From: Duganella sp. 1224
GTDB lineage: Bacteria; Pseudomonadota; Gammaproteobacteria; Burkholderiales; Burkholderiaceae_D
Assembly (NCBI RefSeq): GCF_013408245.1
Contig: NZ_JACBYS010000002.1
Coordinates: 1 to 64,000, forward strand
Reading direction: 5' to 3'
Length of the DNA stretch: 64,000 bases
The notes under the pieces are model-generated. The model was given only the letters and a program-made list of their open reading frames with translations. It did not search any database and was not told the origin of the DNA. Position numbers and translations under genes: made by a program. Each line of letters starts with the position of its first letter. Positions within the stretch are counted from its first letter, which is position 1. This document shows, one piece after another, positions 1-64,000 of the stretch.

Positions 1-233
1 TTGATTTCGTTGAAGATCGGGCCGGAGAAGGATTTTTCCGCCACCGTGGTCAGGATGGTCGGCACCTTGAATTCCTTGGCTGCTTTCGACACCAGCGCCA
101 CGTTGTTGCGCAACTGGACCGGGTCGATCGACTTGGTGGCGAACGACATCTGCGATTGATGGTCGATCAGGATCAGCGTGTGGTTGGTCGGGTTCAGCAG
201 GGTTTGACCTGGTTGGGCGATGGCGGTAGGCAT
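1..233 (-). CDS. Isochorismatase-family (YcaC-like) hydrolase, 3' part cut by window edge
   Basis: Only the first 77 codons lie in the window. The N-terminus matches the cysteine hydrolase/isochorismatase fold: after a short leader comes a beta strand ending LILIDHQ, where D24 is in the position of the family's catalytic Asp. This is followed by a helix (LRNNVALVSKAAKEF) and the second strand VPTILTTVAE. YcaC-type members often begin this way, but the catalytic Lys and Cys are beyond the edge, so the substrate cannot be assigned. The ATG is preceded by a clear GGAG at good spacing. It is transcribed divergently from the diguanylate cyclase gene across a 198-nt gap in which no defined site was recognised. 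Confidence 0.8.
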   Translation of the reverse strand, partial: MPTAIAQPGQTLLNPTNHTLILIDHQSQMSFATKSIDPVQLRNNVALVSKAAKEFKVPTILTTVAEKSFSGPIFNEI

Positions 234-431
234 GATGTATTCTCCGTAAATTCAAAAATTTCGATTGGTACTGCGCCTTGTTGGCGCTGCGTTGAAATGC
301 ATTATCCTTGAGCGCGCGGGCGACAAAAAGCGGAAAATTTCCTGGCTTATTGTCGAAATTTTCGAAAGTAAGCGGGCATGCCGCCCCGGACCGTAGCGCT
401 ATACTGGATTTCCCATGTCGCGGGAGTCACC

Positions 432-2057
432 ATGCGGCCGCTCTCAGGCTTTTTCTACAGCTTCAAGTTCAAGATCAGCGCGCTGGTCATCGCGCTGCTG
501 CTGTTTGCCGGCATCGGCGCTGGCGGCATTTCGCTGCTGATCGCCGAAGCCGAGTTGCGCGACGTGATCGCCCGCCAGGAACTGTCGCTGCTGACCGGCG
601 CCGCCGCCTTCATCGACAACGACCTGCACAACAAGCGCCAGCTGCTGCGCGCGCTGGGCGAGGAAATCAACGACCGCGGCCTGCCGCTCAGCGGCATCCA
701 GGACCTGCTGGAAGCGCACGAAACGCTGCGCGACAGCTTCTTCAACGTCAACGCCTTCGATTTGGCCGGCAACGCCGTGGCCAATCTGCGCGACCGCAAC
801 GGCCGCCGCGTCAACGTCGCCGAGCGCGAGTATTTCCGCGACACGCTGCGCCTGCAGGAAGGCGTGATCTCGGCGCCGTTCAAAAGCTCGCTGTCGGGCC
901 GGCCGGTGGTGGTGATCACCCAGCCGCTGCGCGACGCCAACGGCAAGCTGACCGGCATCGTGCTGGGCGCCATCGACCTGCTGCGGCCGTCGTTCTCCGC
1001 CCAGCTGGACGCGCTGCGCGCCGGCGCCGACGGCTATCTGTTCATCGTCGCCGGCAACGGCGCCACCGTGCACCACCCGGACAAGGCACGCCTGCTGGAC
1101 AAGGGCGACGACGCCCCCGGCACGCTGCTGGACGCCACGCTGCACACGCCGGAAGGCTGGCAGGACGGCCTGCTCGACGACGGCGTGCCGGTGCTGCTGG
1201 TGCACAAGCACCTGCGCGAGGTGGACTGGACCATCGCCCTGTCCTACCCGATGCGCAGCGCCTTCGCCTCGATGCAGCAGGTGCGGCTGCGCGCGCTGCT
1301 GGGCGCGGCCGTGCTGACCGCCTGCGCCGGCCTGTTCGGCTGGGCCATCACCAAGAAGCTGCTGCGCCCGCTGTCGCGGCTGCACCGGCATGTGGAGGAC
1401 ATCAGCGCCGGGCGCGCCGGCATCGCCGTGTTCGACGTCGACCGGCGCGATGAATTCGGCCACCTGAGCCGCGCCTTCTACGGCCTGTCGCAACGGCGCG
1501 CGCAGGCCGAGGATGAGCTGCACCGGCTGGCCACCACCGACGTGCTGACCGGCCTCAACAACCGCCGCATGTTCGACGCCTTCCTGCCGCAGGCGCTGGC
1601 GCGCGCGGCCCGCGCCGGCCAGCCGCTGGCGCTGGCCATCCTCGACATCGACCATTTCAAGGACATCAACGACACCCTCGGCCACGCCGCCGGCGACCAG
1701 GTGCTGAAGGAATTCGCGCGGCGGCTGACCACGGCCGTGCGCGCCGCCGACACCGTGGCGCGGCTGGCCGGCGACGAGTTCGTCATCGTGTTCGAGCAAC
1801 TGTCGTGCGACACCGAGATGGACCAGCTGGGCAACCGCATCCTGGAGGTGATGCAGGCGCCGTTCGCGCTCGGCGCCGCGCAGCGCGTGGTGCGCACCAG
1901 CATCGGCATTGCCATCGCCAGCGACGGCGCCACGGCCGAGGACCTGATGCGCGCCGCCGACCAGGCGCTGTACGGTGTCAAGGCGGCCGGCCGCAACGGC
2001 TTCGCGATCCACAGCGCCGGCGCCGGCCTGGGCGCGCGGGCGCGCGAGCTCGGTTAA
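432..2057 (+). CDS. Membrane diguanylate cyclase: periplasmic Cache-like sensor, HAMP, GGDEF
   Basis: A 541-residue inner-membrane signalling protein predicted to make cyclic di-GMP from two GTP. One membrane segment lies at about residues 14-36. A periplasmic sensor region of about 240 residues follows (Cache-like in layout, ligand unknown). The second membrane segment is at about 286-306, then a HAMP linker and a C-terminal GGDEF domain. The signature is AGDEF (446-450), a variant found in active cyclases. The inhibitory I-site RxxD is present (R437-A-A-D440) five residues upstream, so product feedback inhibition is expected. There is no EAL domain. The ATG at 432 was chosen because GGGAG sits just upstream and the hydrophobic segment follows; an in-frame ATG at 378 has no ribosome site. 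Its stop overlaps the convergent galactanase gene by 4 nt. Confidence 0.9.
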   Translation: MRPLSGFFYSFKFKISALVIALLLFAGIGAGGISLLIAEAELRDVIARQELSLLTGAAAFIDNDLHNKRQLLRALGEEINDRGLPLSGIQDLLEAHETLRDSFFNVNAFDLAGNAVANLRDRNGRRVNVAEREYFRDTLRLQEGVISAPFKSSLSGRPVVVITQPLRDANGKLTGIVLGAIDLLRPSFSAQLDALRAGADGYLFIVAGNGATVHHPDKARLLDKGDDAPGTLLDATLHTPEGWQDGLLDDGVPVLLVHKHLREVDWTIALSYPMRSAFASMQQVRLRALLGAAVLTACAGLFGWAITKKLLRPLSRLHRHVEDISAGRAGIAVFDVDRRDEFGHLSRAFYGLSQRRAQAEDELHRLATTDVLTGLNNRRMFDAFLPQALARAARAGQPLALAILDIDHFKDINDTLGHAAGDQVLKEFARRLTTAVRAADTVARLAGDEFVIVFEQLSCDTEMDQLGNRILEVMQAPFALGAAQRVVRTSIGIAIASDGATAEDLMRAADQALYGVKAAGRNGFAIHSAGAGLGARARELG

Positions 2058-3058
2058 TCGGCGCGGAATGCCTCCAGCGCCTTGGTCGGGCGGCCATCGG
2101 CGCCCCAGGCGCTGAGCTCGTAGTGGCTCCAGCTGCGCGCGCCCTGCGGCTCCCAGTAGATCACGCCCAGGCCCTTGTGGTCCGGCACCGCGCGCACCTT
2201 GCGCTGCACCGCCACCAGCATGTCGTAGGTGTTCTGCGGCCGGCTGTCCTCGCCGCCGACCTCCACCACCATCACCTCCTTGCCGTAGCGCGCCGCCATG
2301 TCGGCCAGGTTGGCGCCGAGGTCGTCGATCGAGGCGGTGTAGTCGGGCCGCCCGTCCAGCCAGTACGGGTAGTAGGACATGCCGATCACATCGTATTTGG
2401 CGCCGTGCGCGGTGGCCTGGTCGAACCAGTTGCGGAAGCGCTGGCGGTCGTTGCCGCGGTCCACATGCAGCACCACTTTGGAGGTCGGGCTGACCGCCTT
2501 GATGGCGGCGTAGCCCTGGTTGATCAGTTGCGCCAGTTGCGGCCAGTTGTCGGTGTGGCCTTCCGGATAAATCATGCCGGTCGGCGTCTCGTTGCCGACC
2601 TGGACCCATTCGGGCGTGACGCCGGCCTGCTTCAGCGCAAGCATCACGTCGTAGGTGTAGTCGTGGACGTCGCGCAGCAGTTGCGGGAAATCGTGGCCCG
2701 CCCAGGCGGCCGGCTTGCGCTGCTGCTGCGGATCGGCCCAGCTATCGCTGTAGTGGAAGTTGAGCATGATGCGCATGCCCATCTGCTGCGCGCGCACCGC
2801 CATGGCCACCGTCTCGTCCTTGCTGTTGTGACCGCTGGCGCGGTCGCTGGAGGGATCGACCCAGGTGCGCAGGCGGATGGTGTTGATGCCATAGTCCTTG
2901 AGGATGTGCAGGCAATCCTCTTCCCTGCCCTGACTGTTATAGAACTTGTAGCCGCTGGCCTCCATCTGCGCCAGCCAGCCGACGTCGGCGCCTTTGACGA
3001 AGGGCGCGCCATGGGCGCTGGCGGCGGCCAGCAGCAATGCGATCAGAATTTTTTTCAT
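2054..3058 (-). CDS. Secreted GH53 arabinogalactan endo-beta-1,4-galactanase
   Basis: A 334-residue exported glycoside hydrolase of family 53, which cleaves beta-1,4-galactan side chains of pectin. It has a Sec signal peptide (MKKILIALLLAAASAHGA). The mature part starts with the family-typical FVKGADVGWL and continues with YGINTIRLRTW and LNFHYSDSWADP. The acid/base Glu lies in VQVGNET, and the presumed nucleophile Glu in VMVVEVGGE near the C-terminus. Length is normal for a single-domain GH53. The next upstream gene on the same strand is a TonB-dependent receptor, but a strong terminator separates them, so co-transcription is unlikely even if the functions are linked (galactan degradation and oligosaccharide uptake, inferred). 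Confidence 0.9.
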   Translation of the reverse strand: MKKILIALLLAAASAHGAPFVKGADVGWLAQMEASGYKFYNSQGREEDCLHILKDYGINTIRLRTWVDPSSDRASGHNSKDETVAMAVRAQQMGMRIMLNFHYSDSWADPQQQRKPAAWAGHDFPQLLRDVHDYTYDVMLALKQAGVTPEWVQVGNETPTGMIYPEGHTDNWPQLAQLINQGYAAIKAVSPTSKVVLHVDRGNDRQRFRNWFDQATAHGAKYDVIGMSYYPYWLDGRPDYTASIDDLGANLADMAARYGKEVMVVEVGGEDSRPQNTYDMLVAVQRKVRAVPDHKGLGVIYWEPQGARSWSHYELSAWGADGRPTKALEAFRAD

Positions 3059-3140
3059 GCGCCTATGCTAGTGCAAAGCCGCCGCGCGCAGGCATGACGA
3101 AAATGCCGCCAGCCATGCCCTTTCGATATGGACCGGCGAA

Positions 3141-3176
3141 AAAAAAAGCCCCCGGGCATTGCTGCCGGGGGCTTTT
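3141..3176 (-). terminator. Intrinsic terminator after the TonB receptor gene
   Basis: A GC-rich stem (AGCCCCCGG pairing with CCGGGGGCT, short loop) is followed on the minus strand by a run of T (complement of A 3141-3147). It sits 16 nt after the TonB-receptor stop codon. The flanking A and T runs make it usable from both directions. Confidence 0.85.
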
Positions 3177-3191
3177 GAACACAACGCTAGC

Positions 3192-5957
3192 TTAGAACTT
3201 GTAGCTGGCCGACACGTAGCCGGTGGCGCCGTGCGCGTCGTAGTAGGTTGGGTCGTAACCTGCCTGGAAGTATTTGCCCAGACCGATGGTTTCCGGCGGC
3301 GTGCGGTTGAACAGGTTCTTCACGCCAGCGCGCAGGGTCAGGTTCTTGATGCCGGTGTAGGCCACTTGCGTATCCCAGGTCGAGAAGGCGCCGATGTGCA
3401 CAGCGTCGGTGCCGGTGGCCGAATCGGCGCGGGCGGCATCGTAGTAGCCCGACTGGTAGTTCTGGGTCAGGTTGACGCCCCAGTTCTGGTATTTCCAGTC
3501 CAGCGCCAGTTGATGCTTCCAGCGCAGGATGATGCCGCCTTGCGACACGGCGTTCAGCGGCAGGCCGTCGGCGCCGATGGTGCGCGCTACGCTCTGCTGC
3601 ACGCTGCCGTCCGGCAGGGTCTCATCGTACTTGGTGGTGTAGGTACCGTTCAGACGGGTCGAGAAGGTGCCGTAGTTGGCGGTCTTGGCGATGGTCCAGC
3701 GCGCGTCCACGTCGATACCCGCAGTCTTCAGGCCGCCGGCGTTCAGGTTGGTGCTGGTGATCTGGGTAATGTTGCCGGCCGAATCACGTTGCACCATGGC
3801 GGCGTAGGCCGGGTTGGTCTGCGCCTGGTCGACGATGAACTCAGGGTCCAGCGAGGTGACCAGGTTGTTGACGTTAATCTTCCAGTAGTCGATGGCCACC
3901 GACACGCCAGGCACCGGATCGATCACGAAGCCGACCGAGCTCTGTTCCGATTTTTCCGGTTTCAGGTTGGCGTTGCCGCCGATCAGCTGGTTGAACTGGC
4001 CGTAGGTGCCGGTCTTCGGATCGGTGAAGCTGCCGGTGGTCGCCAGCGACACCGGGTTCAGCAGCTCAGGCAGGCTAGGTTCGCGGAAGCCGCGGCCATA
4101 CGATGCGCGCACCAGCAGCTGTTGCAGCGGCTGATAGCGGAAGCTGACCTTAGGATTGGTCGAAGTGGCGTTCGGATAACGGTCGGTGCGGACCTGCAGG
4201 TCGGCTTCCAGGTCTTTCACGATCGGCGCCACCACTTCGGCGAATACGGCCGACGAGTTGCGCGAGGCCGACAGCGGCAGCGTCTGGCCGCCGTAGCCCG
4301 AAATGTCGCCCGACTGGAAGGCGGTGGACGGGTTCAGGTCCAGCTTTTCGTCGGTGAACGAAGCGCCCACGGCGAACTTGGCCATGCCGGCTGGCAGCTG
4401 GTACAGGTCGCCCGAGATGCGCGCGTTGATGGCGTCATTGCTCAGGGTCGAGTTAATCATGTTGCCAACGTAGTTGGTGGCGTAGATCTGCTGGGCCAGC
4501 GCCGGCGACTGCTGGGCAGCCCATGGGTTGAAGGCGTTGTTGTTGCTCAGCAGCTTGACCAGCGCCAGTTGCGACTGGTAGCCGGAGACGGTGTCTTCGC
4601 TGACGTTGCTGGAGTTGTGGGTGTAGGCCACATCGTAGTCGAAGCCCTTGACGGTGCCGCGGAAGCCCATCACCAGGTGGTTGGTCTTGGCGTTGTCGAT
4701 GTGCGAGCGACCGCCGCCATCCACCGCGCGGTAGCTGACCGTGACCGGCTGGCCATTGACCGACGGGTAATTGGCGGCCAGGTAGGACGATGGGTAGTAC
4801 GGGCTGCTCGGCGACAGGATGATGGCCGGGTACACATTGGCCGGGCCGAAGGCGTTGTCGGTCGACAGGAAGTTGGCGTTGTACGGGGAAGACTGCTCGT
4901 TGGTGGTGGTCTTCTGTTCCGAGTGGAAGCCTTCGACGAAGAATTCGTTCTGGTCATTCAGCTTGAAGCGGAAGTTGGCCGATACGTTGGCGCGCGTCAC
5001 GTCCGGGAACAGCGGCACCAATGGCGCCGAGTCATAGCGGCAGGTGCCGTAGTTGGCGTCATAGGCGCTGCCATTGGCGGCGCAGTTGGCGCCGTTGTTG
5101 GCGTTCAGCGGGTTGCCCAGATTCTTGCCGATGGTGTTCAGCGCGTTCGGAATGACGCCATTGGCGTTCGGTGTGGTGACCGGATCGAAGCTGCTCAGGT
5201 TGCCGCTTGGCGTGGCCGACGCATCACGGAAACCGTTGTTGTTCCAGCCGGTTTTGGCGTAGCTGCGCTGGCTGCCGTAGATGGCCTGCTCTTTGGCCAC
5301 ATCGGCCGACACGGTGAAGTTGTAGCGGTCTTCGTCGAAGTCGCCGAAGCCGGCGATGATCGAGGCCTTGGTGGTGCGGCCGCCGCCGTCCTTGGTGCCG
5401 CTGCCGTAGCCGGTCACTTCGACGCCGTTGAAGTTGTTACGCAGGATGAAGTTAATCACGCCGCCGATGGCGTCGGAGCCGTACAGACCGGAGGCGCCGT
5501 CTTTCAGCACTTCCACGTGGTCCACTGCCGACAGTGGGATCGAGTTGATGTCGACCGTCGTGCCGTCGGTGGCGAAGTTGGCCAGGCGGCGGCCGTTGAC
5601 CAGCACCAGCGTCTTGCTGGCGCCAATGCCGCGCAGCGAGGCCGAGGCCAGGCCGTAGGTCGACGAGCCCGCGCCCTGGGCGGTGTTGTTGCCGCCCACC
5701 GCGGTGTTGGCGGTGATGCTGTTCAGCAGTTCTTCCGTGTTGGTGGCGCCGGTTTTGGCGATGTCTTCACGGGTCACGGTCTGCACCGGCAGCGCGCCTT
5801 CGACCTGCGCGCGTTTGATGGACGAACCGGTGATTTCCACGCGGGCGATGGGTGCGTCTGGCGCGGTCTGCGCGTGCGCGCCGGCGATGGCGCCGAGCGC
5901 CACGGTGCCGGAGAACATCACGCGCAGCGAGCGCGAGATAATGGTTTCTTTGGTCAT
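3192..5957 (-). CDS. TonB-dependent outer-membrane receptor (possible oligosaccharide uptake)
   Basis: A 921-residue TonB-dependent receptor. It has an N-terminal signal ending AHAQ, then a plug domain (about residues 40-165) with the TonB-box-like VEITGSSIKR, the LRGIGASKTLVLVNGRR core and LYGSDAIGGVINF. A long beta-barrel follows, ending in the aromatic terminus SASYKF expected for an outer-membrane protein. This 'GSxIKR ... NGRR' subtype is frequent in Caulobacter, Xanthomonas and Massilia-like bacteria and often imports carbohydrates or peptides rather than siderophores. The neighbouring GH53 galactanase suggests galacto-oligosaccharides, which is inference only. The 5' region carries two inverted repeats (6002-6023 and 6158-6193) that could control it. 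Confidence 0.9.
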   Translation of the reverse strand: MTKETIISRSLRVMFSGTVALGAIAGAHAQTAPDAPIARVEITGSSIKRAQVEGALPVQTVTREDIAKTGATNTEELLNSITANTAVGGNNTAQGAGSSTYGLASASLRGIGASKTLVLVNGRRLANFATDGTTVDINSIPLSAVDHVEVLKDGASGLYGSDAIGGVINFILRNNFNGVEVTGYGSGTKDGGGRTTKASIIAGFGDFDEDRYNFTVSADVAKEQAIYGSQRSYAKTGWNNNGFRDASATPSGNLSSFDPVTTPNANGVIPNALNTIGKNLGNPLNANNGANCAANGSAYDANYGTCRYDSAPLVPLFPDVTRANVSANFRFKLNDQNEFFVEGFHSEQKTTTNEQSSPYNANFLSTDNAFGPANVYPAIILSPSSPYYPSSYLAANYPSVNGQPVTVSYRAVDGGGRSHIDNAKTNHLVMGFRGTVKGFDYDVAYTHNSSNVSEDTVSGYQSQLALVKLLSNNNAFNPWAAQQSPALAQQIYATNYVGNMINSTLSNDAINARISGDLYQLPAGMAKFAVGASFTDEKLDLNPSTAFQSGDISGYGGQTLPLSASRNSSAVFAEVVAPIVKDLEADLQVRTDRYPNATSTNPKVSFRYQPLQQLLVRASYGRGFREPSLPELLNPVSLATTGSFTDPKTGTYGQFNQLIGGNANLKPEKSEQSSVGFVIDPVPGVSVAIDYWKINVNNLVTSLDPEFIVDQAQTNPAYAAMVQRDSAGNITQITSTNLNAGGLKTAGIDVDARWTIAKTANYGTFSTRLNGTYTTKYDETLPDGSVQQSVARTIGADGLPLNAVSQGGIILRWKHQLALDWKYQNWGVNLTQNYQSGYYDAARADSATGTDAVHIGAFSTWDTQVAYTGIKNLTLRAGVKNLFNRTPPETIGLGKYFQAGYDPTYYDAHGATGYVSASYKF

Positions 5958-6001
5958 TTAAATTCCCGATTTGTTGTGTGAGTCATGCCGACTTCATGGG
6001 T

Positions 6002-6023
6002 GACCTTGAGCGGTATCAAGGTC
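6002..6023. promoter_or_regulatory. Perfect 8-bp inverted repeat upstream of the TonB receptor
   Basis: GACCTTGA, a 6-nt spacer, then TCAAGGTC. The symmetric element lies about 45 nt before the receptor start codon. Its size and spacing fit an operator for a dimeric repressor (LacI/GntR-like half-site spacing), or a hairpin in the 5' leader. The regulator is unknown and none is encoded adjacent. Confidence 0.45.
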
Positions 6024-6157
6024 GGGTCCTATGACAACATGCGGGAAAGATTTCACCAATGACAGCGTTGACAAAAAGCCGCACCGCCACCGCCGGAATG
6101 TAAAAAAACGGCAGCATTAAGCCAGCTTTAAGAATGCGCGGGAGGACAGGATTTTTT

Positions 6158-6193
6158 ACGCAGATTTACCGGATTTTTCACCGGTAAATGCGT
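6158..6193. repeat. Extended inverted repeat (ATTTACCGG / CCGGTAAAT)
   Basis: A perfect 9-bp inverted repeat (6164-6172 and 6181-6189) with an 8-nt loop, extended by ACGC/GCGT after a 2-nt bulge. No T-run follows on either strand, so it is not a standard terminator. It may be an operator or RNA hairpin between the unknown gene ending at 6383 and the TonB receptor. Confidence 0.5.
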
Positions 6194-6382
6194 TGATCGC
6201 CAAATAAAGTGTGTTCATTTGGCCATGCGTTGAGGAGCGTGGCGGCATCAGCCGTTGTCAGTTCGCCAGTTTTCGGTACACGACGTTACACATGATACGA
6301 AACTCACTTGGAAAGTTAGCATACTTTTCCTGCAAGAGGTCGATAAACCTCTTACGAATGGCGGATAAACAACAGTCAGAGC

Positions 6383-7246
6383 TCAGGCCGGCAACAGCCA
6401 GTGGGCGACATTGACCACATAGCGCTGGAACTCCGCCAGCGCGGCCGGGTGGCGGCGCAGGGCATCGCCGGGCGCCTCGCTGACAAAGCCCGGGCAGCCG
6501 GCCTCCACGTCCCAGTTGTAGTCGGCGAAGTGATGGAAGGTGCTTTCGGCGATGGCGCGGCCGCGTCCGCCCTCGCGCTCGAAGGCCACGGCCAGGTTGA
6601 ACATCTCGCCGCTGGCCAGGCTGCGGCCTTGGGCGATGACGCGCGCCGGCCGGCCGGGCGGCGCGCTGACCGCGCCCTCGTGCGGATGCGCCGGGAAAAA
6701 GCGCACCGCGCCGGTTGGCGACGACGGATCGGCCAGCACCGGGTGCAGCGGCGCGCAGACAGTCACCGGCTGGTAGTCGCCATTGCAGCCGGAATGGTAG
6801 TTCGGCCACTGGATCGCCGGGGTGCCGGTGTCGTCGTTGACGCGGCGGCGCGGATCGGTCTCGGGATTGCTGGTGTGGAAGTGGTTGGCCGCGCCGATGC
6901 CGTCCAGGCCGCCCACCGACGAGCCCAGATCCATGTGATCGCGCGCCACCAGCAGTCCGCCACCGCGCTGGCGGAAGCGCTCGATGGCCGCGCACTCGGC
7001 CGGGTCCAGGCCATCGCCGACATCGACCGCCATCAGCCACAGCTCGTCGACCTCGCTGTGGTCGAGGCTGGCCAAGACAGGATCGGGCCGGACGCCGGTG
7101 GTGCGGTCGCGCGCCACCACCTCGAACAGCGGCGCGCCGTCGGCATCGCGCTGCTCGCGCAGTAGCTGCGCCAGTTTGCTGAAGCGGTGGATGGCCCAGT
7201 CCTCGGTGGCGGGCTCAATGGTGGTCTGAATCAGGATCTTGCGCAT
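6383..7246 (-). CDS. Conserved hypothetical protein, possibly GATase/ThuA-like fold
   Basis: A 287-residue cytosolic-looking protein without signal peptide or membrane segment. The layout (MRKILIQTTIEP start; a strand VDELWLMAVDVGD; GGGLLVARDH after a helix; a C-terminal FHHFADYNWD segment) recalls class I amidotransferase/ThuA-like Rossmann folds, where a glycine-rich strand precedes the active-site elbow. No Cys nucleophile is seen at the elbow, so enzymatic activity is uncertain. Several His/Asp clusters (ARDHMDLGSS, NHFHTSNPE) could bind metal. The ribosome site is weak and the start is not certain. It follows the LysR gene on the same strand with a 41-nt gap, so the two could be co-transcribed. 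The family was not named with confidence. Confidence 0.7.
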   Translation of the reverse strand: MRKILIQTTIEPATEDWAIHRFSKLAQLLREQRDADGAPLFEVVARDRTTGVRPDPVLASLDHSEVDELWLMAVDVGDGLDPAECAAIERFRQRGGGLLVARDHMDLGSSVGGLDGIGAANHFHTSNPETDPRRRVNDDTGTPAIQWPNYHSGCNGDYQPVTVCAPLHPVLADPSSPTGAVRFFPAHPHEGAVSAPPGRPARVIAQGRSLASGEMFNLAVAFEREGGRGRAIAESTFHHFADYNWDVEAGCPGFVSEAPGDALRRHPAALAEFQRYVVNVAHWLLPA

Positions 7247-7287
7247 GGGATGTCCGGCAAAATAGAAGTATCATGCGCCGGCATTCA

Positions 7288-8238
7288 TCATTTTGCAACG
7301 CCACTTATAACAGAGTTTTGGGCCAGCACATCCTGCGCCACCAGCGCGAAACGCTCGACCAGAAAATCAAGCAAGGCCCGCACACGCGGCGCCAGATAGC
7401 GGCCGCCGTGGAGCACCGCGTGTACACCGGCCTCCTCCACGCGATATTCCGGCAGCAGCACCTTGAGCCGGCCGGCACGCACGTCCTCGACCGCGTCCCA
7501 GATGGTCTTGCGGGCAATGCCCTTGCCGTCCAGCGCCCACGCGCGCGACAAGGCGCCATCATTGGTTTCCCAGGCGCGCTCCGTGGGCACCATGTAGCGC
7601 TGGCGGCGGCCGCCTTTCTGGAAATGGAATTCGTTCAGGGGGCCATGGTCGGTGACCAGCAGGATAAAGTCATGCCGGGCCAGATCCGCCAGCGTGGACG
7701 GCTCGCCATGGCGCGCCAGATAGGCCGGCGCGGCGCACAGCACGCGCCAGTTGGGCGCCAGCCAGCGCGCCACCAGCCTGTCATCAGCCGGCGCGCCAAA
7801 ACGCACGGCCAGGTCGATATCGTCACTCAACAGGTCAGCCAGCGAGTCGGACAAGGTCAGCGCAATTTTCACTTGCGGGTGGGCTGTGCAGAAATCATCG
7901 ATCCACTGCTTGAGCAGATGACGGCCGAAATCAGCCGACGCCGAAATGCGGATCTTACCGCTGATGCTGGTCCGCCCCTCCTGCAGCACGGTCTCGGCGC
8001 GCGCCACCGCGTCCAGGGCCAATTGGCAATGGTGCAGATAAACCCGGCCCTCTTCGGTCAGTCTCAGTTGCCGCGTGGTGCGGTCGAACAGCCGGGTTTG
8101 CAGCGCCGCCTCCAGCTTGAACAGGCGCGCGCTGGCGGCCGCCGGCGACAACTGCAGTTTGCGGCCGGCGGCGGACAAGCTGCCCAAGGCGGCGGTTTCC
8201 ACAAACAGACGCATGTCGCCCAAGCGGTCAGTCGCCAT
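7288..8238 (-). CDS. LysR-family transcriptional regulator
   Basis: A 316-residue LysR-type regulator. The N-terminal winged helix-turn-helix covers about residues 5-62 (MRLFVETAALGSLSAAGRKL, then the recognition-helix region ending in LFDRTTRQLRLTEEG). A two-lobed effector-binding domain fills the rest, with KIRISASADFGR at its start, as in the CrgA/DsdC-like subgroup. It is transcribed divergently from an MFS exporter with a 97-nt gap holding a perfect palindrome. The classical inference is that it controls the exporter and itself. The ligand is unknown. GGATGAAGA precedes the ATG. Confidence 0.92.
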   Translation of the reverse strand: MATDRLGDMRLFVETAALGSLSAAGRKLQLSPAAASARLFKLEAALQTRLFDRTTRQLRLTEEGRVYLHHCQLALDAVARAETVLQEGRTSISGKIRISASADFGRHLLKQWIDDFCTAHPQVKIALTLSDSLADLLSDDIDLAVRFGAPADDRLVARWLAPNWRVLCAAPAYLARHGEPSTLADLARHDFILLVTDHGPLNEFHFQKGGRRQRYMVPTERAWETNDGALSRAWALDGKGIARKTIWDAVEDVRAGRLKVLLPEYRVEEAGVHAVLHGGRYLAPRVRALLDFLVERFALVAQDVLAQNSVISGVAK

Positions 8239-8249
8239 TCTTCATCCAG

Positions 8250-8268
8250 ATTTGAAAATAATTCAAAT
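8250..8268. promoter_or_regulatory. Probable LysR operator (T-N11-A palindrome) in the LysR/MFS divergent region
   Basis: ATTTGAA-5 nt-TTCAAAT is a perfect interrupted palindrome 12 nt upstream of the LysR start codon and within 70 nt of the MFS start. It contains the T-N11-A spacing typical of LysR boxes and is the only AT-rich symmetric element between the two divergent genes. Confidence 0.6.
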
Positions 8269-8335
8269 TCTAGCCCAATTATCAATCCGCATTGTCACAC
8301 CTACACTCGGTGCTCTCCCTGTATCGAGGACTACC

Positions 8336-9535
8336 ATGACCACACTCCCCCGCCTGCCCGCCGGCGCCCTGCTGGCCCTGGCAATGACCAGCTTCATCGC
8401 CACCGCCAACGAAACCATGCCCGCCGGCCTGCTGCCGGACATCGCCCACGACTTCGGCGTCTCGCAAGGCAGCGCCGGTCAGCTGGTGACCTGTTGCGCG
8501 CTGGGCTGCGGTTTGGCCGCCATCCCGCTGACGGCGGCCGGCAGCCGCGTCCGACGACGCCCGCTGCTGCTGGCAACCCTGGTGACTTTTTTCATCGGCA
8601 ATTGCATTACTGCGATTTCGGCCAGCTACGCGCTGACCCTGGCCGCGCGCTTCGCCATCGGCGTGGCCACCGGTGTCGCCTGGAGCCTGCTGGCCGGCTA
8701 CGCGCGCCGCCTGGCGCCGCCGTCGCGCCAGGGCGAGGCGCTGGCCGTCGCCATGGCCGGCATTCCGCTGGCCCTGACGCTCGGCATGCCGCTGGGCAGC
8801 TGGTTCGGCGCGCTGGCCGGCTGGCGCTGCGTATTTGCGCTGTTGGCAGCGCTGTCGGCGGCGCTTGTGCTGTGGGTGCATCTGGCCGTGCCGGACTTTG
8901 CCGGCCACGCGGACGCCAGCCGCCCGCCGCTGCGCGACGTGCTGCGCTTGCCGGGCATCAAGCCGGTGCTCTGCATCATCATGCTGTGGATACTGGCGCA
9001 CTACATGCTGTACACCTACATCGCCCCGTTTCTTGAACAGCTGCACCTGGCGCCACTGCTGGACCGGATGCTGCTGGCCTTCGGCATCGCCGCCATCGCC
9101 GGCGTCTGGATCACCGGCCTGCTGATCGATCGCCACCTGAGCGGCATGATGCTGCTGTACCTCGCGCTGTTCGCGGCGATGGCCTTGATGTTCGGCCTGG
9201 GCACGTCCAGCCCGATGCTGGTGTATGCCGGCGTCGCAGCATGGGGCGTGAGTTTCGGCGGTGCGCCGACGCTGCTGCAAACCGCACTGGCCAACGCCGC
9301 CGGCGCCCATGCCGACACGGCGCAATCGATGCTGGTGACCGTCTTCAACCTGGCATTCGCCGCCAGCGGCGCGCTGGGCGGCATCCTGCTGCAAAGCGCC
9401 GGCGCGCGGGCGATTCCCTGGGCCCTGGTGCCGCTGCTGGTGACGGCATGCGGCCTGGCGCTACGGATGATTTGGCGAGACCGTCACGCAACGCGTGTGA
9501 TTTCACCAGTCAGACGGCCGAAAGCGGTAAAATGA
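8336..9535 (+). CDS. MFS transporter, DHA1-type drug/metabolite efflux
   Basis: A 399-residue protein with about 12 hydrophobic segments and the typical N-terminal features of DHA1 efflux permeases. Helix 1 is LLALAMTSFIATANETMPAGLLPDIA, and loop 2-3 is a shortened motif-A region (GSRVRRRPLL). Helix 5 carries a Gly/Pro-rich motif-C-like stretch (AGIPLALTLGMPLGSWFG). AraJ/NepI/PbuE-like exporters share this organisation, and the substrate cannot be read from sequence. The ATG at 8336 follows CGAGGA. An upstream in-frame start at 8075 is rejected because it would run through the LysR gene. It is divergent from and probably regulated by the LysR protein. Confidence 0.88.
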   Translation: MTTLPRLPAGALLALAMTSFIATANETMPAGLLPDIAHDFGVSQGSAGQLVTCCALGCGLAAIPLTAAGSRVRRRPLLLATLVTFFIGNCITAISASYALTLAARFAIGVATGVAWSLLAGYARRLAPPSRQGEALAVAMAGIPLALTLGMPLGSWFGALAGWRCVFALLAALSAALVLWVHLAVPDFAGHADASRPPLRDVLRLPGIKPVLCIIMLWILAHYMLYTYIAPFLEQLHLAPLLDRMLLAFGIAAIAGVWITGLLIDRHLSGMMLLYLALFAAMALMFGLGTSSPMLVYAGVAAWGVSFGGAPTLLQTALANAAGAHADTAQSMLVTVFNLAFAASGALGGILLQSAGARAIPWALVPLLVTACGLALRMIWRDRHATRVISPVRRPKAVK

Positions 9536-9545
9536 TGGGTTACGC

Positions 9546-9568
9546 GCGGGAGTGGTTTACGCTCCCGC
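9546..9568 (+). other. Hairpin in the mutS 5' leader
   Basis: GCGGGAG, a 9-nt loop, then CTCCCGC, located 11-33 nt after the MFS stop codon and ending 33 nt before the mutS ATG. It is followed by A residues, not T, so it does not look like an intrinsic terminator. A TAAAAT hexamer at 9528-9533, overlapping the end of the MFS gene, could be the mutS -10 element, which would place the hairpin at the start of the mutS leader. Confidence 0.4.
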
Positions 9569-9601
9569 AAAACCAGACTTATCGCACCGCCAGAAGAAAC
9601 A

Positions 9602-12289
9602 ATGACCACCGTCCCGAACGAAATCAACGCCGCCGCCGTCAAGAACAGTCCCGCTGAAAAACTCACGCCGATGATGCAGCAATACATGGCGATCAAGAAC
9701 CAGCATCCGGACATGCTGGTGTTCTACCGCATGGGCGATTTCTACGAGCTGTTCTTCGATGACGCCGAGAAGGCTTCGCGCCTGCTGGGCATCACGCTGA
9801 CCGCGCGCGGCTCGTCGGGCGGGCAGCCGATCAAGATGGCCGGCGTGCCGTTCCATTCGCTGGAGGGCTATCTGGCCAAGCTGGTCAAGATCGGCGAGTC
9901 GTGCGCCATCTGCGAACAGATCGGCGACCCGGCCACCAGCAAGGGCCCGGTCGAGCGCAAGGTGATGCGCGTGGTCACGCCGGGCACGCTGACCGACGCC
10001 GATCTGCTGCCGGAAAAATCCGAGCGCCCCTTGCTCGCGCTGTGCGTCATCAGCCAGCGCAAGGTGGCCACCGCCGGTCTGGCGTGGCTGTCGCTGGCCA
10101 GCGGCGCGCTGCGCCTGATGGAGTTCTCTGGCGACGCCCACACCGTCAACGCGCGCATCCAGCAGGAGCTGGAACGCATCGCCCCGGCCGAACTGCTGCG
10201 CGGCGATAACGGCGAGCTGTTTGAAGAGTACACCGCCTGCCACGTTAACCGCGTGCCGGAGTGGCACTTCGACGTGGTCAGCGGCCACAAGGCGCTGCTG
10301 GACCAGTTGGGGGTGGCCACGCTGACCGGCTTTGGCGCCGATGGCCTGGGCGCGGCCTTTGGCGCCGCCGGCGCACTGCTGCGTTACGCCCAGTCGACGC
10401 AGGGCCGCGGCCTGCAGCACGTGCGCACGCTGACCACCGAAACCGAGAATGAATTCATCGGCCTCGACGCCGCCACCCGCCGCAACCTGGAGCTGACCGA
10501 AACCATCCGCGGCCAGGAGTCGCCGACGCTGTTCTCGCTGCTGGACCACTGCCGTACCGCCATGGGCTCGCGCCTGCTGCGCCACTGGCTGCACCACGCG
10601 CGCCGCGACCAGAACGTGGCCCGTTCGCGCCACCAGGCCATCGCCGCGCTGGCGCAGGCTGATGCCACCGGTTCGCTGTCGCACACGCTGGCGCAGGTGC
10701 CGGACATCGAGCGCATCACCACCCGCATCGCCCTGCTGTCGGCGCGTCCGCGCGACCTGGCGGCGCTGCGCGACGGCCTGACGCAACTGCCGTCGCTGCG
10801 CCATGGCATGCAGCGCACGCTGACCGACGCGCAAGGCCTGCTGGCCGCCATCAACGCCGACCTGGCCACGCCGGCGGGCTGCCTCGATCTGCTGCAACGC
10901 GCGGTGATGCCGGAACCGGCGGTGATGGTGCGCGACGGCGGCGTCATCGCGCGCGGCTTCGACGCCGAGCTGGATGAGCTGCGCGGCCTGTCGGAAAACG
11001 CCGGCCAGTACCTGGTCGACCTGGAGACGCGCGAGCGCGCCCGCACCGGCATCGCCAACCTGCGGGTGGAGTACAACAAGGTGCACGGCTTCTACATCGA
11101 GGTCACCAACGGCCAGGCCGACAAGGTGCCGGACGATTACCGCCGCCGCCAGACGCTAAAGAACTGCGAGCGTTACATCACGCCGGAGCTGAAGGCGTTC
11201 GAGGACAAGGCGCTGTCGGCGCAGGACCGCGCGCTGGCGCGCGAGAAGATGCTGTACGACCAGCTGCTGGGCGACCTGGCGCCGTTCATCGGCACGCTGC
11301 AAACCATTGCCCGCGGGCTGGCGCAGCTGGACACGCTGACCGCCCTCACCGACCACGCGTTGCGCCACAACTGGTGCGCGCCGGAGCTGGTGGCCACGCC
11401 CTGCATCAACATCAAGGAAGGCCGCCACCCGGTGGTGGAGAACCAGATCGAGCGTTTCATCGCCAACGACTGCCGCTTCGTCGACGAGCGCCGCCTGCTG
11501 CTGATCACCGGTCCCAACATGGGCGGTAAATCGACCTTCATGCGCCAGGTGGCGCTGATTACGCTGCTGGCCTACATGGGCAGCTACGTGCCGGCACAAA
11601 GCGCGGTGATCGGCCCGATCGACCGCATCTTCACCCGCATCGGCGCCACCGACGATCTGGCCGGCGGCCGCTCGACCTTCATGGTGGAGATGACCGAGGC
11701 CGCCGCCATCCTGAACGGCGCCACCGAGCACTCGCTGGTGCTGATGGACGAAATCGGCCGTGGCACCTCGACCTTCGACGGCCTGGCGCTGGCCTGGGCC
11801 ATCGCCCGCCACCTGATCGAAACCAGCCGCAGCTTCTCGCTGTTCGCCACCCACTACTTCGAACTGACGCAGCTGCCGGACAGCCATCCGACCGCCTCCA
11901 ACGTCCACCTGTCGGCGGTGGAGCACAAGGACACCATCGTGTTCCTGCACGCGGTGCAGGAAGGCCCGGCCTCGCAGAGCTACGGCTTGCAAGTGGCGCA
12001 ACTGGCCGGCGTGCCGCAGCCGGTGATCAAGGCCGCGCGCAAACATTTGGCGCGCCTCGAAGCGCAGGCGCTGGACGCCACGCCGCAGCTGGACCTGTTC
12101 GCCGCGCCGTCGATCGATGCCAATGACGAGGAAGTCGACGCGCCGGCCCCGGCCAGCGCCAGCGACTGCCCGGCCATGCGCGAGCTGCTGGCCGCGCTGG
12201 ACGAACTGGACCCGGACGCGCTGACGCCGCGCGAGGCGCTGGACCGCCTGTACCAGCTGAAGCGCCTGACGGAGGCGGCGCAAGCATGA
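9602..12289 (+). CDS. mutS: DNA mismatch repair protein MutS
   Basis: An 895-residue MutS, the sensor of base mismatches and small loops in methyl-directed repair. The mismatch-binding domain I carries the FYRMGDFYE segment (about residues 41-49) whose Phe-x-Glu wedge inserts at the mismatch. The clamp and lever domains follow. The ATPase has Walker [10 protein letters not shown] (from residue 637) and the Walker B/signature region [16 protein letters not shown]. The C-terminal part contains the [11 protein letters not shown] switch and a tail likely to mediate tetramerisation. Length is normal for proteobacterial MutS. The stop codon overlaps the next gene's start (ATGA), so the two are translationally coupled. 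Confidence 0.98.
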
Positions 12290-13299
12290 CGCCGCGCGCG
12301 CGCCGCCACACGCTGACCGTCGCCGCGATGGCGCTGGCGGCGGCGTGCGTGGCGCAGGCCGCGCCAGCGTCCGGCGCGTCCAGCGCGTCCGCGGCGGCTT
12401 CGTCGGCGGCGGCCGCGCGCGGCTTCACGTTCGGCGTCATCGGCCACCCGTTGCAGCACGGGCGCGACGAGGCGGCGCTCAAGCGCGCCATCGCCGACGT
12501 CGCGCAAACCAGTCCGGCCTTCGTGGTCGCCACCGGCATCAAGGCCGTCACCGAGCCTTGCAGCGACAAGCTGTACGCCCAGCGCCGCGAGCTGCTCAAC
12601 GAATCGGCGGCGCCGATGATCGTGTCGCTGGCCGGCAGCGACTGGAGCGCCTGCCTCAACTCGGCCGGCCGCTCCAACGCCATCGAGCGCCTGAACCGGC
12701 TGCGCGAAGTGTTCTACGTCGACAGCGAATCACTGGGCGGGCGTCATCTGCAGGTCACGCGCCTGTCGGCCAGCGCCAAGTTCCGCAGCTACGCCGAGAA
12801 CGCGCACTGGGAATACGGCAAGGTGCTGTTCGCCACCATCAACCTGCCGGCCAATAACAACCACTACCGCCCGGAAGCGGGCCGCAACAGCGAGTTTGAA
12901 GACCGGCTGGTGGCCAACCGCGCCTGGCTGCACCGCCTGTTCACGCTGGCCGAGCGGCAGAAGATGCAGGGGCTGGTGCTGTTCGCCGACGGCGACGCCG
13001 GCGTGACGGCGGAAGAAGGCTTCTCGCTGCTGCCCAGTTTTCAAACCCGGCAGGATGGCTTTGCCGAAGTGCGCAAGCAGTTGCGCGGCATGGCGGAAAA
13101 ATACAAGGGAACGGTGTTGCTGATCGACGCCCAGCCGCTGGCGCCGGCGTCGCCGGCGGCGCACGCCGAACCGGCCATCCAGTGGCGCGGCAATGTGGGA
13201 CATGTGACCATGACCACGGACTGGGCCGAGGTGCATGTGGCGCCGGGCGCCGCCCCCCTGTTCTCGATCAAGGGCGGCAGCGCCGCGGCAAGCGAATAA
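12286..13299 (+). CDS. Exported conserved hypothetical protein coupled to mutS
   Basis: A 337-residue protein with an Arg-rich N-terminus and hydrophobic signal (about residues 9-26), followed by an Ala/Ser-rich linker to about residue 45. The globular part contains [21 protein letters not shown] and [13 protein letters not shown], and includes a central segment about a written 'Asn/His/Tyr' stretch (ANNNHYRPE). This suggests a periplasmic hydrolase or metallophosphatase-like fold, but the canonical calcineurin motifs (GDxHG, GNHE) are not present, so no function is assigned. It overlaps mutS by 4 nt and must be read from the same mRNA. A link to mismatch repair is unlikely for an exported protein. 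It ends 7 nt from the convergent slyD-like gene. Confidence 0.75.
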
Positions 13300-13306
13300 A
13301 AACCGC

Positions 13307-13852
13307 TTAGTGAATCGGGTGGATGGCGACGTGATCGCCCTCTTCGCCCTCGTCGTCCTCGTCACCGTGGTGGTGGCCGTGGGCGCCGTGCACGTGGCCG
13401 TGGGCGATTTCCTCATCGGTGGCTTCGCGCACGTCCACCACGTTCAGCGAGAAACGCAGCGCCATGCCGGCCAGCGGGTGATTGCCGTCCAGGACCACCT
13501 TGTCGTCAGCGATGTCGGTCACGGTGAAGATCATGGCCTCTTCCGCGCCGCCCTCGCCGTCCGGCATGCCTTCGAACTGCATGCCCACTTCCAGCGGTTC
13601 CGGCAGGCGGTTGCGCTCTTCCACCTTGACCAGCGAGGCGTCGTAGTCGCCAAAGGCGTCTTCCGGCTCGATCTGGATGATCGACGCGTAGCCGACATCC
13701 TTGCCGTCCAGTTCTTCCTCGATCTTCGGCAGCGTGTTCTCGTAGCCGCCGTGCAGGTAAACCATGGGCTGACGGCCGTCTTCGATCAGATTGTCCTGGG
13801 CATCGGACAGTTTGTAATTCACAGTCACGACTGTATTCTTGGCAATCTTCAT
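13307..13852 (-). CDS. slyD: SlyD-type FKBP peptidyl-prolyl cis-trans isomerase
   Basis: A 181-residue SlyD-family protein combining an FKBP prolyl isomerase with an inserted-flap (IF) chaperone domain. It starts MKIAKNTVVTVNYKL and has the FKBP strand YLHGGYENTLPKIEEEL. The IF domain covers about residues 70-130 (GDYDASLVKVEERNRL ... MPDGEGG), and DGNHPLAGMALRF returns to the FKBP core. The C-terminal tail is rich in His, Asp and Glu (HGHVHGAHGHHH), a metal-binding feature known from SlyD and used for Ni delivery in E. coli. The start at 13852 is supported by AAAGGAAG just upstream; a longer frame is unsupported. It is divergent from the AraC gene. Confidence 0.93.
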   Translation of the reverse strand: MKIAKNTVVTVNYKLSDAQDNLIEDGRQPMVYLHGGYENTLPKIEEELDGKDVGYASIIQIEPEDAFGDYDASLVKVEERNRLPEPLEVGMQFEGMPDGEGGAEEAMIFTVTDIADDKVVLDGNHPLAGMALRFSLNVVDVREATDEEIAHGHVHGAHGHHHGDEDDEGEEGDHVAIHPIH

Positions 13853-13985
13853 GTTGTACTTCCTTTCAGTAAATAGCCGTCGATTATACCTTGGATCAGC
13901 GCCACGCCGTTTTGCGCAGCGGACGCATAAGGATATGCCGAATCCGTGCTGGCCGCGGCACGCCACACGCTCTACAATCACAGCC

Positions 13986-14900
13986 ATGCAAGCCGCCACC
14001 TCCGACAAACTCGCCCAATGGCTGCTGACCAGCATCGAGCTGGACGCCGCCGCCCTGCACGTCGGCCGCTATTGCGGGCCGTGGCGGGTGTCCACGGCCG
14101 GCCAGGCGCTGGCCAGCTTCCACCTGGTGCTGGAGGGCGACTGCTATCTGCACCTGGACGGCCAGGCGCCGCTGCGGCTGCACGCGCGGGACGGCGTCTT
14201 CCTGATGAGCGACGTGCCGCACTACCTGAGCTCGTCGCCCGATCCGGCCGCGCCGATCGCGCGCCAGGCCATGCGCCCGCTGGGCGGGCCGCCGGCGCCG
14301 GGCAGCGCCGGCCTGGCCTGCGGCTTCTTCCGCTTCAGCGGCGCGCTCAGTCCATTGGTGATCGCCTCCTTCCCCGAATACCTGGTGTGCCGCAGCGGCG
14401 ATCCGGCGCTGGGCCACACCGCCGCGCTGTTCGACATGATCCTGGCCGAGACGGACAGCGATCCCCAGCGGCCGTCGCCGCTGATCGCGCGCTTGGTGGA
14501 ACTGCTGTTCTTTTACCTGATCCGCCACGCCAGCCAGCGCGAGGCGCTGAGCGCGGGCCTGCTGGCGCTGGCGCAGCGCGGCGAGTTCATGGCGCTGCTG
14601 GACCAGATGCTGCGCAGCCCCGGCCAGGACTGGTCGATCGCGCGCATGGCGGCCGCCGCGCACATGTCGCGCGCGGCCTTCTGCAAGCACTTCACCGGCG
14701 CCGGCGGCGTCACGCCGGCGCAGTTCCTGCTGCACCTGCGCATGCGCCTGGCCACGCAGCGCCTCCACGCCGGCGATTCGGTCGAGCAAGCGGCCAGCCA
14801 CGTGGGCTATCAATCGCATGCCGCGTTCACCCGCGCCTTCAAGCGCATCGTCGGCGAACAGCCCGGCGCCTACCGCCGCCAGTCGCGGGCCGCCGCATAA
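13986..14900 (+). CDS. AraC-family regulator with N-terminal cupin domain
   Basis: A 304-residue AraC/XylS-type regulator. The N-terminal part (about residues 15-190) looks like a cupin sensor: FHLVLEGDCYLHLDG and ARDGVFLMSDVPHYL are typical of the AraC-cupin (RclR-like) group. The C-terminal 100 residues hold two helix-turn-helix units: WSIARMAAAAHMSRAAFCKHF, and the conserved AASHVGYQSHAAFTRAFKR ending in the QPGAYRR signature. It lies 93 nt upstream of and in the same direction as the CMD/acyl-CoA-dehydrogenase/ABC operon, so it is a candidate activator of that operon (inference). Confidence 0.92.
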   Translation: MQAATSDKLAQWLLTSIELDAAALHVGRYCGPWRVSTAGQALASFHLVLEGDCYLHLDGQAPLRLHARDGVFLMSDVPHYLSSSPDPAAPIARQAMRPLGGPPAPGSAGLACGFFRFSGALSPLVIASFPEYLVCRSGDPALGHTAALFDMILAETDSDPQRPSPLIARLVELLFFYLIRHASQREALSAGLLALAQRGEFMALLDQMLRSPGQDWSIARMAAAAHMSRAAFCKHFTGAGGVTPAQFLLHLRMRLATQRLHAGDSVEQAASHVGYQSHAAFTRAFKRIVGEQPGAYRRQSRAAA

Positions 14901-14993
14901 AAAGACGTTTGAACACAAAACCGCGACTTTTGGACATGGTGGCGAAAGCGCGTGGCGCTGATAATATGTCGTCACTGTTAAAGAAAGCACATC

Positions 14994-15548
14994 ATGTCCC
15001 GCCTCACCCTGCACACCCTGGAAACCGCGCCTGAAGACAGCCGTCCCTTCGTCGAAAAAGCCATCGCCAACAACGGCTACCTGCCCAACCTGATCGGCGT
15101 GCTGGCCAATGCGCCGGCGGCGCTGGAGACCTATCTGACCGTTTCCGGCATCAACGCGCGCGCCAGCCTGTCGCTGGCCGAACGCGAAGTGGTGCAGCTC
15201 ACCGCCGCGCGCATCCACGGCTGCGACTTCTGCGTGGCCGGCCACACCGCCATCTGGCTGAAGAAAGCCGGCCAGCCGGCGGAGGCGGTGCGCGCGCTGC
15301 ACGCCGGCGCGCCGACCGGCGACGCCCGGCTGGACGCGGTGGCCGCCTTCACGGCGGCGGTCATCGCCGGCCGCGGCGCCGTCGACGACGCCGCGCTGCA
15401 AGCCTTCCTGGACGCCGGCTACCACCAGCAGCAGGCGCTGGAAGTGGTGCTGGGCGTCAGCCTGGCCACGCTGTGCAACTTCGCCAACAGCCTGGCCGGC
15501 ACGCCGGTCAACCCGCAGTTGCAGCCCTACCTGCCGGGCGCGGTGTAA
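14994..15548 (+). CDS. Carboxymuconolactone decarboxylase/AhpD-fold protein
   Basis: A 184-residue all-helical protein of the CMD/AhpD family. It carries the CxxC redox pair C77-D-F-C80 followed by H84, in the ERE-VVQL...HGCDFCVAGH context of alkylhydroperoxidase-like members. That arrangement points to peroxide/disulfide chemistry rather than true carboxymuconolactone decarboxylation. It is the first gene of a five-gene operon, and the next gene starts 2 nt after its stop. AhpD-like and acyl-CoA-dehydrogenase-like proteins recur together in flavin-dependent desulfurisation loci, where they may handle oxidants, though this is inference. The ATG at 14994 follows AAAGAAAG. Confidence 0.85.
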   Translation: MSRLTLHTLETAPEDSRPFVEKAIANNGYLPNLIGVLANAPAALETYLTVSGINARASLSLAEREVVQLTAARIHGCDFCVAGHTAIWLKKAGQPAEAVRALHAGAPTGDARLDAVAAFTAAVIAGRGAVDDAALQAFLDAGYHQQQALEVVLGVSLATLCNFANSLAGTPVNPQLQPYLPGAV

Positions 15549-15550
15549 GC

Positions 15551-16618
15551 ATGGCAGCCCTGCATGACTGGCTGGCGCGGCACGCCGACGCACTCGATCA
15601 ATCGGAAGCGCTGAGCGACGAGGTGCTGCCGGCGCTGGCGGCACACGGCTGCTTCCGCGCCGGCGTTCCGGTGGCGCTGGGCGGAGAGCCCGGCGACTAT
15701 GGCGACGCGCGCGACGCCATTCTCGGCATCGCCGCCATTGCGCGCCATTCGGTGACGGCGGCTTTTGTCTACTGGGGCCAGCGCAGCTTCATCGAGTACC
15801 TGCTGCAAAGCCCCAACACGGCGCTGCGCGACCGATTGCTGCCGTCGCTGCTGGACGGCTCGCTGGCCGGCGCCACCGGCCTGTCCAACGCGATGAAATT
15901 CTTGTCCGGCATGGAGCCGCTGTCGATCCAGGCCACCGCCGATGGCGACGGCTGGCGCCTGAACGGCAAGCTGGCATGGATCACCAATCTGCGGCCGCAA
16001 CGCTTTGTTGCCGCCGCCGCGGTGGCGCCGGTTGACGGCGACACGCCGCTGGTGGCGATGTTCGCCAGCGAGGACGCGGGCGTGCGGCGCAGCGACAACC
16101 TGCCGCTGATCGCCCTGCGCGGCAGTCACACCGCCGCCATCAAACTGGAGGACGTGGCGGCGCCGGCCGATCACGTGATCGCGCCGCAAGCGCCGCAGTG
16201 GCTGGCGCGGGTGCGTCCCGCCTTCCTTGGCATGCAGTGCGGGATGTCGATCGGCCTGGCCGACGCCGCGCTGGAGAAGGCCGCGCAGGTCGCGGCCAAG
16301 GGACGCGGCCAGCTGAGCGACGACATCGCCGGCGCGCGCCAGGCGCTGGCCGACCTCACGCGGCAACTGCTGGACGGCGTGGCCGACGGCTGCTTCGTGG
16401 CCGCCGCGCCGCAGATGTTCAAGCTGCGCATCGCGCTGGCGGAACTGGTGCAGCGTGCGGTCACGCTGGAGCTGCAGGCCAAGGGCGGCCACGCCTATCT
16501 GATGCAGGAGGAGGACGGCTTCGCGCGGCGCTGGCGCGAGTCGGCCTTCATTCCGGTCATCACGCCCAGCATCACGCAACTGCAGGCGGCGCTGGCCAAG
16601 CACGCGGCGACGCAATGA
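15551..16618 (+). CDS. Acyl-CoA-dehydrogenase-like flavoprotein (SfnB/DszC-type candidate)
   Basis: A 355-residue protein of the acyl-CoA dehydrogenase fold: an N-terminal helical domain (DWLARHADALDQS...), a middle beta domain (GLSNAMKFLSG ... GWRLNGKLAWITNL) and a C-terminal four-helix bundle. It is shorter than classical acyl-CoA dehydrogenases (about 380-400). The LNGKLAWITN segment replaces the usual G-x-K-xx-ITNG. This divergent branch includes flavin-dependent monooxygenases such as SfnB and DszC acting on organosulfur compounds. The context (AhpD-like gene before, sulfonate/nitrate-type ABC importer after) supports a catabolic oxidase for the imported compound. It overlaps the ATPase gene by 4 nt. 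The earlier in-frame start would overlap the CMD gene. Confidence 0.82.
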   Translation: MAALHDWLARHADALDQSEALSDEVLPALAAHGCFRAGVPVALGGEPGDYGDARDAILGIAAIARHSVTAAFVYWGQRSFIEYLLQSPNTALRDRLLPSLLDGSLAGATGLSNAMKFLSGMEPLSIQATADGDGWRLNGKLAWITNLRPQRFVAAAAVAPVDGDTPLVAMFASEDAGVRRSDNLPLIALRGSHTAAIKLEDVAAPADHVIAPQAPQWLARVRPAFLGMQCGMSIGLADAALEKAAQVAAKGRGQLSDDIAGARQALADLTRQLLDGVADGCFVAAAPQMFKLRIALAELVQRAVTLELQAKGGHAYLMQEEDGFARRWRESAFIPVITPSITQLQAALAKHAATQ

Positions 16619-17496
16619 GCGCCGGTACTATCGACGCCATCGGCAATACCGACGGCACCGGCGGTGACCGCGACCGCGGCAGCGGCGGCAGCGGCGCCAC
16701 CGCGCCGGCGGAAGGCTGGGCGCTGCGCGCCGACGGTCTGGCGTTCGCCTACGCCGGCGGCACGCCCACCTTCACCGGCATCTCGCTCGGCGTGCGGCCG
16801 CGCGAGATTGTGGCGCTGCTGGGCGGCTCCGGCTGCGGCAAGTCGACGCTGCTGCGCGTGCTGGCCGGCCTGCAGCCGCCCAGCGCCGGCAGCGTGCAGT
16901 TCCTCGGCGCGCCGCTGACCGAGCCAAGTCCGCGCAGCGCGCTGGTGTTCCAGCAAGCCAGCCTGCTGCCCTGGCTGAACGTCGCGGCCAACGTCGGCTT
17001 TGGCCTCGACTTCGCGCGCCAGCCCAAGATCACGCGCCAGGAGCACGGGCGGCGCGTGCACGACGCCATCGCCGCCGTCGGCCTGGCCGGCAGCGAGAAG
17101 CGCTACCCGGCCGCCCTCTCCGGCGGCATGGCGCAGCGCGTGGCGCTGGCCCGCGCGCTGGCGCGCCAGCCGGCGCTGCTGTTCGCCGACGAGCCCTTCT
17201 CCGCGCTGGACGCCATCACCCGCGCCGAAATGCAAACGCTGCTGGTCGACGTGGTGCACCGCTGGCACACCGCCGCGCTGCTGGTCACGCACGACATCGA
17301 CGAAGCGATCCTGGTGGCCGACCGCATCGTGCTGATGGGCGGCCGGCCCGGCGCCATCGTGCGCGAATGGCGGGTCGACCTGCCACGCCCGCGCCTGGCC
17401 GACGGCGCCGGCGTGGCCGCGCTGCGCCTCGACATCCTGGCCGCGCTGCAAGGCCTGCGCACCATTACCACTACCACAACAGAAAGCATCGCATGA
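16615..17496 (+). CDS. ABC importer ATPase, nitrate/sulfonate/taurine type
   Basis: A 293-residue cytoplasmic ATPase of the SsuB/TauB/NrtD class. The first ~35 residues are a Gly/Asp-rich low-complexity extension absent from E. coli SsuB. The domain then shows Walker A GGSGCGKST, the Q-loop VFQQASLLPWL (the LLPW form is typical of this subfamily), the signature LSGGMAQRVALARA, Walker B LLFADEPFSALD and the switch VTHDIDEA. The start ATG overlaps the previous stop and its own stop overlaps the next ATG. A downstream initiation that would drop the extension cannot be excluded. Confidence 0.92.
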   Translation: MSAGTIDAIGNTDGTGGDRDRGSGGSGATAPAEGWALRADGLAFAYAGGTPTFTGISLGVRPREIVALLGGSGCGKSTLLRVLAGLQPPSAGSVQFLGAPLTEPSPRSALVFQQASLLPWLNVAANVGFGLDFARQPKITRQEHGRRVHDAIAAVGLAGSEKRYPAALSGGMAQRVALARALARQPALLFADEPFSALDAITRAEMQTLLVDVVHRWHTAALLVTHDIDEAILVADRIVLMGGRPGAIVREWRVDLPRPRLADGAGVAALRLDILAALQGLRTITTTTTESIA

Positions 17497-18722
17497 CCAA
17501 ACCACCTCACATCTGCCTGTCCTCCGGCTGCGACTGCGGCATGACCCGGCGCGACTTCCTGCGCGTGTCCGCGCTCGGCACCGCCAGCGTGGCGGCGCCA
17601 CTGCTGTTCGCCGGCGACGCCATGGCGCAGCAAGGCCCGAAAGGCGACGACCAGCCGGTCAAGATCGGCTACCTGCCGATCACCGACGCCACGCCATTGC
17701 TGGTGGCGCACGGCCGCAAGCTGTTCGAGGCAGAGGGTCTGCAAGCCGAGACACCACGGCTGTTCCGCAGCTGGGCGCAGATCATCGAGGCCTTCGTCTC
17801 CGGCCAGGTCAACGTGATCCACCTGCTGTCGCCGGCCACCATGTCGGTGCGCTACGGCGCCAAATTCCCGGCCAAGGTAGTGGCGTGGAACCACATCAAC
17901 GGCTCGGCGCTGACCGTGGCCAAGGACATCAACAAAGTCACCGACCTGGGTGGCAAGACGGTGGCGATTCCCTTCTGGTACTCGATCCACAACGTGCTGC
18001 TGCAGGACATTCTGGCCAAGAACGGCCTGTCGGTGGTGAGCAAGGGCCGTGACGGCAGCATCGGGCCGAAGGAGGTCAACCTGGTGGTGCTGGCGCCGGC
18101 CGAGATGGTGTCGGCGCTGGCCAGCAAGTCGATCGCCGGCTTCATTGTGGCCGAGCCGTTCAACGCGCTGGCAGAAACCACCGGCGTCGGCAAGGTGCTG
18201 CGCTTCTCCGGCGACGTGTGGAAAAACCACGCCTGCTGCGTCACCTTCCTGTCGGAGCGCGACATCAGTACCCGTCCGGAGTGGGCGCAGCGCGTTACCA
18301 ACGCCATCGTCAAGGCACAGCTGTGGACGCGCTCCAACCAGCTCGACACCGCGCGCCTGCTGTCCAATGGCGACAGCCACAAGTACACGCCGCACGCGCT
18401 GCAGGTGCTGTCCAAGGTGCTGACCGTGACCGATTACGCCGACTACGAAAAGAGCGGCATCATCGTGCACAAGGACTGGAACCAGCGCCGCATCGACTTC
18501 CAGCCCTACCCGTTTGCCTCGTACACCGAGCAGATGGTGCGTTCGCTGCAAAAAGTACGCCTGGAGGGCGACACCGGCTTCCTGCACAAACTCGATCCGG
18601 CCGTGGTGGCGAAGGACCTGGTGGACGACCGCTTCGTGCGCAAGGCGATTACCGCCGTCGGCGGTCCACAAGCCTTTGGCCTGCCGGCTAACCTGATGCG
18701 CACCGAAACGCTGGCGATCTGA
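17493..18722 (+). CDS. Tat-exported ABC substrate-binding protein (NrtA/SsuA/TauA family)
   Basis: A 409-residue periplasmic binding protein. The N-terminus carries a twin-arginine signal (R19-R20-D-F-L followed by a hydrophobic stretch ending AMAQ), so it is probably exported folded. It is unusual in having three Cys before the signal (C8, C13, C15 in ICLSSGCDCG). The mature part shows the NMT1/CmpA-like fold: VKIGYLPITDATPLLVAHGRKLF, then FRSWAQIIEAFVSGQVNVIHLLSP. It is longer than SsuA or TauA and closest in layout to the NrtA/CmpA branch. The ligand is unknown. It sits between the ATPase and permease genes with overlapping stops and starts. Confidence 0.9.
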   Translation: MTKPPHICLSSGCDCGMTRRDFLRVSALGTASVAAPLLFAGDAMAQQGPKGDDQPVKIGYLPITDATPLLVAHGRKLFEAEGLQAETPRLFRSWAQIIEAFVSGQVNVIHLLSPATMSVRYGAKFPAKVVAWNHINGSALTVAKDINKVTDLGGKTVAIPFWYSIHNVLLQDILAKNGLSVVSKGRDGSIGPKEVNLVVLAPAEMVSALASKSIAGFIVAEPFNALAETTGVGKVLRFSGDVWKNHACCVTFLSERDISTRPEWAQRVTNAIVKAQLWTRSNQLDTARLLSNGDSHKYTPHALQVLSKVLTVTDYADYEKSGIIVHKDWNQRRIDFQPYPFASYTEQMVRSLQKVRLEGDTGFLHKLDPAVVAKDLVDDRFVRKAITAVGGPQAFGLPANLMRTETLAI

Positions 18723-19474
18723 TGGTGCTGCGACGATTTGGCCTGCCGCTGCTGGGCTTTGCGGCGGCGCTGCTGTTGTGGCAAGCCGGCGTGACGGCGC
18801 TGGAGAAAGACACGCCGATCGCGGCGTCGTTCGCGCCGCTGGAAGCCGCGCGGGCGCTGGCGGCGATGCTGCAAGGGCCGGACATCTGGCGCGACATCGG
18901 CCTCAGTCTGCGGCGGGTGGGCTGCGGCCTGCTGGCGGCGGCGCTGATCGGCATTCCGCTGGGGGTGCTGGTGGGCAGCTCGCAGCGCTTCGCGGCGGCG
19001 GCCATGCCGTTGTTCCAGTTGCTGCGCATGGTGTCGCCGTTGTCGTGGATGCCGCTGGCGGTGATGACCCTGGGCGTGGGCGACGCGCCGGTGTACTTCC
19101 TGCTGGCGTTTGCGGCGGTGTGGCCGATTTTGCTGAACACCGCCACCGGCGTGGCGCGGCTGGACCCGAACTGGCTGCTGCTGGCGCGCAGCCTGTCCGC
19201 CACGCGCGGCGAGACGGTGCTGCGGGTGGTGCTGCCGGGGATCACGGCCGACATCCTGACCGGGGTGCGGCTGGCGATCGGCATCATCTGGATTGTGCTG
19301 GTGCCGGCGGAGATGCTGGGCGTATCGGCGGGCCTGGGCTACTTCATCCTGGACGCGCGCGACCGGCTGGCGTACAACGAGCTGATGGCGGCGATCGTGC
19401 TGATTGGTTTATTGGGGTACAGCCTCGACTTCCTGGCCCGCGCCGCGCATGCAAGGTGGCTGCACACGCGCTGA
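18722..19474 (+). CDS. ABC importer permease, SsuC/TauC type
   Basis: A 250-residue inner-membrane protein with about six hydrophobic segments and the BPD_transp_1 layout. The EAA-type cytoplasmic loop, which contacts the ATPase, is LLARSLSATRGETVLRVVLPGITADILTGVRLAIGIIW (quoted by landmarks ARSLSATRG and VLPG). A conserved SPLSWMPLAVMTLGVGD precedes it. It is the last gene of the operon; the start codon overlaps the binding-protein stop by one base. The operon end is followed within 30 nt by the large palindrome at 19502-19531. Confidence 0.92.
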   Translation: MVLRRFGLPLLGFAAALLLWQAGVTALEKDTPIAASFAPLEAARALAAMLQGPDIWRDIGLSLRRVGCGLLAAALIGIPLGVLVGSSQRFAAAAMPLFQLLRMVSPLSWMPLAVMTLGVGDAPVYFLLAFAAVWPILLNTATGVARLDPNWLLLARSLSATRGETVLRVVLPGITADILTGVRLAIGIIWIVLVPAEMLGVSAGLGYFILDARDRLAYNELMAAIVLIGLLGYSLDFLARAAHARWLHTR

Positions 19475-19501
19475 TGAGTACCCCGCACGGCGGTCCGTCG
19501 C

Positions 19502-19531
19502 GGGGTCTGACCCCGTACGGGGTCAGACCCC
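19502..19531. repeat. 30-bp perfect palindrome built from GGGGTC(T/A)GACCCC units
   Basis: Two facing copies of GGGGTCTGACCCC / GGGGTCAGACCCC joined by GTAC give a 30-base perfect palindrome between the permease stop and the next gene. It resembles the short REP-like repeats that I recall being scattered in intergenic DNA of Massilia/Duganella-type genomes. It could act as a transcription terminator for the ABC operon, although no T-run follows. Its right arm overlaps the presumed -35 region of the following promoter. Confidence 0.75.
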
Positions 19532-19549
19532 TCTCACGTGGTGCGGGTT

Positions 19550-19555
19550 TATAAT
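19550..19555 (+). promoter_or_regulatory. Consensus -10 element (TATAAT) placing the start site on the roxA ATG
   Basis: A perfect TATAAT ends exactly 6 nt before the start codon at 19562. With usual spacing the transcript would begin on the A of ATG, i.e. leaderless. No good -35 hexamer is seen at 17 nt, where the palindrome's right arm lies, and there is no Shine-Dalgarno. Confidence 0.6.
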
Positions 19556-19561
19556 GCGGGT

Positions 19562-20683
19562 ATGAAAAAACTCCCCCTCCTCGGCAACATCACGCCGGCG
19601 CAGTTCCTGCGCGAATACTGGCACAAAAAGCCACTCCTGATCCGCAACGCCATCCCCGGCTTCAAGCCGCTGCTGAGCATGGACGCGCTGACCAAACTGG
19701 CCTCCACCAACCACGCCGAATCGCGCCTGGTCACCGGCTTCGGTGGCGAATGGGCGATGCAGCACGGTCCCCTGGACTCCCTGCCGCCGCGCGACCAGCG
19801 CGAATGGACCATGCTGGTCCAGGGCGTCAACCTGTTCGACGCCAAGGCCGACGACTTGCTGCGCCAGTTCCGCTTCCTGCCGGACGCGCGCCTCGACGAT
19901 TTGATGATCAGCTTCGCCACCGATGGCGGCGGCGTCGGTCCGCATTTCGATTCCTACGACGTGTTCCTGCTGCAGGCGCAGGGCCAGCGCCGCTGGCAGA
20001 TCGGCCCGCAAAAAGACCTGACGCTGATCGACGGCCTGCCGCTGAAGATCCTCGCCAACTTCACGCCGGACGAGGAATTCGTGCTCAACCCCGGCGACAT
20101 GCTGTACCTGCCGCCGCACTACGCGCATGACGGCATCGCCATCGGCGACTGCCAGACCTATTCGATCGGCTTCCGCTCGCCGTCCTACCAGGAGCTGGGC
20201 GAGAACTTCCTGCAGTTCATGGCCGACTCGATCGACCTGCCGGGACGCTACGCCGATCCGGAGCTGGAGCCGACCAGCAAGCCAGCCGAGATCCCGCGCC
20301 ACATGCTGGCCGCGCTGACCGAGCAGCTGAACAAGGTGCGCTTCACCGAGGAGGACATCACCATCTTCTTCGGCGAGTACATGAGCGAGCCGAAACACAA
20401 TGTGTTCTTCACCGGCCCGGCCAAGCCGCTCACCGTCGGCAAGTTCGGCGACGCCGTCATGAAGAAAGGCCTGGTGTTGTCGCGCAAGACGCAGATGCTG
20501 TATCGCGGCAAGCACGTGTTCATCAACGGCGAATCGTTCGGCGTGGGCAAGCAGGACAAGGCCACGCTGGAACTGCTGGCCAACAACCGCCGGCTGGAGG
20601 GCGCCGAGTTCGCCGCCGCCTCGGACGACGTGCTGGAAGCGCTGTACACCTGGTACCAGGACGGCTGGGTCGAGCTGGGCTAA
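19562..20683 (+). CDS. roxA: JmjC-type ribosomal oxygenase (50S L16 arginine hydroxylase, YcfD-like)
   Basis: A 373-residue 2-oxoglutarate/Fe(II) oxygenase of the bacterial RoxA (YcfD) type, which in E. coli hydroxylates an Arg of ribosomal protein L16. The N-terminus FLREYWHKKPLLIRNAIPGF is diagnostic. The iron facial triad is H128-x-D130 in GPHFDSYDVFLLQ, with H189 in PPHYAHDG at the expected distance. QGQRRWQIG supplies the oxoglutarate-binding strand. The C-terminal region matches the winged-helix dimerisation part of YcfD. The ATG at 19562 is chosen by homology of the N-terminus; no ribosome site precedes it. The following gene starts 13 nt downstream. Confidence 0.93.
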   Translation: MKKLPLLGNITPAQFLREYWHKKPLLIRNAIPGFKPLLSMDALTKLASTNHAESRLVTGFGGEWAMQHGPLDSLPPRDQREWTMLVQGVNLFDAKADDLLRQFRFLPDARLDDLMISFATDGGGVGPHFDSYDVFLLQAQGQRRWQIGPQKDLTLIDGLPLKILANFTPDEEFVLNPGDMLYLPPHYAHDGIAIGDCQTYSIGFRSPSYQELGENFLQFMADSIDLPGRYADPELEPTSKPAEIPRHMLAALTEQLNKVRFTEEDITIFFGEYMSEPKHNVFFTGPAKPLTVGKFGDAVMKKGLVLSRKTQMLYRGKHVFINGESFGVGKQDKATLELLANNRRLEGAEFAAASDDVLEALYTWYQDGWVELG

Positions 20684-20696
20684 TCAAGGAGGCAGC

Positions 20697-21173
20697 ATGG
20701 ACAGACAGGCGATTCCCTTTTCCACGCGGGCCGAGTTCCAGCAGCACCTGGCCACCTGCCTGTCCCGCGCCCGGCAGACGCTGCAGATGTTCGATCCCGA
20801 TTACGCCATCTGGCAACTGGGCAGCAGCGCCACCGAGGCCGAGCTGCGCCGCTTCCTGCGCGGCGGCGGCCGGCTGCAGCTGGTGGCGCACGATGGCCGC
20901 CAGCTCGAGCGCGAGGCGCCGCGCTTGCTGCGCCTGCTGAAGGACTACGGCCATCTGATCGAACTGCGCCGCACCAGTCCGGCGTTGCGCCAGCTGACCG
21001 ACTCCTTTTGCATCGCCGACCAGCGCGACATCGTGCGCCGTTTTCACGCCGATCATTTCCGTGGGGAAGCCATTTTTAACGGACCGGAAGACCTGCGCAC
21101 CAGCGCGGAACGTTTCCTTACAATTTGGATAGAATCCGCAACCGGTTTGATAGCAAACTCAACTGGATTATGA
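20697..21173 (+). CDS. Conserved hypothetical protein (DUF7931-like)
   Basis: A 158-residue soluble protein beginning MDRQAIPFSTRAEFQQHL, preceded by an excellent AAGGAGG. The segments TLQMFDPDYAIWQLGS, FLRGGGRLQLVAHD and DSFCIADQRDIVRRFHADHFRGEAIF resemble one half of a phospholipase-D-like fold without the HKD catalytic motif. I recall this type as a small Burkholderiales family (DUF7931), with low certainty about the name. It lies 13 nt after roxA and is probably co-transcribed. The C-terminal RFLTIWIESATG is typical of this family. Confidence 0.75.
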   Translation: MDRQAIPFSTRAEFQQHLATCLSRARQTLQMFDPDYAIWQLGSSATEAELRRFLRGGGRLQLVAHDGRQLEREAPRLLRLLKDYGHLIELRRTSPALRQLTDSFCIADQRDIVRRFHADHFRGEAIFNGPEDLRTSAERFLTIWIESATGLIANSTGL

Positions 21174-21247
21174 GCCAGTTCGGAGTAAAATGCTGCCAAC
21201 ACGGTAGTTAGCCGGACTAGACGACAACTGAGGTCCAAAACGAAATG

Positions 21248-21317
21248 TTGCGATATCGCAAAATAGTTATGTGTTAGGTCTATGGAACTATTGCGATGCA
21301 CTAAAAATCGCTATAAT
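21248..21317 (+). promoter_or_regulatory. Promoter of the Ala-rich lipoprotein gene with TTGCGAT half-sites
   Basis: A consensus TATAAT lies at 21312-21317, with TTGCGA at 21291-21296 as a possible -35 (15-nt spacer, short). A perfect 14-bp palindrome TTGCGATATCGCAA at 21248-21261 repeats the same half-site just upstream, suggesting an operator. The leader to the ATG is about 130 nt and includes the 18-bp palindrome at 21393-21410. No gene is seen in 21174-21456. Confidence 0.55.
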
Positions 21318-21392
21318 ATTCGGCTAGGAAGTTTCCGTTGTCTGGTAGGCACCTTTTAGGTACGAAAGCCTTCGAAGACGACCTAATGAGCG

Positions 21393-21410
21393 ATAATTAC
21401 CGGTAATTAT
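21393..21410. repeat. 18-bp palindrome in the lipoprotein-gene leader
   Basis: ATAATTACCGGTAATTAT is perfectly symmetric. It lies 46 nt upstream of the lipoprotein ATG, inside the predicted untranslated leader. It could be an RNA hairpin or a protein site. Confidence 0.45.
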
Positions 21411-21456
21411 TAATCGCAACACTGTGTTTAATTTTTGAATTAACTAAGGAAAATCC

Positions 21457-21708
21457 ATGAAAAAATCCCTGCTGATCGCCTCCCTGCTGGCTGTTGCTCT
21501 GGCTGCTTGCTCGAAAAAAGAAGAAGCCGCTCCTGCACCAGCTCCAGTAGCTGCTCCAGAAGCTGCTCCAGCACCAGCTCCAGCTCCAGCACCAGCTGCT
21601 GACGCTGCTGCTGCCGCTTCGCAAGCTGCTTCGGCTGCTGCTGACGCCGCTGCTGCCGCTTCGCAAGCCGCTTCGGCTGCTGCCGCTGCTCCAGCTGCTT
21701 CGAAGTAA
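21457..21708 (+). CDS. Small Ala/Pro-rich lipoprotein with 14-residue tandem repeat
   Basis: An 83-residue lipoprotein. The signal MKKSLLIASLLAVALAAC has a lipobox (LAAC), followed by SKKEEAA. The mature part is a Pro-Ala stretch (APAPAPV..), then two consecutive copies of a 14-residue Ala-rich unit, DAAAAASQAASAAA, encoded by 42-nt direct repeats at 21601-21642 and 21643-21684. Codon use is unlike the neighbours (many GCT and CCA), which fits a strongly expressed gene. A good ribosome site (TAAGGA), strong promoter and strong terminator surround it. The role is unknown. Such proteins may span or coat the envelope; no enzymatic domain is present. Confidence 0.85.
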   Translation: MKKSLLIASLLAVALAACSKKEEAAPAPAPVAAPEAAPAPAPAPAPAADAAAAASQAASAAADAAAAASQAASAAAAAPAASK

Positions 21709-21721
21709 TATCAGCTAGCGG

Positions 21722-21750
21722 AAAAAAACCGGCTTCGGCCGGTTTTTTTT
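21722..21750 (+). terminator. Intrinsic terminator of the lipoprotein gene
   Basis: A-run, CCGGC, TTCG tetraloop, GCCGG, then eight T. It starts 14 nt after the stop codon. It is an ideal rho-independent terminator and, through the A-run, also symmetrical for the opposite strand. Confidence 0.95.
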
Positions 21751-21757
21751 CGTCCGC

Positions 21758-21775
21758 GAGTTTATCGATAAACTC
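21758..21775. repeat. 18-bp palindrome between two terminators
   Basis: GAGTTTATCGATAAACTC is a perfect palindrome lying exactly between the two intrinsic terminators of convergent genes. No T-run adjoins it. Function unknown. Confidence 0.5.
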
Positions 21776-21780
21776 CCGGG

Positions 21781-21816
21781 AATTAAAAAAGCCGGCTTGC
21801 GCCGGCTTTTTTAATT
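21781..21816 (-). terminator. Intrinsic terminator of bamC (bidirectional)
   Basis: AATTAAAAAA-GCCGGC-TTGC-GCCGGC-TTTTTTAATT, fully symmetric. It abuts the bamC stop codon on the minus strand and gives a T-run in either direction. Confidence 0.93.
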
Positions 21817-23014
21817 ACTTCAACTGCTCGTGCAGCAGCGTGGCGATCTTCTCGCCGACCGGCGTGGTATCCGGCTGGCCCGAATTGTTCAGCACCTTGA
21901 CGATACTGGTATTGCCCTCGCTGGCCTTGACCGAAATACGGTAGCGCTGCGCTTCCTTATCCGCCTCGTCCGACGAACCCCAGCTAAACAGCTTGCTGAA
22001 GAAGCCTTTGCTTTCAGCGCTATCGTTGATATAACGCACGAAGTAAATACCCTGGGTGCGGTCGCGGTCTTCCACGGTGAAGCCGGCGCGGTCCAGCGCC
22101 AGGCCGACGCGGCGCCAGGCGCGGTCGAAGCCCTCGTCCACCTGCACCGCGCGGTCGGCGCCGGTGCCCACCAGCGACGCGTGCTGCGGCTGCACGATGG
22201 CCGTCTCGACGGCGGTCTTGGCCGACGCCAGCTGCTCGCCGCCATTGCCCAGCTTGTTCATCAGGCGCGCCAGGAATTCCGCCTCCAGGCCCGGATCGTT
22301 CGGGCGCGGCATCCACTTGGTGGTTTCCTTCTCGGCGCCGGTGGCCACTTCCTGCACGCCGCGGTGGCTGATGTAGATCTCGCTGGAGCCGTCGGCGCGG
22401 CGCTCGATGCGGGTGCGGAACTTGTCGCGCTCGCCGCTCGAATACAGCGAGTCGAACACCTTGCCGACCGTGTTGCGGATCCAGTCCTGCGGGATCTTGG
22501 CGCGGTTTTCATTCCACTCGGTTTCCATGATGCCGGCGGCCGGCGCCTCTTCCGACAGCGTGAAGCCCGAGTCTTCCCAGAACTGCTTGAGTTGCGGCCA
22601 CAGCTGTTCTGGCGTCTGCTTGACCACCAGCCAGCGCTGGTTGCCGTCGCGCTCGACCTTGATGTCGCTCAGGCTCATCTGCACCACGGTGCCGGCGGCC
22701 GGCTGGCCCGGCACCACCACGGTGCCCTGGTTCAGCGCGCCCGACTGGGCCGCCTTGGAGGCGTTGTAGCCGGACGCGGTGGCCACGCCGTTATTGGAAT
22801 CCGGCAGCGAGTAGCGGTTATCTTTTTGCAGCTGGGTCAGGTCCGGCGGCACGTCCAGCGTGCTGGCCTTCTTGGCGGACTTGTAGTCCACCTTGTCGTT
22901 GCCGACCACCGAGCCGATCATGCCGCAGCCGCTCAGGCTGGTCACGGTGGCTACCACTGCGCCCACCACCAGCGCGCGCTGCGAGGAAATAAAAGCTGTC
23001 TTGCGAATAGTCAT
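21815..23014 (-). CDS. bamC: Outer-membrane assembly lipoprotein BamC
   Basis: A 399-residue BamC (NlpB), a lipoprotein of the beta-barrel assembly complex. The signal ends in the lipobox SLSGC with lipidated C30. The unstructured N-terminal segment contains KASTLDVPPDLTQLQKDNRYSLP (landmarks LDVPPDL), which is the conserved BamD-binding stretch of the family. Two helix-grip domains follow (about residues 110-250 and 290-399). It lies 80 nt downstream of dapA, the usual betaproteobacterial order, and ends at a perfect terminator. It is longer than the E. coli protein (344 residues), mainly through the linker. Confidence 0.93.
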   Translation of the reverse strand: MTIRKTAFISSQRALVVGAVVATVTSLSGCGMIGSVVGNDKVDYKSAKKASTLDVPPDLTQLQKDNRYSLPDSNNGVATASGYNASKAAQSGALNQGTVVVPGQPAAGTVVQMSLSDIKVERDGNQRWLVVKQTPEQLWPQLKQFWEDSGFTLSEEAPAAGIMETEWNENRAKIPQDWIRNTVGKVFDSLYSSGERDKFRTRIERRADGSSEIYISHRGVQEVATGAEKETTKWMPRPNDPGLEAEFLARLMNKLGNGGEQLASAKTAVETAIVQPQHASLVGTGADRAVQVDEGFDRAWRRVGLALDRAGFTVEDRDRTQGIYFVRYINDSAESKGFFSKLFSWGSSDEADKEAQRYRISVKASEGNTSIVKVLNNSGQPDTTPVGEKIATLLHEQLK

Positions 23015-23055
23015 GTCGTTACTGTTTTAAGAAGCTGAAGTGCAGCAAAATATGG

Positions 23056-23071
23056 CCCGACCCAGGTCGGG
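23056..23071 (-). other. Hairpin between dapA and bamC, possible weak attenuator
   Basis: CCCGACC-CA-GGTCGGG lies in the 80-nt dapA-bamC spacer. On the minus strand it is followed by CATATTTTGC, only partly U-rich. It may reduce readthrough or stabilise the processed end. Confidence 0.35.
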
Positions 23072-23094
23072 GCTCGTTGTTCGTTGCGACGGGA

Positions 23095-23970
23095 TTACAG
23101 CACGCCGGCTTCGCGCAGGGCCGAGCGGACTGCCTCATGATAACCGTCCGCCAGCGGCACCAGCGGCAGGCGGATGCCGGCCGGCATCTTGCCCATTTCC
23201 GCCAGCGCCCACTTGACCGGCACCGGATTGGGCTCGATGAACAGTTTCTGGTGCAGCGGGAACACTTTATTGTTCAGCTCGACGGCCTGGGCGATGTCGC
23301 CGGCGATGGCCGCGCGGCACATGTCGGCCATGGCGCGCGGCGCCACGTTGGCGGTGACCGAGATGTTGCCGGCGCCGCCAGCCAGCATCAGGGCCATGGC
23401 GGTCGGGTCGTCGCCCGAGTAGACCGCGAACGATTTCGGCGCCAGGCGCAGCAGGTCGTAGCCGCGGCCGATATTGCCGGTGGCGTCCTTGACGCCGACG
23501 ATGTTGGGGATGGCGGCCAGGCGCAGGATGGTGTCATTGCTCATGTCGGCCACGGTGCGGCCCGGCACGTTGTACAGGATGACCGGCAGGTCCACCGCCT
23601 CGGCGATGGCCTTGAAGTGCTGGTACATGCCTTCCTGGGTGGGACGGTTGTAGTAGGGCACTACTTGCAGCGTGGCGTCGGCCCCGGCTTCCTTGGCGTA
23701 GCGGGTCAGCTTGATCGCCTCGGCGGTCGAGTTGGCGCCGGCGCCGGCGATGATTGGAATGCGGCCCTTGGCGTGGGCAACCGTCGCCTTGATCAGCGCG
23801 CAGTGCTCTTCCACACTCACGGTGGCCGACTCGCCGGTGGTGCCGGCGATGACGATGCTGTCCGTGCCCTCGGCGATGTGCCAGTCGATCAGCTTGTTCA
23901 AACCCTCAAAGTCCAGACTGCCGTCTGCGTGCATCGGGGTGACGATTGCTACGATGCTGCCCTTAATCAT
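23095..23970 (-). CDS. dapA: 4-hydroxy-tetrahydrodipicolinate synthase
   Basis: A 291-residue DapA, the aldolase-type enzyme that condenses pyruvate with aspartate semialdehyde in the lysine/diaminopimelate pathway. The class I TIM-barrel motifs are present: [10 protein letters not shown] at the start, [10 protein letters not shown] (pyruvate-binding Thr-Thr), [20 protein letters not shown] (catalytic Tyr region) and the Schiff-base lysine in IVGVKDATG. Length is normal. It is followed by bamC and preceded by a methyltransferase gene, all on the same strand. The ribosome site is poor at the annotated ATG, but N-terminal homology fixes the start. Confidence 0.97.
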
Positions 23971-24054
23971 AGGAAACCACTGCTAAAAGTATTAAAACAA
24001 CGATTGTAGTCGATCGCTTGCCGCCGTGGTGCATTCGGCGGGACAAATCGACGC

Positions 24055-24603
24055 TCAAAATGGCGGTAACAGCGCCGCTTCCCGGGGAAAATCCGCCTTC
24101 ACCGCGCACAGACGTTGCACCATGGCAGCTTTTGGATGGTCGATGACGCCGTCCTCGAAGGCCACCACCCGCAGGCCGTGCTCGGCGGCCAGCGCCAGCA
24201 GCTCGCCCGGCTGCAGCAGGAAGGCCGGATTGGACGGCTTGCCGAACTGCTCGTTGCCGGCCGCGAAGGTCTCGTAAAGCAGCACGCCGTTCGGCGCCAG
24301 GCTGGCGATCATCGCGCCCATTAGCGGCCGATGCAGGTAGTTTGTGACCACGATGCCGGCAAATCGCTGCGGACCGAAGGGCCAGGCCGCGCCCTCCTCT
24401 TCCAGGTCGATGGCGCTGGTGGTGATGCCCGGACCGCAGGCGGCGGCCAGCGCCGTGGTGTCGCGGTCGACCGCCACCACCTCGTGGCCGAGCGCGGCCA
24501 TGTGCCGCGAATGGCGGCCGCTGCCGCAGGCGAGGTCCAGCACGGCGCCGCCGGGGACCAGGGGCGCATAGCGCTGCACCCAGGGGGAAATGTGATCACT
24601 CAT
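24055..24603 (-). CDS. Class I SAM-dependent methyltransferase
   Basis: A 182-residue small methyltransferase. Motif I VLDLACGSGRHSRHMA binds S-adenosylmethionine. The acidic end of strand 2 is VVAVDRD, and the motif IV region is FAGIVVTNYLHRPL. The HRPL segment and small size fit a conserved group found next to trpS/dapA in Burkholderiales, related in layout to TehB-like enzymes. The substrate is unknown. It follows trpS with a 16-nt gap, so it is part of the trpS-dapA transcription unit. Confidence 0.85.
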   Translation of the reverse strand: MSDHISPWVQRYAPLVPGGAVLDLACGSGRHSRHMAALGHEVVAVDRDTTALAAACGPGITTSAIDLEEEGAAWPFGPQRFAGIVVTNYLHRPLMGAMIASLAPNGVLLYETFAAGNEQFGKPSNPAFLLQPGELLALAAEHGLRVVAFEDGVIDHPKAAMVQRLCAVKADFPREAALLPPF

Positions 24604-24619
24604 CGCTTTTTACCTGCTT

Positions 24620-25822
24620 TTACGTATAAGCCAGGCCCATGGCCTCGCGCACATCGCGCATGGTGTCCAGCGCCAGCTTGCGGGCCGCGTCGTTGCCGTC
24701 GGCAACCATGGCGCGCACCAGCGACGGATCGTCCAGATACGGCTGGGCGCGCTCGTGCATGGGCTCCTGTTCCTTGATGATGGCGTCGATGACCGGCTGC
24801 TTGCACTCGATGCAGCCGATGCCGGCCGAGGTGCAGCCCTTGACCACCCACGCCCTGGTCGGCGCGTCGGAATACACCTGGTGGAACTGCCACACCGGGC
24901 AGCGCTCGGGGTCGCCGGCGTCGCTGCGGCGCACGCGCGCCGGGTCGGTCGGCATGGTCTTGATCTTCTTGCTGACCGTGTCCTTGTCCTCGCGCAGGGC
25001 GATGGCGTTGCCGTAGCTCTTGGACATCTTGCGGCCGTCCAGCCCCGGCAGGCGGGCGGCCTCGGTCAGGCGCGCCTGCGGCTCGACCAGGATCAGCTTG
25101 CGGCTGCCTTCGAGGTAGCCGAACAGGCGCTCGCGGTCGCCCATCGACAGGCTCTGGGCGTCGTCCAGCATGGCCTTGGCCTGGGCCAGCGCCGCGTCCT
25201 TGCCGTGCTGCTGGTATTCGGTGCGCAGTTCGTTGTACAGCCTGGCGCGCTTGCTGCCCAGCTTTTTGACCGCGTCCTGCGCCTTCTCCTCGAAGCCCTT
25301 TTCCTTGCCGTATAGGTGATTGAACCGGCGCGCGATCTCGCGCATCATTTCAATGTGCGGCACCTGGTCCTCACCCACCGGCACCTGGCTGGCGCGGTAG
25401 ATCAGCACGTCGGCCGCCTGCAGCAGCGGATAGCCGAGGAAGCCGTAAGTGGCCAGGTCCTTGTTGGCCAGATTCTCGATCTGGTCCTTGTAGGTCGGCA
25501 CCCGCTCCAGCCAGCCCAGCGGCGTGGCCATCGACAGCAGCAGGTGCAGCTCGGCGTGCTCGGGCACGCGCGACTGGATGAACAGCGTGGACTGCGACGG
25601 GTCGATGCCGGCCGCCAGCCAGTCGATCAGCATGTCCCAGGTGCTGCGTTCGATGACGGCGGGGTCGTCGTAGTGCGTGGTCAACGCGTGCCAGTCGGCC
25701 ACGAAGAACAAACACGGCAGCTCGGTCTGCATCTTGATCCAGTTTTTCAGCGCGCCATGGTAGTGGCCGAGGTGCATCGCGCCGGTGGGGCGCATGCCGG
25801 AGACGACACGGTCGGGATACAT
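24620..25822 (-). CDS. trpS: Tryptophanyl-tRNA synthetase with probable [4Fe-4S] motif
   Basis: A 400-residue class I synthetase charging tRNA-Trp. The HIGH-equivalent is in PTGAMHLGHYHGAL and the KMSKS loop is GRKMSKSYGN. It is about 65 residues longer than E. coli TrpS. The C-terminal part holds four Cys: C308-x21-C330-x6-C337-x2-C340. This closely matches the C-x22-C-x6-C-x2-C iron-sulfur motif that I recall from Thermotoga maritima TrpRS, near the anticodon-binding domain. The gene starts 8 nt after the M50 protease gene. GAGG precedes the ATG. The methyltransferase and dapA follow on the same strand. Confidence 0.95.
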   Translation of the reverse strand: MYPDRVVSGMRPTGAMHLGHYHGALKNWIKMQTELPCLFFVADWHALTTHYDDPAVIERSTWDMLIDWLAAGIDPSQSTLFIQSRVPEHAELHLLLSMATPLGWLERVPTYKDQIENLANKDLATYGFLGYPLLQAADVLIYRASQVPVGEDQVPHIEMMREIARRFNHLYGKEKGFEEKAQDAVKKLGSKRARLYNELRTEYQQHGKDAALAQAKAMLDDAQSLSMGDRERLFGYLEGSRKLILVEPQARLTEAARLPGLDGRKMSKSYGNAIALREDKDTVSKKIKTMPTDPARVRRSDAGDPERCPVWQFHQVYSDAPTRAWVVKGCTSAGIGCIECKQPVIDAIIKEQEPMHERAQPYLDDPSLVRAMVADGNDAARKLALDTMRDVREAMGLAYT

Positions 25823-25830
25823 GGCAGGCC

Positions 25831-26505
25831 TCAGCTAAACAGCAGCTGCAAGGGGTAGATCAGCGCCTGCCACACCAGGTGCACCGCGTACATGCCGCGC
25901 AGCAGTAGGCCGTTCAGCAAGCCGAACTGCATCGCCAGCACCAGGCCGATGAACACGAACAGGCCGTAGCGCTCGATGCGCGCGTACGGCCGCGCCAGCG
26001 ACATCGGCAGCAGGCCGGTGACGATGCGGCCGCCGTCCAGCGGCGGCAGCGGGATCAGGTTGAACACGCACATGGCGGCGTTCACCATCCAGCCGGCTTC
26101 GGCCATCTTGATGAAGAAGTTTTCCGGATCGGTGTGGAACACCTGGATCAGCACCACCCACAGCGCCATCCACGCCAGGCCCATGACAAAGTTGGCGCCG
26201 GGGCCGGCCGCGGCCACGAAAATCATCTGCTTTTTCGGATTGCGCAGGCGGCTGAAATCGACCGGCACCGGCTTGGCGAACCCGAGCGGCGGCAACGTCG
26301 CGATGGCCAGCAGCAGCGGCAGGATGACGGTGCCGAACAGGTCGATGTGCTTGAGCGGATTGGCGGTGAGCCGGCCTTCGTTGGCGGCGGTGGGGTCGCC
26401 GAAGTAGCGGGCGACGTAACCATGTGCGGCTTCATGCAGGGAAATTGCAAAAAGAACAGGGATGGCGTAGACCGTGGCGGTCCGAACAATGCTATCAATA
26501 TCCAT
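25831..26505 (-). CDS. M50 site-2-type membrane zinc protease
   Basis: A 224-residue membrane protein of the minimal site-2 protease group. Zinc ligands are H24-E-x-x-H28 in SLHEAAH, and a C-terminal third ligand sits in NLIPLPPLDGGRI. Five to six hydrophobic segments surround these motifs. It has no PDZ domain, unlike RseP, so it is not the sigma-E protease. This short group is conserved beside trpS in betaproteobacteria; the substrate is unknown. It is followed by trpS after 8 nt and preceded by yciO after 80 nt. Confidence 0.92.
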   Translation of the reverse strand: MDIDSIVRTATVYAIPVLFAISLHEAAHGYVARYFGDPTAANEGRLTANPLKHIDLFGTVILPLLLAIATLPPLGFAKPVPVDFSRLRNPKKQMIFVAAAGPGANFVMGLAWMALWVVLIQVFHTDPENFFIKMAEAGWMVNAAMCVFNLIPLPPLDGGRIVTGLLPMSLARPYARIERYGLFVFIGLVLAMQFGLLNGLLLRGMYAVHLVWQALIYPLQLLFS

Positions 26506-26585
26506 GGAGCGGGATTTTACCAGAGGCTGGTTTGCCTACTTGCGGCGCCGTCAAAGGCCGACGCCCTCGCCTAGTGTGTGGGGAA

Positions 26586-27209
26586 TCAGAGTCCGACCGC
26601 GGCCGCGTCGCCGCGGCCCTGGCGCACCAGCACCGCCGCGTCGCCGGTCAGGTCGATCACGGTGGTCGGCTCCATGCTGCAGGCGCCGCCGTCGATGATC
26701 AGCTCCAGTTGCTTGCCGAGGCGTTCGCAGATGATGTCGGCGTCGTTGAGCGGCTCGGTTTCGCCCGGCATGATCAGCGTCGTGCCCAGCAGCGGCTGGT
26801 CCAGCTCGGCCAGCAGCGCGTTCATGATGTTATCTTCCGGCACCCGCAGGCCGATGGTCTTGCGCGATGGATGGCTGAGCCGGCGCGGCACGCACTTGGT
26901 CGCCTCCAGGATGAAGGTGAACGGCCCCGGCGTGGCCGCCTTGAGCAGGCGGAACTGGCGGTTGTCGACGCGGGCGTAGACGCCCAGCTCGCTCAGGTCG
27001 CGGCACAGCAGCGTCAGGTGATGCTTCTCGTCGATGCCGCGGATGCGGCGCAGGCGCTCGACCGCGCCCTTGTCGTCCAGGTGGCATACCAGCGCGTAGC
27101 AGGAGTCCGTCGGCACGGCGACGATGCCGCCGCCGTGAACGATCTGCGCCGCCTGCTTGATCAGGCGCGGCTGTGGATTGACGGGATGGACCTGGAAAAA
27201 TTGGCTCAT
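26586..27209 (-). CDS. YciO/YrdC/Sua5-family protein (threonylcarbamoyl-AMP synthase-like)
   Basis: A 207-residue protein with the YrdC fold: [14 protein letters not shown] (nucleotide-binding N-terminal strand), the K/R-rich region [27 protein letters not shown] and [10 protein letters not shown]. The YciO branch shares the fold with the tRNA t6A enzyme TsaC/Sua5, but whether YciO itself makes threonylcarbamoyl-AMP is uncertain. The KxR pair of TsaC appears as DEKHH here, which favours YciO. Its start overlaps the htpX stop (ATGA), so it is translationally coupled to htpX. Confidence 0.88.
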
Positions 27210-28090
27210 GCTCGGGATTGTACGCTACGCAGCGCGGCGATGCGCTGTTCAAACGGCGGGTGGGTCGAGAACAGCGCGCCCCAGCCGCCGCCGTTGGTGA
27301 TGCCCGAGGCGGCAAACGACTGCGGCAGCGCGCCCGGCTCCATGCCGTTCAGGCGCGCCAGCGCGTGCTGCATCGGCACGGTGCTGCCCAGCAGCTTGGC
27401 CGACCCGGCGTCGGCGCGGAATTCGCGCTGGCGCGAGAACCAGGCGACGATCAGCGAGGCCACCAGGCCGAACACGATTTCGCAGACAAACACGGTGATC
27501 ATGTAGCCGATGCCGGGGCCGCGGCGCTCCTCGTTCTTGTTGAGCATATTGTCGACGAAGAAACCGACGATGCGCGCCAGGAACACCACAAAGGTGTTGG
27601 TCACGCCCTGGATCAGCGTCATGGTGACCATGTCGCCGTTGGCGATGTGCGCCACCTCGTGGCCCAGCACGGCTTCGACCTCGTCGCGGTTCATGCTTTC
27701 CAGCAGGCCGGTCGAGACCGCGACCAGCGCCGAGTTCTTGAACGCGCCAGTGGCGAAGGCGTTCGCTTCGCCTTGGTACACGGCCACTTCCGGCATGCCG
27801 ATGCCGGCGCGCTCGGACAGCGCCTTGACGGTGTTCACCAGCCACAGCTCGGTGGAGTTGGACGGGTTGTCGATCACGCGCGCGCCGGTCGACCACTTGG
27901 CCATCGGCTTGGAGATCAGCAGCGAGAAGATGGCGCCGGTAAATCCGACCACCAGCGAAAACGCCAGCAGGCTGCCCAGTTGCAGCGTGCTGCCCGAGCC
28001 CGGACGGCCTATGCCCAGCAGGGACAGGACGATGGACAGCACCAACATCACAGCCAGGTTGGTGGCGATAAACAGGATTATGCGTTTCAT
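27206..28090 (-). CDS. htpX: Membrane zinc metalloprotease HtpX
   Basis: A 294-residue M48 protease that degrades misfolded inner-membrane proteins. Two N-terminal membrane segments are present ([19 protein letters not shown].. and about 35-58). The zinc site is [13 protein letters not shown], with a third ligand expected in the [14 protein letters not shown] segment. Two further hydrophobic segments lie between them. The start at 28090 has GGAGAG 4 nt upstream; a seven-codon longer frame would include that ribosome site. The gene overlaps yciO by 4 nt. A candidate promoter lies at 28121-28148. Family members elsewhere respond to envelope stress; no CpxR site was recognised here. Confidence 0.96.
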
Positions 28091-28120
28091 GATTCTCTCC
28101 GGTACGGGCAATTTGCCGAA

Positions 28121-28148
28121 ATCATAAGGTAAGACCGGGCTAACGCAA
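28121..28148 (-). promoter_or_regulatory. Candidate htpX promoter
   Basis: On the minus strand, TTGCGT (28143-28148) and TATGAT (28121-28126) are separated by 16 nt, in the 95-nt gap upstream of htpX. The match to sigma-70 consensus is moderate. Confidence 0.4.
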
Positions 28149-28185
28149 AATCAAGATACTTGCCGACGGTAATCGGCAGCGGAAA

Positions 28186-29025
28186 TTACCACCAGTCCTT
28201 CCAGACCGGCGTGACATTGGCGGGCAGCGGCGGCAAGGCCGCGAAATCGACGCGGGACTCGCCCGGCGCGTGGAAATCGGTGCCGCGCGAGGCCAGGAAG
28301 CCGTAGTAGTTTGCCAACTGCGCGTATTCCGGGTACTGGTCCGGCGTGTGGCTGCCGGTCACCACCTCGATGGCGGCGCCGCCCAGCTGCTTGAACTCGT
28401 CGAACAACTGGCCCTGCGCCAGCGGCGAGAAGCGGTAGCGGCCCGGATGGGCGATCACCGCCACGCCGCCGGCGTTGCGGATCCAGTGGACCGACTGCTC
28501 CAGCGAAGCCCAGCAATGCGGCACATACCCCGGTTTGCCTTCGGACAGGTATTTCTTGAACACCTCCGCCGTGCTGGCGCAGGCGCCGATCTCGACCAGG
28601 TAACGGGCGAAGTGCGTGCGCGACATCAGGTCCGGGTTGCCGACATACTTCAGCGCGCCCTCGTAGGCGCCGTCGATGCCGATGGCCTCCAGCTGTTTGG
28701 CGATCTCGCGGCCGCGATTGTCGCGGCCGGAGCGGGTGCAGGCCAGGCCTTCTACCAGCGCGCGGTTGTGCTCATCGATTTGCAGGCCGACGATGTGCAC
28801 CGTCTCGTTGGCCCAGGTAATCGAGATTTCCACGCCGGGGACAAAGCGCATGCCCTGCGCCTCGGCCGCCGCGCGCGCGGCGGCAATGCCGCCGACCTCG
28901 TCGTGGTCGGTCAGCGCCCAGGCCTCGACGCCCGCCTTGCGCGCGTACTCCGCCACGGCGGCCGGCGCCAGGACGCCATCGGAAACGTTGGAATGACAAT
29001 GCAGGTCGACTTTCATGGCTGTCAT
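28186..29025 (-). CDS. PHP-domain phosphoesterase (YciV/RNase AM-type)
   Basis: A 279-residue metal-dependent phosphoesterase. The PHP motif I DLHCHSNVSDG is at residues 7-17, motif II is ALTDHDEVGG, and later metal ligands lie in VPGVEIS, AVIAHPGRY and RGTDFHAPG. Family members (E. coli YciV, Chromobacterium CV1693) act on 3',5'-nucleoside bisphosphates or trim short RNA 5' ends; either activity is plausible. The ATG at 29025 or the in-frame ATG at 29016 (MKVDLHCHS) may be the real start; both have weak ribosome sites. It is upstream of htpX on the same strand with a 95-nt gap. Confidence 0.92.
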   Translation of the reverse strand: MTAMKVDLHCHSNVSDGVLAPAAVAEYARKAGVEAWALTDHDEVGGIAAARAAAEAQGMRFVPGVEISITWANETVHIVGLQIDEHNRALVEGLACTRSGRDNRGREIAKQLEAIGIDGAYEGALKYVGNPDLMSRTHFARYLVEIGACASTAEVFKKYLSEGKPGYVPHCWASLEQSVHWIRNAGGVAVIAHPGRYRFSPLAQGQLFDEFKQLGGAAIEVVTGSHTPDQYPEYAQLANYYGFLASRGTDFHAPGESRVDFAALPPLPANVTPVWKDWW

Positions 29026-29037
29026 TGTACATCCAAG

Positions 29038-29078
29038 TCTGCGTTTGCTCCGTCAAAGTCAGCGTTTGCTCCGTCATT
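29038..29078. repeat. Two-copy direct repeat GCGTTTGCTCCGTCA
   Basis: The unit (T/A)GCGTTTGCTCCGTCA occurs twice in succession, about 21 nt apart, immediately before the hairpin repeat at 29072-29158 and partly overlapping its first bases. Confidence 0.5.
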
Positions 29079-29158
29079 CCGGCGCAGGCCGGAATCCATA
29101 CACAGCGGACAGCATGCCATGCTTGCGTTCCATGGGTTCCGGCCTGCGCCGGAACGAC
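29072..29158. repeat. Copy 1 of an 85-nt hairpin repeat (REP/MITE-like, CGTCATTCCGGCGCAGGCCGG)
   Basis: The left arm CGTCATTCCGGCGCAGG.. (29072-29099) pairs with the right arm ..CCTGCGCCGGAACGAC (29132-29158). The arms are about 27 nt with a few mismatches around a 32-nt centre. A second copy of the same arms sits at 47598-47683. Each arm is itself a smaller hairpin (TTCCGGC..GCCGGAA). The copy lies between the PHP gene and the alpha/beta hydrolase gene. Confidence 0.8.
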
Positions 29159-29165
29159 CCGGGGC

Positions 29166-30053
29166 TCAGGCGGCGAGGAATGCTTCGATCATCTGCGCCA
29201 GCGCCAGCGGCTGGTCGTGGTGCAGCATGTGGCCGGCGTCATGCACCATTTTTTTGGTGACGTCGCGCAGGTGGCCGAGGCGGCGCTCCAGCTCGACGCG
29301 GCCGGCCGGCCTGGCGCCCATCCAGTCCCACATATTGGTCTGGTCGGCCTCGACCCACAGCACCGGCGCGCTGATCGCCTGCCAGCAGGCCATGACGTCG
29401 TCCACATGGTAGGGCAGCGGCCCGGCCTGCTTGTGCACCGGGTCGCCGAGGATTTCCCATTCGCCGGCGTCGTTCTGCGCCGACCAGTGCTGCGCCAGGA
29501 AGGCGGCCTTGTCGTCGCTGAGGCGGGGATTGGTCTTTTGCAGGCGCGCGGCGACGGCGGCCTGGCTCGGGTAGCTGCGCATCTCCGGCTGTTCCAGCAG
29601 GCCGTCCAGCCACTTGGCGTAGCGGCCCGGCGCCTGCTCCGGCCTGGCGCCCTTGAGGCCGGCGCCTTCCAGGTTGATCAGCTTGCGGATGCGTTCCGGC
29701 CGCGCGCCGGCGTACAGGCCGACGATGTTGCCGCCCATGCTGTGCCCCAGCAGGTAGACCGCCTGGTCCGGCGAGTAGTGGCGCAGGATGGCGTCCAGGT
29801 CGGCCAGGTAGTCGGGGAACCAGTAGGTGTCCAGGCCGCTGCGCTGCGACAGGCCAAAGCCGCGCCAGTCCGGCGCGATCACGTGCCAGTCGCCCTGCAA
29901 GGCGTCCACCACGAACTGGAACGAGGCGCCCACGTCCATCCAGCCGTGCAGCATGAACAGCTTGGGCGCGCCTTCCCTGCCCCAGTGGCGCACGTGGCAG
30001 CGCAGGCCGCGGATGGTCAGGAACTCGGATCGGGACGGTTTGTGGAGGTTCAT
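29166..30053 (-). CDS. Alpha/beta-fold hydrolase
   Basis: A 295-residue cytosolic hydrolase. The oxyanion region is LFMLHGWMDVGASFQ, the nucleophile elbow is GHSMGG with S105, and the catalytic His is in VHDAGHMLHHDQP near the C-terminus. The acid is probably in the VLWVEADQTN strand. APDWRGFGLSQ is typical of esterase/epoxide-hydrolase-like members. The substrate is not predictable. The start at 30053 is chosen because AGAGAGA precedes it and the longer frame adds 24 residues of unlikely composition. It is divergent from the gamma-carbonic-anhydrase gene. Confidence 0.88.
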   Translation of the reverse strand: MNLHKPSRSEFLTIRGLRCHVRHWGREGAPKLFMLHGWMDVGASFQFVVDALQGDWHVIAPDWRGFGLSQRSGLDTYWFPDYLADLDAILRHYSPDQAVYLLGHSMGGNIVGLYAGARPERIRKLINLEGAGLKGARPEQAPGRYAKWLDGLLEQPEMRSYPSQAAVAARLQKTNPRLSDDKAAFLAQHWSAQNDAGEWEILGDPVHKQAGPLPYHVDDVMACWQAISAPVLWVEADQTNMWDWMGARPAGRVELERRLGHLRDVTKKMVHDAGHMLHHDQPLALAQMIEAFLAA

Positions 30054-30187
30054 TCTCTCTGCCTTGAAAATACGGGGGCCAGCGCCATATCGGACACTTG
30101 CTAGCGTGAAGCAAAATAATAGCACGACCGTTCGCTAGGCGCGCAAGCGTAAAATAGCGTCATCCCACCGTACACAGCCAGGTTCCA

Positions 30188-30712
30188 ATGTCAATATACC
30201 AACTGGGCGATCACACGCCCGAGATTGCCGCATCGTCATTTGTTGCCGATTCTGCCACTGTGATTGGCAAGGTGACCCTGCACGAACACAGCTCGGTGTG
30301 GTTCGGCGCCACGCTGCGCGGCGATAACGAGCGTATCACCATCGGCGACAACAGCAATGTCCAGGAAGGCACGGTGATGCACACCGACATCGGCTACCCG
30401 CTGACCGTGGGCCGCAACGTCACCATCGGCCACCAGGCCATGCTGCACGGCTGCACCATCGGCGACGGCTCGCTGGTCGGCATCCAGGCGGTGATCCTCA
30501 ACGGCGCCACCATTGGCAACGGCTGCCTGGTCGGCGCCGGCGCACTGGTCACCGAAGGCAAGACCTTTCCCGACCACGCGCTGATCATCGGCGCGCCGGC
30601 CAAGGTGGCGCGCCAGCTGACGGCGGAGGAAGTGGCCGCCCTGCAAGGCAGCGCCGCCAGCTATGTCCAGCGCGCCCAACTGTTCAAGACGCAACTCAAC
30701 AAGATCGGATAA
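30188..30712 (+). CDS. Gamma-carbonic anhydrase family protein
   Basis: A 174-residue left-handed beta-helix protein with hexapeptide repeats (VIGKVT, ITIGDN, VTIGHQ, CTIGDG, ATIGNG). The trimeric zinc site ligands are conserved: H65 (VMHTD), H82 and H87 (GHQAMLHG). This is the YrdA/CaiE-like subgroup. Many members bind zinc but have weak or undetected carbonic anhydrase activity, because the Cam-specific acidic loop is missing, as here. A second paralog is encoded at 41893-42423. It is followed after 3 nt by hslO, so they form an operon. Confidence 0.92.
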
Positions 30713-30715
30713 ATA

Positions 30716-31672
30716 ATGAGCACCACCACCATCGGCCAGGACACCCTGCAGAAATTCATCTTCGACAACGCCGCCGTGCGCGGCGAATTGATCGACATCT
30801 CCGCCACCTGGCGCGAAGTGCAGTCGCGCCACCACTACCCGGTCGCGGTCAAGAAAGTGCTGGGCCAGATGACGGCCGCCGCCGCGCTGCTGTCGGCCAA
30901 CCTGAAGTTCAACGGCTCGATCATCATGCAGATCCATGGCGACGGTCCGGTGCGCCTGCTGGTGGTCGAGTGCGACGCCGACCTGCGCCTGCGCGCCACC
31001 GCCAAGCTGAATCCGGACGCCGCGATTGCCGACGACGCCACGCTGACCGCGCTGCTGAACGAGCACGGCAAGGGCCGCTTCATCATCACCCTCGACCCGC
31101 TGGAAAAAGTGCCGGGCCAGCAGCCGTACCAGGGCATCGTGCCGCTGGACGGCGACGACGTCAGCACCGTCATCGAAAACTACATGCTGCGTTCGGAACA
31201 GCTGGACACCAAGCTGTGGCTGGCGGCCGACGACAACGTCTCGCGCGGCCTGCTGCTGCAAAAGCTGCCGCACCACGGCGGCAAGGCCGAGGCCACGCCG
31301 GTCAGCGAGGAAGAGGCGCTGGAAACCTGGAACCGCGCCGTGATGCTGGGTTCCACGCTGAAGGAGCAGGAGCTGCTGGACACCGGCATCGACGTGCTGA
31401 TCCAGCGCTTGTTCTGGGAGGAGACCATCCGCGTGTTCGATCCGCTGCACCCGCAGTTCCACTGCAGCTGCACGCGCGAGAAGGTCGGCAATATGCTGAA
31501 GATGCTGGGCCGCGAGGAAATCGACAGCGTGCTCGCCGAGCAGGGCCACGTCGGCGTCAACTGCGACTTCTGCGGCAAGCACTACGAGTACGACCAGGTC
31601 GATTGCGCGCAGCTGTTCGCCAGCAACGCCCCGGTCGAGACCTTACTGCCGGCCGGCGAAGCCAAGCACTAA
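30716..31672 (+). CDS. hslO: Redox-regulated chaperone Hsp33
   Basis: A 318-residue Hsp33, a holdase activated when its zinc-binding cysteines are oxidised. The cysteine centre is complete: C250-S-C252 in HCSCTREK and C283-D-F-C286 in NCDFCGK. The N-terminal core has FDNAAVRGELIDISATW and the metastable linker precedes the cysteine domain. The length is about 25 residues above E. coli Hsp33. It is coupled to the gamma-CA-like gene upstream and overlaps the convergent transporter gene by 4 nt. Confidence 0.96.
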   Translation: MSTTTIGQDTLQKFIFDNAAVRGELIDISATWREVQSRHHYPVAVKKVLGQMTAAAALLSANLKFNGSIIMQIHGDGPVRLLVVECDADLRLRATAKLNPDAAIADDATLTALLNEHGKGRFIITLDPLEKVPGQQPYQGIVPLDGDDVSTVIENYMLRSEQLDTKLWLAADDNVSRGLLLQKLPHHGGKAEATPVSEEEALETWNRAVMLGSTLKEQELLDTGIDVLIQRLFWEETIRVFDPLHPQFHCSCTREKVGNMLKMLGREEIDSVLAEQGHVGVNCDFCGKHYEYDQVDCAQLFASNAPVETLLPAGEAKH

Positions 31673-32634
31673 TCCACCTCTTGGGCGTAGCGCTGTGCCA
31701 GCACGGCGCACACCATCAGCTGCAGCTGGTGGAACAGCATCAGCGGCAGCACCACGGCGCCCAGCGCGCCGCCGGCAAACAGCACCTTGGCCATCGGCAC
31801 GCCGCTGGCCAGGCTCTTCTTGGAGCCGCAGAACACGATCGCAATCCGGTCCTCGCGGTTGAAGCCAAGCCGGCGCGCGGCCTGGGCGCTGATGAACATC
31901 ACCAATCCCAGCAGCACCACATTGATCACCATTAGCCCGGCCAGCGTGCCCCACGACACCTCGTGCCACAAGCCCTGCCCGACCGCCTCGCTGAAGGCGG
32001 TGTACACCACCAGCAGGATCGAGCCCTGATCGACCAGCCGCGTCAGCGCCTTGTTGCGCTCGACCCAGCCGCCGATCCAGCGCCGCGCGATCTGGCCGGC
32101 GATGAACGGCAGCAGCAGCTGCAAGGCGATCTGCAAGGCCGACTCCAGCGGCGAACCGCCGGCCATCTGCGCCGAGGTCAGCAAGCCGACCAGCACCGGC
32201 GTGATGAAGATGCCGAACAGGTTGGACGCCGACGCGCTGCATATCGCCGCCGGCACGTTGCCGCGCGCCGCCGCCGTGAAGGCGATCGACGACTGCACGG
32301 TGGACGGCAGCATGCACAGGAACAGGATGCCGAGGTACAGGTCGGGCGTCACCAGCGGCGACAAGACCGGCTTCAACACCAGCCCCAGCAGCGGGAACAG
32401 CGCAAACGTGCACAGCATCACCAGCAGGTGCAGCCGCCAGTGCGTGATGCCGGCGATCACCGCCTCGCGCGACAGCTTGGCGCCGTGCAGGAAGAACAGC
32501 AGCGACACAGCCACGTGCGTGATGTTGTTGAAGATGATTTCACCCTGGCCGTGGCAAGGGAACACACTGGCGAGTAGCACGGTGACGATCATCGCCAGCG
32601 TAAAGTTATCCGGCAAAAAACGGGGACGCTTCAT
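31669..32634 (-). CDS. Bile acid:sodium symporter-family transporter (YfeH-like)
   Basis: A 321-residue membrane protein with about nine hydrophobic segments and the SBF fold: FFLHGAKLSREAV, MLPSTVQSSIAFTAAARGN (crossover region) and FCGSKKSLASGVPMA. This is the YfeH/SLC10A7-like branch, whose substrates are not established; sodium dependence is a family property. The start at 32634 overlaps the upstream lipoprotein stop by one base (TAATG), so translation is coupled. A start four codons earlier would lie inside that gene. Confidence 0.9.
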   Translation of the reverse strand: MKRPRFLPDNFTLAMIVTVLLASVFPCHGQGEIIFNNITHVAVSLLFFLHGAKLSREAVIAGITHWRLHLLVMLCTFALFPLLGLVLKPVLSPLVTPDLYLGILFLCMLPSTVQSSIAFTAAARGNVPAAICSASASNLFGIFITPVLVGLLTSAQMAGGSPLESALQIALQLLLPFIAGQIARRWIGGWVERNKALTRLVDQGSILLVVYTAFSEAVGQGLWHEVSWGTLAGLMVINVVLLGLVMFISAQAARRLGFNREDRIAIVFCGSKKSLASGVPMAKVLFAGGALGAVVLPLMLFHQLQLMVCAVLAQRYAQEVD

Positions 32635-32945
32635 TATTTGGGGCACTTCACTTCCAGCACATCGATGGCGCCGACGGTTTTAGCGGACGTGGCGCTGCGC
32701 ACGAGATCGACGCGCTCCACACAATTCTTTTGCAGCAGGCGCTCGTAGGTGCGGGTGCAACTGATCACCGCCTCGGCGCCGCTGCCGGCGTTGCAATAAA
32801 AGCCCTCGGCCTGCATGCGCACCAGCGCCTGCTCCATCGGCATGCCGGGCTGCACGGTCTGGGTGACAAAATGCCCCAGCCGGTTCTGGTCGATCGAGCA
32901 GGCCGCCAACACCAGGGGCAGCGCTGCCAACAAAATTCTGCGCAT
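32634..32945 (-). CDS. Small lipoprotein of unknown function
   Basis: A 103-residue protein with a short signal and lipobox (LVLAAC, lipidated C16). The mature part begins SIDQNRLGHFVTQTVQPGMP, a SmpA/BamE-like 'PGMPMEQALVRMQAEGF' layout in which a 'G-M-x-x-x-x-V' helix is followed by two strands with three Cys. It resembles the BamE/SmpA fold in miniature, but family membership is not certain. It is coupled to the transporter gene and divergent from the TonB receptor gene with a 114-nt gap. Confidence 0.78.
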   Translation of the reverse strand: MRRILLAALPLVLAACSIDQNRLGHFVTQTVQPGMPMEQALVRMQAEGFYCNAGSGAEAVISCTRTYERLLQKNCVERVDLVRSATSAKTVGAIDVLEVKCPK

Positions 32946-33059
32946 CGTCGCGTTCTCCTTATTTCCAGACAGAAGTGTAACGCAATGTAGGCGTCATGAT
33001 CCGGTCACACTTGGTCCCTATGATGCGCAGCGTTATTTAACCTTCAATCTGGACACTTC

Positions 33060-35450
33060 ATGAACAAGAAATTCTCCGTCGTCTGCTTCGCCGCGCTGAG
33101 CTTCCCGATGCTGGCCATGGCCGCCAACGTTGCCGCCGCAGTGGCCGATATGGCCGACACCCCAGCCGCCGTCGAAACTGCGTCGGAGGCCGAAGCGGCC
33201 GCCGCCGGCCCGATCGCCACCGTCGAAGTGGCCACCCGCAAGAGCCGCTCGTCGGTCGAACTGGGCAAGAACGACATGCAGAAGATCCTGCCCGGCATCA
33301 ACCCGCTGAAGGCGCTGCAGACCCTGCCGGGCGTCAGCTTCCAGACCGCCGACCCGTGGGGCAACAACGAACAAAACCTGTCGCTGTTCATCCACGGCTT
33401 CAGCGGCCAGCAGCTGGGCTACACGCTGGATGGCGTGCCGCTCGGCGACCAGCAATACGGCAACTACAACGGCCTGTCGCCGCAGCGCGCCATCACCAGC
33501 GAAAACGTCGGCAGCGTGATCCTGTCGTCCGGCGCCGGCGACCTGTCGACCGCCTCGACCAGCAACCTGGGCGGCACCATCGAGACCTTCTCCAGCAACC
33601 CGCTGCCAAACCGCAACCTGTCGGCGCAGCAGACCGTCGGCAGCTACAGCACCTCGCGCACCTTCCTGCGCTACGACACCGGCAACTTCGGCGACGGCAA
33701 CAGCGCCTACATCTCGGCCGTGCACCACGAGCAGAAAGCCTGGGACTTCCAGGGCCGCCAGGGCGGCGACCAGGTCAACGCCAAGTTCGTCAACAACGGC
33801 AACAACGGCAAGCTGACGCTGTACTTCGCCTACTCGGACAAGATCGAGCCGAACGAGGACAGCACCGTGCGCTCGGCCACCGAGAAGTACCAGCCGTACA
33901 CCCGTCCGTTCCTGTACCCGAACTTCCAGCAGGCGTTGAACTACCTGTCGGCCACCGGCGCCACGCCGGCCGCGGACGGCAACAACTACCGCAACTACTA
34001 CAGCGACGCCCAGCGCACCGACTACCTGACCTACGCCAAGTACGACTGGAACATCAACGACAGCACCACCTGGTCCAACCAGCTCTACTACCACAACGAC
34101 GACGGCGTTGGCGTGGTGGCCGGCCCGATCGGCGTGGCCGGCCTGCCGGCGCTGTTCGCGGTCTACTTCCCGGGCCAGAATCTGAAGCAGGTGTTCGGCA
34201 ATTCCGGCTACGCCACCCGCACCACCGAGTACGCGATCAACCGCAGCGGCTGGCTGTCGAACCTCAAGACCGAGTTCGGCAACCACACACTGCAAGCCGG
34301 CCTGTGGTTCGAGCACAACCGCTCGTCGGCCTACCGCCGCTGGTACGCGCTGGACGTCAACAACCCGAGCTCGCCGTACGACCGCCCCAGCAATCCGCTG
34401 ATCACCCAGTACGGCAGCGAGATCGACAACAAGGTCGCGCAGCTGAGCCTGCAGGATGAATGGCGCGTGCGGCCGGACCTGGCGCTGCAAGCCGGCTTCA
34501 AGTCCAGCCTGCAGTTTGCCGATGGCCAGTTCCCGGTGCAGCCGAAGAACGGCGCCATCGCCAACTCGACCGCGCTGCCGGTCGGCACCATCGACACCAA
34601 GAAATGGTTCCTGCCGCAGATCGGCGGCCGCTGGGACATCACCGCGCAAGACCAGGCCTTCTTCAACGTGCAGAAGAACATGCGCCAGTTCGTCACCTAC
34701 GGCGGCGGCGGCGCGTCGCCGTGGAGCTTGTCGAGCCAGGGCGCGTTCGACCTGTTCAAGCAGACCGGCAAGCCGGAAACCTCGGTCACCTACGAAGCAG
34801 GCCTGCGCAGCAGCCACCCGTTGAACTGGGGCGCGCTGAGCGCGATCGACGGCCAGATCAACGTCTACCACGTCGACTTCAAGGACCGCCTGCTGCAGAT
34901 CAGCCCGACCTCGGTGATCTCGTCGATTATCGGCGGCAACCTGGCGGTGCTGACCAACGTCGGCAGCGTCAAGACCAACGGCGTCGACCTGTCGGCCACG
35001 GCCCACTTCGGCCGCGCCTTCTCGCTGTACAACGCGCTGTCGTACAACGATTCCAAGTACGACGACAACTACCTGAACGGCAACGCCGTGGTGCCGACCG
35101 CCGGCAAGAAAGTGCCGGGCAGCCCGGAGTGGATGAACAAGACCGTCGCCACGCTGAACGTGGCCGATACCGAGTTCCAGCTGATCGGCGACTACGTCGG
35201 CAAGCGCTACGCCACCTACACCAACGACCTGTGGGTCAAGAGCTACTTCCTGATGAGCCTGGGCGTCTCGGGCAAGCTGCCGTTCCTCAACGGCGGCTGG
35301 GTCAAGAATGCGCGCTACCGCCTGAACGTGACCAACCTGGCCAATCGCGAGGGTGACCTCAACGTGGTGGTCGGCGCGGCCAGCGGCACGTACAATACCT
35401 TCCCAATTGCACCTCGTCAGGGGTTCCTGACTTTGATGGCGGACTTCTGA
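33060..35450 (+). CDS. TonB-dependent receptor coupled to a glycerophosphodiesterase
   Basis: A 796-residue outer-membrane receptor with a signal peptide (MNKKFSVVCFAALSFPMLAMA), an Ala-rich linker and a plug domain (about residues 60-185) including KALQTLPGVSFQTADPWGNNEQ and LDGVPLGD. The 22-strand barrel ends in QGFLTLMADF. It differs from the 'NGRR' carbohydrate type; the plug resembles receptors found next to phosphoesterases in Sphingomonas/Massilia-like bacteria. The following gdpD gene starts inside its stop codon, strong evidence for a joint role, probably uptake of phosphodiester compounds. No canonical PHO or Fur box was recognised in the 114-nt upstream gap. Confidence 0.9.
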   Translation: MNKKFSVVCFAALSFPMLAMAANVAAAVADMADTPAAVETASEAEAAAAGPIATVEVATRKSRSSVELGKNDMQKILPGINPLKALQTLPGVSFQTADPWGNNEQNLSLFIHGFSGQQLGYTLDGVPLGDQQYGNYNGLSPQRAITSENVGSVILSSGAGDLSTASTSNLGGTIETFSSNPLPNRNLSAQQTVGSYSTSRTFLRYDTGNFGDGNSAYISAVHHEQKAWDFQGRQGGDQVNAKFVNNGNNGKLTLYFAYSDKIEPNEDSTVRSATEKYQPYTRPFLYPNFQQALNYLSATGATPAADGNNYRNYYSDAQRTDYLTYAKYDWNINDSTTWSNQLYYHNDDGVGVVAGPIGVAGLPALFAVYFPGQNLKQVFGNSGYATRTTEYAINRSGWLSNLKTEFGNHTLQAGLWFEHNRSSAYRRWYALDVNNPSSPYDRPSNPLITQYGSEIDNKVAQLSLQDEWRVRPDLALQAGFKSSLQFADGQFPVQPKNGAIANSTALPVGTIDTKKWFLPQIGGRWDITAQDQAFFNVQKNMRQFVTYGGGGASPWSLSSQGAFDLFKQTGKPETSVTYEAGLRSSHPLNWGALSAIDGQINVYHVDFKDRLLQISPTSVISSIIGGNLAVLTNVGSVKTNGVDLSATAHFGRAFSLYNALSYNDSKYDDNYLNGNAVVPTAGKKVPGSPEWMNKTVATLNVADTEFQLIGDYVGKRYATYTNDLWVKSYFLMSLGVSGKLPFLNGGWVKNARYRLNVTNLANREGDLNVVVGAASGTYNTFPIAPRQGFLTLMADF

Positions 35451-36652
35451 TGACCACACTGTATTTGCCCAAGCGGCTGTCGCGCCGCGGCTTCCTCCAG
35501 ACGGCGGCGGCGCTGGCCGCCACCTCGGCCGGCGGCCTGCTGCTGCCGGGCCTGGCCCAGGCCGGCAGCATGCTGGCGCCCGGCGCGCCGGCCACGCCGG
35601 ACCTGTCCGGCATGCCGGGCGTGGCGCCGGTTGGCACCGCCCAGCCCAAGCCGCTGATCTTCGGCCACCGCGGCGCCAGCGCGTTGCGTCCCGAGCATAC
35701 GCTGGCGTCGTACGCCAAGGCGATCGCCGACGGCGCCGACTATGTCGAGCCGGACCTGGTCAGCACCAGGGACGGCGTGCTGGTGGCGCGCCACGAAGCG
35801 TTCCTGAGCGAGACCACCGACGTCGCCAGCCACCCGGAATTCGCCAGCCGCAAGACCCGCAAGACCATCGACGGCGAAACGCATGAAGGCTGGTTCGTCG
35901 ACGACTTCACGCTGGCCGAACTGAAAACGCTGCGCGCGGTCGAGCGCATTCCGCAATACCGTCCGGGCAGCGCGCAGTACAACGGCATGTACCAGGTGGC
36001 GACGTTCGAGGAAATCATCGACTTCGTCGCGGCCGAGGCGGCGGCGCGCGGACGCATCGTCGGCATCGTGCCCGAGCTGAAGCACTCGACCTACTTCGCC
36101 AGCGTCGGCCTGCCGCTGGAAGACCGTTTCCTGGCCATCCTGGGCGCGCACGACTACACCCGCCGCAACCCGGTGGAAATCCAGTCGTTCGAAGTGGCCA
36201 ACCTGAAATACCTGCGCGGCAAGCTGGGCCGCCGCGCCAACCTGCGCCTGATGCAGCTGGTGATCGGCGAGAACGTGCGGCCGATGGACGTGGCGGCCGC
36301 CGGCGGCACGCTGACGTTCGCGCAGATGTGCACGCCGGCCGGCCTGCGCGACATCGCCCAGTACGCCGACGTGGTGGCGCCGCCGACGCGCAGCATCATC
36401 CCGCTGAACAAGGACGGCACGCTGGCCGCGCCGTCGTCGCTGGTGGACGACGCGCACCAGGCCGGCCTGCGGGTGGAGCCCTGGACCTTCCGTCCGGAGA
36501 ACCACTTCCTGGCCGCCGACTTCCGCAACAGCGCCGGCGACGCCGCCCGCAACGAGGCCGGCTCGATCGCCGAAATGAAACGCTACATCGCCACCGGCAT
36601 CGACGGCTTCTTCACCGACGACCCCGCCCTCGGCCGCGCCGCCCTGGGTTGA
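35450..36652 (+). CDS. Tat-exported glycerophosphodiester phosphodiesterase
   Basis: A 400-residue GlpQ/GDPD-family enzyme that hydrolyses glycerophosphodiesters to an alcohol and glycerol-3-phosphate in the periplasm. The N-terminus carries a twin-arginine signal (LSRRGFLQTAAAL, cleavage near AQA). The catalytic strand is IFGHRGASALRPEHTL, followed by YVEPDLVSTRDGVLVARHEAFL with metal-binding Glu/Asp and the second catalytic His. The C-terminal GIDGFFTDDPALG is diagnostic. It overlaps the TonB receptor stop by one base. It forms a probable two-gene scavenging unit for phosphorus or glycerol. The ATPase/importer for the product is not nearby. Confidence 0.94.
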   Translation: MTTLYLPKRLSRRGFLQTAAALAATSAGGLLLPGLAQAGSMLAPGAPATPDLSGMPGVAPVGTAQPKPLIFGHRGASALRPEHTLASYAKAIADGADYVEPDLVSTRDGVLVARHEAFLSETTDVASHPEFASRKTRKTIDGETHEGWFVDDFTLAELKTLRAVERIPQYRPGSAQYNGMYQVATFEEIIDFVAAEAAARGRIVGIVPELKHSTYFASVGLPLEDRFLAILGAHDYTRRNPVEIQSFEVANLKYLRGKLGRRANLRLMQLVIGENVRPMDVAAAGGTLTFAQMCTPAGLRDIAQYADVVAPPTRSIIPLNKDGTLAAPSSLVDDAHQAGLRVEPWTFRPENHFLAADFRNSAGDAARNEAGSIAEMKRYIATGIDGFFTDDPALGRAALG

Positions 36653-36791
36653 TGCCCGTCACGCCGGGGGACACTCCTCCGGCTGGCGTGCCACAACGCC
36701 AGGATGTGTGGGCAGGTCACTGAATACGTTCAGCCGACTTTGCACGCTTGAGCTATCCTTCCGTGATGCCCGTATTCAGACAGAGGTGAAC

Positions 36792-37274
36792 GTGGTAGCT
36801 AGCAAAAAAGATCAAAATGCCATAGGTGAGCGTGGTGAATCAATATTTTTCACGCGCATTACTGCATTACATGGGCCCAGGCCACTGTTTAAGCCAGCCT
36901 TCCTTGGCGACAAGTGGGCGGTAGCTGATTATGCGATTGAGCTCGTAGGTCATCCAGGACGATATTTTCTTGTTCAAGTCAAGGCGACTACCAATGGCGT
37001 GAATGCTATGGGCAATCTGAAGGCACAGGTTGAACATTTTCGGTATCAAAAACTCGTGAATGCCTGGATACCAACCTATGTGGTGGGTGTTGACGACTCT
37101 ACTGAAGAGGCTTACGTGTGTGCCACCCGACCACTTAAAGGCGGACTCAGCTCTATCAAGACCAGTTTTCCGCTGCGGGATCCGATCGTTCGTCAACAGC
37201 TTTATGATGAAGTCCTCGCATTCTGGAAAAAAGCTGCTGGCAAGGGCCGTCCCTGGACTTCCCGCCTTTATTAG
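36792..37274 (+). CDS. DUF4365-like PD-(D/E)XK-fold protein, first of an AT-rich pair
   Basis: A 160-residue protein beginning ASKKDQNAIGERGESIFFTRI. The Glu in GERGES, the Asp in WAVADYAIELV and the FLVQVKAT strand form a nuclease-like PD-(D/E)XK pattern (E...D...QxK, Gln replacing the usual acidic residue). This layout is typical of DUF4365-type proteins found in mobile or defence contexts. The GTG start at 36792 is chosen because AGAGG sits at proper spacing; an ATG at 36708 has none. Composition is clearly more AT-rich than neighbours, suggesting transfer. The next gene begins 9 nt after its stop. Function unknown. Confidence 0.72.
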   Translation: MVASKKDQNAIGERGESIFFTRITALHGPRPLFKPAFLGDKWAVADYAIELVGHPGRYFLVQVKATTNGVNAMGNLKAQVEHFRYQKLVNAWIPTYVVGVDDSTEEAYVCATRPLKGGLSSIKTSFPLRDPIVRQQLYDEVLAFWKKAAGKGRPWTSRLY

Positions 37275-37283
37275 GATTGATAT

Positions 37284-37748
37284 ATGAATTCCTCCGAAGC
37301 ATGGTTTATTGGACAGCGCGCCGACAGTTTGGCGACTATGTATCTGACAAGAATACCTTCGTTACGTATCGAACGCCTTTCCTCCGACATGGGGATCGAC
37401 TACTTGGTTCAAGTAGATAAACATCCCACGCAATTTTTTGGAATTATCATAAAAGCATCAAGAACGATGCGCGGACTTATTAAAGATTCATCTTTGAGCC
37501 AGAAAATGGTGGATGAACTTTTAAAACAAACGAAGAATGCCGTCTTTCCAGTCGCGTTACTTGCGGTCGATATTAAAACCGAAGAGATGAAATTCGGCTG
37601 GATCAATTTCAATTCACAAAGTAAATCCCTGAAGAGCCTATCGACCGTGGATATGCAGCCTGCCAGTAAAGAAACGCTGCAAAAAGCACTGCGGGATGTG
37701 AGGGATTGGTATGCAGAGCTGAGAAAGCAGGAGCTGTCAAATCTCTAG
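37284..37748 (+). CDS. DUF4365-like partner protein, second of an AT-rich pair
   Basis: A 154-residue protein with the same plan as its upstream neighbour: N-terminal helix MNSSEAWFIGQRADSLA, then SSDMGIDYLVQVDKH and the strand QFFGIIIKAS. If this is the same PD-(D/E)XK fold, the Asp of GID and the Lys of IIK are kept but the middle acidic/Gln position is Ile, so it may be catalytically degenerate. The rest (KNAVFPVALLAVDIKTEEMKFGWINF) matches the second half of DUF4365-like proteins. AGGA precedes the ATG at 7 nt. AT-rich (roughly 40-45% GC by eye), unlike flanking genes. An intrinsic terminator follows. Confidence 0.68.
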   Translation: MNSSEAWFIGQRADSLATMYLTRIPSLRIERLSSDMGIDYLVQVDKHPTQFFGIIIKASRTMRGLIKDSSLSQKMVDELLKQTKNAVFPVALLAVDIKTEEMKFGWINFNSQSKSLKSLSTVDMQPASKETLQKALRDVRDWYAELRKQELSNL

Positions 37749-37770
37749 CCCAGGGGTAAGAGACTCATGA

Positions 37771-37810
37771 AAAGGGCCAGAATGTTCCTTTGGCCCTTCG
37801 CTTTGTTTAG
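37771..37810 (+). terminator. Terminator after the AT-rich gene pair
   Basis: AAAGGGCCA, an 11-nt loop, then TGGCCCTTCGCTTTGTTT. It overlaps the end of the convergent hemin gene by a few bases. On the minus strand an A-rich stretch makes it weaker for that gene. Confidence 0.65.
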
Positions 37811-38988
37811 CGGCTGGCCTGGCGAGTTGTTTCGGCCCTGGGCAGTGCGGCGGTAAGGTCGATCCAGGCTTGTGGGATCGGGCGTTCTTTGCTGCGCACG
37901 CCGAAGAAGCTGACGACTTCGTTGCCGTCCCTGTCGTAAAACTCGACGTTCACCACGCCGGCGCGCTTGACGACGTAGCCGCTGACGAAGGCGCTGTCGC
38001 GCAGGTGCAGGTTGAACTCCGGGTCCAGCACATTGAAGTAGCCGCCCGCTTCTTTCACCGTGGTGATCTGGCCGCTGTAGATCTGGATGGTCGCGCTATT
38101 GCCCAGGAAAGCCATGATCGGCACTTGCTGCCTGGCCGCCTGCTCCAGCAACTGGCGTACCGCTTTCGGGTCGATGCGTTGCACCTTGTCGACCGGTCCC
38201 AGACGCAGGCCCTGCTCGCGCGTGACGCCAAACTCCGCCAGCAGGCGGTTGAACTGGTGAACGTCGTTGATTTCGTTCCACGCCGCCTGAAATTCCTTGA
38301 CGTCGATCGCGCTGTCCGGCTTGACGGCCGGCTTGAGCGGCGCCGGCGACACGTTCAGGTCGGCGCTTTGCAGCGGGTTGCGGAAGTCGGCGACGATCTT
38401 GTCGAACACGGCCACGCCGGCCTCGCTCTTGACGTACAGCTTGTGCGCGGCGTTGCCGTGCTGGTCGAAGAATTGCAGGCTGCGCATCGGCACGCCATCC
38501 TTGCCTGGCTGGACCACGGCAAACGCGTATTTCCAGTGCTTGAAGGTGAAGCGCAGGTCGATGTCGCCGCCCAGGTAGCCGCCGGCGATGTTGCGCAGGC
38601 GCGCTTCGCGTTCTTTCTCCTTGTCGGCGTCGAGGCCGGTCACTTCTTCCTGTTGCTTCAGGCGCGTGGCCACGCCGGTGCGTTCGATGACGCCGTTTTC
38701 GTTGCGCGTCAGCGCCATGACTTTGCCGAGGTCGAGCGCGCGGCGCATGATTTCGCGCGGCACGTTGTCGCCTTCGCGCAGGCGCGTGACGGTCTTGCCG
38801 AGACCGGTCGCGGCCAGCAGTTCGGCTTCCGACACATGCAGTCTGGCGGCGGCGTCGCGCAGCGCCAGCCTGGGCTCGGCGGCGCGCAGCGCGTCGTACT
38901 GTTCCTGCAGACTGGCGGCGCCGGCCGGTACGGACGAGATCAGCAAGGCGCCGGTCAGCGCCAGGGCAATGCGGTGATGAGGTTTCAT
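37807..38988 (-). CDS. ChuS/HmuS-type hemin-degrading protein with a signal peptide
   Basis: A 393-residue protein of the HemS/ChuS/PhuS family, which binds heme and may degrade it or pass it to heme oxygenase. The two structural repeats are visible: DIDLRFTFKHWKYAFAV and the matching FNLHLRDSAF, with FFDQHGNAAHKLYVK supplying the heme-ligand His (H182). The family's N-terminal helix (QEQYDALRAAEP...) follows an unexpected hydrophobic leader, MKPHHRIALALTGALLISSVPAGA, that looks like a cleavable Sec signal. Canonical members are cytosolic, so export to the periplasm would be novel. It lies 10 nt downstream of the heme TonB receptor gene and is presumably under the same Fur box. Confidence 0.88.
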   Translation of the reverse strand: MKPHHRIALALTGALLISSVPAGAASLQEQYDALRAAEPRLALRDAAARLHVSEAELLAATGLGKTVTRLREGDNVPREIMRRALDLGKVMALTRNENGVIERTGVATRLKQQEEVTGLDADKEKEREARLRNIAGGYLGGDIDLRFTFKHWKYAFAVVQPGKDGVPMRSLQFFDQHGNAAHKLYVKSEAGVAVFDKIVADFRNPLQSADLNVSPAPLKPAVKPDSAIDVKEFQAAWNEINDVHQFNRLLAEFGVTREQGLRLGPVDKVQRIDPKAVRQLLEQAARQQVPIMAFLGNSATIQIYSGQITTVKEAGGYFNVLDPEFNLHLRDSAFVSGYVVKRAGVVNVEFYDRDGNEVVSFFGVRSKERPIPQAWIDLTAALPRAETTRQASR

Positions 38989-38998
38989 GGCGAGCTCC

Positions 38999-41299
38999 TT
39001 AGTAGATCACTTTGAGGTTGACGGCATAGTTGCGGCCCGGACGGGCCTGGCGTTCGATGTCGGCCAGCGTGGCGACGCTGGTGCCGGCCGGCAGGCTACG
39101 CGACGAGGCATAGTCCCAGTACTTCTTGTCGCCGACGTTGTAGACGCCGCCGCTGAGCGTGACGTGCTGGCTGATCTTCCAGTAGGCCGTGAAGTCCAGC
39201 ACGGTGTAGCCGGGCACGGCGAACAGGCCGGCGGTGCCGCCGGTCAGCACGTCGCCGGCGGCGCGCTTGCCGCGCGCGCTGCTGGCGGTCAGCGCCGCGC
39301 CGCCGCGCAGGCCCGGATCGTCATAGGCGAAGGTGGCGTTGGCCTTGTACGGCTGCACCGACGGCAGGTCGGCCTTCCTGCCGCTGCTGGTGTTTTCCGA
39401 CGTGCCGCGCGAGGCGCCGGCCGCCAGGTTCACGCTGTAGCCTTGCACCGCCCGCAGCCACGGGCCCAGTTCCCAACGCGCGCTGAATTCCACGCCATAG
39501 ATGTTGGCCTTGCCGATATTCTCCGGCCGGAACAGGCCGAAGGTGATGGTCGGGTAGTTGACCGGATCGGCCGGCTGCGTGGCGTACTCGATGAAGTTGC
39601 TGTAGCGGGTGTCGAACAGCGCGGCGCTGAATTCCACGCCCGCCGCCGGCGCGCCCTTCAGGCCGACTTCGAAGGCGTTGCTGGTTTCCTTGTGCAGATT
39701 GGGATTGCCCAGCACGGCGTAGCCATTGCCGCTGCCGGTGTAGCTGAACGAGTCGTAGGTACCGGTGCGCTCAGCCGCCGACGGTAAGCGCGTCCCCTTC
39801 GCGTACTGCGCGTAGGCGTTGAAGCTGGGCGCCAGTTCCACCGACAGGTTCAGCGACGGCGTGACGAAGGAATCGGTTTCGGCCTTGATTTCTTTGGCGG
39901 CGGCCGGCACGGCAACGATGTAGTTCTGCAGGTTTTTGGGCGTCAGCTTGCGCTGCTCGGCGCGCAGGCCCGGCGTCAGCGTGGCGGGCTTGCCGGCCAG
40001 CGTGAAGCCGATCTCGTCGCGCACGTAGGCGACGTATTTGTCGGTGTCCATGTCGGCCATGCGGTTCTTCAGCGTGGTCTGGTGGGCGCCGGTCCTGACC
40101 ACCAGGCGGTCCTCGCGCCACGGCCGGCGCGTCTGCTGCTGCTCGTAGCTGAGACCGTAACTCAGCAGGTTGCCGCCCAGTTGCCTGGTGGCGTCCAGCG
40201 CCAGCCCCTTGCTGTCGTTGTAGTAGCCGGTGTGAATGTCGCGCACGTAGGGCTGGGCGCCGCTGATGTAGTCGGCGTGGGTCAGGTCGACCACCTCGGC
40301 TTTCTGCGTGTACAGCCGGGTGTCCAGCGTGTCGAACAGGGCGATGCCGGCCGGCGTCCACTGGTGCTCGACGCTGAAGCGGTTGCGTTTGGTATTGGAA
40401 TCTTGCGTGGCGCCGTCCGGGTAGGAGGCGCCGGTCTTGTTGTCGAAGGCGCGCTGGTGCTCGTTCTTGTAGCTGTCGATCGTCAAGCCCAGCTTCTGGC
40501 CCCTGGCGATGGTCCAGTTCAGCTTGGCCAGGATGGCGCGCGAATCCCAGTCATCGGGATTCAGCGGCGCGCTGCCGGTGCTCAGCGCCTGTTCGCCGGT
40601 GCGGTGGGCGGCGACGATCAGCGCTTGCAGGCCCGGACCGATGTCGGCCGCGCCGGTGACCGCGTGCAGGCGCATGCGGTGGTCCGAGGTGTAGCCGAAC
40701 TTGTATTCGCCGTACGCCTTGCGCTTGCCGTCCAGATAGTCCTCCGGCGCCTTGGTGATGAACGATACCGAACCGCCCAGGCCCGGCGTGCCGCCGCCGG
40801 CCGGACTGGCGCCGGAACCGATGCGCACTTCGCGGAAGGTCTCCGGGTCGAAGTAGTCGCGGCCGATGCCGAAGGCGTTGTTGGTGCTGCCGTCGGGCCG
40901 CGCGGCCGCGTCCGGCAACGAGATGCCGTCCACCTCCAGGCTGACGCGGTTGCCTTCGACGCCACGGATGTTGATGCCGGTATTGCCGGCGCCGTCCCAG
41001 ATGTTGCCGCCGCCGCTGGCCGCCGCCGGCACCGCCACCAGCGGCGCATAACGGGCGATGTTGGCCATGTCGATGGCGTTGTTCTGTTCCAGCTGGCGCG
41101 CGCTCAGCACGGTGGTGCTGCCCTTGCTGGTGGCGTTGAGGTCGTCGCGCCTGGCCTGGACCAGGATTTCCGACAGTTGCGCATCCTGCGCCACCGCCGG
41201 CAGAACGGCGGCGCCCAGCGTGACCAGCAACGCCGAGCGTACGTGTAAAGACAAGGGCGCGGCCCGGTGCCGGGCGCCCATCAAGGTAGCAGCCATCAT
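38999..41299 (-). CDS. TonB-dependent heme/hemoglobin-type receptor
   Basis: A 766-residue outer-membrane receptor of the TonB hemoglobin/transferrin/lactoferrin type. Signal (about residues 18-38, ending AVAQ), TonB box region LSEILVQARRDDL, plug core NIRGVEGNRVSLEVDGISLP, and barrel with the NPNL motif (LGNPNLHKETSN) that flanks the heme-binding His region in HmuR/HutA-like receptors. The FRAP motif is degenerate (TRLPSAAE). The barrel ends in NYAVNLKVIY. The ATG at 41299 is preferred because a longer frame would begin inside the Fur box. It is followed after 10 nt by the ChuS-like gene. Iron repression is strongly implied. Confidence 0.92.
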   Translation of the reverse strand: MMAATLMGARHRAAPLSLHVRSALLVTLGAAVLPAVAQDAQLSEILVQARRDDLNATSKGSTTVLSARQLEQNNAIDMANIARYAPLVAVPAAASGGGNIWDGAGNTGINIRGVEGNRVSLEVDGISLPDAAARPDGSTNNAFGIGRDYFDPETFREVRIGSGASPAGGGTPGLGGSVSFITKAPEDYLDGKRKAYGEYKFGYTSDHRMRLHAVTGAADIGPGLQALIVAAHRTGEQALSTGSAPLNPDDWDSRAILAKLNWTIARGQKLGLTIDSYKNEHQRAFDNKTGASYPDGATQDSNTKRNRFSVEHQWTPAGIALFDTLDTRLYTQKAEVVDLTHADYISGAQPYVRDIHTGYYNDSKGLALDATRQLGGNLLSYGLSYEQQQTRRPWREDRLVVRTGAHQTTLKNRMADMDTDKYVAYVRDEIGFTLAGKPATLTPGLRAEQRKLTPKNLQNYIVAVPAAAKEIKAETDSFVTPSLNLSVELAPSFNAYAQYAKGTRLPSAAERTGTYDSFSYTGSGNGYAVLGNPNLHKETSNAFEVGLKGAPAAGVEFSAALFDTRYSNFIEYATQPADPVNYPTITFGLFRPENIGKANIYGVEFSARWELGPWLRAVQGYSVNLAAGASRGTSENTSSGRKADLPSVQPYKANATFAYDDPGLRGGAALTASSARGKRAAGDVLTGGTAGLFAVPGYTVLDFTAYWKISQHVTLSGGVYNVGDKKYWDYASSRSLPAGTSVATLADIERQARPGRNYAVNLKVIY

Positions 41300-41375
41300 A
41301 ATGATCCAAGTGTGAGAGAGTTGAACAGCTGGCTCTCGAACGCTGGACGATCGCTGGCAAGAAAGACATATTAAC

Positions 41376-41394
41376 AATAATGATTCTCATTTAC
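41376..41394 (-). promoter_or_regulatory. Fur box upstream of the heme receptor
   Basis: On the minus strand GTAAATGAGAATCATTATT matches 15 of 19 positions of the Fur consensus (GATAATGATAATCATTATC). It lies about 77 nt before the receptor ATG at 41299 and 46 nt from the divergent plus-strand gene at 41440, so it may influence both. Confidence 0.85.
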
Positions 41395-41439
41395 AAGAGG
41401 CAATGCGATCAACATTGATAATTCCGCTACAATCAGCAC

Positions 41440-41883
41440 ATGGAACGCCTTTCTTTGACCATGCCCCATACGGCCGCCGGCGGCACCCCGTCCTGGGCGC
41501 CGGCGGTCAGCGCGCTGTGCGCGGCCGGCGGCGCGGCGCTGGCGCTGTGGTGGAACGCCATGTGGCCGCTGGCCATCAGCCTGGGCGGGGCGCTGGCGTG
41601 CGGCTGGCTGATGCACACGCAGCCGCTGGAACGGGAAGTGGAATATTTTTCGGCCGATGAGGACGGCCTGCGCTATGTGCACGCGCCCGGCCGGGATGAC
41701 CGGGTGTCGCGCTACCAGTGGTCGGAGATTCTGGCCGTCAGCGCCACCGGCGACGGCCTCACGGTGCAGACCGGCCGCGGTACGCTGAAGGGCGCGGCGG
41801 TGTTCCTGCCGATGGCCTGCGACGCCGACCGCCGCGCGGCGGTGGCGGCCGCCGAGCACTGGCTGGCGGCCTACCGGCTGTAG
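41440..41883 (+). CDS. Small membrane protein, YcxB/PH-like C-terminal domain (hypothetical)
   Basis: A 147-residue protein. Two adjacent hydrophobic segments form a hairpin at about residues 19-57 (APAVSALCAAGGAALALWW and LAISLGGALACGWLM). A cytosolic C-terminal part follows (VEYFSADEDGLRY ... RYQWSEILAVSATGDGLTVQTGRG ... FLPMAC) with the strand-turn pattern of YcxB-like/bacterial PH domains, including the characteristic 'W-SEI' strand. Family membership is by pattern only. An in-frame ATG at 41461 is an alternative start. It lies divergent to the Fur-regulated heme operon. No ribosome site is obvious. Confidence 0.72.
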   Translation: MERLSLTMPHTAAGGTPSWAPAVSALCAAGGAALALWWNAMWPLAISLGGALACGWLMHTQPLEREVEYFSADEDGLRYVHAPGRDDRVSRYQWSEILAVSATGDGLTVQTGRGTLKGAAVFLPMACDADRRAAVAAAEHWLAAYRL

Positions 41884-41892
41884 ACGCCGGGA

Positions 41893-42423
41893 TCAGCCGG
41901 CCAGGTAGTTGTTCTTGACCCGCACGTAATGCTCGGCCGAGTACTTCAGGTAGGCGATCTCCTCCGCCGTCAGCGCCCTCACCTTCACCGCCGGACGGCC
42001 GACGTACAGGTGGCCGCTTTCCAGCACCTTGCCTGGCGCCACCAGGCTGCCGGCGCCGACCATCACGCGGTCCTGCACCACCACGTCGTCCATGATGATG
42101 GCGGCCATGCCGATCAGGCATTCATTGCCGATGGTGCAGCCGTGCAGCATGGCCTGGTGGCCGATGGTGACATAGTCGCCGATGATCAGCGGCGAGCCTT
42201 GCGGCTTCTTGTCGTTCTTGTGCGAGACGTGGCCCATGGCGAAGTCCTGCACATTGGTGCAGTTGCCGATGACGATGCGGTTGACGTCGCCGCGCAGCAC
42301 GGTGTTGCACCAGATCGAGCAATCCTTGCCGACGGTGACGTCGCCGATCACTTGCGCCGACGGATGCAGGTACAGGCCCTCGCCCAGTTGCGGCGAGGTG
42401 TTGAGGTAGGAGGTGACGGCCAT
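41893..42423 (-). CDS. Second gamma-carbonic anhydrase family protein
   Basis: A 176-residue left-handed beta-helix protein, paralog of the one at 30188-30712. Zinc ligands: H65 (MGHVSH), H89 and H94 (GHQAMLHG). Compared with the first paralog it has a longer surface loop (HKNDKKPQGSPLI) and different N-terminus (MAVTSYLNTSPQLGEGLYLHPSAQ). The C-terminal helix (TAEEIAYLKYSAEHYVRVKNNYL) is typical of the family. It ends a few bases from the convergent membrane-protein gene and follows the binding-protein gene on the same strand by 12 nt, so they may be co-transcribed. Confidence 0.9.
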   Translation of the reverse strand: MAVTSYLNTSPQLGEGLYLHPSAQVIGDVTVGKDCSIWCNTVLRGDVNRIVIGNCTNVQDFAMGHVSHKNDKKPQGSPLIIGDYVTIGHQAMLHGCTIGNECLIGMAAIIMDDVVVQDRVMVGAGSLVAPGKVLESGHLYVGRPAVKVRALTAEEIAYLKYSAEHYVRVKNNYLAG

Positions 42424-42435
42424 GCGCTGAAGTCC

Positions 42436-43224
42436 TTATTTGCGGGTGTATTTCGCCATCATGGCGATCAGTTCGTTCTGGTGGGCCGCCATCCAGTTCC
42501 AGATGGCCTCGACCTGGTCGCGGTGGGCGGCGTAGTAGACCGGATTGGTGCCCAGCCAGATGTTGCTGCTGAACAGGGGCATGCGCAGGCGCACCACTTC
42601 ACCGGCGTAGCGCTCGGCGATGGCCTGGTCCATGTCGTGGGGCATGCCCACCGTCAGCGCCACGCCATCGACGCGCTTGAGCTTGAGCTTGCCGACATTG
42701 CTGTCCAGGTCGCGGCCGCCGTCATCGACCTTGATGCCGGCCTCGCGCACGGTCTCGGTGTAAGGCGCGCCGAACGGCACGCCGATCACGCGGCCCTGGA
42801 AATAGCGCGGCGTGATGGTGTCGGCCGGCAGCTGGTCGGCGGCGCGCACCAGCACGATGATGCTGGTGTGGATGGCGCGGCCGCGGTCCGGCGCGCCGCC
42901 ACGGTCGCGCGGCAGCACCACGTCCTGCGGCAGGTCGGCGCGTTCCTCGATCGGCAGATAATCCACCATGCCGGTTTGCAGCGCGATGCGCAGCCGGTGG
43001 GCCGGCAGGCGCACGAACTGCACCGGGCACGGAATGGTGGCGGCGGCGGCGGCGCGCAGGTAATCGACCGCCACGCCGGGCGGATCGGGCACCTCGCTGC
43101 CCTTGCCCAGCCAGTACGGCGGCCGGTCCTGGTCCATGTAGCCGATGCGCACCGGCGGGCAGGCGGCGGCGTGGACGCTGGCGGCGGCCAGCAGGGCGAG
43201 AAACATCAGGACGGGGCGCAGCAT
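42436..43224 (-). CDS. Periplasmic solute-binding family 3-like protein (paralog A)
   Basis: A 262-residue exported protein. Signal MLRPVLMFLALLAAASVHA; mature start CPPVRIGYMDQDRPPYWLG. The two-lobe PBP2 pattern is seen in PPGVAVDYLRAA, LPAHRLRIALQTG and GVPFGAPYTETVREAGI. No ABC ATPase or permease is adjacent, so it may serve a distant transporter or act as a sensor. It is a clear paralog of the protein at 44998-45801, sharing GY(M/V)DQ-RPPYWLG and VPDPPG-(V/A)-VD blocks. It is followed by the gamma-carbonic-anhydrase paralog after 12 nt. Confidence 0.85.
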   Translation of the reverse strand: MLRPVLMFLALLAAASVHAAACPPVRIGYMDQDRPPYWLGKGSEVPDPPGVAVDYLRAAAAATIPCPVQFVRLPAHRLRIALQTGMVDYLPIEERADLPQDVVLPRDRGGAPDRGRAIHTSIIVLVRAADQLPADTITPRYFQGRVIGVPFGAPYTETVREAGIKVDDGGRDLDSNVGKLKLKRVDGVALTVGMPHDMDQAIAERYAGEVVRLRMPLFSSNIWLGTNPVYYAAHRDQVEAIWNWMAAHQNELIAMMAKYTRK

Positions 43225-43273
43225 AAACTATTCAAAGATACGATGACGAAAACGCCATTATATCCGTGACAAC

Positions 43274-43906
43274 TCAGCCTTGGTAAGTGCCGTCGCCATG
43301 CGGCGCGGCGCGGAACTCGGGCAGCGCCTCGGCCAGGCGCGAGTAGTCGGCCAGCGCCGGATAGTCGGCCGGCGCGATCACGTCCGGCAGCATCTGCTGG
43401 ATGAAGTGCCAGGTGACGGCCTGCATCACGCCCGGCGGCGGCATGGCGGCGCTGGTGGCCGCCAGCGGCTGCCGGCCTTGCTCGGCCTCCAGCGCGTCCA
43501 GCGCGGCGCGCAGTTGCAGGATGACGCGGTCGGCCCACGGCTGGTGCAGTTTTTCCGCCGGCCGCAACTGGCGTTCATAGACCAGTTGCACCGCCTTGTC
43601 GCAGGCCGCCAGCGCCAGCCCCAGCAGGCGTTGCGAGCGCATCAGCTCGGTGGGCATGGTGGGCGTGCGGCGGGCCGATGGGCGGGCGATGGCTTCGGCG
43701 TATTGCAGGATCAGCGTGGAGTCCATCAGGGCGTTGCCTTCCTCGTCCAGCAGCGTCGGCGCCTTGACCACCGGGTTGATCTGGCGGAATTGCTCGAAGG
43801 TGCTGAAGACCGACAGCGACTGGTGCTCAAATTTCAGGCCCAGCAGTTGCAGGGAGACCGCCACGCGGCGGACGTAGGGGGAATCGAGCATGCCGATCAG
43901 TTTCAT
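43274..43906 (-). CDS. Glutathione S-transferase
   Basis: A 210-residue GST. The thioredoxin-like N-terminal domain starts MKLIGMLDSPYVRRVAVSLQL (the SPYVRR segment is the bacterial GST signature), with INPVVKAPTLLDEEG containing the cis-Pro that supports glutathione binding and LMDSTLILQYAEA supplying the Ser/Glu contact. The C-terminal domain is all-helical. The start at 43906 is supported by GAGGAAAAAC upstream. It lies between the two paralogous binding-protein genes and the L,D-transpeptidase gene, all on the minus strand. Substrate unknown. Confidence 0.93.
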   Translation of the reverse strand: MKLIGMLDSPYVRRVAVSLQLLGLKFEHQSLSVFSTFEQFRQINPVVKAPTLLDEEGNALMDSTLILQYAEAIARPSARRTPTMPTELMRSQRLLGLALAACDKAVQLVYERQLRPAEKLHQPWADRVILQLRAALDALEAEQGRQPLAATSAAMPPPGVMQAVTWHFIQQMLPDVIAPADYPALADYSRLAEALPEFRAAPHGDGTYQG

Positions 43907-43985
43907 GTTTTTCCTCAATGCGGTGTGAGATGGCGGGGCGCGTGCTTTCACCGCCGGCCGCACCCCGCAGTGTAGCCGATGGCGC

Positions 43986-44969
43986 TTACGATTGCAGCAA
44001 CACCGTCGCCCCCCGCCCCACCGCGCGCACCACCTGCATCACGTCCCAATTGGTCAGCCGCACGCAGCCGTGCGACTGCGTCTTGCCGATCTTGCCCGGC
44101 TCCGGCGTGCCATGGATGCCGTAATGTTCGATGCTGAGGTCGATCCACGCCAGCCCCACCGGGTTGTTCGGCCCGGCCGCGATGCGCGCCTTGGTGTCGC
44201 CCGCCTTGGCGTCCCAGAACAGCTTGGGGTTGTAGCGGTACTCCGGATTGGTGGCCACGCCGCGCACCTGCCAGCGCCCCTCCGGCAGCGGGTCGTGCTT
44301 GCTGCCGGTGCTGGCCGGGAACTGCGCGAACGGCATGCCGCCCGCGTCCAGCAAGGTCAGCGTGCCCTCCGTCGCGTCCACCAGCACCGAGGTCGCCTTC
44401 GGCAGCGGCTTGATGATGGCCACGTTCGGCACCAGCAACTGCTCGCCCGCCTTGTTCAGCTTCTTGCCCGGATTGAGCCGGCGCAGCAGCTCGGGGCTGC
44501 AATGAAACCGCTCTCCCAGCGCCTCGGCCAGGCTGGCATAGCCGAGCGCCGGCAGCCTGGCCTTGCCGGCCATGTCGGACGGCACCGGCGCGTACGGCCC
44601 GGCCACGTCCCTGGCGGTGACGGTGTAGACCGCCAGCACCGGCGCCTCGTCGCGCTCCAGTTCCTTCCAGGTGGCGGCGTCGATGGTGCCGCTGACGGTC
44701 AGCTGGCGCAGCTTCTGAAAGCCGCGAATCGCCTGGCGCATATTGCCGCCGTAGCTGCCGTCCATCTCGCCCGGCGAAAAATGCGCGCGGTCCAGCAGCA
44801 CCTGCGCGCGCAGCACGTTCGGGCCGCCGCTGCGCGGCGTCACCGGCTGCGCGCGTTGTGTGGCATTCAGGGTATCGGCGGCGGACAGCGCCGGCTCGGC
44901 GGCGAAGGCGCTGGCGGCAGCCAGCATCGGGACCAAAAATAAAGCTTTCAAACCAGACTCGGGAGGCAA
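43986..44969 (-). CDS. Periplasmic L,D-transpeptidase (YkuD) with peptidoglycan-binding domain
   Basis: About 320 residues. A signal-like N-terminus (KALFLVPMLAAASAFAAEP) precedes a PG_binding_1 domain (LLDRAHFSPGEMDGSYGGNMRQAIRGFQKLRQL), a LysM-like middle stretch (ALGERFHCSPELLRRLNPG) and a YkuD catalytic domain. The active site is IHGTPEP ... SHGCVRLTN, with the nucleophile Cys in SHGCVRL. This makes it a cross-linking or anchoring enzyme of peptidoglycan. No ATG starts the frame upstream of the signal: it uses TTG at 44969, or TTG at 44951 (which gives M-K-A-L), so the exact start is uncertain. It is 28 nt downstream of paralog B. Confidence 0.9.
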   Translation of the reverse strand: MPPESGLKALFLVPMLAAASAFAAEPALSAADTLNATQRAQPVTPRSGGPNVLRAQVLLDRAHFSPGEMDGSYGGNMRQAIRGFQKLRQLTVSGTIDAATWKELERDEAPVLAVYTVTARDVAGPYAPVPSDMAGKARLPALGYASLAEALGERFHCSPELLRRLNPGKKLNKAGEQLLVPNVAIIKPLPKATSVLVDATEGTLTLLDAGGMPFAQFPASTGSKHDPLPEGRWQVRGVATNPEYRYNPKLFWDAKAGDTKARIAAGPNNPVGLAWIDLSIEHYGIHGTPEPGKIGKTQSHGCVRLTNWDVMQVVRAVGRGATVLLQS

Positions 44970-44997
44970 ACGGGGAAGCGCATTCTAGCGTAGCGTT

Positions 44998-45801
44998 TCA
45001 ATCCTTGCGGTACCTTTGCATCACGTAGCCGAGACGGTTGCGGTTGGTGTCCAGCCAGGTCCACAGCGCCTCGGCCTGCTGCGGATGGGCGTGGTAGAAG
45101 CTGTCGTTGAACGCCAGCCACAGGCGGATGTTGAGCAGCGGCTGCTGCAGTTGCATGATCTCGCCCTTGTACTTGTCCAGCGTCTGCTTGAGGTGGGACG
45201 GCATGACCGCCGCCACCACCACGCCGTCGACCCGGCCCAGCCGCAGCTTCTCGATGTTGCGGTCGAGGTCGCGGGCGCCGTCGTCCAGCGTCAGGCCGGC
45301 TTCGCGCAGGCGCGCGGTGTAGCTGTTGCCCATCGGGATGCCCAGCGTTTTGCCGCGAAAGTACTGCATCGGGTTGGTGTTGGGCGGCAGCTTGTCGCGC
45401 GTGCGCACCAGCACCAGCACCTGGTTGTGCATGGCGCGATTGAGGTCGATGTTGCCGGCCTTGTCGCGCGGGATGGCGATTTCGGCCGGATAGAACGGCA
45501 TCTCGCCCAGCGGCGCCAGGTCGATGTCGCCGGCCGCCAGCGCGATCTTGATGCGCGCCGCCGGCAGCCGCACCCAGCTCGGCGTGCAGGGGCCGAAGCC
45601 CGACGCCTGCACGGCGTCGCGGATCAGATCGACGCCGGCGCCGGGCGGGTCGGGCACCTTGTCGCCGTCGCCCAGCCAGTAGGGCGGACGGTTCTGGTCG
45701 ACATAGCCGACGCGGATCGGGATGCAGCTGGGCGCCGGCGCGGCAGAGGCGAGTGCCGAAGCGGCAAGCAACATCGATAGTATGCCAGCGCGCAGCGTCA
45801 T
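44998..45801 (-). CDS. Periplasmic solute-binding family 3-like protein (paralog B)
   Basis: A 267-residue exported protein, paralog of 42436-43224. Signal MTLRAGILSMLLAASALASA; mature CIPIRVGYVDQNRPPYWLGDG, VPDPPGAGVDLIRDA, LPAARIKIALAAGDID, LGIPMGNSYTARLREAGL and a C-terminal WTWLDTNRNRLGYVMQRY. As with paralog A no transporter partners are present. The two copies flank a GST and an L,D-transpeptidase, indicating duplication with intervening genes. It lies 6 nt before ftsB's stop on the same strand, so it is at the tail of the ftsB-eno unit. Confidence 0.85.
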   Translation of the reverse strand: MTLRAGILSMLLAASALASAAPAPSCIPIRVGYVDQNRPPYWLGDGDKVPDPPGAGVDLIRDAVQASGFGPCTPSWVRLPAARIKIALAAGDIDLAPLGEMPFYPAEIAIPRDKAGNIDLNRAMHNQVLVLVRTRDKLPPNTNPMQYFRGKTLGIPMGNSYTARLREAGLTLDDGARDLDRNIEKLRLGRVDGVVVAAVMPSHLKQTLDKYKGEIMQLQQPLLNIRLWLAFNDSFYHAHPQQAEALWTWLDTNRNRLGYVMQRYRKD

Positions 45802-45807
45802 GGGAAA

Positions 45808-46140
45808 TCAGGGATGGGGAGGAGGATCCGCCGGCTTGGGCGCCAGCGGTGGCAAGGCGGCCGCCTGGCCCTTGCCGACGATCTGCACGAAGATCTCGTT
45901 CTGCTTGATCATGCTGAGTTCGTAGCGCGCGCGCTCCTCGACGGCGCCGGTGCCGTCCTTCAGGTCGCGCACCTCGGAATCGAGCTTGGCGTTGCGGGCC
46001 AGCAGTTCGGCGTTCTTCTGGTGCGCCGCCTCGACTTGCATTTCAACGTCTTTGACGCGCAGCCAGCCGCCCTTCCCCAGCCATAGCGGGTACTGGATCA
46101 GCAGCAGCAGGAAAGCCAGTCCGAGCGTAATCAGGCGCAT
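45808..46140 (-). CDS. ftsB: Cell division protein FtsB
   Basis: A 110-residue bitopic inner-membrane protein of the divisome (FtsQLB complex). [25 protein letters not shown] is the family-typical membrane start, followed by a coiled coil ([29 protein letters not shown]) and the conserved [22 protein letters not shown]. The C-terminal tail is extended and Pro-rich ([12 protein letters not shown]), a betaproteobacterial feature. The start at 46140 is taken from homology; a four-codon longer frame exists. The eno stop is 46 nt upstream. The conserved eno-ftsB neighbourhood supports the call. Confidence 0.93.
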
Positions 46141-46186
46141 GAAACCATCCAACAGCGGCCGGATTGCTCCGGCCGCGCTTGCTTAA

Positions 46187-47512
<1,326 letters not shown>

Positions 47513-47597
47513 TTACGCGCGTTGCGAACGATAACGGGAATTGTACCCGGTCAAGACAAGATTGCTAAATATTCCACACGCAACTGTGGCTTTAGCC

Positions 47598-47683
47598 CCC
47601 CGTCATTCCGGCGCAGGCCGGAATCCATAGAACCTCTGAGTAGCAAGCTCAGCATGGATTCCGGCGTGCGCCGGAATGACGGG
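47598..47683. repeat. Copy 2 of the 85-nt hairpin repeat, between kdsA and eno
   Basis: CCCGTCATTCCGGCGCAGGC.. (47598-47628) pairs with ..GCGTGCGCCGGAATGACGGG (47654-47683), about 30 nt arms with one or two mismatches around a 25-nt centre. Both arms are nearly identical to copy 1 at 29072-29158. It lies 8 nt after the kdsA stop codon (minus strand). Confidence 0.85.
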
Positions 47684-47690
47684 CTGTTTT

Positions 47691-50236
<2,546 letters not shown>

Positions 50237-50332
50237 CTAAAACGGCCGATTCTTCATCTGCCATGTGCATCAGCGTACAGACTCGGCCCGCCCGAAAGAG
50301 CAAGATGACAACTCAATACTGAAAGGAGATTC

Positions 50333-50755
50333 ATGATGAGCTACGAAGATCGTGATCAATATGGCATGTATGTCGACAGCGGCCACAAGGGCCCCGGCCC
50401 GGAGCTGATGGGCGCCGACACCCTGATCGGCGACCACGTCCACAACCTGCAAAATGAACACCTGGGCGAGATCAAGGAGATCATGCTCGACATGCGCACC
50501 GGCAAAATCGCCTACGCGGTGATGGCCTCGGGCGGCGTGCTGACCCTCGGCGAAAAACTGTTCGCCGTGCCGTGGGAAGCGCTGACGCTGGACACCGTCA
50601 ACAAGCGCTTCACGCTCAACATCGACAAGGAACGCATTGAGGCGGCGCCTGGCTTCGACAAGGATGACTGGCCGGACATGGCCAACCAGACCTGGGCCAG
50701 CCAGGTGCACAACTACTACGGCATCGGCGGCGACACCCGTCCGGGAGCGCGATAA
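50333..50755 (+). CDS. PRC-barrel domain protein
   Basis: A 140-residue cytosolic protein with a PRC-barrel-like core (about residues 24-105): MGADTLIGDHVHNLQNEHLGEIKEIMLDMRTGKIAYAVMASGG and GEKLFAVPWEALTLD. The last part is a short acidic/aromatic tail (FDKDDWPDMANQTWASQVHNYYG). Such proteins are common in Proteobacteria, often stress- or envelope-associated, without a defined function. An excellent AAAGGAG precedes the ATG at 50333; an ATG codon follows immediately (50336) and could also serve. It is coupled to the small gene that follows. Confidence 0.88.
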   Translation: MMSYEDRDQYGMYVDSGHKGPGPELMGADTLIGDHVHNLQNEHLGEIKEIMLDMRTGKIAYAVMASGGVLTLGEKLFAVPWEALTLDTVNKRFTLNIDKERIEAAPGFDKDDWPDMANQTWASQVHNYYGIGGDTRPGAR

Positions 50756-50931
50756 TGTTCGCCGCCATCGTGGTGCTCATCGGCATCGCCGGTCTGGCGG
50801 GCCATTGGCTGTATCGCAACTACCTGCGCCGTCCGAGGCGGCTGCAGGATGGCATGCCCGTCATGCTCAGCAGTTGGGCCGACGGGCAAGAATCCATGGT
50901 GGCGGTACATTTGCGACGCCGCGGTCGCTAA
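50755..50931 (+). CDS. Small 58-residue membrane protein coupled to the PRC-barrel gene
   Basis: The frame from ATG 50755 starts inside the PRC gene's stop (TAATG) and encodes 58 residues. A hydrophobic segment (FAAIVVLIGIAGLAGHWLY) comes first, followed by a basic stretch (RNYLRRPRRLQDG), typical of a single-pass membrane protein with a positive cytosolic flank, and ending VAVHLRRRGR. It is too short to appear in a minimum-60-residue search. Overlap with the PRC gene argues for translation. Its 3' end overlaps the convergent dnaE2 stop by 3-4 nt. Unknown function. Confidence 0.7.
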   Translation: MFAAIVVLIGIAGLAGHWLYRNYLRRPRRLQDGMPVMLSSWADGQESMVAVHLRRRGR

Positions 50932-53900
50932 CAGAAATCACGGCTGGCGGTCGGCAGCCGGCCCAGCAGGTGCGACATGTCCACCAGCTGATGGGCCACC
51001 AGGTGGCGCACCATGCCCTCCTGCTGCCACACGCCATACACCCCCAGCAGCGGCGCGCTCAGCACTTCGCGCCGCTGCTTCTCCAGCAACGACGGCCAGA
51101 TGATGACGTTGACGCTGCCGGTTTCATCCTCCAATGTCATGAAAATCACGCCCTTGGCGGTGCCGGGCCGCTGCCGCACCGTGACCAGGCCGCAGGCGCG
51201 CGCCACCATGTTGCTGGTGTAGGTGTTGAGCACCTCGGCCGGCATGAAGCGGTGCTTGCGCAGCGTTGCGCGCAGCAGCGCCAGCGGATGGCGGCGCAGC
51301 GTCAGGCCGTGCGAGCGGTAGTCGCCGAGGATGTCCTCGCCCTCGCTGGGGGCGTCCAGCGCCGGGGTTTCCTCGTCGGGCAGCGTGGGGCGCAGCAAAT
51401 CCTTGTCCGGCACCGCGCCGACCGCCTGCCACAGCGCCTGGCGGCGGTGGCCGGACAGGCTGCGCAGGGCGTCGCCGCCGGCCAGCACGTGGAGCGCATG
51501 GCGGTCGAGATCGGCCCGCCGCGCCAGGTCGGCGACGCTGGCAAACGGCTGCTGCGCGCGCGCCTGTTCGATGCGCGCCGCCACCTCGGCGCCCATCCCC
51601 TTCAGCATGTTCAGCCCGAGCCGCACGGCCGGCTGCCCGCGCCGGCCGGCCGGCTCCTCCAGCGAGGTCTCCCAGCCGCTGACGGTGACATCGATCTCGC
51701 GCACCACCACCTCATGCCGCTTGGCATCCTGCACCAGTTGCGACGGGCTGTAGAAGCCCATCGGCTGGCTGTTCAGCAACGCGCACAAAAACGCCGCCGG
51801 CTGGTGGCGCTTGATCCATGAACTGGCGTAGCTGAGCAGCGCGAAACTGGCCGAGTGCGATTCCGGGAAGCCGTACTCGCCGAAGCCCTGGATCTGCTTG
51901 CAGATGGCCTCGGCAAAGTCGTCGTCATAGCCGCGCGCGCGCATGCCGTCCTTGATCTGCTGCTCGTATTTGTCAACGCCCCCCTTGCGCTTCCAGGCAG
52001 CCATGGCGCGGCGCAGATTATCGGCTTCGCCCTCGGTAAAGCCGGCCGCGATCTGGGCGATTTGCATCACCTGTTCCTGGAAGATGGGCACGCCCAGCGT
52101 TCTGCCAAGCGCCTCCTCCAGCCGCGGCGGATAGTTCACCAGCCGCTTGTCCATGCGCCGCTGCAGGTAGGGATGCACCATGCCGCCCTGTATCGGCCCT
52201 GGCCGCACAATCGCGACTTCGATGACCAGATCGTAATACGTCCTCGGCCGCAGGCGCGGGAGCATGCTCATCTGCGCGCGCGATTCGATCTGGAACACGC
52301 CGATGGTGTCGGCCTCGCAGATCATGTCGTAGGTGGCGCGATCCTCGGCGGGAATATCCTGCATGCGGAAGGGGGCGCCGCGCTGCGCACTCAGCAGCTT
52401 CAGCGACCGCTGCAGCGCGGACAACATGCCCAATGCCAGCACGTCCACCTTCATCAGGCCCAGCTCTTCCAGGTCATCCTTGTCCCACTGGATGACGTAG
52501 CGGTTTTCCATGGTGGCTTTTTCGATCGGCACCAGCCGCGTCAGCTTCTCGTGCGAGATGACAAAACCGCCCGGATGCTGCGACAGGTGGCGCGGGAAAC
52601 TCAGCAGCGCAAACGCCAGCGCCGCCCACTGCAGCGCCAGTTGCGAGTCCGGCTCCAGTCCGCATTCGACCAGCCGCTGCATCAGTTCGTGGCGGCTGTC
52701 GAACCAGCGCTGCGACTTGCACACCTTGTCGATGATCGCCAGGTCCACGCCCAGCGCCTTGCCGCTGTCGCGCAACGCGCTCTTGGGGCGATAGCTGATC
52801 ACCACGGCCGCCAGCGCCGCCCTGTCATGGCCGTATTTCTCGTAGATGTACTGAATGACCTCCTCGCGCCGCTGGTGCTCGAAGTCGACGTCGATGTCGG
52901 GTGGCTCGTTGCGCTCCTTGGAAATAAAGCGGCCCGTCAGCATCCTGCTGCGCTCGGGGTCCACCTCGGTCACGCCGAGGCAGTAGCACACCACTGAATT
53001 CGCGGCCGAGCCCCTCCCCTGGCACAAAATATCCTGCGACCGCGCGAAGCGCACGATGTCGTACACCGTCAGAAAATACGACTCGTACTTCAGCTCGGCG
53101 ATCAGCACCAGCTCTTTTTCGATCTGGTCGCGCACCTTGGGCGAAGCCCCCCCCGCCCAGCGCCGCAGCGCGCCCTTTTCCACCTCCTGCCGCAGATAGC
53201 TGGCTGGCGTATGGCCGGCGGGAATCAGCTCGTGTGGATATTCGTATTTCAGCTCAGTCAGGCTGAAAGTGCATTGCTCGGCAATGCGCAGCGTCTCCGC
53301 CAGCGCCGCGTTGGGATACAGATTGGCCAGCTGCACGCGTGAACGCAGGTGCTGTTCGGCATTCTGCGCAAGTTCGTAACCGCACTCGCTGACTGGCTTG
53401 CCAACGCGCACCGCTGTCAGCGTATCCTGCATCGGCTTGCGCGACCGGACATGCATACAGACGTGGCCGACAGCCACCACCGGCATCCGGTGCTGCGACG
53501 CCACCTCATCGATGCTGACCTTGTGCGCCTCATCGAAGGCGCGCAGCAGCAGGTTCAAGCCCATCCAGGCGCGCCCTGGAAACGTCGCCTCCATCCACGC
53601 CGCCTGCGCATGCAGCCGGTCCACATCGTCAGGACGATGCGCAGGATAGTCCGGCAGCAGGATCAGCAGGCAATCCGGCAATCCCTTCAAATGCGCAAAC
53701 GCCGGCGGCGGCGCCGCCAGATCGGCCGGCGTCAGCAGATAACTGCCCTTGGCCACGCGGTTGCGCCCGATCGTGATCAGTTCACAAAGATTGCCATAAC
53801 CATCACGGTTCTTGGCCAGCGCGACGAACGACAGCGCCGGCGTGCCATCCGGATTGGTCAGCCGGAAATAGCTGCCAATAATCAGCGGAAAATCGGCCTC

Positions 53901-54089
53901 CTTGGCCTCGGCGTGAGCGCGCACTACGCCTGCCAGCGAGCATTCATCGGTAATCGCCAGCGCCGCATAGTCGAGCTGTACCGCGCGCGCCACCAGCTCC
54001 TGGGCATGCGAAGCGCCTTGCAGAAACGAAAAATTGGACAAGCAGAACAGCTCGGCATAGGCCGGCAGTCCATGGGCGGGCAGGTTCAT
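50928..54089 (-). CDS. dnaE2: Error-prone DNA polymerase DnaE2
   Basis: A 1053-residue C-family polymerase of the DnaE2 (ImuC) type used in SOS translesion synthesis. PHP domain (FSFLQGASHAQELV, AITDECSLAGV), polymerase motifs LCQGRGSAANSVVCYCLG and PPDIDVDFEHQRREEV with catalytic Asp residues, YVIQWDKDDLEELGLMKVDVL and GFGEYGFPESHSASFALL. A C-terminal OB domain holds GVIFMTLEDETGSVNVIIW. The DnaE2-type ends lack the replisome-specific tail of DnaE1. It starts directly after a LexA box with a short leader. No imuA/imuB partner genes are adjacent, which is unusual since they are often together. The 3' end overlaps the small convergent gene. Confidence 0.96.
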   Translation of the reverse strand: MNLPAHGLPAYAELFCLSNFSFLQGASHAQELVARAVQLDYAALAITDECSLAGVVRAHAEAKEADFPLIIGSYFRLTNPDGTPALSFVALAKNRDGYGNLCELITIGRNRVAKGSYLLTPADLAAPPPAFAHLKGLPDCLLILLPDYPAHRPDDVDRLHAQAAWMEATFPGRAWMGLNLLLRAFDEAHKVSIDEVASQHRMPVVAVGHVCMHVRSRKPMQDTLTAVRVGKPVSECGYELAQNAEQHLRSRVQLANLYPNAALAETLRIAEQCTFSLTELKYEYPHELIPAGHTPASYLRQEVEKGALRRWAGGASPKVRDQIEKELVLIAELKYESYFLTVYDIVRFARSQDILCQGRGSAANSVVCYCLGVTEVDPERSRMLTGRFISKERNEPPDIDVDFEHQRREEVIQYIYEKYGHDRAALAAVVISYRPKSALRDSGKALGVDLAIIDKVCKSQRWFDSRHELMQRLVECGLEPDSQLALQWAALAFALLSFPRHLSQHPGGFVISHEKLTRLVPIEKATMENRYVIQWDKDDLEELGLMKVDVLALGMLSALQRSLKLLSAQRGAPFRMQDIPAEDRATYDMICEADTIGVFQIESRAQMSMLPRLRPRTYYDLVIEVAIVRPGPIQGGMVHPYLQRRMDKRLVNYPPRLEEALGRTLGVPIFQEQVMQIAQIAAGFTEGEADNLRRAMAAWKRKGGVDKYEQQIKDGMRARGYDDDFAEAICKQIQGFGEYGFPESHSASFALLSYASSWIKRHQPAAFLCALLNSQPMGFYSPSQLVQDAKRHEVVVREIDVTVSGWETSLEEPAGRRGQPAVRLGLNMLKGMGAEVAARIEQARAQQPFASVADLARRADLDRHALHVLAGGDALRSLSGHRRQALWQAVGAVPDKDLLRPTLPDEETPALDAPSEGEDILGDYRSHGLTLRRHPLALLRATLRKHRFMPAEVLNTYTSNMVARACGLVTVRQRPGTAKGVIFMTLEDETGSVNVIIWPSLLEKQRREVLSAPLLGVYGVWQQEGMVRHLVAHQLVDMSHLLGRLPTASRDFC

Positions 54090-54095
54090 AATGGA

Positions 54096-54115
54096 TACTG
54101 TGTTTTTATACAGTA
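54096..54115 (-). promoter_or_regulatory. Near-consensus LexA (SOS) box overlapping the dnaE2 promoter
   Basis: TACTGTGTTTTTATACAGTA (CTGT-N8-ACAG) matches the E. coli consensus closely. It overlaps a TATAAA -10 (minus strand, 54105-54110), so the transcript would start about 9 nt before the ATG at 54089, giving a very short leader with no Shine-Dalgarno. LexA binding would block RNA polymerase. Confidence 0.88.
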
Positions 54116-54293
54116 TTTTACACTACCCGCCAGTCGACACCTGGTTACGCTGCGACGGACCGGCAAGCAGCGGTGGCCCGGCACAACGCGAAACGCTTTG
54201 TCATAATGCCCTTCCTCATCAACATTGCATTCTTCTATGGCACGCGCGCAGCGCGGCACAGGATGCGATGAAACGCAGAAACGGAGACTCCGA

Positions 54294-55091
54294 ATGCAAA
54301 CGACGCAAGTGCAAGAACTGCTGTGCTTTGGCATCACCGCCGGCGAGGGCAATCCCGCCTTGGTGGTGCAACACGACCATTCCAACGCCGCGCAGCGCCA
54401 GCAGTTCGCCAGGGAGCGCAACAAGCCGGCCTGCGTGTTCATCGACATGGCGGCCGACGGCGGCATCGTGCTGGATTATTTTTACCCGCACACGCGCAGC
54501 CCGCTGTGCTCGCACGCCACGCTGGCGGCCGCGCGCGTGTTGCTGTCGACCGAGCGGCCCAGGCTGGACGTGCGCACCGCCATGCACGGCCAGCCACTGA
54601 CGCTGATCCTGCATGACGGCGAGGTGTTCCTGCAACTGTCGCCGCAAGTCCCGCCGGCTGTGATTGTCTCCGCCGCGCTGGCGCGACAATTGCTGGCCGC
54701 GCCCGGCATCGCGCTGGCCTCGCCGCCGGCGATCGCCTCGGTGGGCAGTCCCAAGCTGCTGCTGGAGGTGGCCGACAGCGCCGCGCTGCAGGCGCTGGCG
54801 CCCGACCTGCCCGCCATCGCCGACTGGGGCCGGCAGCACGGCGTCAGCGGCGCCTATGCCTGGTGCCGCCGGCCGGACGGCGCGCTGGAGGGCCGCAGCT
54901 TCAATCACCTCGACCCGGCCGCCGAGGATGGCGCCACCGGCGTCGCGGCCGGCGCGCTGTCGGTGCTGCTGCAAACCGGCGTCACCGTGTACCAGGGCGC
55001 CAGCCTGGGCACGCCGTGCAAGCTGCGCACTGAGTTCCTCGGCGAAAGTATTTTAATTGGTGGAAAAACCGAGTTACGTAGTGCTACGTAG
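54294..55091 (+). CDS. PhzF-family protein lacking the usual catalytic Glu
   Basis: A 265-residue two-domain protein of the PhzF/diaminopimelate-epimerase-like fold. Motifs: GEGNPALVV (17-25, family signature), YFYPHTRSPLCSHATLAAA (dimeric pocket region) and GATGVAAGALSVLL (second-half signature). The catalytic Glu normally in an S-E-T-x-F motif near residue 45 is absent: the aligned segment is NKPACVF (43-49). PhzF isomerase activity is therefore doubtful. CGGAGACTCCGA precedes the ATG. It is divergent from dnaE2; its 3' end is about 120 nt before the TonB receptor. Confidence 0.82.
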   Translation: MQTTQVQELLCFGITAGEGNPALVVQHDHSNAAQRQQFARERNKPACVFIDMAADGGIVLDYFYPHTRSPLCSHATLAAARVLLSTERPRLDVRTAMHGQPLTLILHDGEVFLQLSPQVPPAVIVSAALARQLLAAPGIALASPPAIASVGSPKLLLEVADSAALQALAPDLPAIADWGRQHGVSGAYAWCRRPDGALEGRSFNHLDPAAEDGATGVAAGALSVLLQTGVTVYQGASLGTPCKLRTEFLGESILIGGKTELRSAT

Positions 55092-55214
55092 AGGGAGACG
55101 GCGAGTGGCGCGCGCAAACAACAGAAAAGAGTGTTTGCATGGGAAAGTGATACAAAAACGTCTATCCATATGAAATATTTGCATAGAATCAAATTTTTCA
55201 TGGGAGAGGACAAC

Positions 55215-57599
55215 GTGTTCAAAACAAAAACTTTGCGGAAGGCCGTCCTGGTCAGCTTGTACGGCGCCAGCGCTGTTGCCGTCACCCCAGCCACCTATGC
55301 CCAGACCGACAGCTCGATGCAGTCGGTCAGCGTGGTCGGCTCGCGCCGCGCCACCAGTTCCGCCACCGACACCGTGGTACCGGTCGATGTCATCCCGCTG
55401 AGCAAGGTCAGCGAATCGGGCGGCCAGTTCGACCTGGCGCAGACGCTGACGTATATTTCCCCGTCGTTCAACTCGACCCGCCAGACCGGCTCCGACGGCG
55501 CCGACCTGGTGGACTCGGCCGCGCTGCGCGGTCTCGGCTCGGACCAGACGCTGGTGCTAATCAACGGCAAGCGCCGCCACACCACCGCGCTGGTCAACCT
55601 GTTCGGCGCGCGCAACCGCGGCAACACCGGCACCGACATGAACGCGATTCCGCTGATGGCGATCAAGGACGTGCAGGTGCTGCGCGACGGCGCCGCCGCC
55701 CAGTACGGCTCGGACGCGATCGCCGGCGTGATCGACATCGGCCTGAAAAAATCCAAGGGCTGCGAAGCGGTCGCCGGCTTCAGCGAGTATTCGCGCCGCG
55801 ACGGCAAGAACTACCTGGCCTCGGCCTACTGCGGCGTCGAGATCGGCGCCGGCGGCGTGCTCGGCATCACCGGCGAGTACCTGGACCGCGGCCGCTCCAA
55901 CCGCGCCGAGGATGGCAATCCGCGCACCATCGGCGACAGCAAGACCAAGAACCAGACCATCTACCTGAACGGCGAACTGCCGACCGTCGGCACGGGCCGC
56001 CTGTACCTGACCGCCGGCGCGCAGGACCGCGACGCATCCTCCGGCGCCTGGGCGCGCGGCGGCATCGACAGCGACGACATCCCGTCGCGCAACTCGGCCG
56101 CCATGTACCCGAACGGCTTCGTGCCGTTCATCAACGCCACCATCCACGACCGCTACGCCACCATCGGCCACCGCAACCAGCTGGGCGAGTGGAATATGGA
56201 CCTGTCGCAGACCTACGGCTACAACAAGATGATCTACGACATCAGCAACACGCTGAACGCGTCGATCGCCAACAAGGACCTGCTGGCCGGCGGCAAGGGC
56301 ATCAGCCCGACCAGCTTCAATGCCGGCGGCTTCTCGTTCGAGCAGCTGACCACCAACCTCGACTTCAACCGCTACTTCGACGGCTTGGTCGGCCGCGGCC
56401 TGAACGTGGCGTTCGGCGGCGAGTACCGCCACGAGAACTACAAGATCTACGCCGGCGAGCCGGGCTCGTACATTGACGCCGACGGCGTCGGTTTCGGCGG
56501 CAACGCCGGCAGCCAGGGCTTCCCCGGCTTCCAGCCGGCCGACCAGGTCAACGCCAACCGCCACAGCATCGCCGCCTACCTCGACCTGGAAGCCGACCTG
56601 ACCGACACCGTCAAGGCCCAGGGCGCGGTGCGCTACGAGAAGTACAGCGACTTCGGCTCGACCACCACCGGCAAGCTGGCCGGCAGTTGGCGCGTGGCGC
56701 CGACCGTGCTGCTGCGCGGTTCGGCCTCGACCGGCTTCCGCGCGCCGTCGCTGCAGCAGATGTATTTCTCGTCGACCTTCACCGACTTCATCGGCGGCGT
56801 GCCGACCGACGTGGTGCTGGCGCCGAACGACAGCGCGGTCACCAAGCTGGCCGGCATTCCCAAGCTGAAGGAAGAAAAATCCACCAGCTTCACGCTGGGT
56901 TCGACGTGGACGCCGGTGGAGGCCGTGTCCGTCACCGCCGACCTGTACCAGATCAAGATCAAGGACCGCATCGTGCTGTCCGGCCGCTTTGACGACAGCA
57001 ACTACCCGGACCTGGCCGCCAAGCTGGCGACGCTGGGCGTGGGCCAGGCGCAGTTCTTCGTCAACTCGGTCGACACCAAGACCAAGGGCCTGGACCTGAC
57101 CGCCTCGCACAAGACCAATTTCGGCGCCGACAAGCTGACCACTTTCCTGGCGCTCAACGTCAGCAAGACCGAGGTGACCGGCATCCACGCGCCGGCGTCG
57201 CTGCGCGGCTATGAGGACGTGCTGCTGTCGGATAAGGAACGGCTGTACATCGAGCAGGGCGCGCCGCGGTCCAAGGCCACGCTGGGCTTCGATTACACGC
57301 ACAGCGCGTGGGAAACCGACCTCAAGCTGATCTACTTCGGTCCGCAGACGCTGGGCACCTACAGCGGCACCGCCGCCGGCGTGCCGAACCAGCACTACGC
57401 GGCCAAGGCCTCGGCTGACCTCGCCTTCACGTACACCATCAACAAGAACATGAAGTTCACGTTTGGCGGCAACAACATCTTCAACGTGCATCCGAGCGTG
57501 CAGAATCCGGACGAGACCGACAATGGCTTCAAGTACGAGTCGGTGCAGTTCGGCCTGAACGGCGCGTCCTACTTCGGCAGGCTGTACGTGAAGTTCTGA
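55215..57599 (+). CDS. TonB-dependent outer-membrane receptor
   Basis: A 794-residue receptor starting at GTG 55215 (GGGAGAGGA at good spacing; homology of the signal MFKTKTLRKAVLVSLYGASAVAVTP). Plug: SVSVVGSRRATSSA, ALRGLGSDQTLVLINGKRRHTTALVNLFGARNRGNTGTDMNAIPLMAIK and QYGSDAIAGVIDIGLKK. The barrel ends SYFGRLYVKF. The 'NGKRRH' plug resembles the outer-membrane receptors of the large FepA-like/'TonB-dependent receptor' family with unknown, perhaps peptide or carbohydrate, substrates. No neighbour clearly indicates the cargo. Its start is uncertain between GTG and two upstream ATGs lacking ribosome sites. Confidence 0.88.
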   Translation: MFKTKTLRKAVLVSLYGASAVAVTPATYAQTDSSMQSVSVVGSRRATSSATDTVVPVDVIPLSKVSESGGQFDLAQTLTYISPSFNSTRQTGSDGADLVDSAALRGLGSDQTLVLINGKRRHTTALVNLFGARNRGNTGTDMNAIPLMAIKDVQVLRDGAAAQYGSDAIAGVIDIGLKKSKGCEAVAGFSEYSRRDGKNYLASAYCGVEIGAGGVLGITGEYLDRGRSNRAEDGNPRTIGDSKTKNQTIYLNGELPTVGTGRLYLTAGAQDRDASSGAWARGGIDSDDIPSRNSAAMYPNGFVPFINATIHDRYATIGHRNQLGEWNMDLSQTYGYNKMIYDISNTLNASIANKDLLAGGKGISPTSFNAGGFSFEQLTTNLDFNRYFDGLVGRGLNVAFGGEYRHENYKIYAGEPGSYIDADGVGFGGNAGSQGFPGFQPADQVNANRHSIAAYLDLEADLTDTVKAQGAVRYEKYSDFGSTTTGKLAGSWRVAPTVLLRGSASTGFRAPSLQQMYFSSTFTDFIGGVPTDVVLAPNDSAVTKLAGIPKLKEEKSTSFTLGSTWTPVEAVSVTADLYQIKIKDRIVLSGRFDDSNYPDLAAKLATLGVGQAQFFVNSVDTKTKGLDLTASHKTNFGADKLTTFLALNVSKTEVTGIHAPASLRGYEDVLLSDKERLYIEQGAPRSKATLGFDYTHSAWETDLKLIYFGPQTLGTYSGTAAGVPNQHYAAKASADLAFTYTINKNMKFTFGGNNIFNVHPSVQNPDETDNGFKYESVQFGLNGASYFGRLYVKF

Positions 57600-57654
57600 G
57601 CTGGCTCAATATCGCGCGTTTGACGGCGACAATCACGAGGCATACGATCCTGGT

Positions 57655-57969
57655 ATGGAAACCAGGATCGCAAAACTCGAAGAACTCATGGCCGACACGC
57701 GCGAGCTAGTCATCGACACGCGCGCGAGGCTGGAACAGTGCGCGACCAAAGCCGACCTTGCAGCACTACGGGCCGAAATGCACAAAGGCTTTGCCGACAT
57801 CATCAACTGGGTGGTGGGCACGGCGATTGTCATGAGCGGTACCGGCATTGTCGTTATGACTTTTGTACTCAACAATGCCGTACCGACAGCGCCCCCACCA
57901 CCTCCGCAACCGATTGTGATCTACACCCAGCCAGCCCCCCCCGCTCCCGCCGCGCCGCCGCGCATGTAA
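57655..57969 (+). CDS. Small coiled-coil membrane protein with Pro-rich tail
   Basis: A 104-residue protein. Heptad-rich N-terminal coiled coil (METRIAKLEELMADTRELVIDTRARLEQ, to about residue 45), then a conserved MHKGFADIINWVVGTAIVMSGTGIVVMTFVLNNA with one membrane segment, and a Pro/Ala-rich tail. The coiled coil-then-'NWVVGT..VMTFVLNNA' layout recurs in many proteobacterial small membrane proteins of unknown role, often near mobile DNA. The ribosome site is weak (CCTGGT). It is 55 nt after the TonB receptor gene. Confidence 0.7.
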   Translation: METRIAKLEELMADTRELVIDTRARLEQCATKADLAALRAEMHKGFADIINWVVGTAIVMSGTGIVVMTFVLNNAVPTAPPPPPQPIVIYTQPAPPAPAAPPRM

Positions 57970-58052
57970 CGTTTTATTACATATCGCTAACCTAACCCAA
58001 CGCGTGACCGTTCTAGACTAGCATTGTCTTTTTTCCCGGCAATGGAGCGTCT

Positions 58053-58526
58053 ATGCGCCGCGCATTCACCTTGATGATCATTTTGTCCATGCTGCAAGGC
58101 GCTCTCGCCTGGGCCGCACTGGGCAGCACACCGTCCGATTTCGGCGCCGCCACCACGCAGACCAGGATGGCCGCGCGCAGCCTGGCCGCGACCAGCGCGA
58201 CCTCAGCGCCCAACGCCGTCTACACCATCACCCAAAGCACGCTCGACAGCGGCACCGTGGTGCGCGAGTACGCCGACGCCAGCGGCATCGTCTTCGCCGT
58301 CAGCTGGAAGGGACCGGCCCTGCCCGATCTGCGCACCCTGCTGGGCGACAAATTCACCGTCATGACCAGCAACGCCGCCAAGCGCCCCAAGGCCGGCCAC
58401 TCGCAACTGGCCGTCAACCAGTCCGACGTGGTCATCGTCTCCAGCGGCCACATGCGCGCGTTCGAGGGCCAGGCGTGGCTCCCGAGCGCCCTGCCGGCCG
58501 GCTTTGACACCGCTACCATCGAATAA
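58053..58526 (+). CDS. DUF2844-family exported protein
   Basis: A 157-residue exported protein. Signal MRRAFTLMIILSMLQGALAWA; mature ALGSTPSDFGAATT and then YTITQSTLDSGTVVREYADASGIVFAVSWKGPALPDLRTLLG, the core of DUF2844. It is followed by QLAVNQSDVVIVSSGHMRAFEGQAWLPSALPAGFD, the conserved C-terminal block. The family is widespread in Burkholderiales and almost always precedes a DUF3443 gene, as here (11-nt gap). No function is known. GGAG precedes the ATG. Confidence 0.85.
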   Translation: MRRAFTLMIILSMLQGALAWAALGSTPSDFGAATTQTRMAARSLAATSATSAPNAVYTITQSTLDSGTVVREYADASGIVFAVSWKGPALPDLRTLLGDKFTVMTSNAAKRPKAGHSQLAVNQSDVVIVSSGHMRAFEGQAWLPSALPAGFDTATIE

Positions 58527-58537
58527 GGAAAGTCCGC

Positions 58538-60235
58538 ATGAAATTGATGCATTTTGCCGGCGCCTTGCTGTGCCTGGTATTGGCCGCCTGCGGCGGTGGC
58601 GGCGGCTCCGCGTCCACCGCGTCCACCACCGGCAGCACCGAATCGATGGCGTCGCTGACGCCGGTCATCAGCATCAGCGCCACGCCCACCGCCACCACCA
58701 GCGGCCAGGTCGTGACGTTGACCTGGAGCGTCGCCAACGCCAGCGGCGACAGCTGCACCGCGTCCGGCGCGTGGAGCGGCACGGTGGCCACCAGCGGCAC
58801 CCGCGCTGTCACCGCCGGCGACCCCGGCACCGCCAACTACACGCTGACTTGCGGCAGCGTCAGCAATACCGCCGTGGTCACGGTGGCCACGCCGCCGCCC
58901 TCGCCCACCGTCAGCCTGACGCTGGCGCCGGCCAACATCACCACCGCCCAGAGCACCACGCTCAGCTGGTCGTCGGCCAACGCCACCAGTTGCACCGCCA
59001 GCGGCGCCTGGAGCGGCAGCAAGGCCACCTCCGGCTCGGTGACCATCACGCCCACGGCGGCCGGCAGCTTCACCTACAGCATGAGCTGCACGGGCGACGG
59101 CGGCAGCGCCAGCGCCAGCAGCGCGCTCAGCGTCACGGCCGCGCTCAGCAACAGCAGCGCCATCGTGGTTGACAGCGGCCCGAGCGGCGTCAGCGGCGTG
59201 ATCAACGTGCCGTATGTCAGCGTCACCGTCTGCCGGCCCGGCACCAGCACCTGCCAGACCATCGACCACGTGCTGCTGGACACCGGCTCCTACGGCCTGC
59301 GCCTGCTGGCCAGCCAGCTCAATTCGACGCTGGCGCTGCCCGCCGTGAGCACCGCGTCCGGCGCCGACGCCGGCGCCTGCGGCAAGTTCGTCAGCGGCTA
59401 CACCTGGGGCGCGGTGCGCCAGGCCGACGTCAAGCTGGCCGACGAGGTCGCGTCCGGCATCCCGATCCAGGTGATCGGCGACAGCGGCGCCAGCTATGCC
59501 AGCACGCCGTCCAGCTGCAGCAGCGCCGGCGCCAACCTCGGCAGCTTGTCGGCGATGGGCGCCAAGGGCATCCTCGGCGTCGGCATGTTCAAGCAGGACT
59601 GCGGCAGCTCGTGCGCCAACGCCGCCATCAGCGGCGCCTACTATGCCTGCGCCAACGGCGCCTGCACCCCCAGCGCCATGCCGCTGTCCAGGCAGATCAG
59701 CAACCCGGTGGCCTCGTTCGCCGTCAACAACAACGGCCTGCTGATCAGCATGCCCAGCGTGAGCACGGCCGGCCTGACCTCGGTCAGCGGCACGCTGGTG
59801 TTTGGCGTCAACACGCAGAGCAACAACACCATCGCCAGCGAAACCATCTTCAAGGCCAACAACAGCGGCGACTTGACCACCACCTACAACGGCAAGGCCT
59901 ACAGCGCCAGCTTCATCGACAGCGGCTCGAACGGCTACTTCTTCGCCGACAGCAGCCTGCGCCAATGCTCGGGCGGCGATTTCTACTGCCCGGCCGCGCC
60001 GGTGTCGCTCAGCGCCACCAACACCGCCGCCGATGGCAGCGCCAGCGGCGCGGTCAACTTCACCGTCGTCAACGTGGTCAACCTGGCGTCCACCATCAAC
60101 GCCGCGCAAGTCGGCGGCACCGCGTCCGGCAACTACTTCGACTGGGGCCTGCCGTTCTTCTACGGCCGCCGCGTGTTCGTGGTGATGGAAAACAATACGG
60201 TGGCAGGCAAGGCCGGGCCGTATTGGGCGTATTAA
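58538..60235 (+). CDS. DUF3443-family lipoprotein with two aspartic-protease-like motifs
   Basis: A 565-residue surface/periplasmic protein. Lipobox CLVLAAC, then Gly/Ser-rich stretch and two Ig-like strands repeats (TSGQVVTLTWSVANASGDSCTASGAWSG and TTAQSTTLSWSSANATSCTASGAWSG). The catalytic-like part contains HVLLDTGSYGLRLL (D248-T-G-S) and SFIDSGSNGYFF (D461-S-G-S), i.e. two D-(T/S)-G-S motifs about 213 residues apart in hydrophobic strands, as in pepsin-like aspartic proteases. It pairs with DUF2844. Whether it cleaves peptides is inference. GC-rich, no operon further downstream except possibly cpdB after 71 nt. Confidence 0.85.
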   Translation: MKLMHFAGALLCLVLAACGGGGGSASTASTTGSTESMASLTPVISISATPTATTSGQVVTLTWSVANASGDSCTASGAWSGTVATSGTRAVTAGDPGTANYTLTCGSVSNTAVVTVATPPPSPTVSLTLAPANITTAQSTTLSWSSANATSCTASGAWSGSKATSGSVTITPTAAGSFTYSMSCTGDGGSASASSALSVTAALSNSSAIVVDSGPSGVSGVINVPYVSVTVCRPGTSTCQTIDHVLLDTGSYGLRLLASQLNSTLALPAVSTASGADAGACGKFVSGYTWGAVRQADVKLADEVASGIPIQVIGDSGASYASTPSSCSSAGANLGSLSAMGAKGILGVGMFKQDCGSSCANAAISGAYYACANGACTPSAMPLSRQISNPVASFAVNNNGLLISMPSVSTAGLTSVSGTLVFGVNTQSNNTIASETIFKANNSGDLTTTYNGKAYSASFIDSGSNGYFFADSSLRQCSGGDFYCPAAPVSLSATNTAADGSASGAVNFTVVNVVNLASTINAAQVGGTASGNYFDWGLPFFYGRRVFVVMENNTVAGKAGPYWAY

Positions 60236-60306
60236 TTGCGCGATGTCATAATGTTGTCACGCTAGATAGCTAAAGTCGCAACCTTGAATTTTCTTTCGAG
60301 GTAGCG

Positions 60307-62424
60307 ATGAAACTGAATCTGGTGATGCTGGCCGCCATGACCGCGGCCGGCCTGGTGGCCTGCGGCGGCGATAATACTCCTGTCGCGGTGACGCCGCCCG
60401 CCACGCCGGCGATCCCGGAAGGCACGACGGTCACGCTGGCGCTGTTGGAAACCACCGACATCCACGCCAACGTGATGAGCTATAACTACTACTCGCTGGC
60501 CGAGGACACCAGCCTGGGCCTGGAGCGCACCGCCTCGCTGGTCAAGGCCGCGCGCGCCGAGAACCCGAACAATCTGCTGCTGGACGACGGCGACACCATC
60601 CAGGGCACGCTGCTGGGCGACCTGCAAGCCGTCACCAAGCCGATCGCCTGCACCGACACGCTGGCCGTGCACAAGGTCATGAACTTCATGAAGTACGACG
60701 GCGGCGGCTTCGGCAACCACGAATTCAACTACGGCCTGCCCTACCTGAGCCAGGTCACCAACACCGATTTCGGCATCCCCGGCGTAAGCAAACCGAGCGG
60801 CACCTGCGGCGCGCCTGCCTTCCCGCTGGTGCTGACCAACGTCACCGGCGTGGCCAGCGGCAAGCCGATCGTGCAGCCGTACACGCTGCTGCCGCGCACC
60901 TTCTCGGCCACCAAGCCGGACGGCAGCAAGCTGGACGTGAAAATGAACATCGGCATCATGAGCTTCGTGCCGCCGCAGATCCTCGAATGGGACCAGAAGA
61001 ACCTGGCCGGCAAGGTCGCCGTCACCGGCGTGCAGGAAGCTGCCAAGCAGTACGTGCCGGAGATGCGCAGCAAGGGCGCCGACCTGGTGGTGGCGCTGTC
61101 GCACGGCGGCCTCGACCCGAGCGCCTACAGCCCGAAAATGGAAAACGGCTCCTACCACCTGACCACCACCGGCATCGACGCGCTGTTGATCGGCCACTCC
61201 CACCTGATCTTCCCGAAAGGCAAAGAGACCGGCGCCGCCGCGCTTGATCCATCGTTCGCCGCCTTCCCGGCCAGCGCCAACATCGACGCCATCAATGGCT
61301 TCGTCAACGGCGTGCCGACCGTGATGGCGCAGAGCTGGGGCCGCCGCCTGGGCATCATCAAGCTGACGCTGGCTTACACCAACGGCAAGTGGGTGGTGCA
61401 GCCGGCCAAGACCACGGTGGAATCGCGCGGCTTCAAGTACACCGACGGCACCACCAACATCGCCGCCGACAGCAGCGTCGCGCCGCTGGTGGCCACCGAG
61501 CACGCCGCCACCATCGCCTACGCCAAGCAGCCGCTGGGCGTGACCACCGACTTCGAGATGTCCTCGTACTTCGCGCTGGCCGGCGACGTCAGCGCCATCC
61601 AGCTGGTGAACCAGGCGCAGCTGGCGTACGTGAAGAACTTCATTGCCACCAGCACCGACGCCACCATCGCCAGCTACAAGAGCATTCCGGTGATCTCGTG
61701 CAGCGCGCCGTTCAAGGCCGGCCGCAACGGCCCGACCGACTTCACCGACGTGGCGCCGGGCGCGTCGTCGGCGGCGCCGGTCGGCCTGCAGGTGCGCAAT
61801 CCGGGCGACCTGTACCTGTACTCCAACAACAACCTGCAGGCGGTCAAGATCAAGGGTTCCGACCTGAAGAACTGGCTGGAGGCGTCGGCCAAGCAGTTCG
61901 GCCAGATCGATCCGGCCAAGACCAGCGAACAGGACCTGGTGCCGAGCTACAGCACCATCTACAACTACGACGTGTTCTACGCCGAGAACAACGCGCTGAC
62001 CTACCAGATCGACGTCACCAAGCCGGTCGGCAGCCGCATCGTCAACCTGACCTACAACGGCAAGGCGGTGGCCGATGGCGATGACTTCATCGTGGCCACC
62101 AACGATTACCGCGCCGGCGGCGGCGGCGCGGTGCCCGGCATCGATGGCAGCAAGACCATCATCAAGTCGCCGGACGCCAACCAGACCGTGGTCAGCAACT
62201 ACCTGAGCGCGCAGGGCGCGGCCACCGGCAAGGTGACGCTGGCCAACAACGGCAGCGCGCGCAGCTGGAGCTTCGTCAAGGTGGCGACCGCCGGGCCGGT
62301 GATCCTGCGTTCGGCGCCCGGCCACCTGGCGGTGGCCCAGGGCAGCGGCCTGGCGGCGGTGACCGCCGAGGGCGCGCTGGACGCCAGCGGCTTCGCCAAG
62401 TACACCATCGACCTGAGCAAGTGA
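60307..62424 (+). CDS. 5'-nucleotidase/2',3'-cyclic phosphodiesterase-type lipoprotein (CpdB/UshA family)
   Basis: A 705-residue lipoprotein (LVAC lipobox, C19) of the calcineurin/5'-nucleotidase family that dephosphorylates extracellular nucleotides. Metal-binding motifs: LLETTDIHANVMSY (D51, H53), DDGDTIQGTLLGD, FGNHEFNYGL and LSHGGLDPSAY with LIGHSHLIFP. The C-terminal nucleotide-specificity domain includes NDYRAGGGGAVPG. The overall order fits CpdB (cyclic nucleotide) better than UshA. A lipid anchor instead of a plain signal peptide is a minor deviation. The next gene starts 1 nt after its stop, so they are one operon. Confidence 0.92.
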   Translation: MKLNLVMLAAMTAAGLVACGGDNTPVAVTPPATPAIPEGTTVTLALLETTDIHANVMSYNYYSLAEDTSLGLERTASLVKAARAENPNNLLLDDGDTIQGTLLGDLQAVTKPIACTDTLAVHKVMNFMKYDGGGFGNHEFNYGLPYLSQVTNTDFGIPGVSKPSGTCGAPAFPLVLTNVTGVASGKPIVQPYTLLPRTFSATKPDGSKLDVKMNIGIMSFVPPQILEWDQKNLAGKVAVTGVQEAAKQYVPEMRSKGADLVVALSHGGLDPSAYSPKMENGSYHLTTTGIDALLIGHSHLIFPKGKETGAAALDPSFAAFPASANIDAINGFVNGVPTVMAQSWGRRLGIIKLTLAYTNGKWVVQPAKTTVESRGFKYTDGTTNIAADSSVAPLVATEHAATIAYAKQPLGVTTDFEMSSYFALAGDVSAIQLVNQAQLAYVKNFIATSTDATIASYKSIPVISCSAPFKAGRNGPTDFTDVAPGASSAAPVGLQVRNPGDLYLYSNNNLQAVKIKGSDLKNWLEASAKQFGQIDPAKTSEQDLVPSYSTIYNYDVFYAENNALTYQIDVTKPVGSRIVNLTYNGKAVADGDDFIVATNDYRAGGGGAVPGIDGSKTIIKSPDANQTVVSNYLSAQGAATGKVTLANNGSARSWSFVKVATAGPVILRSAPGHLAVAQGSGLAAVTAEGALDASGFAKYTIDLSK

Positions 62425-62425
62425 G

Positions 62426-63151
62426 ATGCGCGCGCTGACCGCAGTATTGCTGAGTTCGGCTTTGCTGTGCGGCTGCCAGATGCCGCACGAAAAACCGACC
62501 TCGGCACAAATCGAAGTCGTCGGCATGAAGGCCAGGCAGGAGGCCGATCCGCACGCCGAGCGCAAGCTGATGGCGTGGGCCGGGCAGCACCTGCCGGTCG
62601 CGCAGCGCGAACTGGCGATTCTGTACCAGTCGCGTCCGGCGCAGCGCGCCGACGCGCTCGCGCTGTTTGCGCGCGCGGCGCGCGCCGGCGATGTCGAGGC
62701 CGCCTTCCAGCTGGGCGAGATGCTGCGGCTGGGCGCGCCGGGCGTGGCGGCCGCGCCGGCGGCGGCCGCGCCGTGGTATGCGCTGGCGGCGCAGCGCCAG
62801 CACGCGAGGGCGGCGCTGACGCTGGGGCTGATGGTCAAGAACGGCAACGGCGTGCCGCGCGATCCGGCGCGGGCGGCCGGCCTGCTGACCCAGGCGGGTG
62901 AGCTGGGCAATGCACACGCGATGTTCCTGCTGTCGAATCTCTACCGCGAGGGCGAGGGCGTGGCGCGCGATCCGGTCAGGGCGCGCGCATGGCTGCGCGA
63001 GGCCGCCGAGCACGAGTATCCGCCGGCCATCCAGGAACTGGCGATGACGATGCAGACCGGTGACGCACTAACTCAAAAAGATGAGCTGGGAGCCACCCAC
63101 TTGATGATGGAAGCCAGCGAGCACCGGCGCAATAATTGGAACCGGTTCTGA
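62426..63151 (+). CDS. SEL1-repeat lipoprotein
   Basis: A 241-residue lipoprotein (LLCGC lipobox, C17). Five or so Sel1/TPR-like helical repeats: PVAQRELAILYQSRPAQRADALALFARAAR, EAAFQLGEMLRLG, RAALTLGLMVKNGNGVPRDPARAAGLLTQAGELGN, AMFLLSNLYREGEGVARDPVRARAWLREAAE and EYPPAIQELAMTMQTG. The repeats are protein-binding scaffolds. It follows the CpdB-like gene (stop-to-start 1 nt). Confidence 0.85.
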   Translation: MRALTAVLLSSALLCGCQMPHEKPTSAQIEVVGMKARQEADPHAERKLMAWAGQHLPVAQRELAILYQSRPAQRADALALFARAARAGDVEAAFQLGEMLRLGAPGVAAAPAAAAPWYALAAQRQHARAALTLGLMVKNGNGVPRDPARAAGLLTQAGELGNAHAMFLLSNLYREGEGVARDPVRARAWLREAAEHEYPPAIQELAMTMQTGDALTQKDELGATHLMMEASEHRRNNWNRF

Positions 63152-63190
63152 AGCATCACGGCTTCCGGGCCGTCATCTCAGGAGAATCCA

Positions 63191-63670
63191 ATGAAAGCAC
63201 TGTTCACCGCGCTGCTGCTGGCCAGCGCCGGGCTGGCCCAGGCGGCGCCGCCCAACGCCTCGCCGATCTACGGCGTCACCGTGCCGGAAGGCTACCGCAA
63301 ATGGCAATTCATCGCCCCGGCCCACGAGACCCCGCCGCTGGACGAACTGCGCGTGGTGGTCGGCAATCCGGTCGCCATGGCGGCCATCGAGAAAAACCAG
63401 TTGCCCTTCCCTGACGGCACCATCCTGGTCAAGCTGGCGTGGAAACACGTGCAATCGACCGAATCGCCGCCGGCCTACGTGCCGGGCAAGGCCACCACGG
63501 TGCAGGTGATGGTCAAGGACTCGAAGAAATACGCGGCCACCGGGGGCTGGGGCTTCGGCCGCTTCGTCAACGGCAAGCCGGTGGACGAGGCCCAGCATCA
63601 AACCTGCTGGGGCTGCCACCAGGCGCTGGTCAAGAACCACGACTTCGTCTTCACCCGCTTCGCGCCGTGA
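63191..63670 (+). CDS. Cytochrome P460-family protein
   Basis: A 159-residue periplasmic c-type cytochrome. Signal MKALFTALLLASAGLAQA; mature region PIYGVTVPEGYRKWQFIAP, VKLAWKHVQSTESPPAYVPG and GFGRFVNGKPVDEAQHQTCWGCHQAL with heme motif C139-W-G-C142-H143. In P460, a Lys cross-links to the heme; the K in VKLAWK or nearby could be the one, unverified. Enzyme class: oxidises hydroxylamine/nitric oxide to N2O/nitrite in ammonia oxidisers, unproven in non-nitrifiers. GGAG precedes the ATG. Possibly an NO/nitroxyl-detoxifying partner of the downstream hemerythrin gene (95-nt gap), inferred. Confidence 0.9.
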   Translation: MKALFTALLLASAGLAQAAPPNASPIYGVTVPEGYRKWQFIAPAHETPPLDELRVVVGNPVAMAAIEKNQLPFPDGTILVKLAWKHVQSTESPPAYVPGKATTVQVMVKDSKKYAATGGWGFGRFVNGKPVDEAQHQTCWGCHQALVKNHDFVFTRFAP

Positions 63671-63764
63671 CGGTTGGTTGAACAACGCACAGACGCGACC
63701 AGGTGCGGCTCCTAGACTGGCCTGGCAGTCCCCCGCACGTTCATTAGCCACGCAAGGAGCCGAC

Positions 63765-64000
63765 ATGAGAACCACTTCCCCATCGCAGGGCAAAATCCCC
63801 AAGCCTATTCCGACTGAAACGCAACCGCAGGACGCCATCGCGCTGCTGATTGAAGACCATGAAACCGTCAAGGACATGTTCGAGCAGTACGAGCAGCTGG
63901 GCGACCGCGCCAATGTCAGCAAGCACAAGCTCGCGCTGCAGATCTGCGAGGCGCTGACCAAGCACACCATGATCGAGGAGGAAATCTTCTACCCGGCCGT
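63765..64000 (+). CDS. Hemerythrin HHE-domain protein, 3' part cut by window edge
   Basis: The first 78 codons of a hemerythrin-like protein. AAGGAGC precedes the ATG. After a Pro/Thr-rich N-terminus comes a helix LLIEDHETVKDMFEQYEQL with H32, then LTKHTMIEEEIFYPAV with H67 and E71, the first ligands of the di-iron centre (H..H..E). The remaining ligands lie beyond the edge. Such proteins sense or scavenge O2, NO or iron. Located 94 nt after cytochrome P460, suggesting a nitrosative or oxidative stress context. Confidence 0.88.
   Translation, partial: MRTTSPSQGKIPKPIPTETQPQDAIALLIEDHETVKDMFEQYEQLGDRANVSKHKLALQICEALTKHTMIEEEIFYPA

Follow-up and report, generated by a model that had tools for sequence, protein, structure and literature searches.

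A possible toxin-antitoxin cassette pairing a DREN/DUF4365-like protein with its degenerate paralogue in Duganella sp. 1224

RESULTS

Two adjacent low-GC genes lie between a GDPD and a HemS/ChuX gene

The window, i.e., the whole stretch of 64,000 nucleotides of Duganella sp. 1224 DNA that was analyzed, carries two genes, termed A and B, in a slot between genes for a glycerophosphodiester phosphodiesterase (GDPD) and a HemS/ChuX protein (Table 1). Gene A starts with a GTG codon, a further in-frame GTG is present at position 36786, and an AGAGG sequence upstream of the gene ends 5 nt ahead of position 36792. The stop of A and the start of B, which are located on the same strand, are separated by 9 nt. 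Both genes stood out by their base composition. The GC content was 0.493 for A and 0.439 for B compared to 0.656 for the window, and GC3 values of 0.447 (A) and 0.490 (B) were obtained, while the two flanking genes on either side ranged from 0.86 to 0.94. None of 1261 window segments (957 nt each, in steps of 50 nt) was as low as the complete unit, which has a GC content of 0.464. No sigma-70-like promoter was found within positions 36600-37900 (shuffles averaged 1.3). These data bear out the initial annotation, which had been made from the sequence alone, in its description of two small genes 9 nt apart with a low GC content compared to their neighbors. Its claim that the pair ends in its own terminator stood in part: a good hairpin is located downstream of B; however, three terminator-like sites in the region compared to 1.5 ± 1.0 in region shuffles constitute weak evidence.

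Table 1. Features of the two-gene unit and its surroundings (positions in the window)
Feature	Position	Strand	Remarks
GDPD (glycerophosphodiester phosphodiesterase) gene	35450-36652	+	Flank family
Variable slot	36653-37806		Between GDPD gene and HemS/ChuX gene
Gene A	36792-37274	+	ORF; 160-aa stand-alone DREN/DUF4365-like PD-(D/E)XK protein, predicted active
Catalytic stretch of A	36927-36983	+	D46, 36927-36929; Q62, 36975-36977; K64, 36981-36983
Gene B	37284-37748	+	ORF, ATG start; 154-aa paralogue of A, broken triad
Degenerate site of B	37398-37454	+	D39, 37398-37400; I55 (Q position), 37446-37448; K57, 37452-37454
Candidate intrinsic terminator, 3′ of B	37772-37798	+	10-pair stem, 7-nt loop, T-rich tail; consensus match only
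HemS/ChuX gene	37807-38988	-	Flank family

A and B are related and are predicted to share a PD-(D/E)XK fold

A BLASTP comparison of A and B yielded 28% over 101 aa (E = 3e-8). Their local alignment score of 78 was reached by 0 of 2000 shuffles, which had a mean of 26.8 and a maximum of 51. The similarity between A and the B protein of the genus genome G034 was weak (score reached by 12 of 1000 shuffles), and B compared to the A-type proteins of the type II units described below (A′) was at chance (167 to 306 of 1000 shuffles). The link between A and B is therefore drawn mainly from the window pair and from the fold. A first comparison of A and B profiles was discarded as confounded, since the G034 protein has an A-type N terminus. 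Without this A-type part, the profiles matched in the same register with a P value of 3e-4 and a probability of 39%; with the A′ proteins alone, P was 0.018.

Structures were predicted as AlphaFold2 single-chain models, which were of moderate confidence (A, pLDDT 64 and pTM 0.66; B, pLDDT 70 and pTM 0.68). The top PDB match was a SPARDA chain for both models, namely 9qbp_C for A (Foldseek E = 8.1e-5, Z 12.2, root mean square deviation [rmsd] 3.4 over 136 aa) and 9qcc_M for B (E = 1.4e-4, Z 12.8, rmsd 3.4 over 141 aa). The first non-SPARDA match was I-Ssp6803I in either case (Z 8.3 for A and 9.3 for B). As A-type sequences were present in the alignment underlying the B model, the fold match of B is partly dependent on A. 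Searches of PDB chain sequences with A1, A2, A3, P0001, and P0002 returned no relevant match, and thus the match to SPARDA is one of fold alone. Taken with these limits, the models support a PD-(D/E)XK (DUF4365/DREN) fold common to A and B.

Matches to sequence families were sparse. A scored 22.1 bits (E = 1.7e-4) against PF14280 (DUF4365), whose curated cut-off of 24.3 bits was not reached; the Pfam scan gave no match of any kind for B, and P0011, a relative of B, scored 15.2 bits (E = 0.023). Because all three fall short of 24.3 bits, we use the label DUF4365/DREN-like and refrain from a formal assignment to DUF4365. Scans of NCBIfam, PADLOC, and PHROGs gave no match for A or B up to an E value of 10, and the family-library scans detected no recognition domain or DNA-binding family in either protein.

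The catalytic triad is complete in A and broken in B

The catalytic residues of NbaSPARDA are D41, Q60, and K62, of which D41 and Q60 bind the metal; activity is abolished by the D41A or Q60A mutation and impaired by K62A (PMC12205087, available portion). The same portion describes the isolated DREN domain as a monomer without detectable activity that becomes active as a D2 tetramer; in the substrate-bound tetramer, substrate occupies only two of the four catalytic pockets. Q62 and K64 of TmuRE have been proposed as active residues in the accessible part of another study (PMC10810196). D46, Q62, and K64 of A form the same D/Q/K pattern as the NbaSPARDA triad. In B, the Q position is taken by I55, and the G034 protein, the sole relative of B that was found, carries L-I-K with an L in this place, so that QxK is absent from both B proteins. 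QxK was recovered by script in 16 of 20 PF14280 places, which derived from a 299-genome phylum sample with the window's own genome left out; a 17th (L053) was recognized by eye, and the remaining three were unmatched. Since D..QxK is whole in A and the Q is replaced in B (I in the window, L in G034), A is predicted to be active and B to be catalytically dead. A therefore combines the PD-(D/E)XK fold with the D..QxK motif of DUF4365, whereas B matches the fold without the Q.

The initial annotation had read the same fold plan into both proteins, with E...D...QVK in the first and D...IIK in the second, and had named fold prediction as a check. The motifs are as described (D46..Q62-V-K64 and D39..I55-I-K57), the alignment score exceeds every shuffle, and both models match the nuclease fold of the SPARDA DREN domain. 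The proposed pairing of an active with a degenerate partner holds for the window unit and G034; it does not extend to the type II units, in which most partners retain a complete motif.

Two types of related units occur in the genus

Searching 74 genomes of the genus with a profile identified A-type genes in 7 genomes, and a single-sequence search added G034, which the profile had missed. In total, related units were found at nine loci in 8 of the 74 genomes, with the window's own genome accounting for two of the loci. The A-type gene comes first in all nine, and a separate second gene directly follows it in seven. Of the other two, G034 has B fused behind an A remnant, and a diverged second ORF was assigned by eye in G031. 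Two types can be distinguished. Type I, with B as the partner, is represented by the window and G034 (n = 2, one fused), and the other seven units are of type II, which combines A′ with a protein of about 130 aa (B′). B′ was found by profile search in six genomes (G000 contig 12, G041, G060, G001, G063, and G013). The G000 contig 12 unit (positions 47032-47938, L002/L027) is located in the window's own genome; in this unit and in those of G041 and G060, the reading frames of A′ and B′ overlap.

B′ appears from its sequence to be a PD-(D/E)XK-like protein different from B. Four of the six B′ sequences read have the motif E-V-K, with E-V-R in G000 and Q-V-S in G013. Similarity to Mrr_cat (PF04471) was weak in three of five B′ proteins tested (E = 0.012 to 0.14, all under the Pfam cut-off), and P0004 matched PDDEXK_9 with an E value of 0.12. 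Profile comparison and shuffles detected no relation between B and B′; thus, the second genes of the two types are either unrelated or unrecognizably related. Given that E-V-K is kept in most B′ proteins, a dead partner is not a general rule.

Outside the genus, a 399-genome sample of the order queried with A1 and A3 gave a match only in the window's genome. A scan of named genomes yielded nothing confirmed with P0001 and four loci with the type II profile. A match of G071 to B′ (E = 8e-4), which on visual inspection looked like a different gene read in a reverse frame, was dropped from the counts. No match to P0001 or P0002 was present in plasmids and phages, or to P0005 or P0006 in plasmids, and scans of viral contigs gave no confirmed match. 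P0006, the B′ of G041 (L035, 6524-6913), resembled the PADLOC model SspF over about 60 residues (residues 30-90, E = 8.3e-4) and OloB over about 34 residues (E = 0.036). The other relatives among the seven scanned had no PADLOC match; the SspF match was thus the sole one with an E value below 0.01 and was not repeated by other B′ proteins.

The unit is one of several cargos of a variable slot

A search for the downstream HemS gene gave matches in 64 of the 74 genus genomes. We surveyed the slot at the best 30 HemS loci, including that of the window; both flanks were in reach at 18 and this was otherwise at 12. Among the 17 slots other than that of the window, 9 were near-empty (26 to 137 nt), and 8 contained other DNA (580 to 1326 nt). 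In L061, L062, and L068, this cargo was a ParE-type toxin accompanied by a small partner (tested in L061 and L062, with Pfam E values of 1e-11 and 1.2e-10 for ParE and no Pfam match for the partners). L070 and L071 carried S41 peptidases, the latter tested with Pfam, and L083-L085 held other genes. The near-empty and differently filled copies indicate that the slot is variable and that the unit is one cargo of several. By eye, palindromes were noted in eight of the nine near-empty slots (L064, L066, L073, L074, L076, L087, L088, and L089); they resemble REP elements, most having GGGGTCAG...CTGACCCC-like ends.

Type II units reside at other loci. The four units of G060, G001, G063, and G013 lie between aceA and rng, an interval that holds further genes besides the unit in some genomes. 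Of 30 aceA loci examined, 7 had rng in reach, and the interval was near-empty in 2 of these (85 and 68 nt). aceA at the unit-bearing loci is 95 to 99% identical to that of G060, whereas B′ is 37 to 59% identical between genomes. Vertical inheritance of these units was considered but fits this contrast less well than repeated acquisition or very rapid change.

The initial annotation had named a conserved two-gene unit at variable loci as support for its reading, and such a unit, lacking in most relatives, was observed (8 of 74 genomes, variable slot). The alternative of a housekeeping remnant, also raised at the outset, is unlikely, since 9 of the 17 relatives that could be read have next to nothing in the slot. 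Two outcomes had been named as speaking against an undescribed system, a fold without nuclease similarity and synteny conserved in all relatives, and neither occurred. Neighboring defense genes, for which the initial annotation had proposed a scan, were not seen, as PADLOC gave 0 matches at E ≤ 0.001 for seven neighbors of the unit. A Pfam scan of the same neighbors detected no methyltransferase, Argonaute, or known sensor domain.

Lesions at the nine loci affect mainly the first gene

The A-type gene is disrupted at five of the nine loci, while the second gene is open at no fewer than eight (at least 8/9). The lesions comprise an in-frame deletion of 126 nt in G001, which eliminates the catalytic D, an in-frame internal deletion in G063, a frameshift with losses in G013, and an early stop in G031. 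In G034, one ORF (L034, 9771-10382) consists of the first ~30 residues of A followed in frame by a complete B, most of A having been lost without a shift of the frame. By eye, the fused ORF adjoins moaC-like and metallo-peptidase-like genes. Four loci combine a broken first gene with an open second gene and none shows the reverse, with G031 uncertain (sign test, 1/16, on few loci); three of the first-gene lesions occurred at one site, between aceA and rng. A broken first gene next to a retained second gene is the pattern expected of a toxin with a protective gene, although four discordant loci are few.

The dN/dS ratio was 0.16 for A′ (one of three pairs unsaturated) and 0.18 to 0.25 for B′ (4 of 15 pairs unsaturated). 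These low values in unsaturated pairs suggest that the type II genes are constrained. For the B pair of type I, dS was saturated and pN was 0.51.

DISCUSSION

We tentatively favor the interpretation that A and B form a toxin-antitoxin (TA) or abortive-infection cassette in which the dead paralogue B would restrain the DREN-type nuclease A, a reading whose chances we place somewhat below even. It is favored by the homology of A and B, the predicted fold with its match to SPARDA, the lost Q of B, the asymmetric decay, and the ParE-type pairs found in the same slot; against it stand the score of A under the DUF4365 cut-off, the lack of a family for B, the E-V-K motif in four of six B′ proteins, and the two cases of type I. 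The retained active-site motif of these B′ proteins is the main point that the reading leaves unexplained. We infer that A is a nuclease, that it would be toxic, that B would hold it through hetero-oligomers, and that a factor would release it. According to this model, the two-gene cassette would spread between species. A would be a small nuclease with the architecture of the DREN (DUF4365) effector domain found in SPARDA, and B an ancient copy of A that is devoid of catalytic activity and is probably made from the same transcript. By binding A via common oligomer surfaces, B would block formation of the active A homo-oligomer, which would keep A harmless. Loss, degradation, or titration of B would free A, which could then cut nucleic acids, whereupon growth would stop.

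A bolder version of this model, which we consider rather unlikely, would make the unit a new kind of TA module: a full-length dead-paralogue antitoxin would join and poison the obligatory tetramer of a DREN-type collateral nuclease, removal of B during infection would be the release, and type II would represent a parallel solution for the same nuclease. The literature searched, with few subscription papers and no bioRxiv preprints, contained no description of a DREN/DUF4365 nuclease paired with a dead paralogue. DREN/DUF4365 nucleases are known effectors, which are gathered into tetramers by Argonaute for their switch-on. If the restraint of A by B is true, the cassette would illustrate Argonaute-independent control of a stand-alone DREN effector through a dead copy of itself, and it would offer a small and easily tested model for control by subunit poisoning.

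The main rival is that A and B form an obligate hetero-oligomeric nuclease directed against phage or plasmid DNA, with B as an activator or subunit and no inhibitor; A would cut, and B would serve a structural role, help to hold the substrate, or carry a trigger site. A specialized dead subunit would be sensible in such an enzyme, given a DREN tetramer with substrate in two of its four pockets (PMC12205087, in the part available), and the tight coupling of the genes (the short gap in the window, the overlapping frames in three type II units) as well as the nuclease-like appearance of both type II proteins point in the same direction. However, retention of the second gene at four loci with a broken first gene is unexpected for an obligate subunit, and the seven neighbors scanned include neither a methylase nor a known sensor domain, so that we regard this enzyme as unlikely, albeit worth serious consideration. 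Improbable in our view is a transferred cassette that is decaying or has no present role in its host. Its low GC content, its rarity, and the broken first gene at five of nine loci would fit, but both window ORFs are intact, and purifying selection acts on the type II genes where it was measurable.

The fold also brings other PD-(D/E)XK enzymes into consideration. I-Ssp6803I is a PD-(D/E)XK homing enzyme, its likeness to DREN was remarked by the SPARDA authors (PMC12205087, accessible text), and the unit is an intergenic insertion compared to an empty slot; A and B might thus be a free-standing homing-type endonuclease pair that spreads by cutting empty alleles. Yet unrelated cargo is found in the slot, units occur at several different loci, Z scores near 8 to 9 may reflect the common fold only, and a B gene kept without A is left unexplained, which makes a homing pair very improbable. 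Least probable of all is a restriction-modification or anti-plasmid enzyme working with host methylation. The fold of A and B and the weak likeness of type II B′ to Mrr_cat (best E = 0.012) would agree with such an enzyme, whereas Pfam detected no methyltransferase in the seven neighbors scanned, and neither protein matched a recognition domain.

Comparison with known systems further delimits the unit. Like type II TA modules, it consists of two small, co-directional, adjacent genes, and its slot holds ParE-type pairs in three relatives. It differs from them in the PD-(D/E)XK fold of the would-be toxin and in a would-be antitoxin that is homologous to the toxin and matches no DNA-binding family. 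HipBST provides an earlier example of an antitoxin that shares the lineage of its toxin. The protein matched by HipT together with HipS is HipA. HipT and HipS correspond to portions of a single protein (PMC9325769, available part), and HipBST is a tripartite kinase system of split domains, whereas B is a full-length dead paralogue. Restriction endonucleases of the Mrr_cat family (PF04471) bear a weak likeness to type II B′, which is a stand-alone protein under the Pfam cut-off; no such likeness is claimed for window B. The partner methyltransferase of restriction-modification systems was missing among the seven neighbors scanned with Pfam.

Closest to the folds of A and B is the DREN domain of SPARDA systems (NbaSPARDA, XauSPARDA, and TmuRE-Ago), in which DREN-APAZ is combined with a short Argonaute, and the D..QxK triad is common to SPARDA DREN and A. 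In contrast to SPARDA, the unit has neither APAZ nor Argonaute: a stand-alone DREN gene is followed by a dead paralogue, A (160 aa) and B (154 aa) cannot accommodate DREN-APAZ, which comprises ~440 aa in NbaSPARDA, and the flanks are GDPD and HemS, with no Argonaute among the seven neighbors scanned. Stand-alone DUF4365 genes of further genomes of the phylum (L042, L043, L044, L045, L050, L051, L056, and L059) adjoin a gene for a protein of ~290 to 390 aa (relatedness judged by eye); the neighbor at L043 looks HsdS-type by eye, and matches to the PDC-M02 models of PADLOC were obtained for both L044 proteins and for the partner at L050. PDC-M02 (PADLOC-DB), a DUF4365 protein with a partner of ~378 aa, shares with the unit the order of a small DUF4365 gene and a partner directly downstream (as in L044). 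It differs in the partner, which is a DREN-like paralogue in the unit and not PDC-M02B; the L044 proteins matched the models with E values of 2.8e-64 and 2.2e-133, and A and B had no PADLOC match. The unit is neither SPARDA nor PDC-M02 and resembles both in joining a DUF4365-type nuclease with a partner. If our favored interpretation is true, SPARDA, PDC-M02, and these cassettes would represent one nuclease with exchangeable partners.
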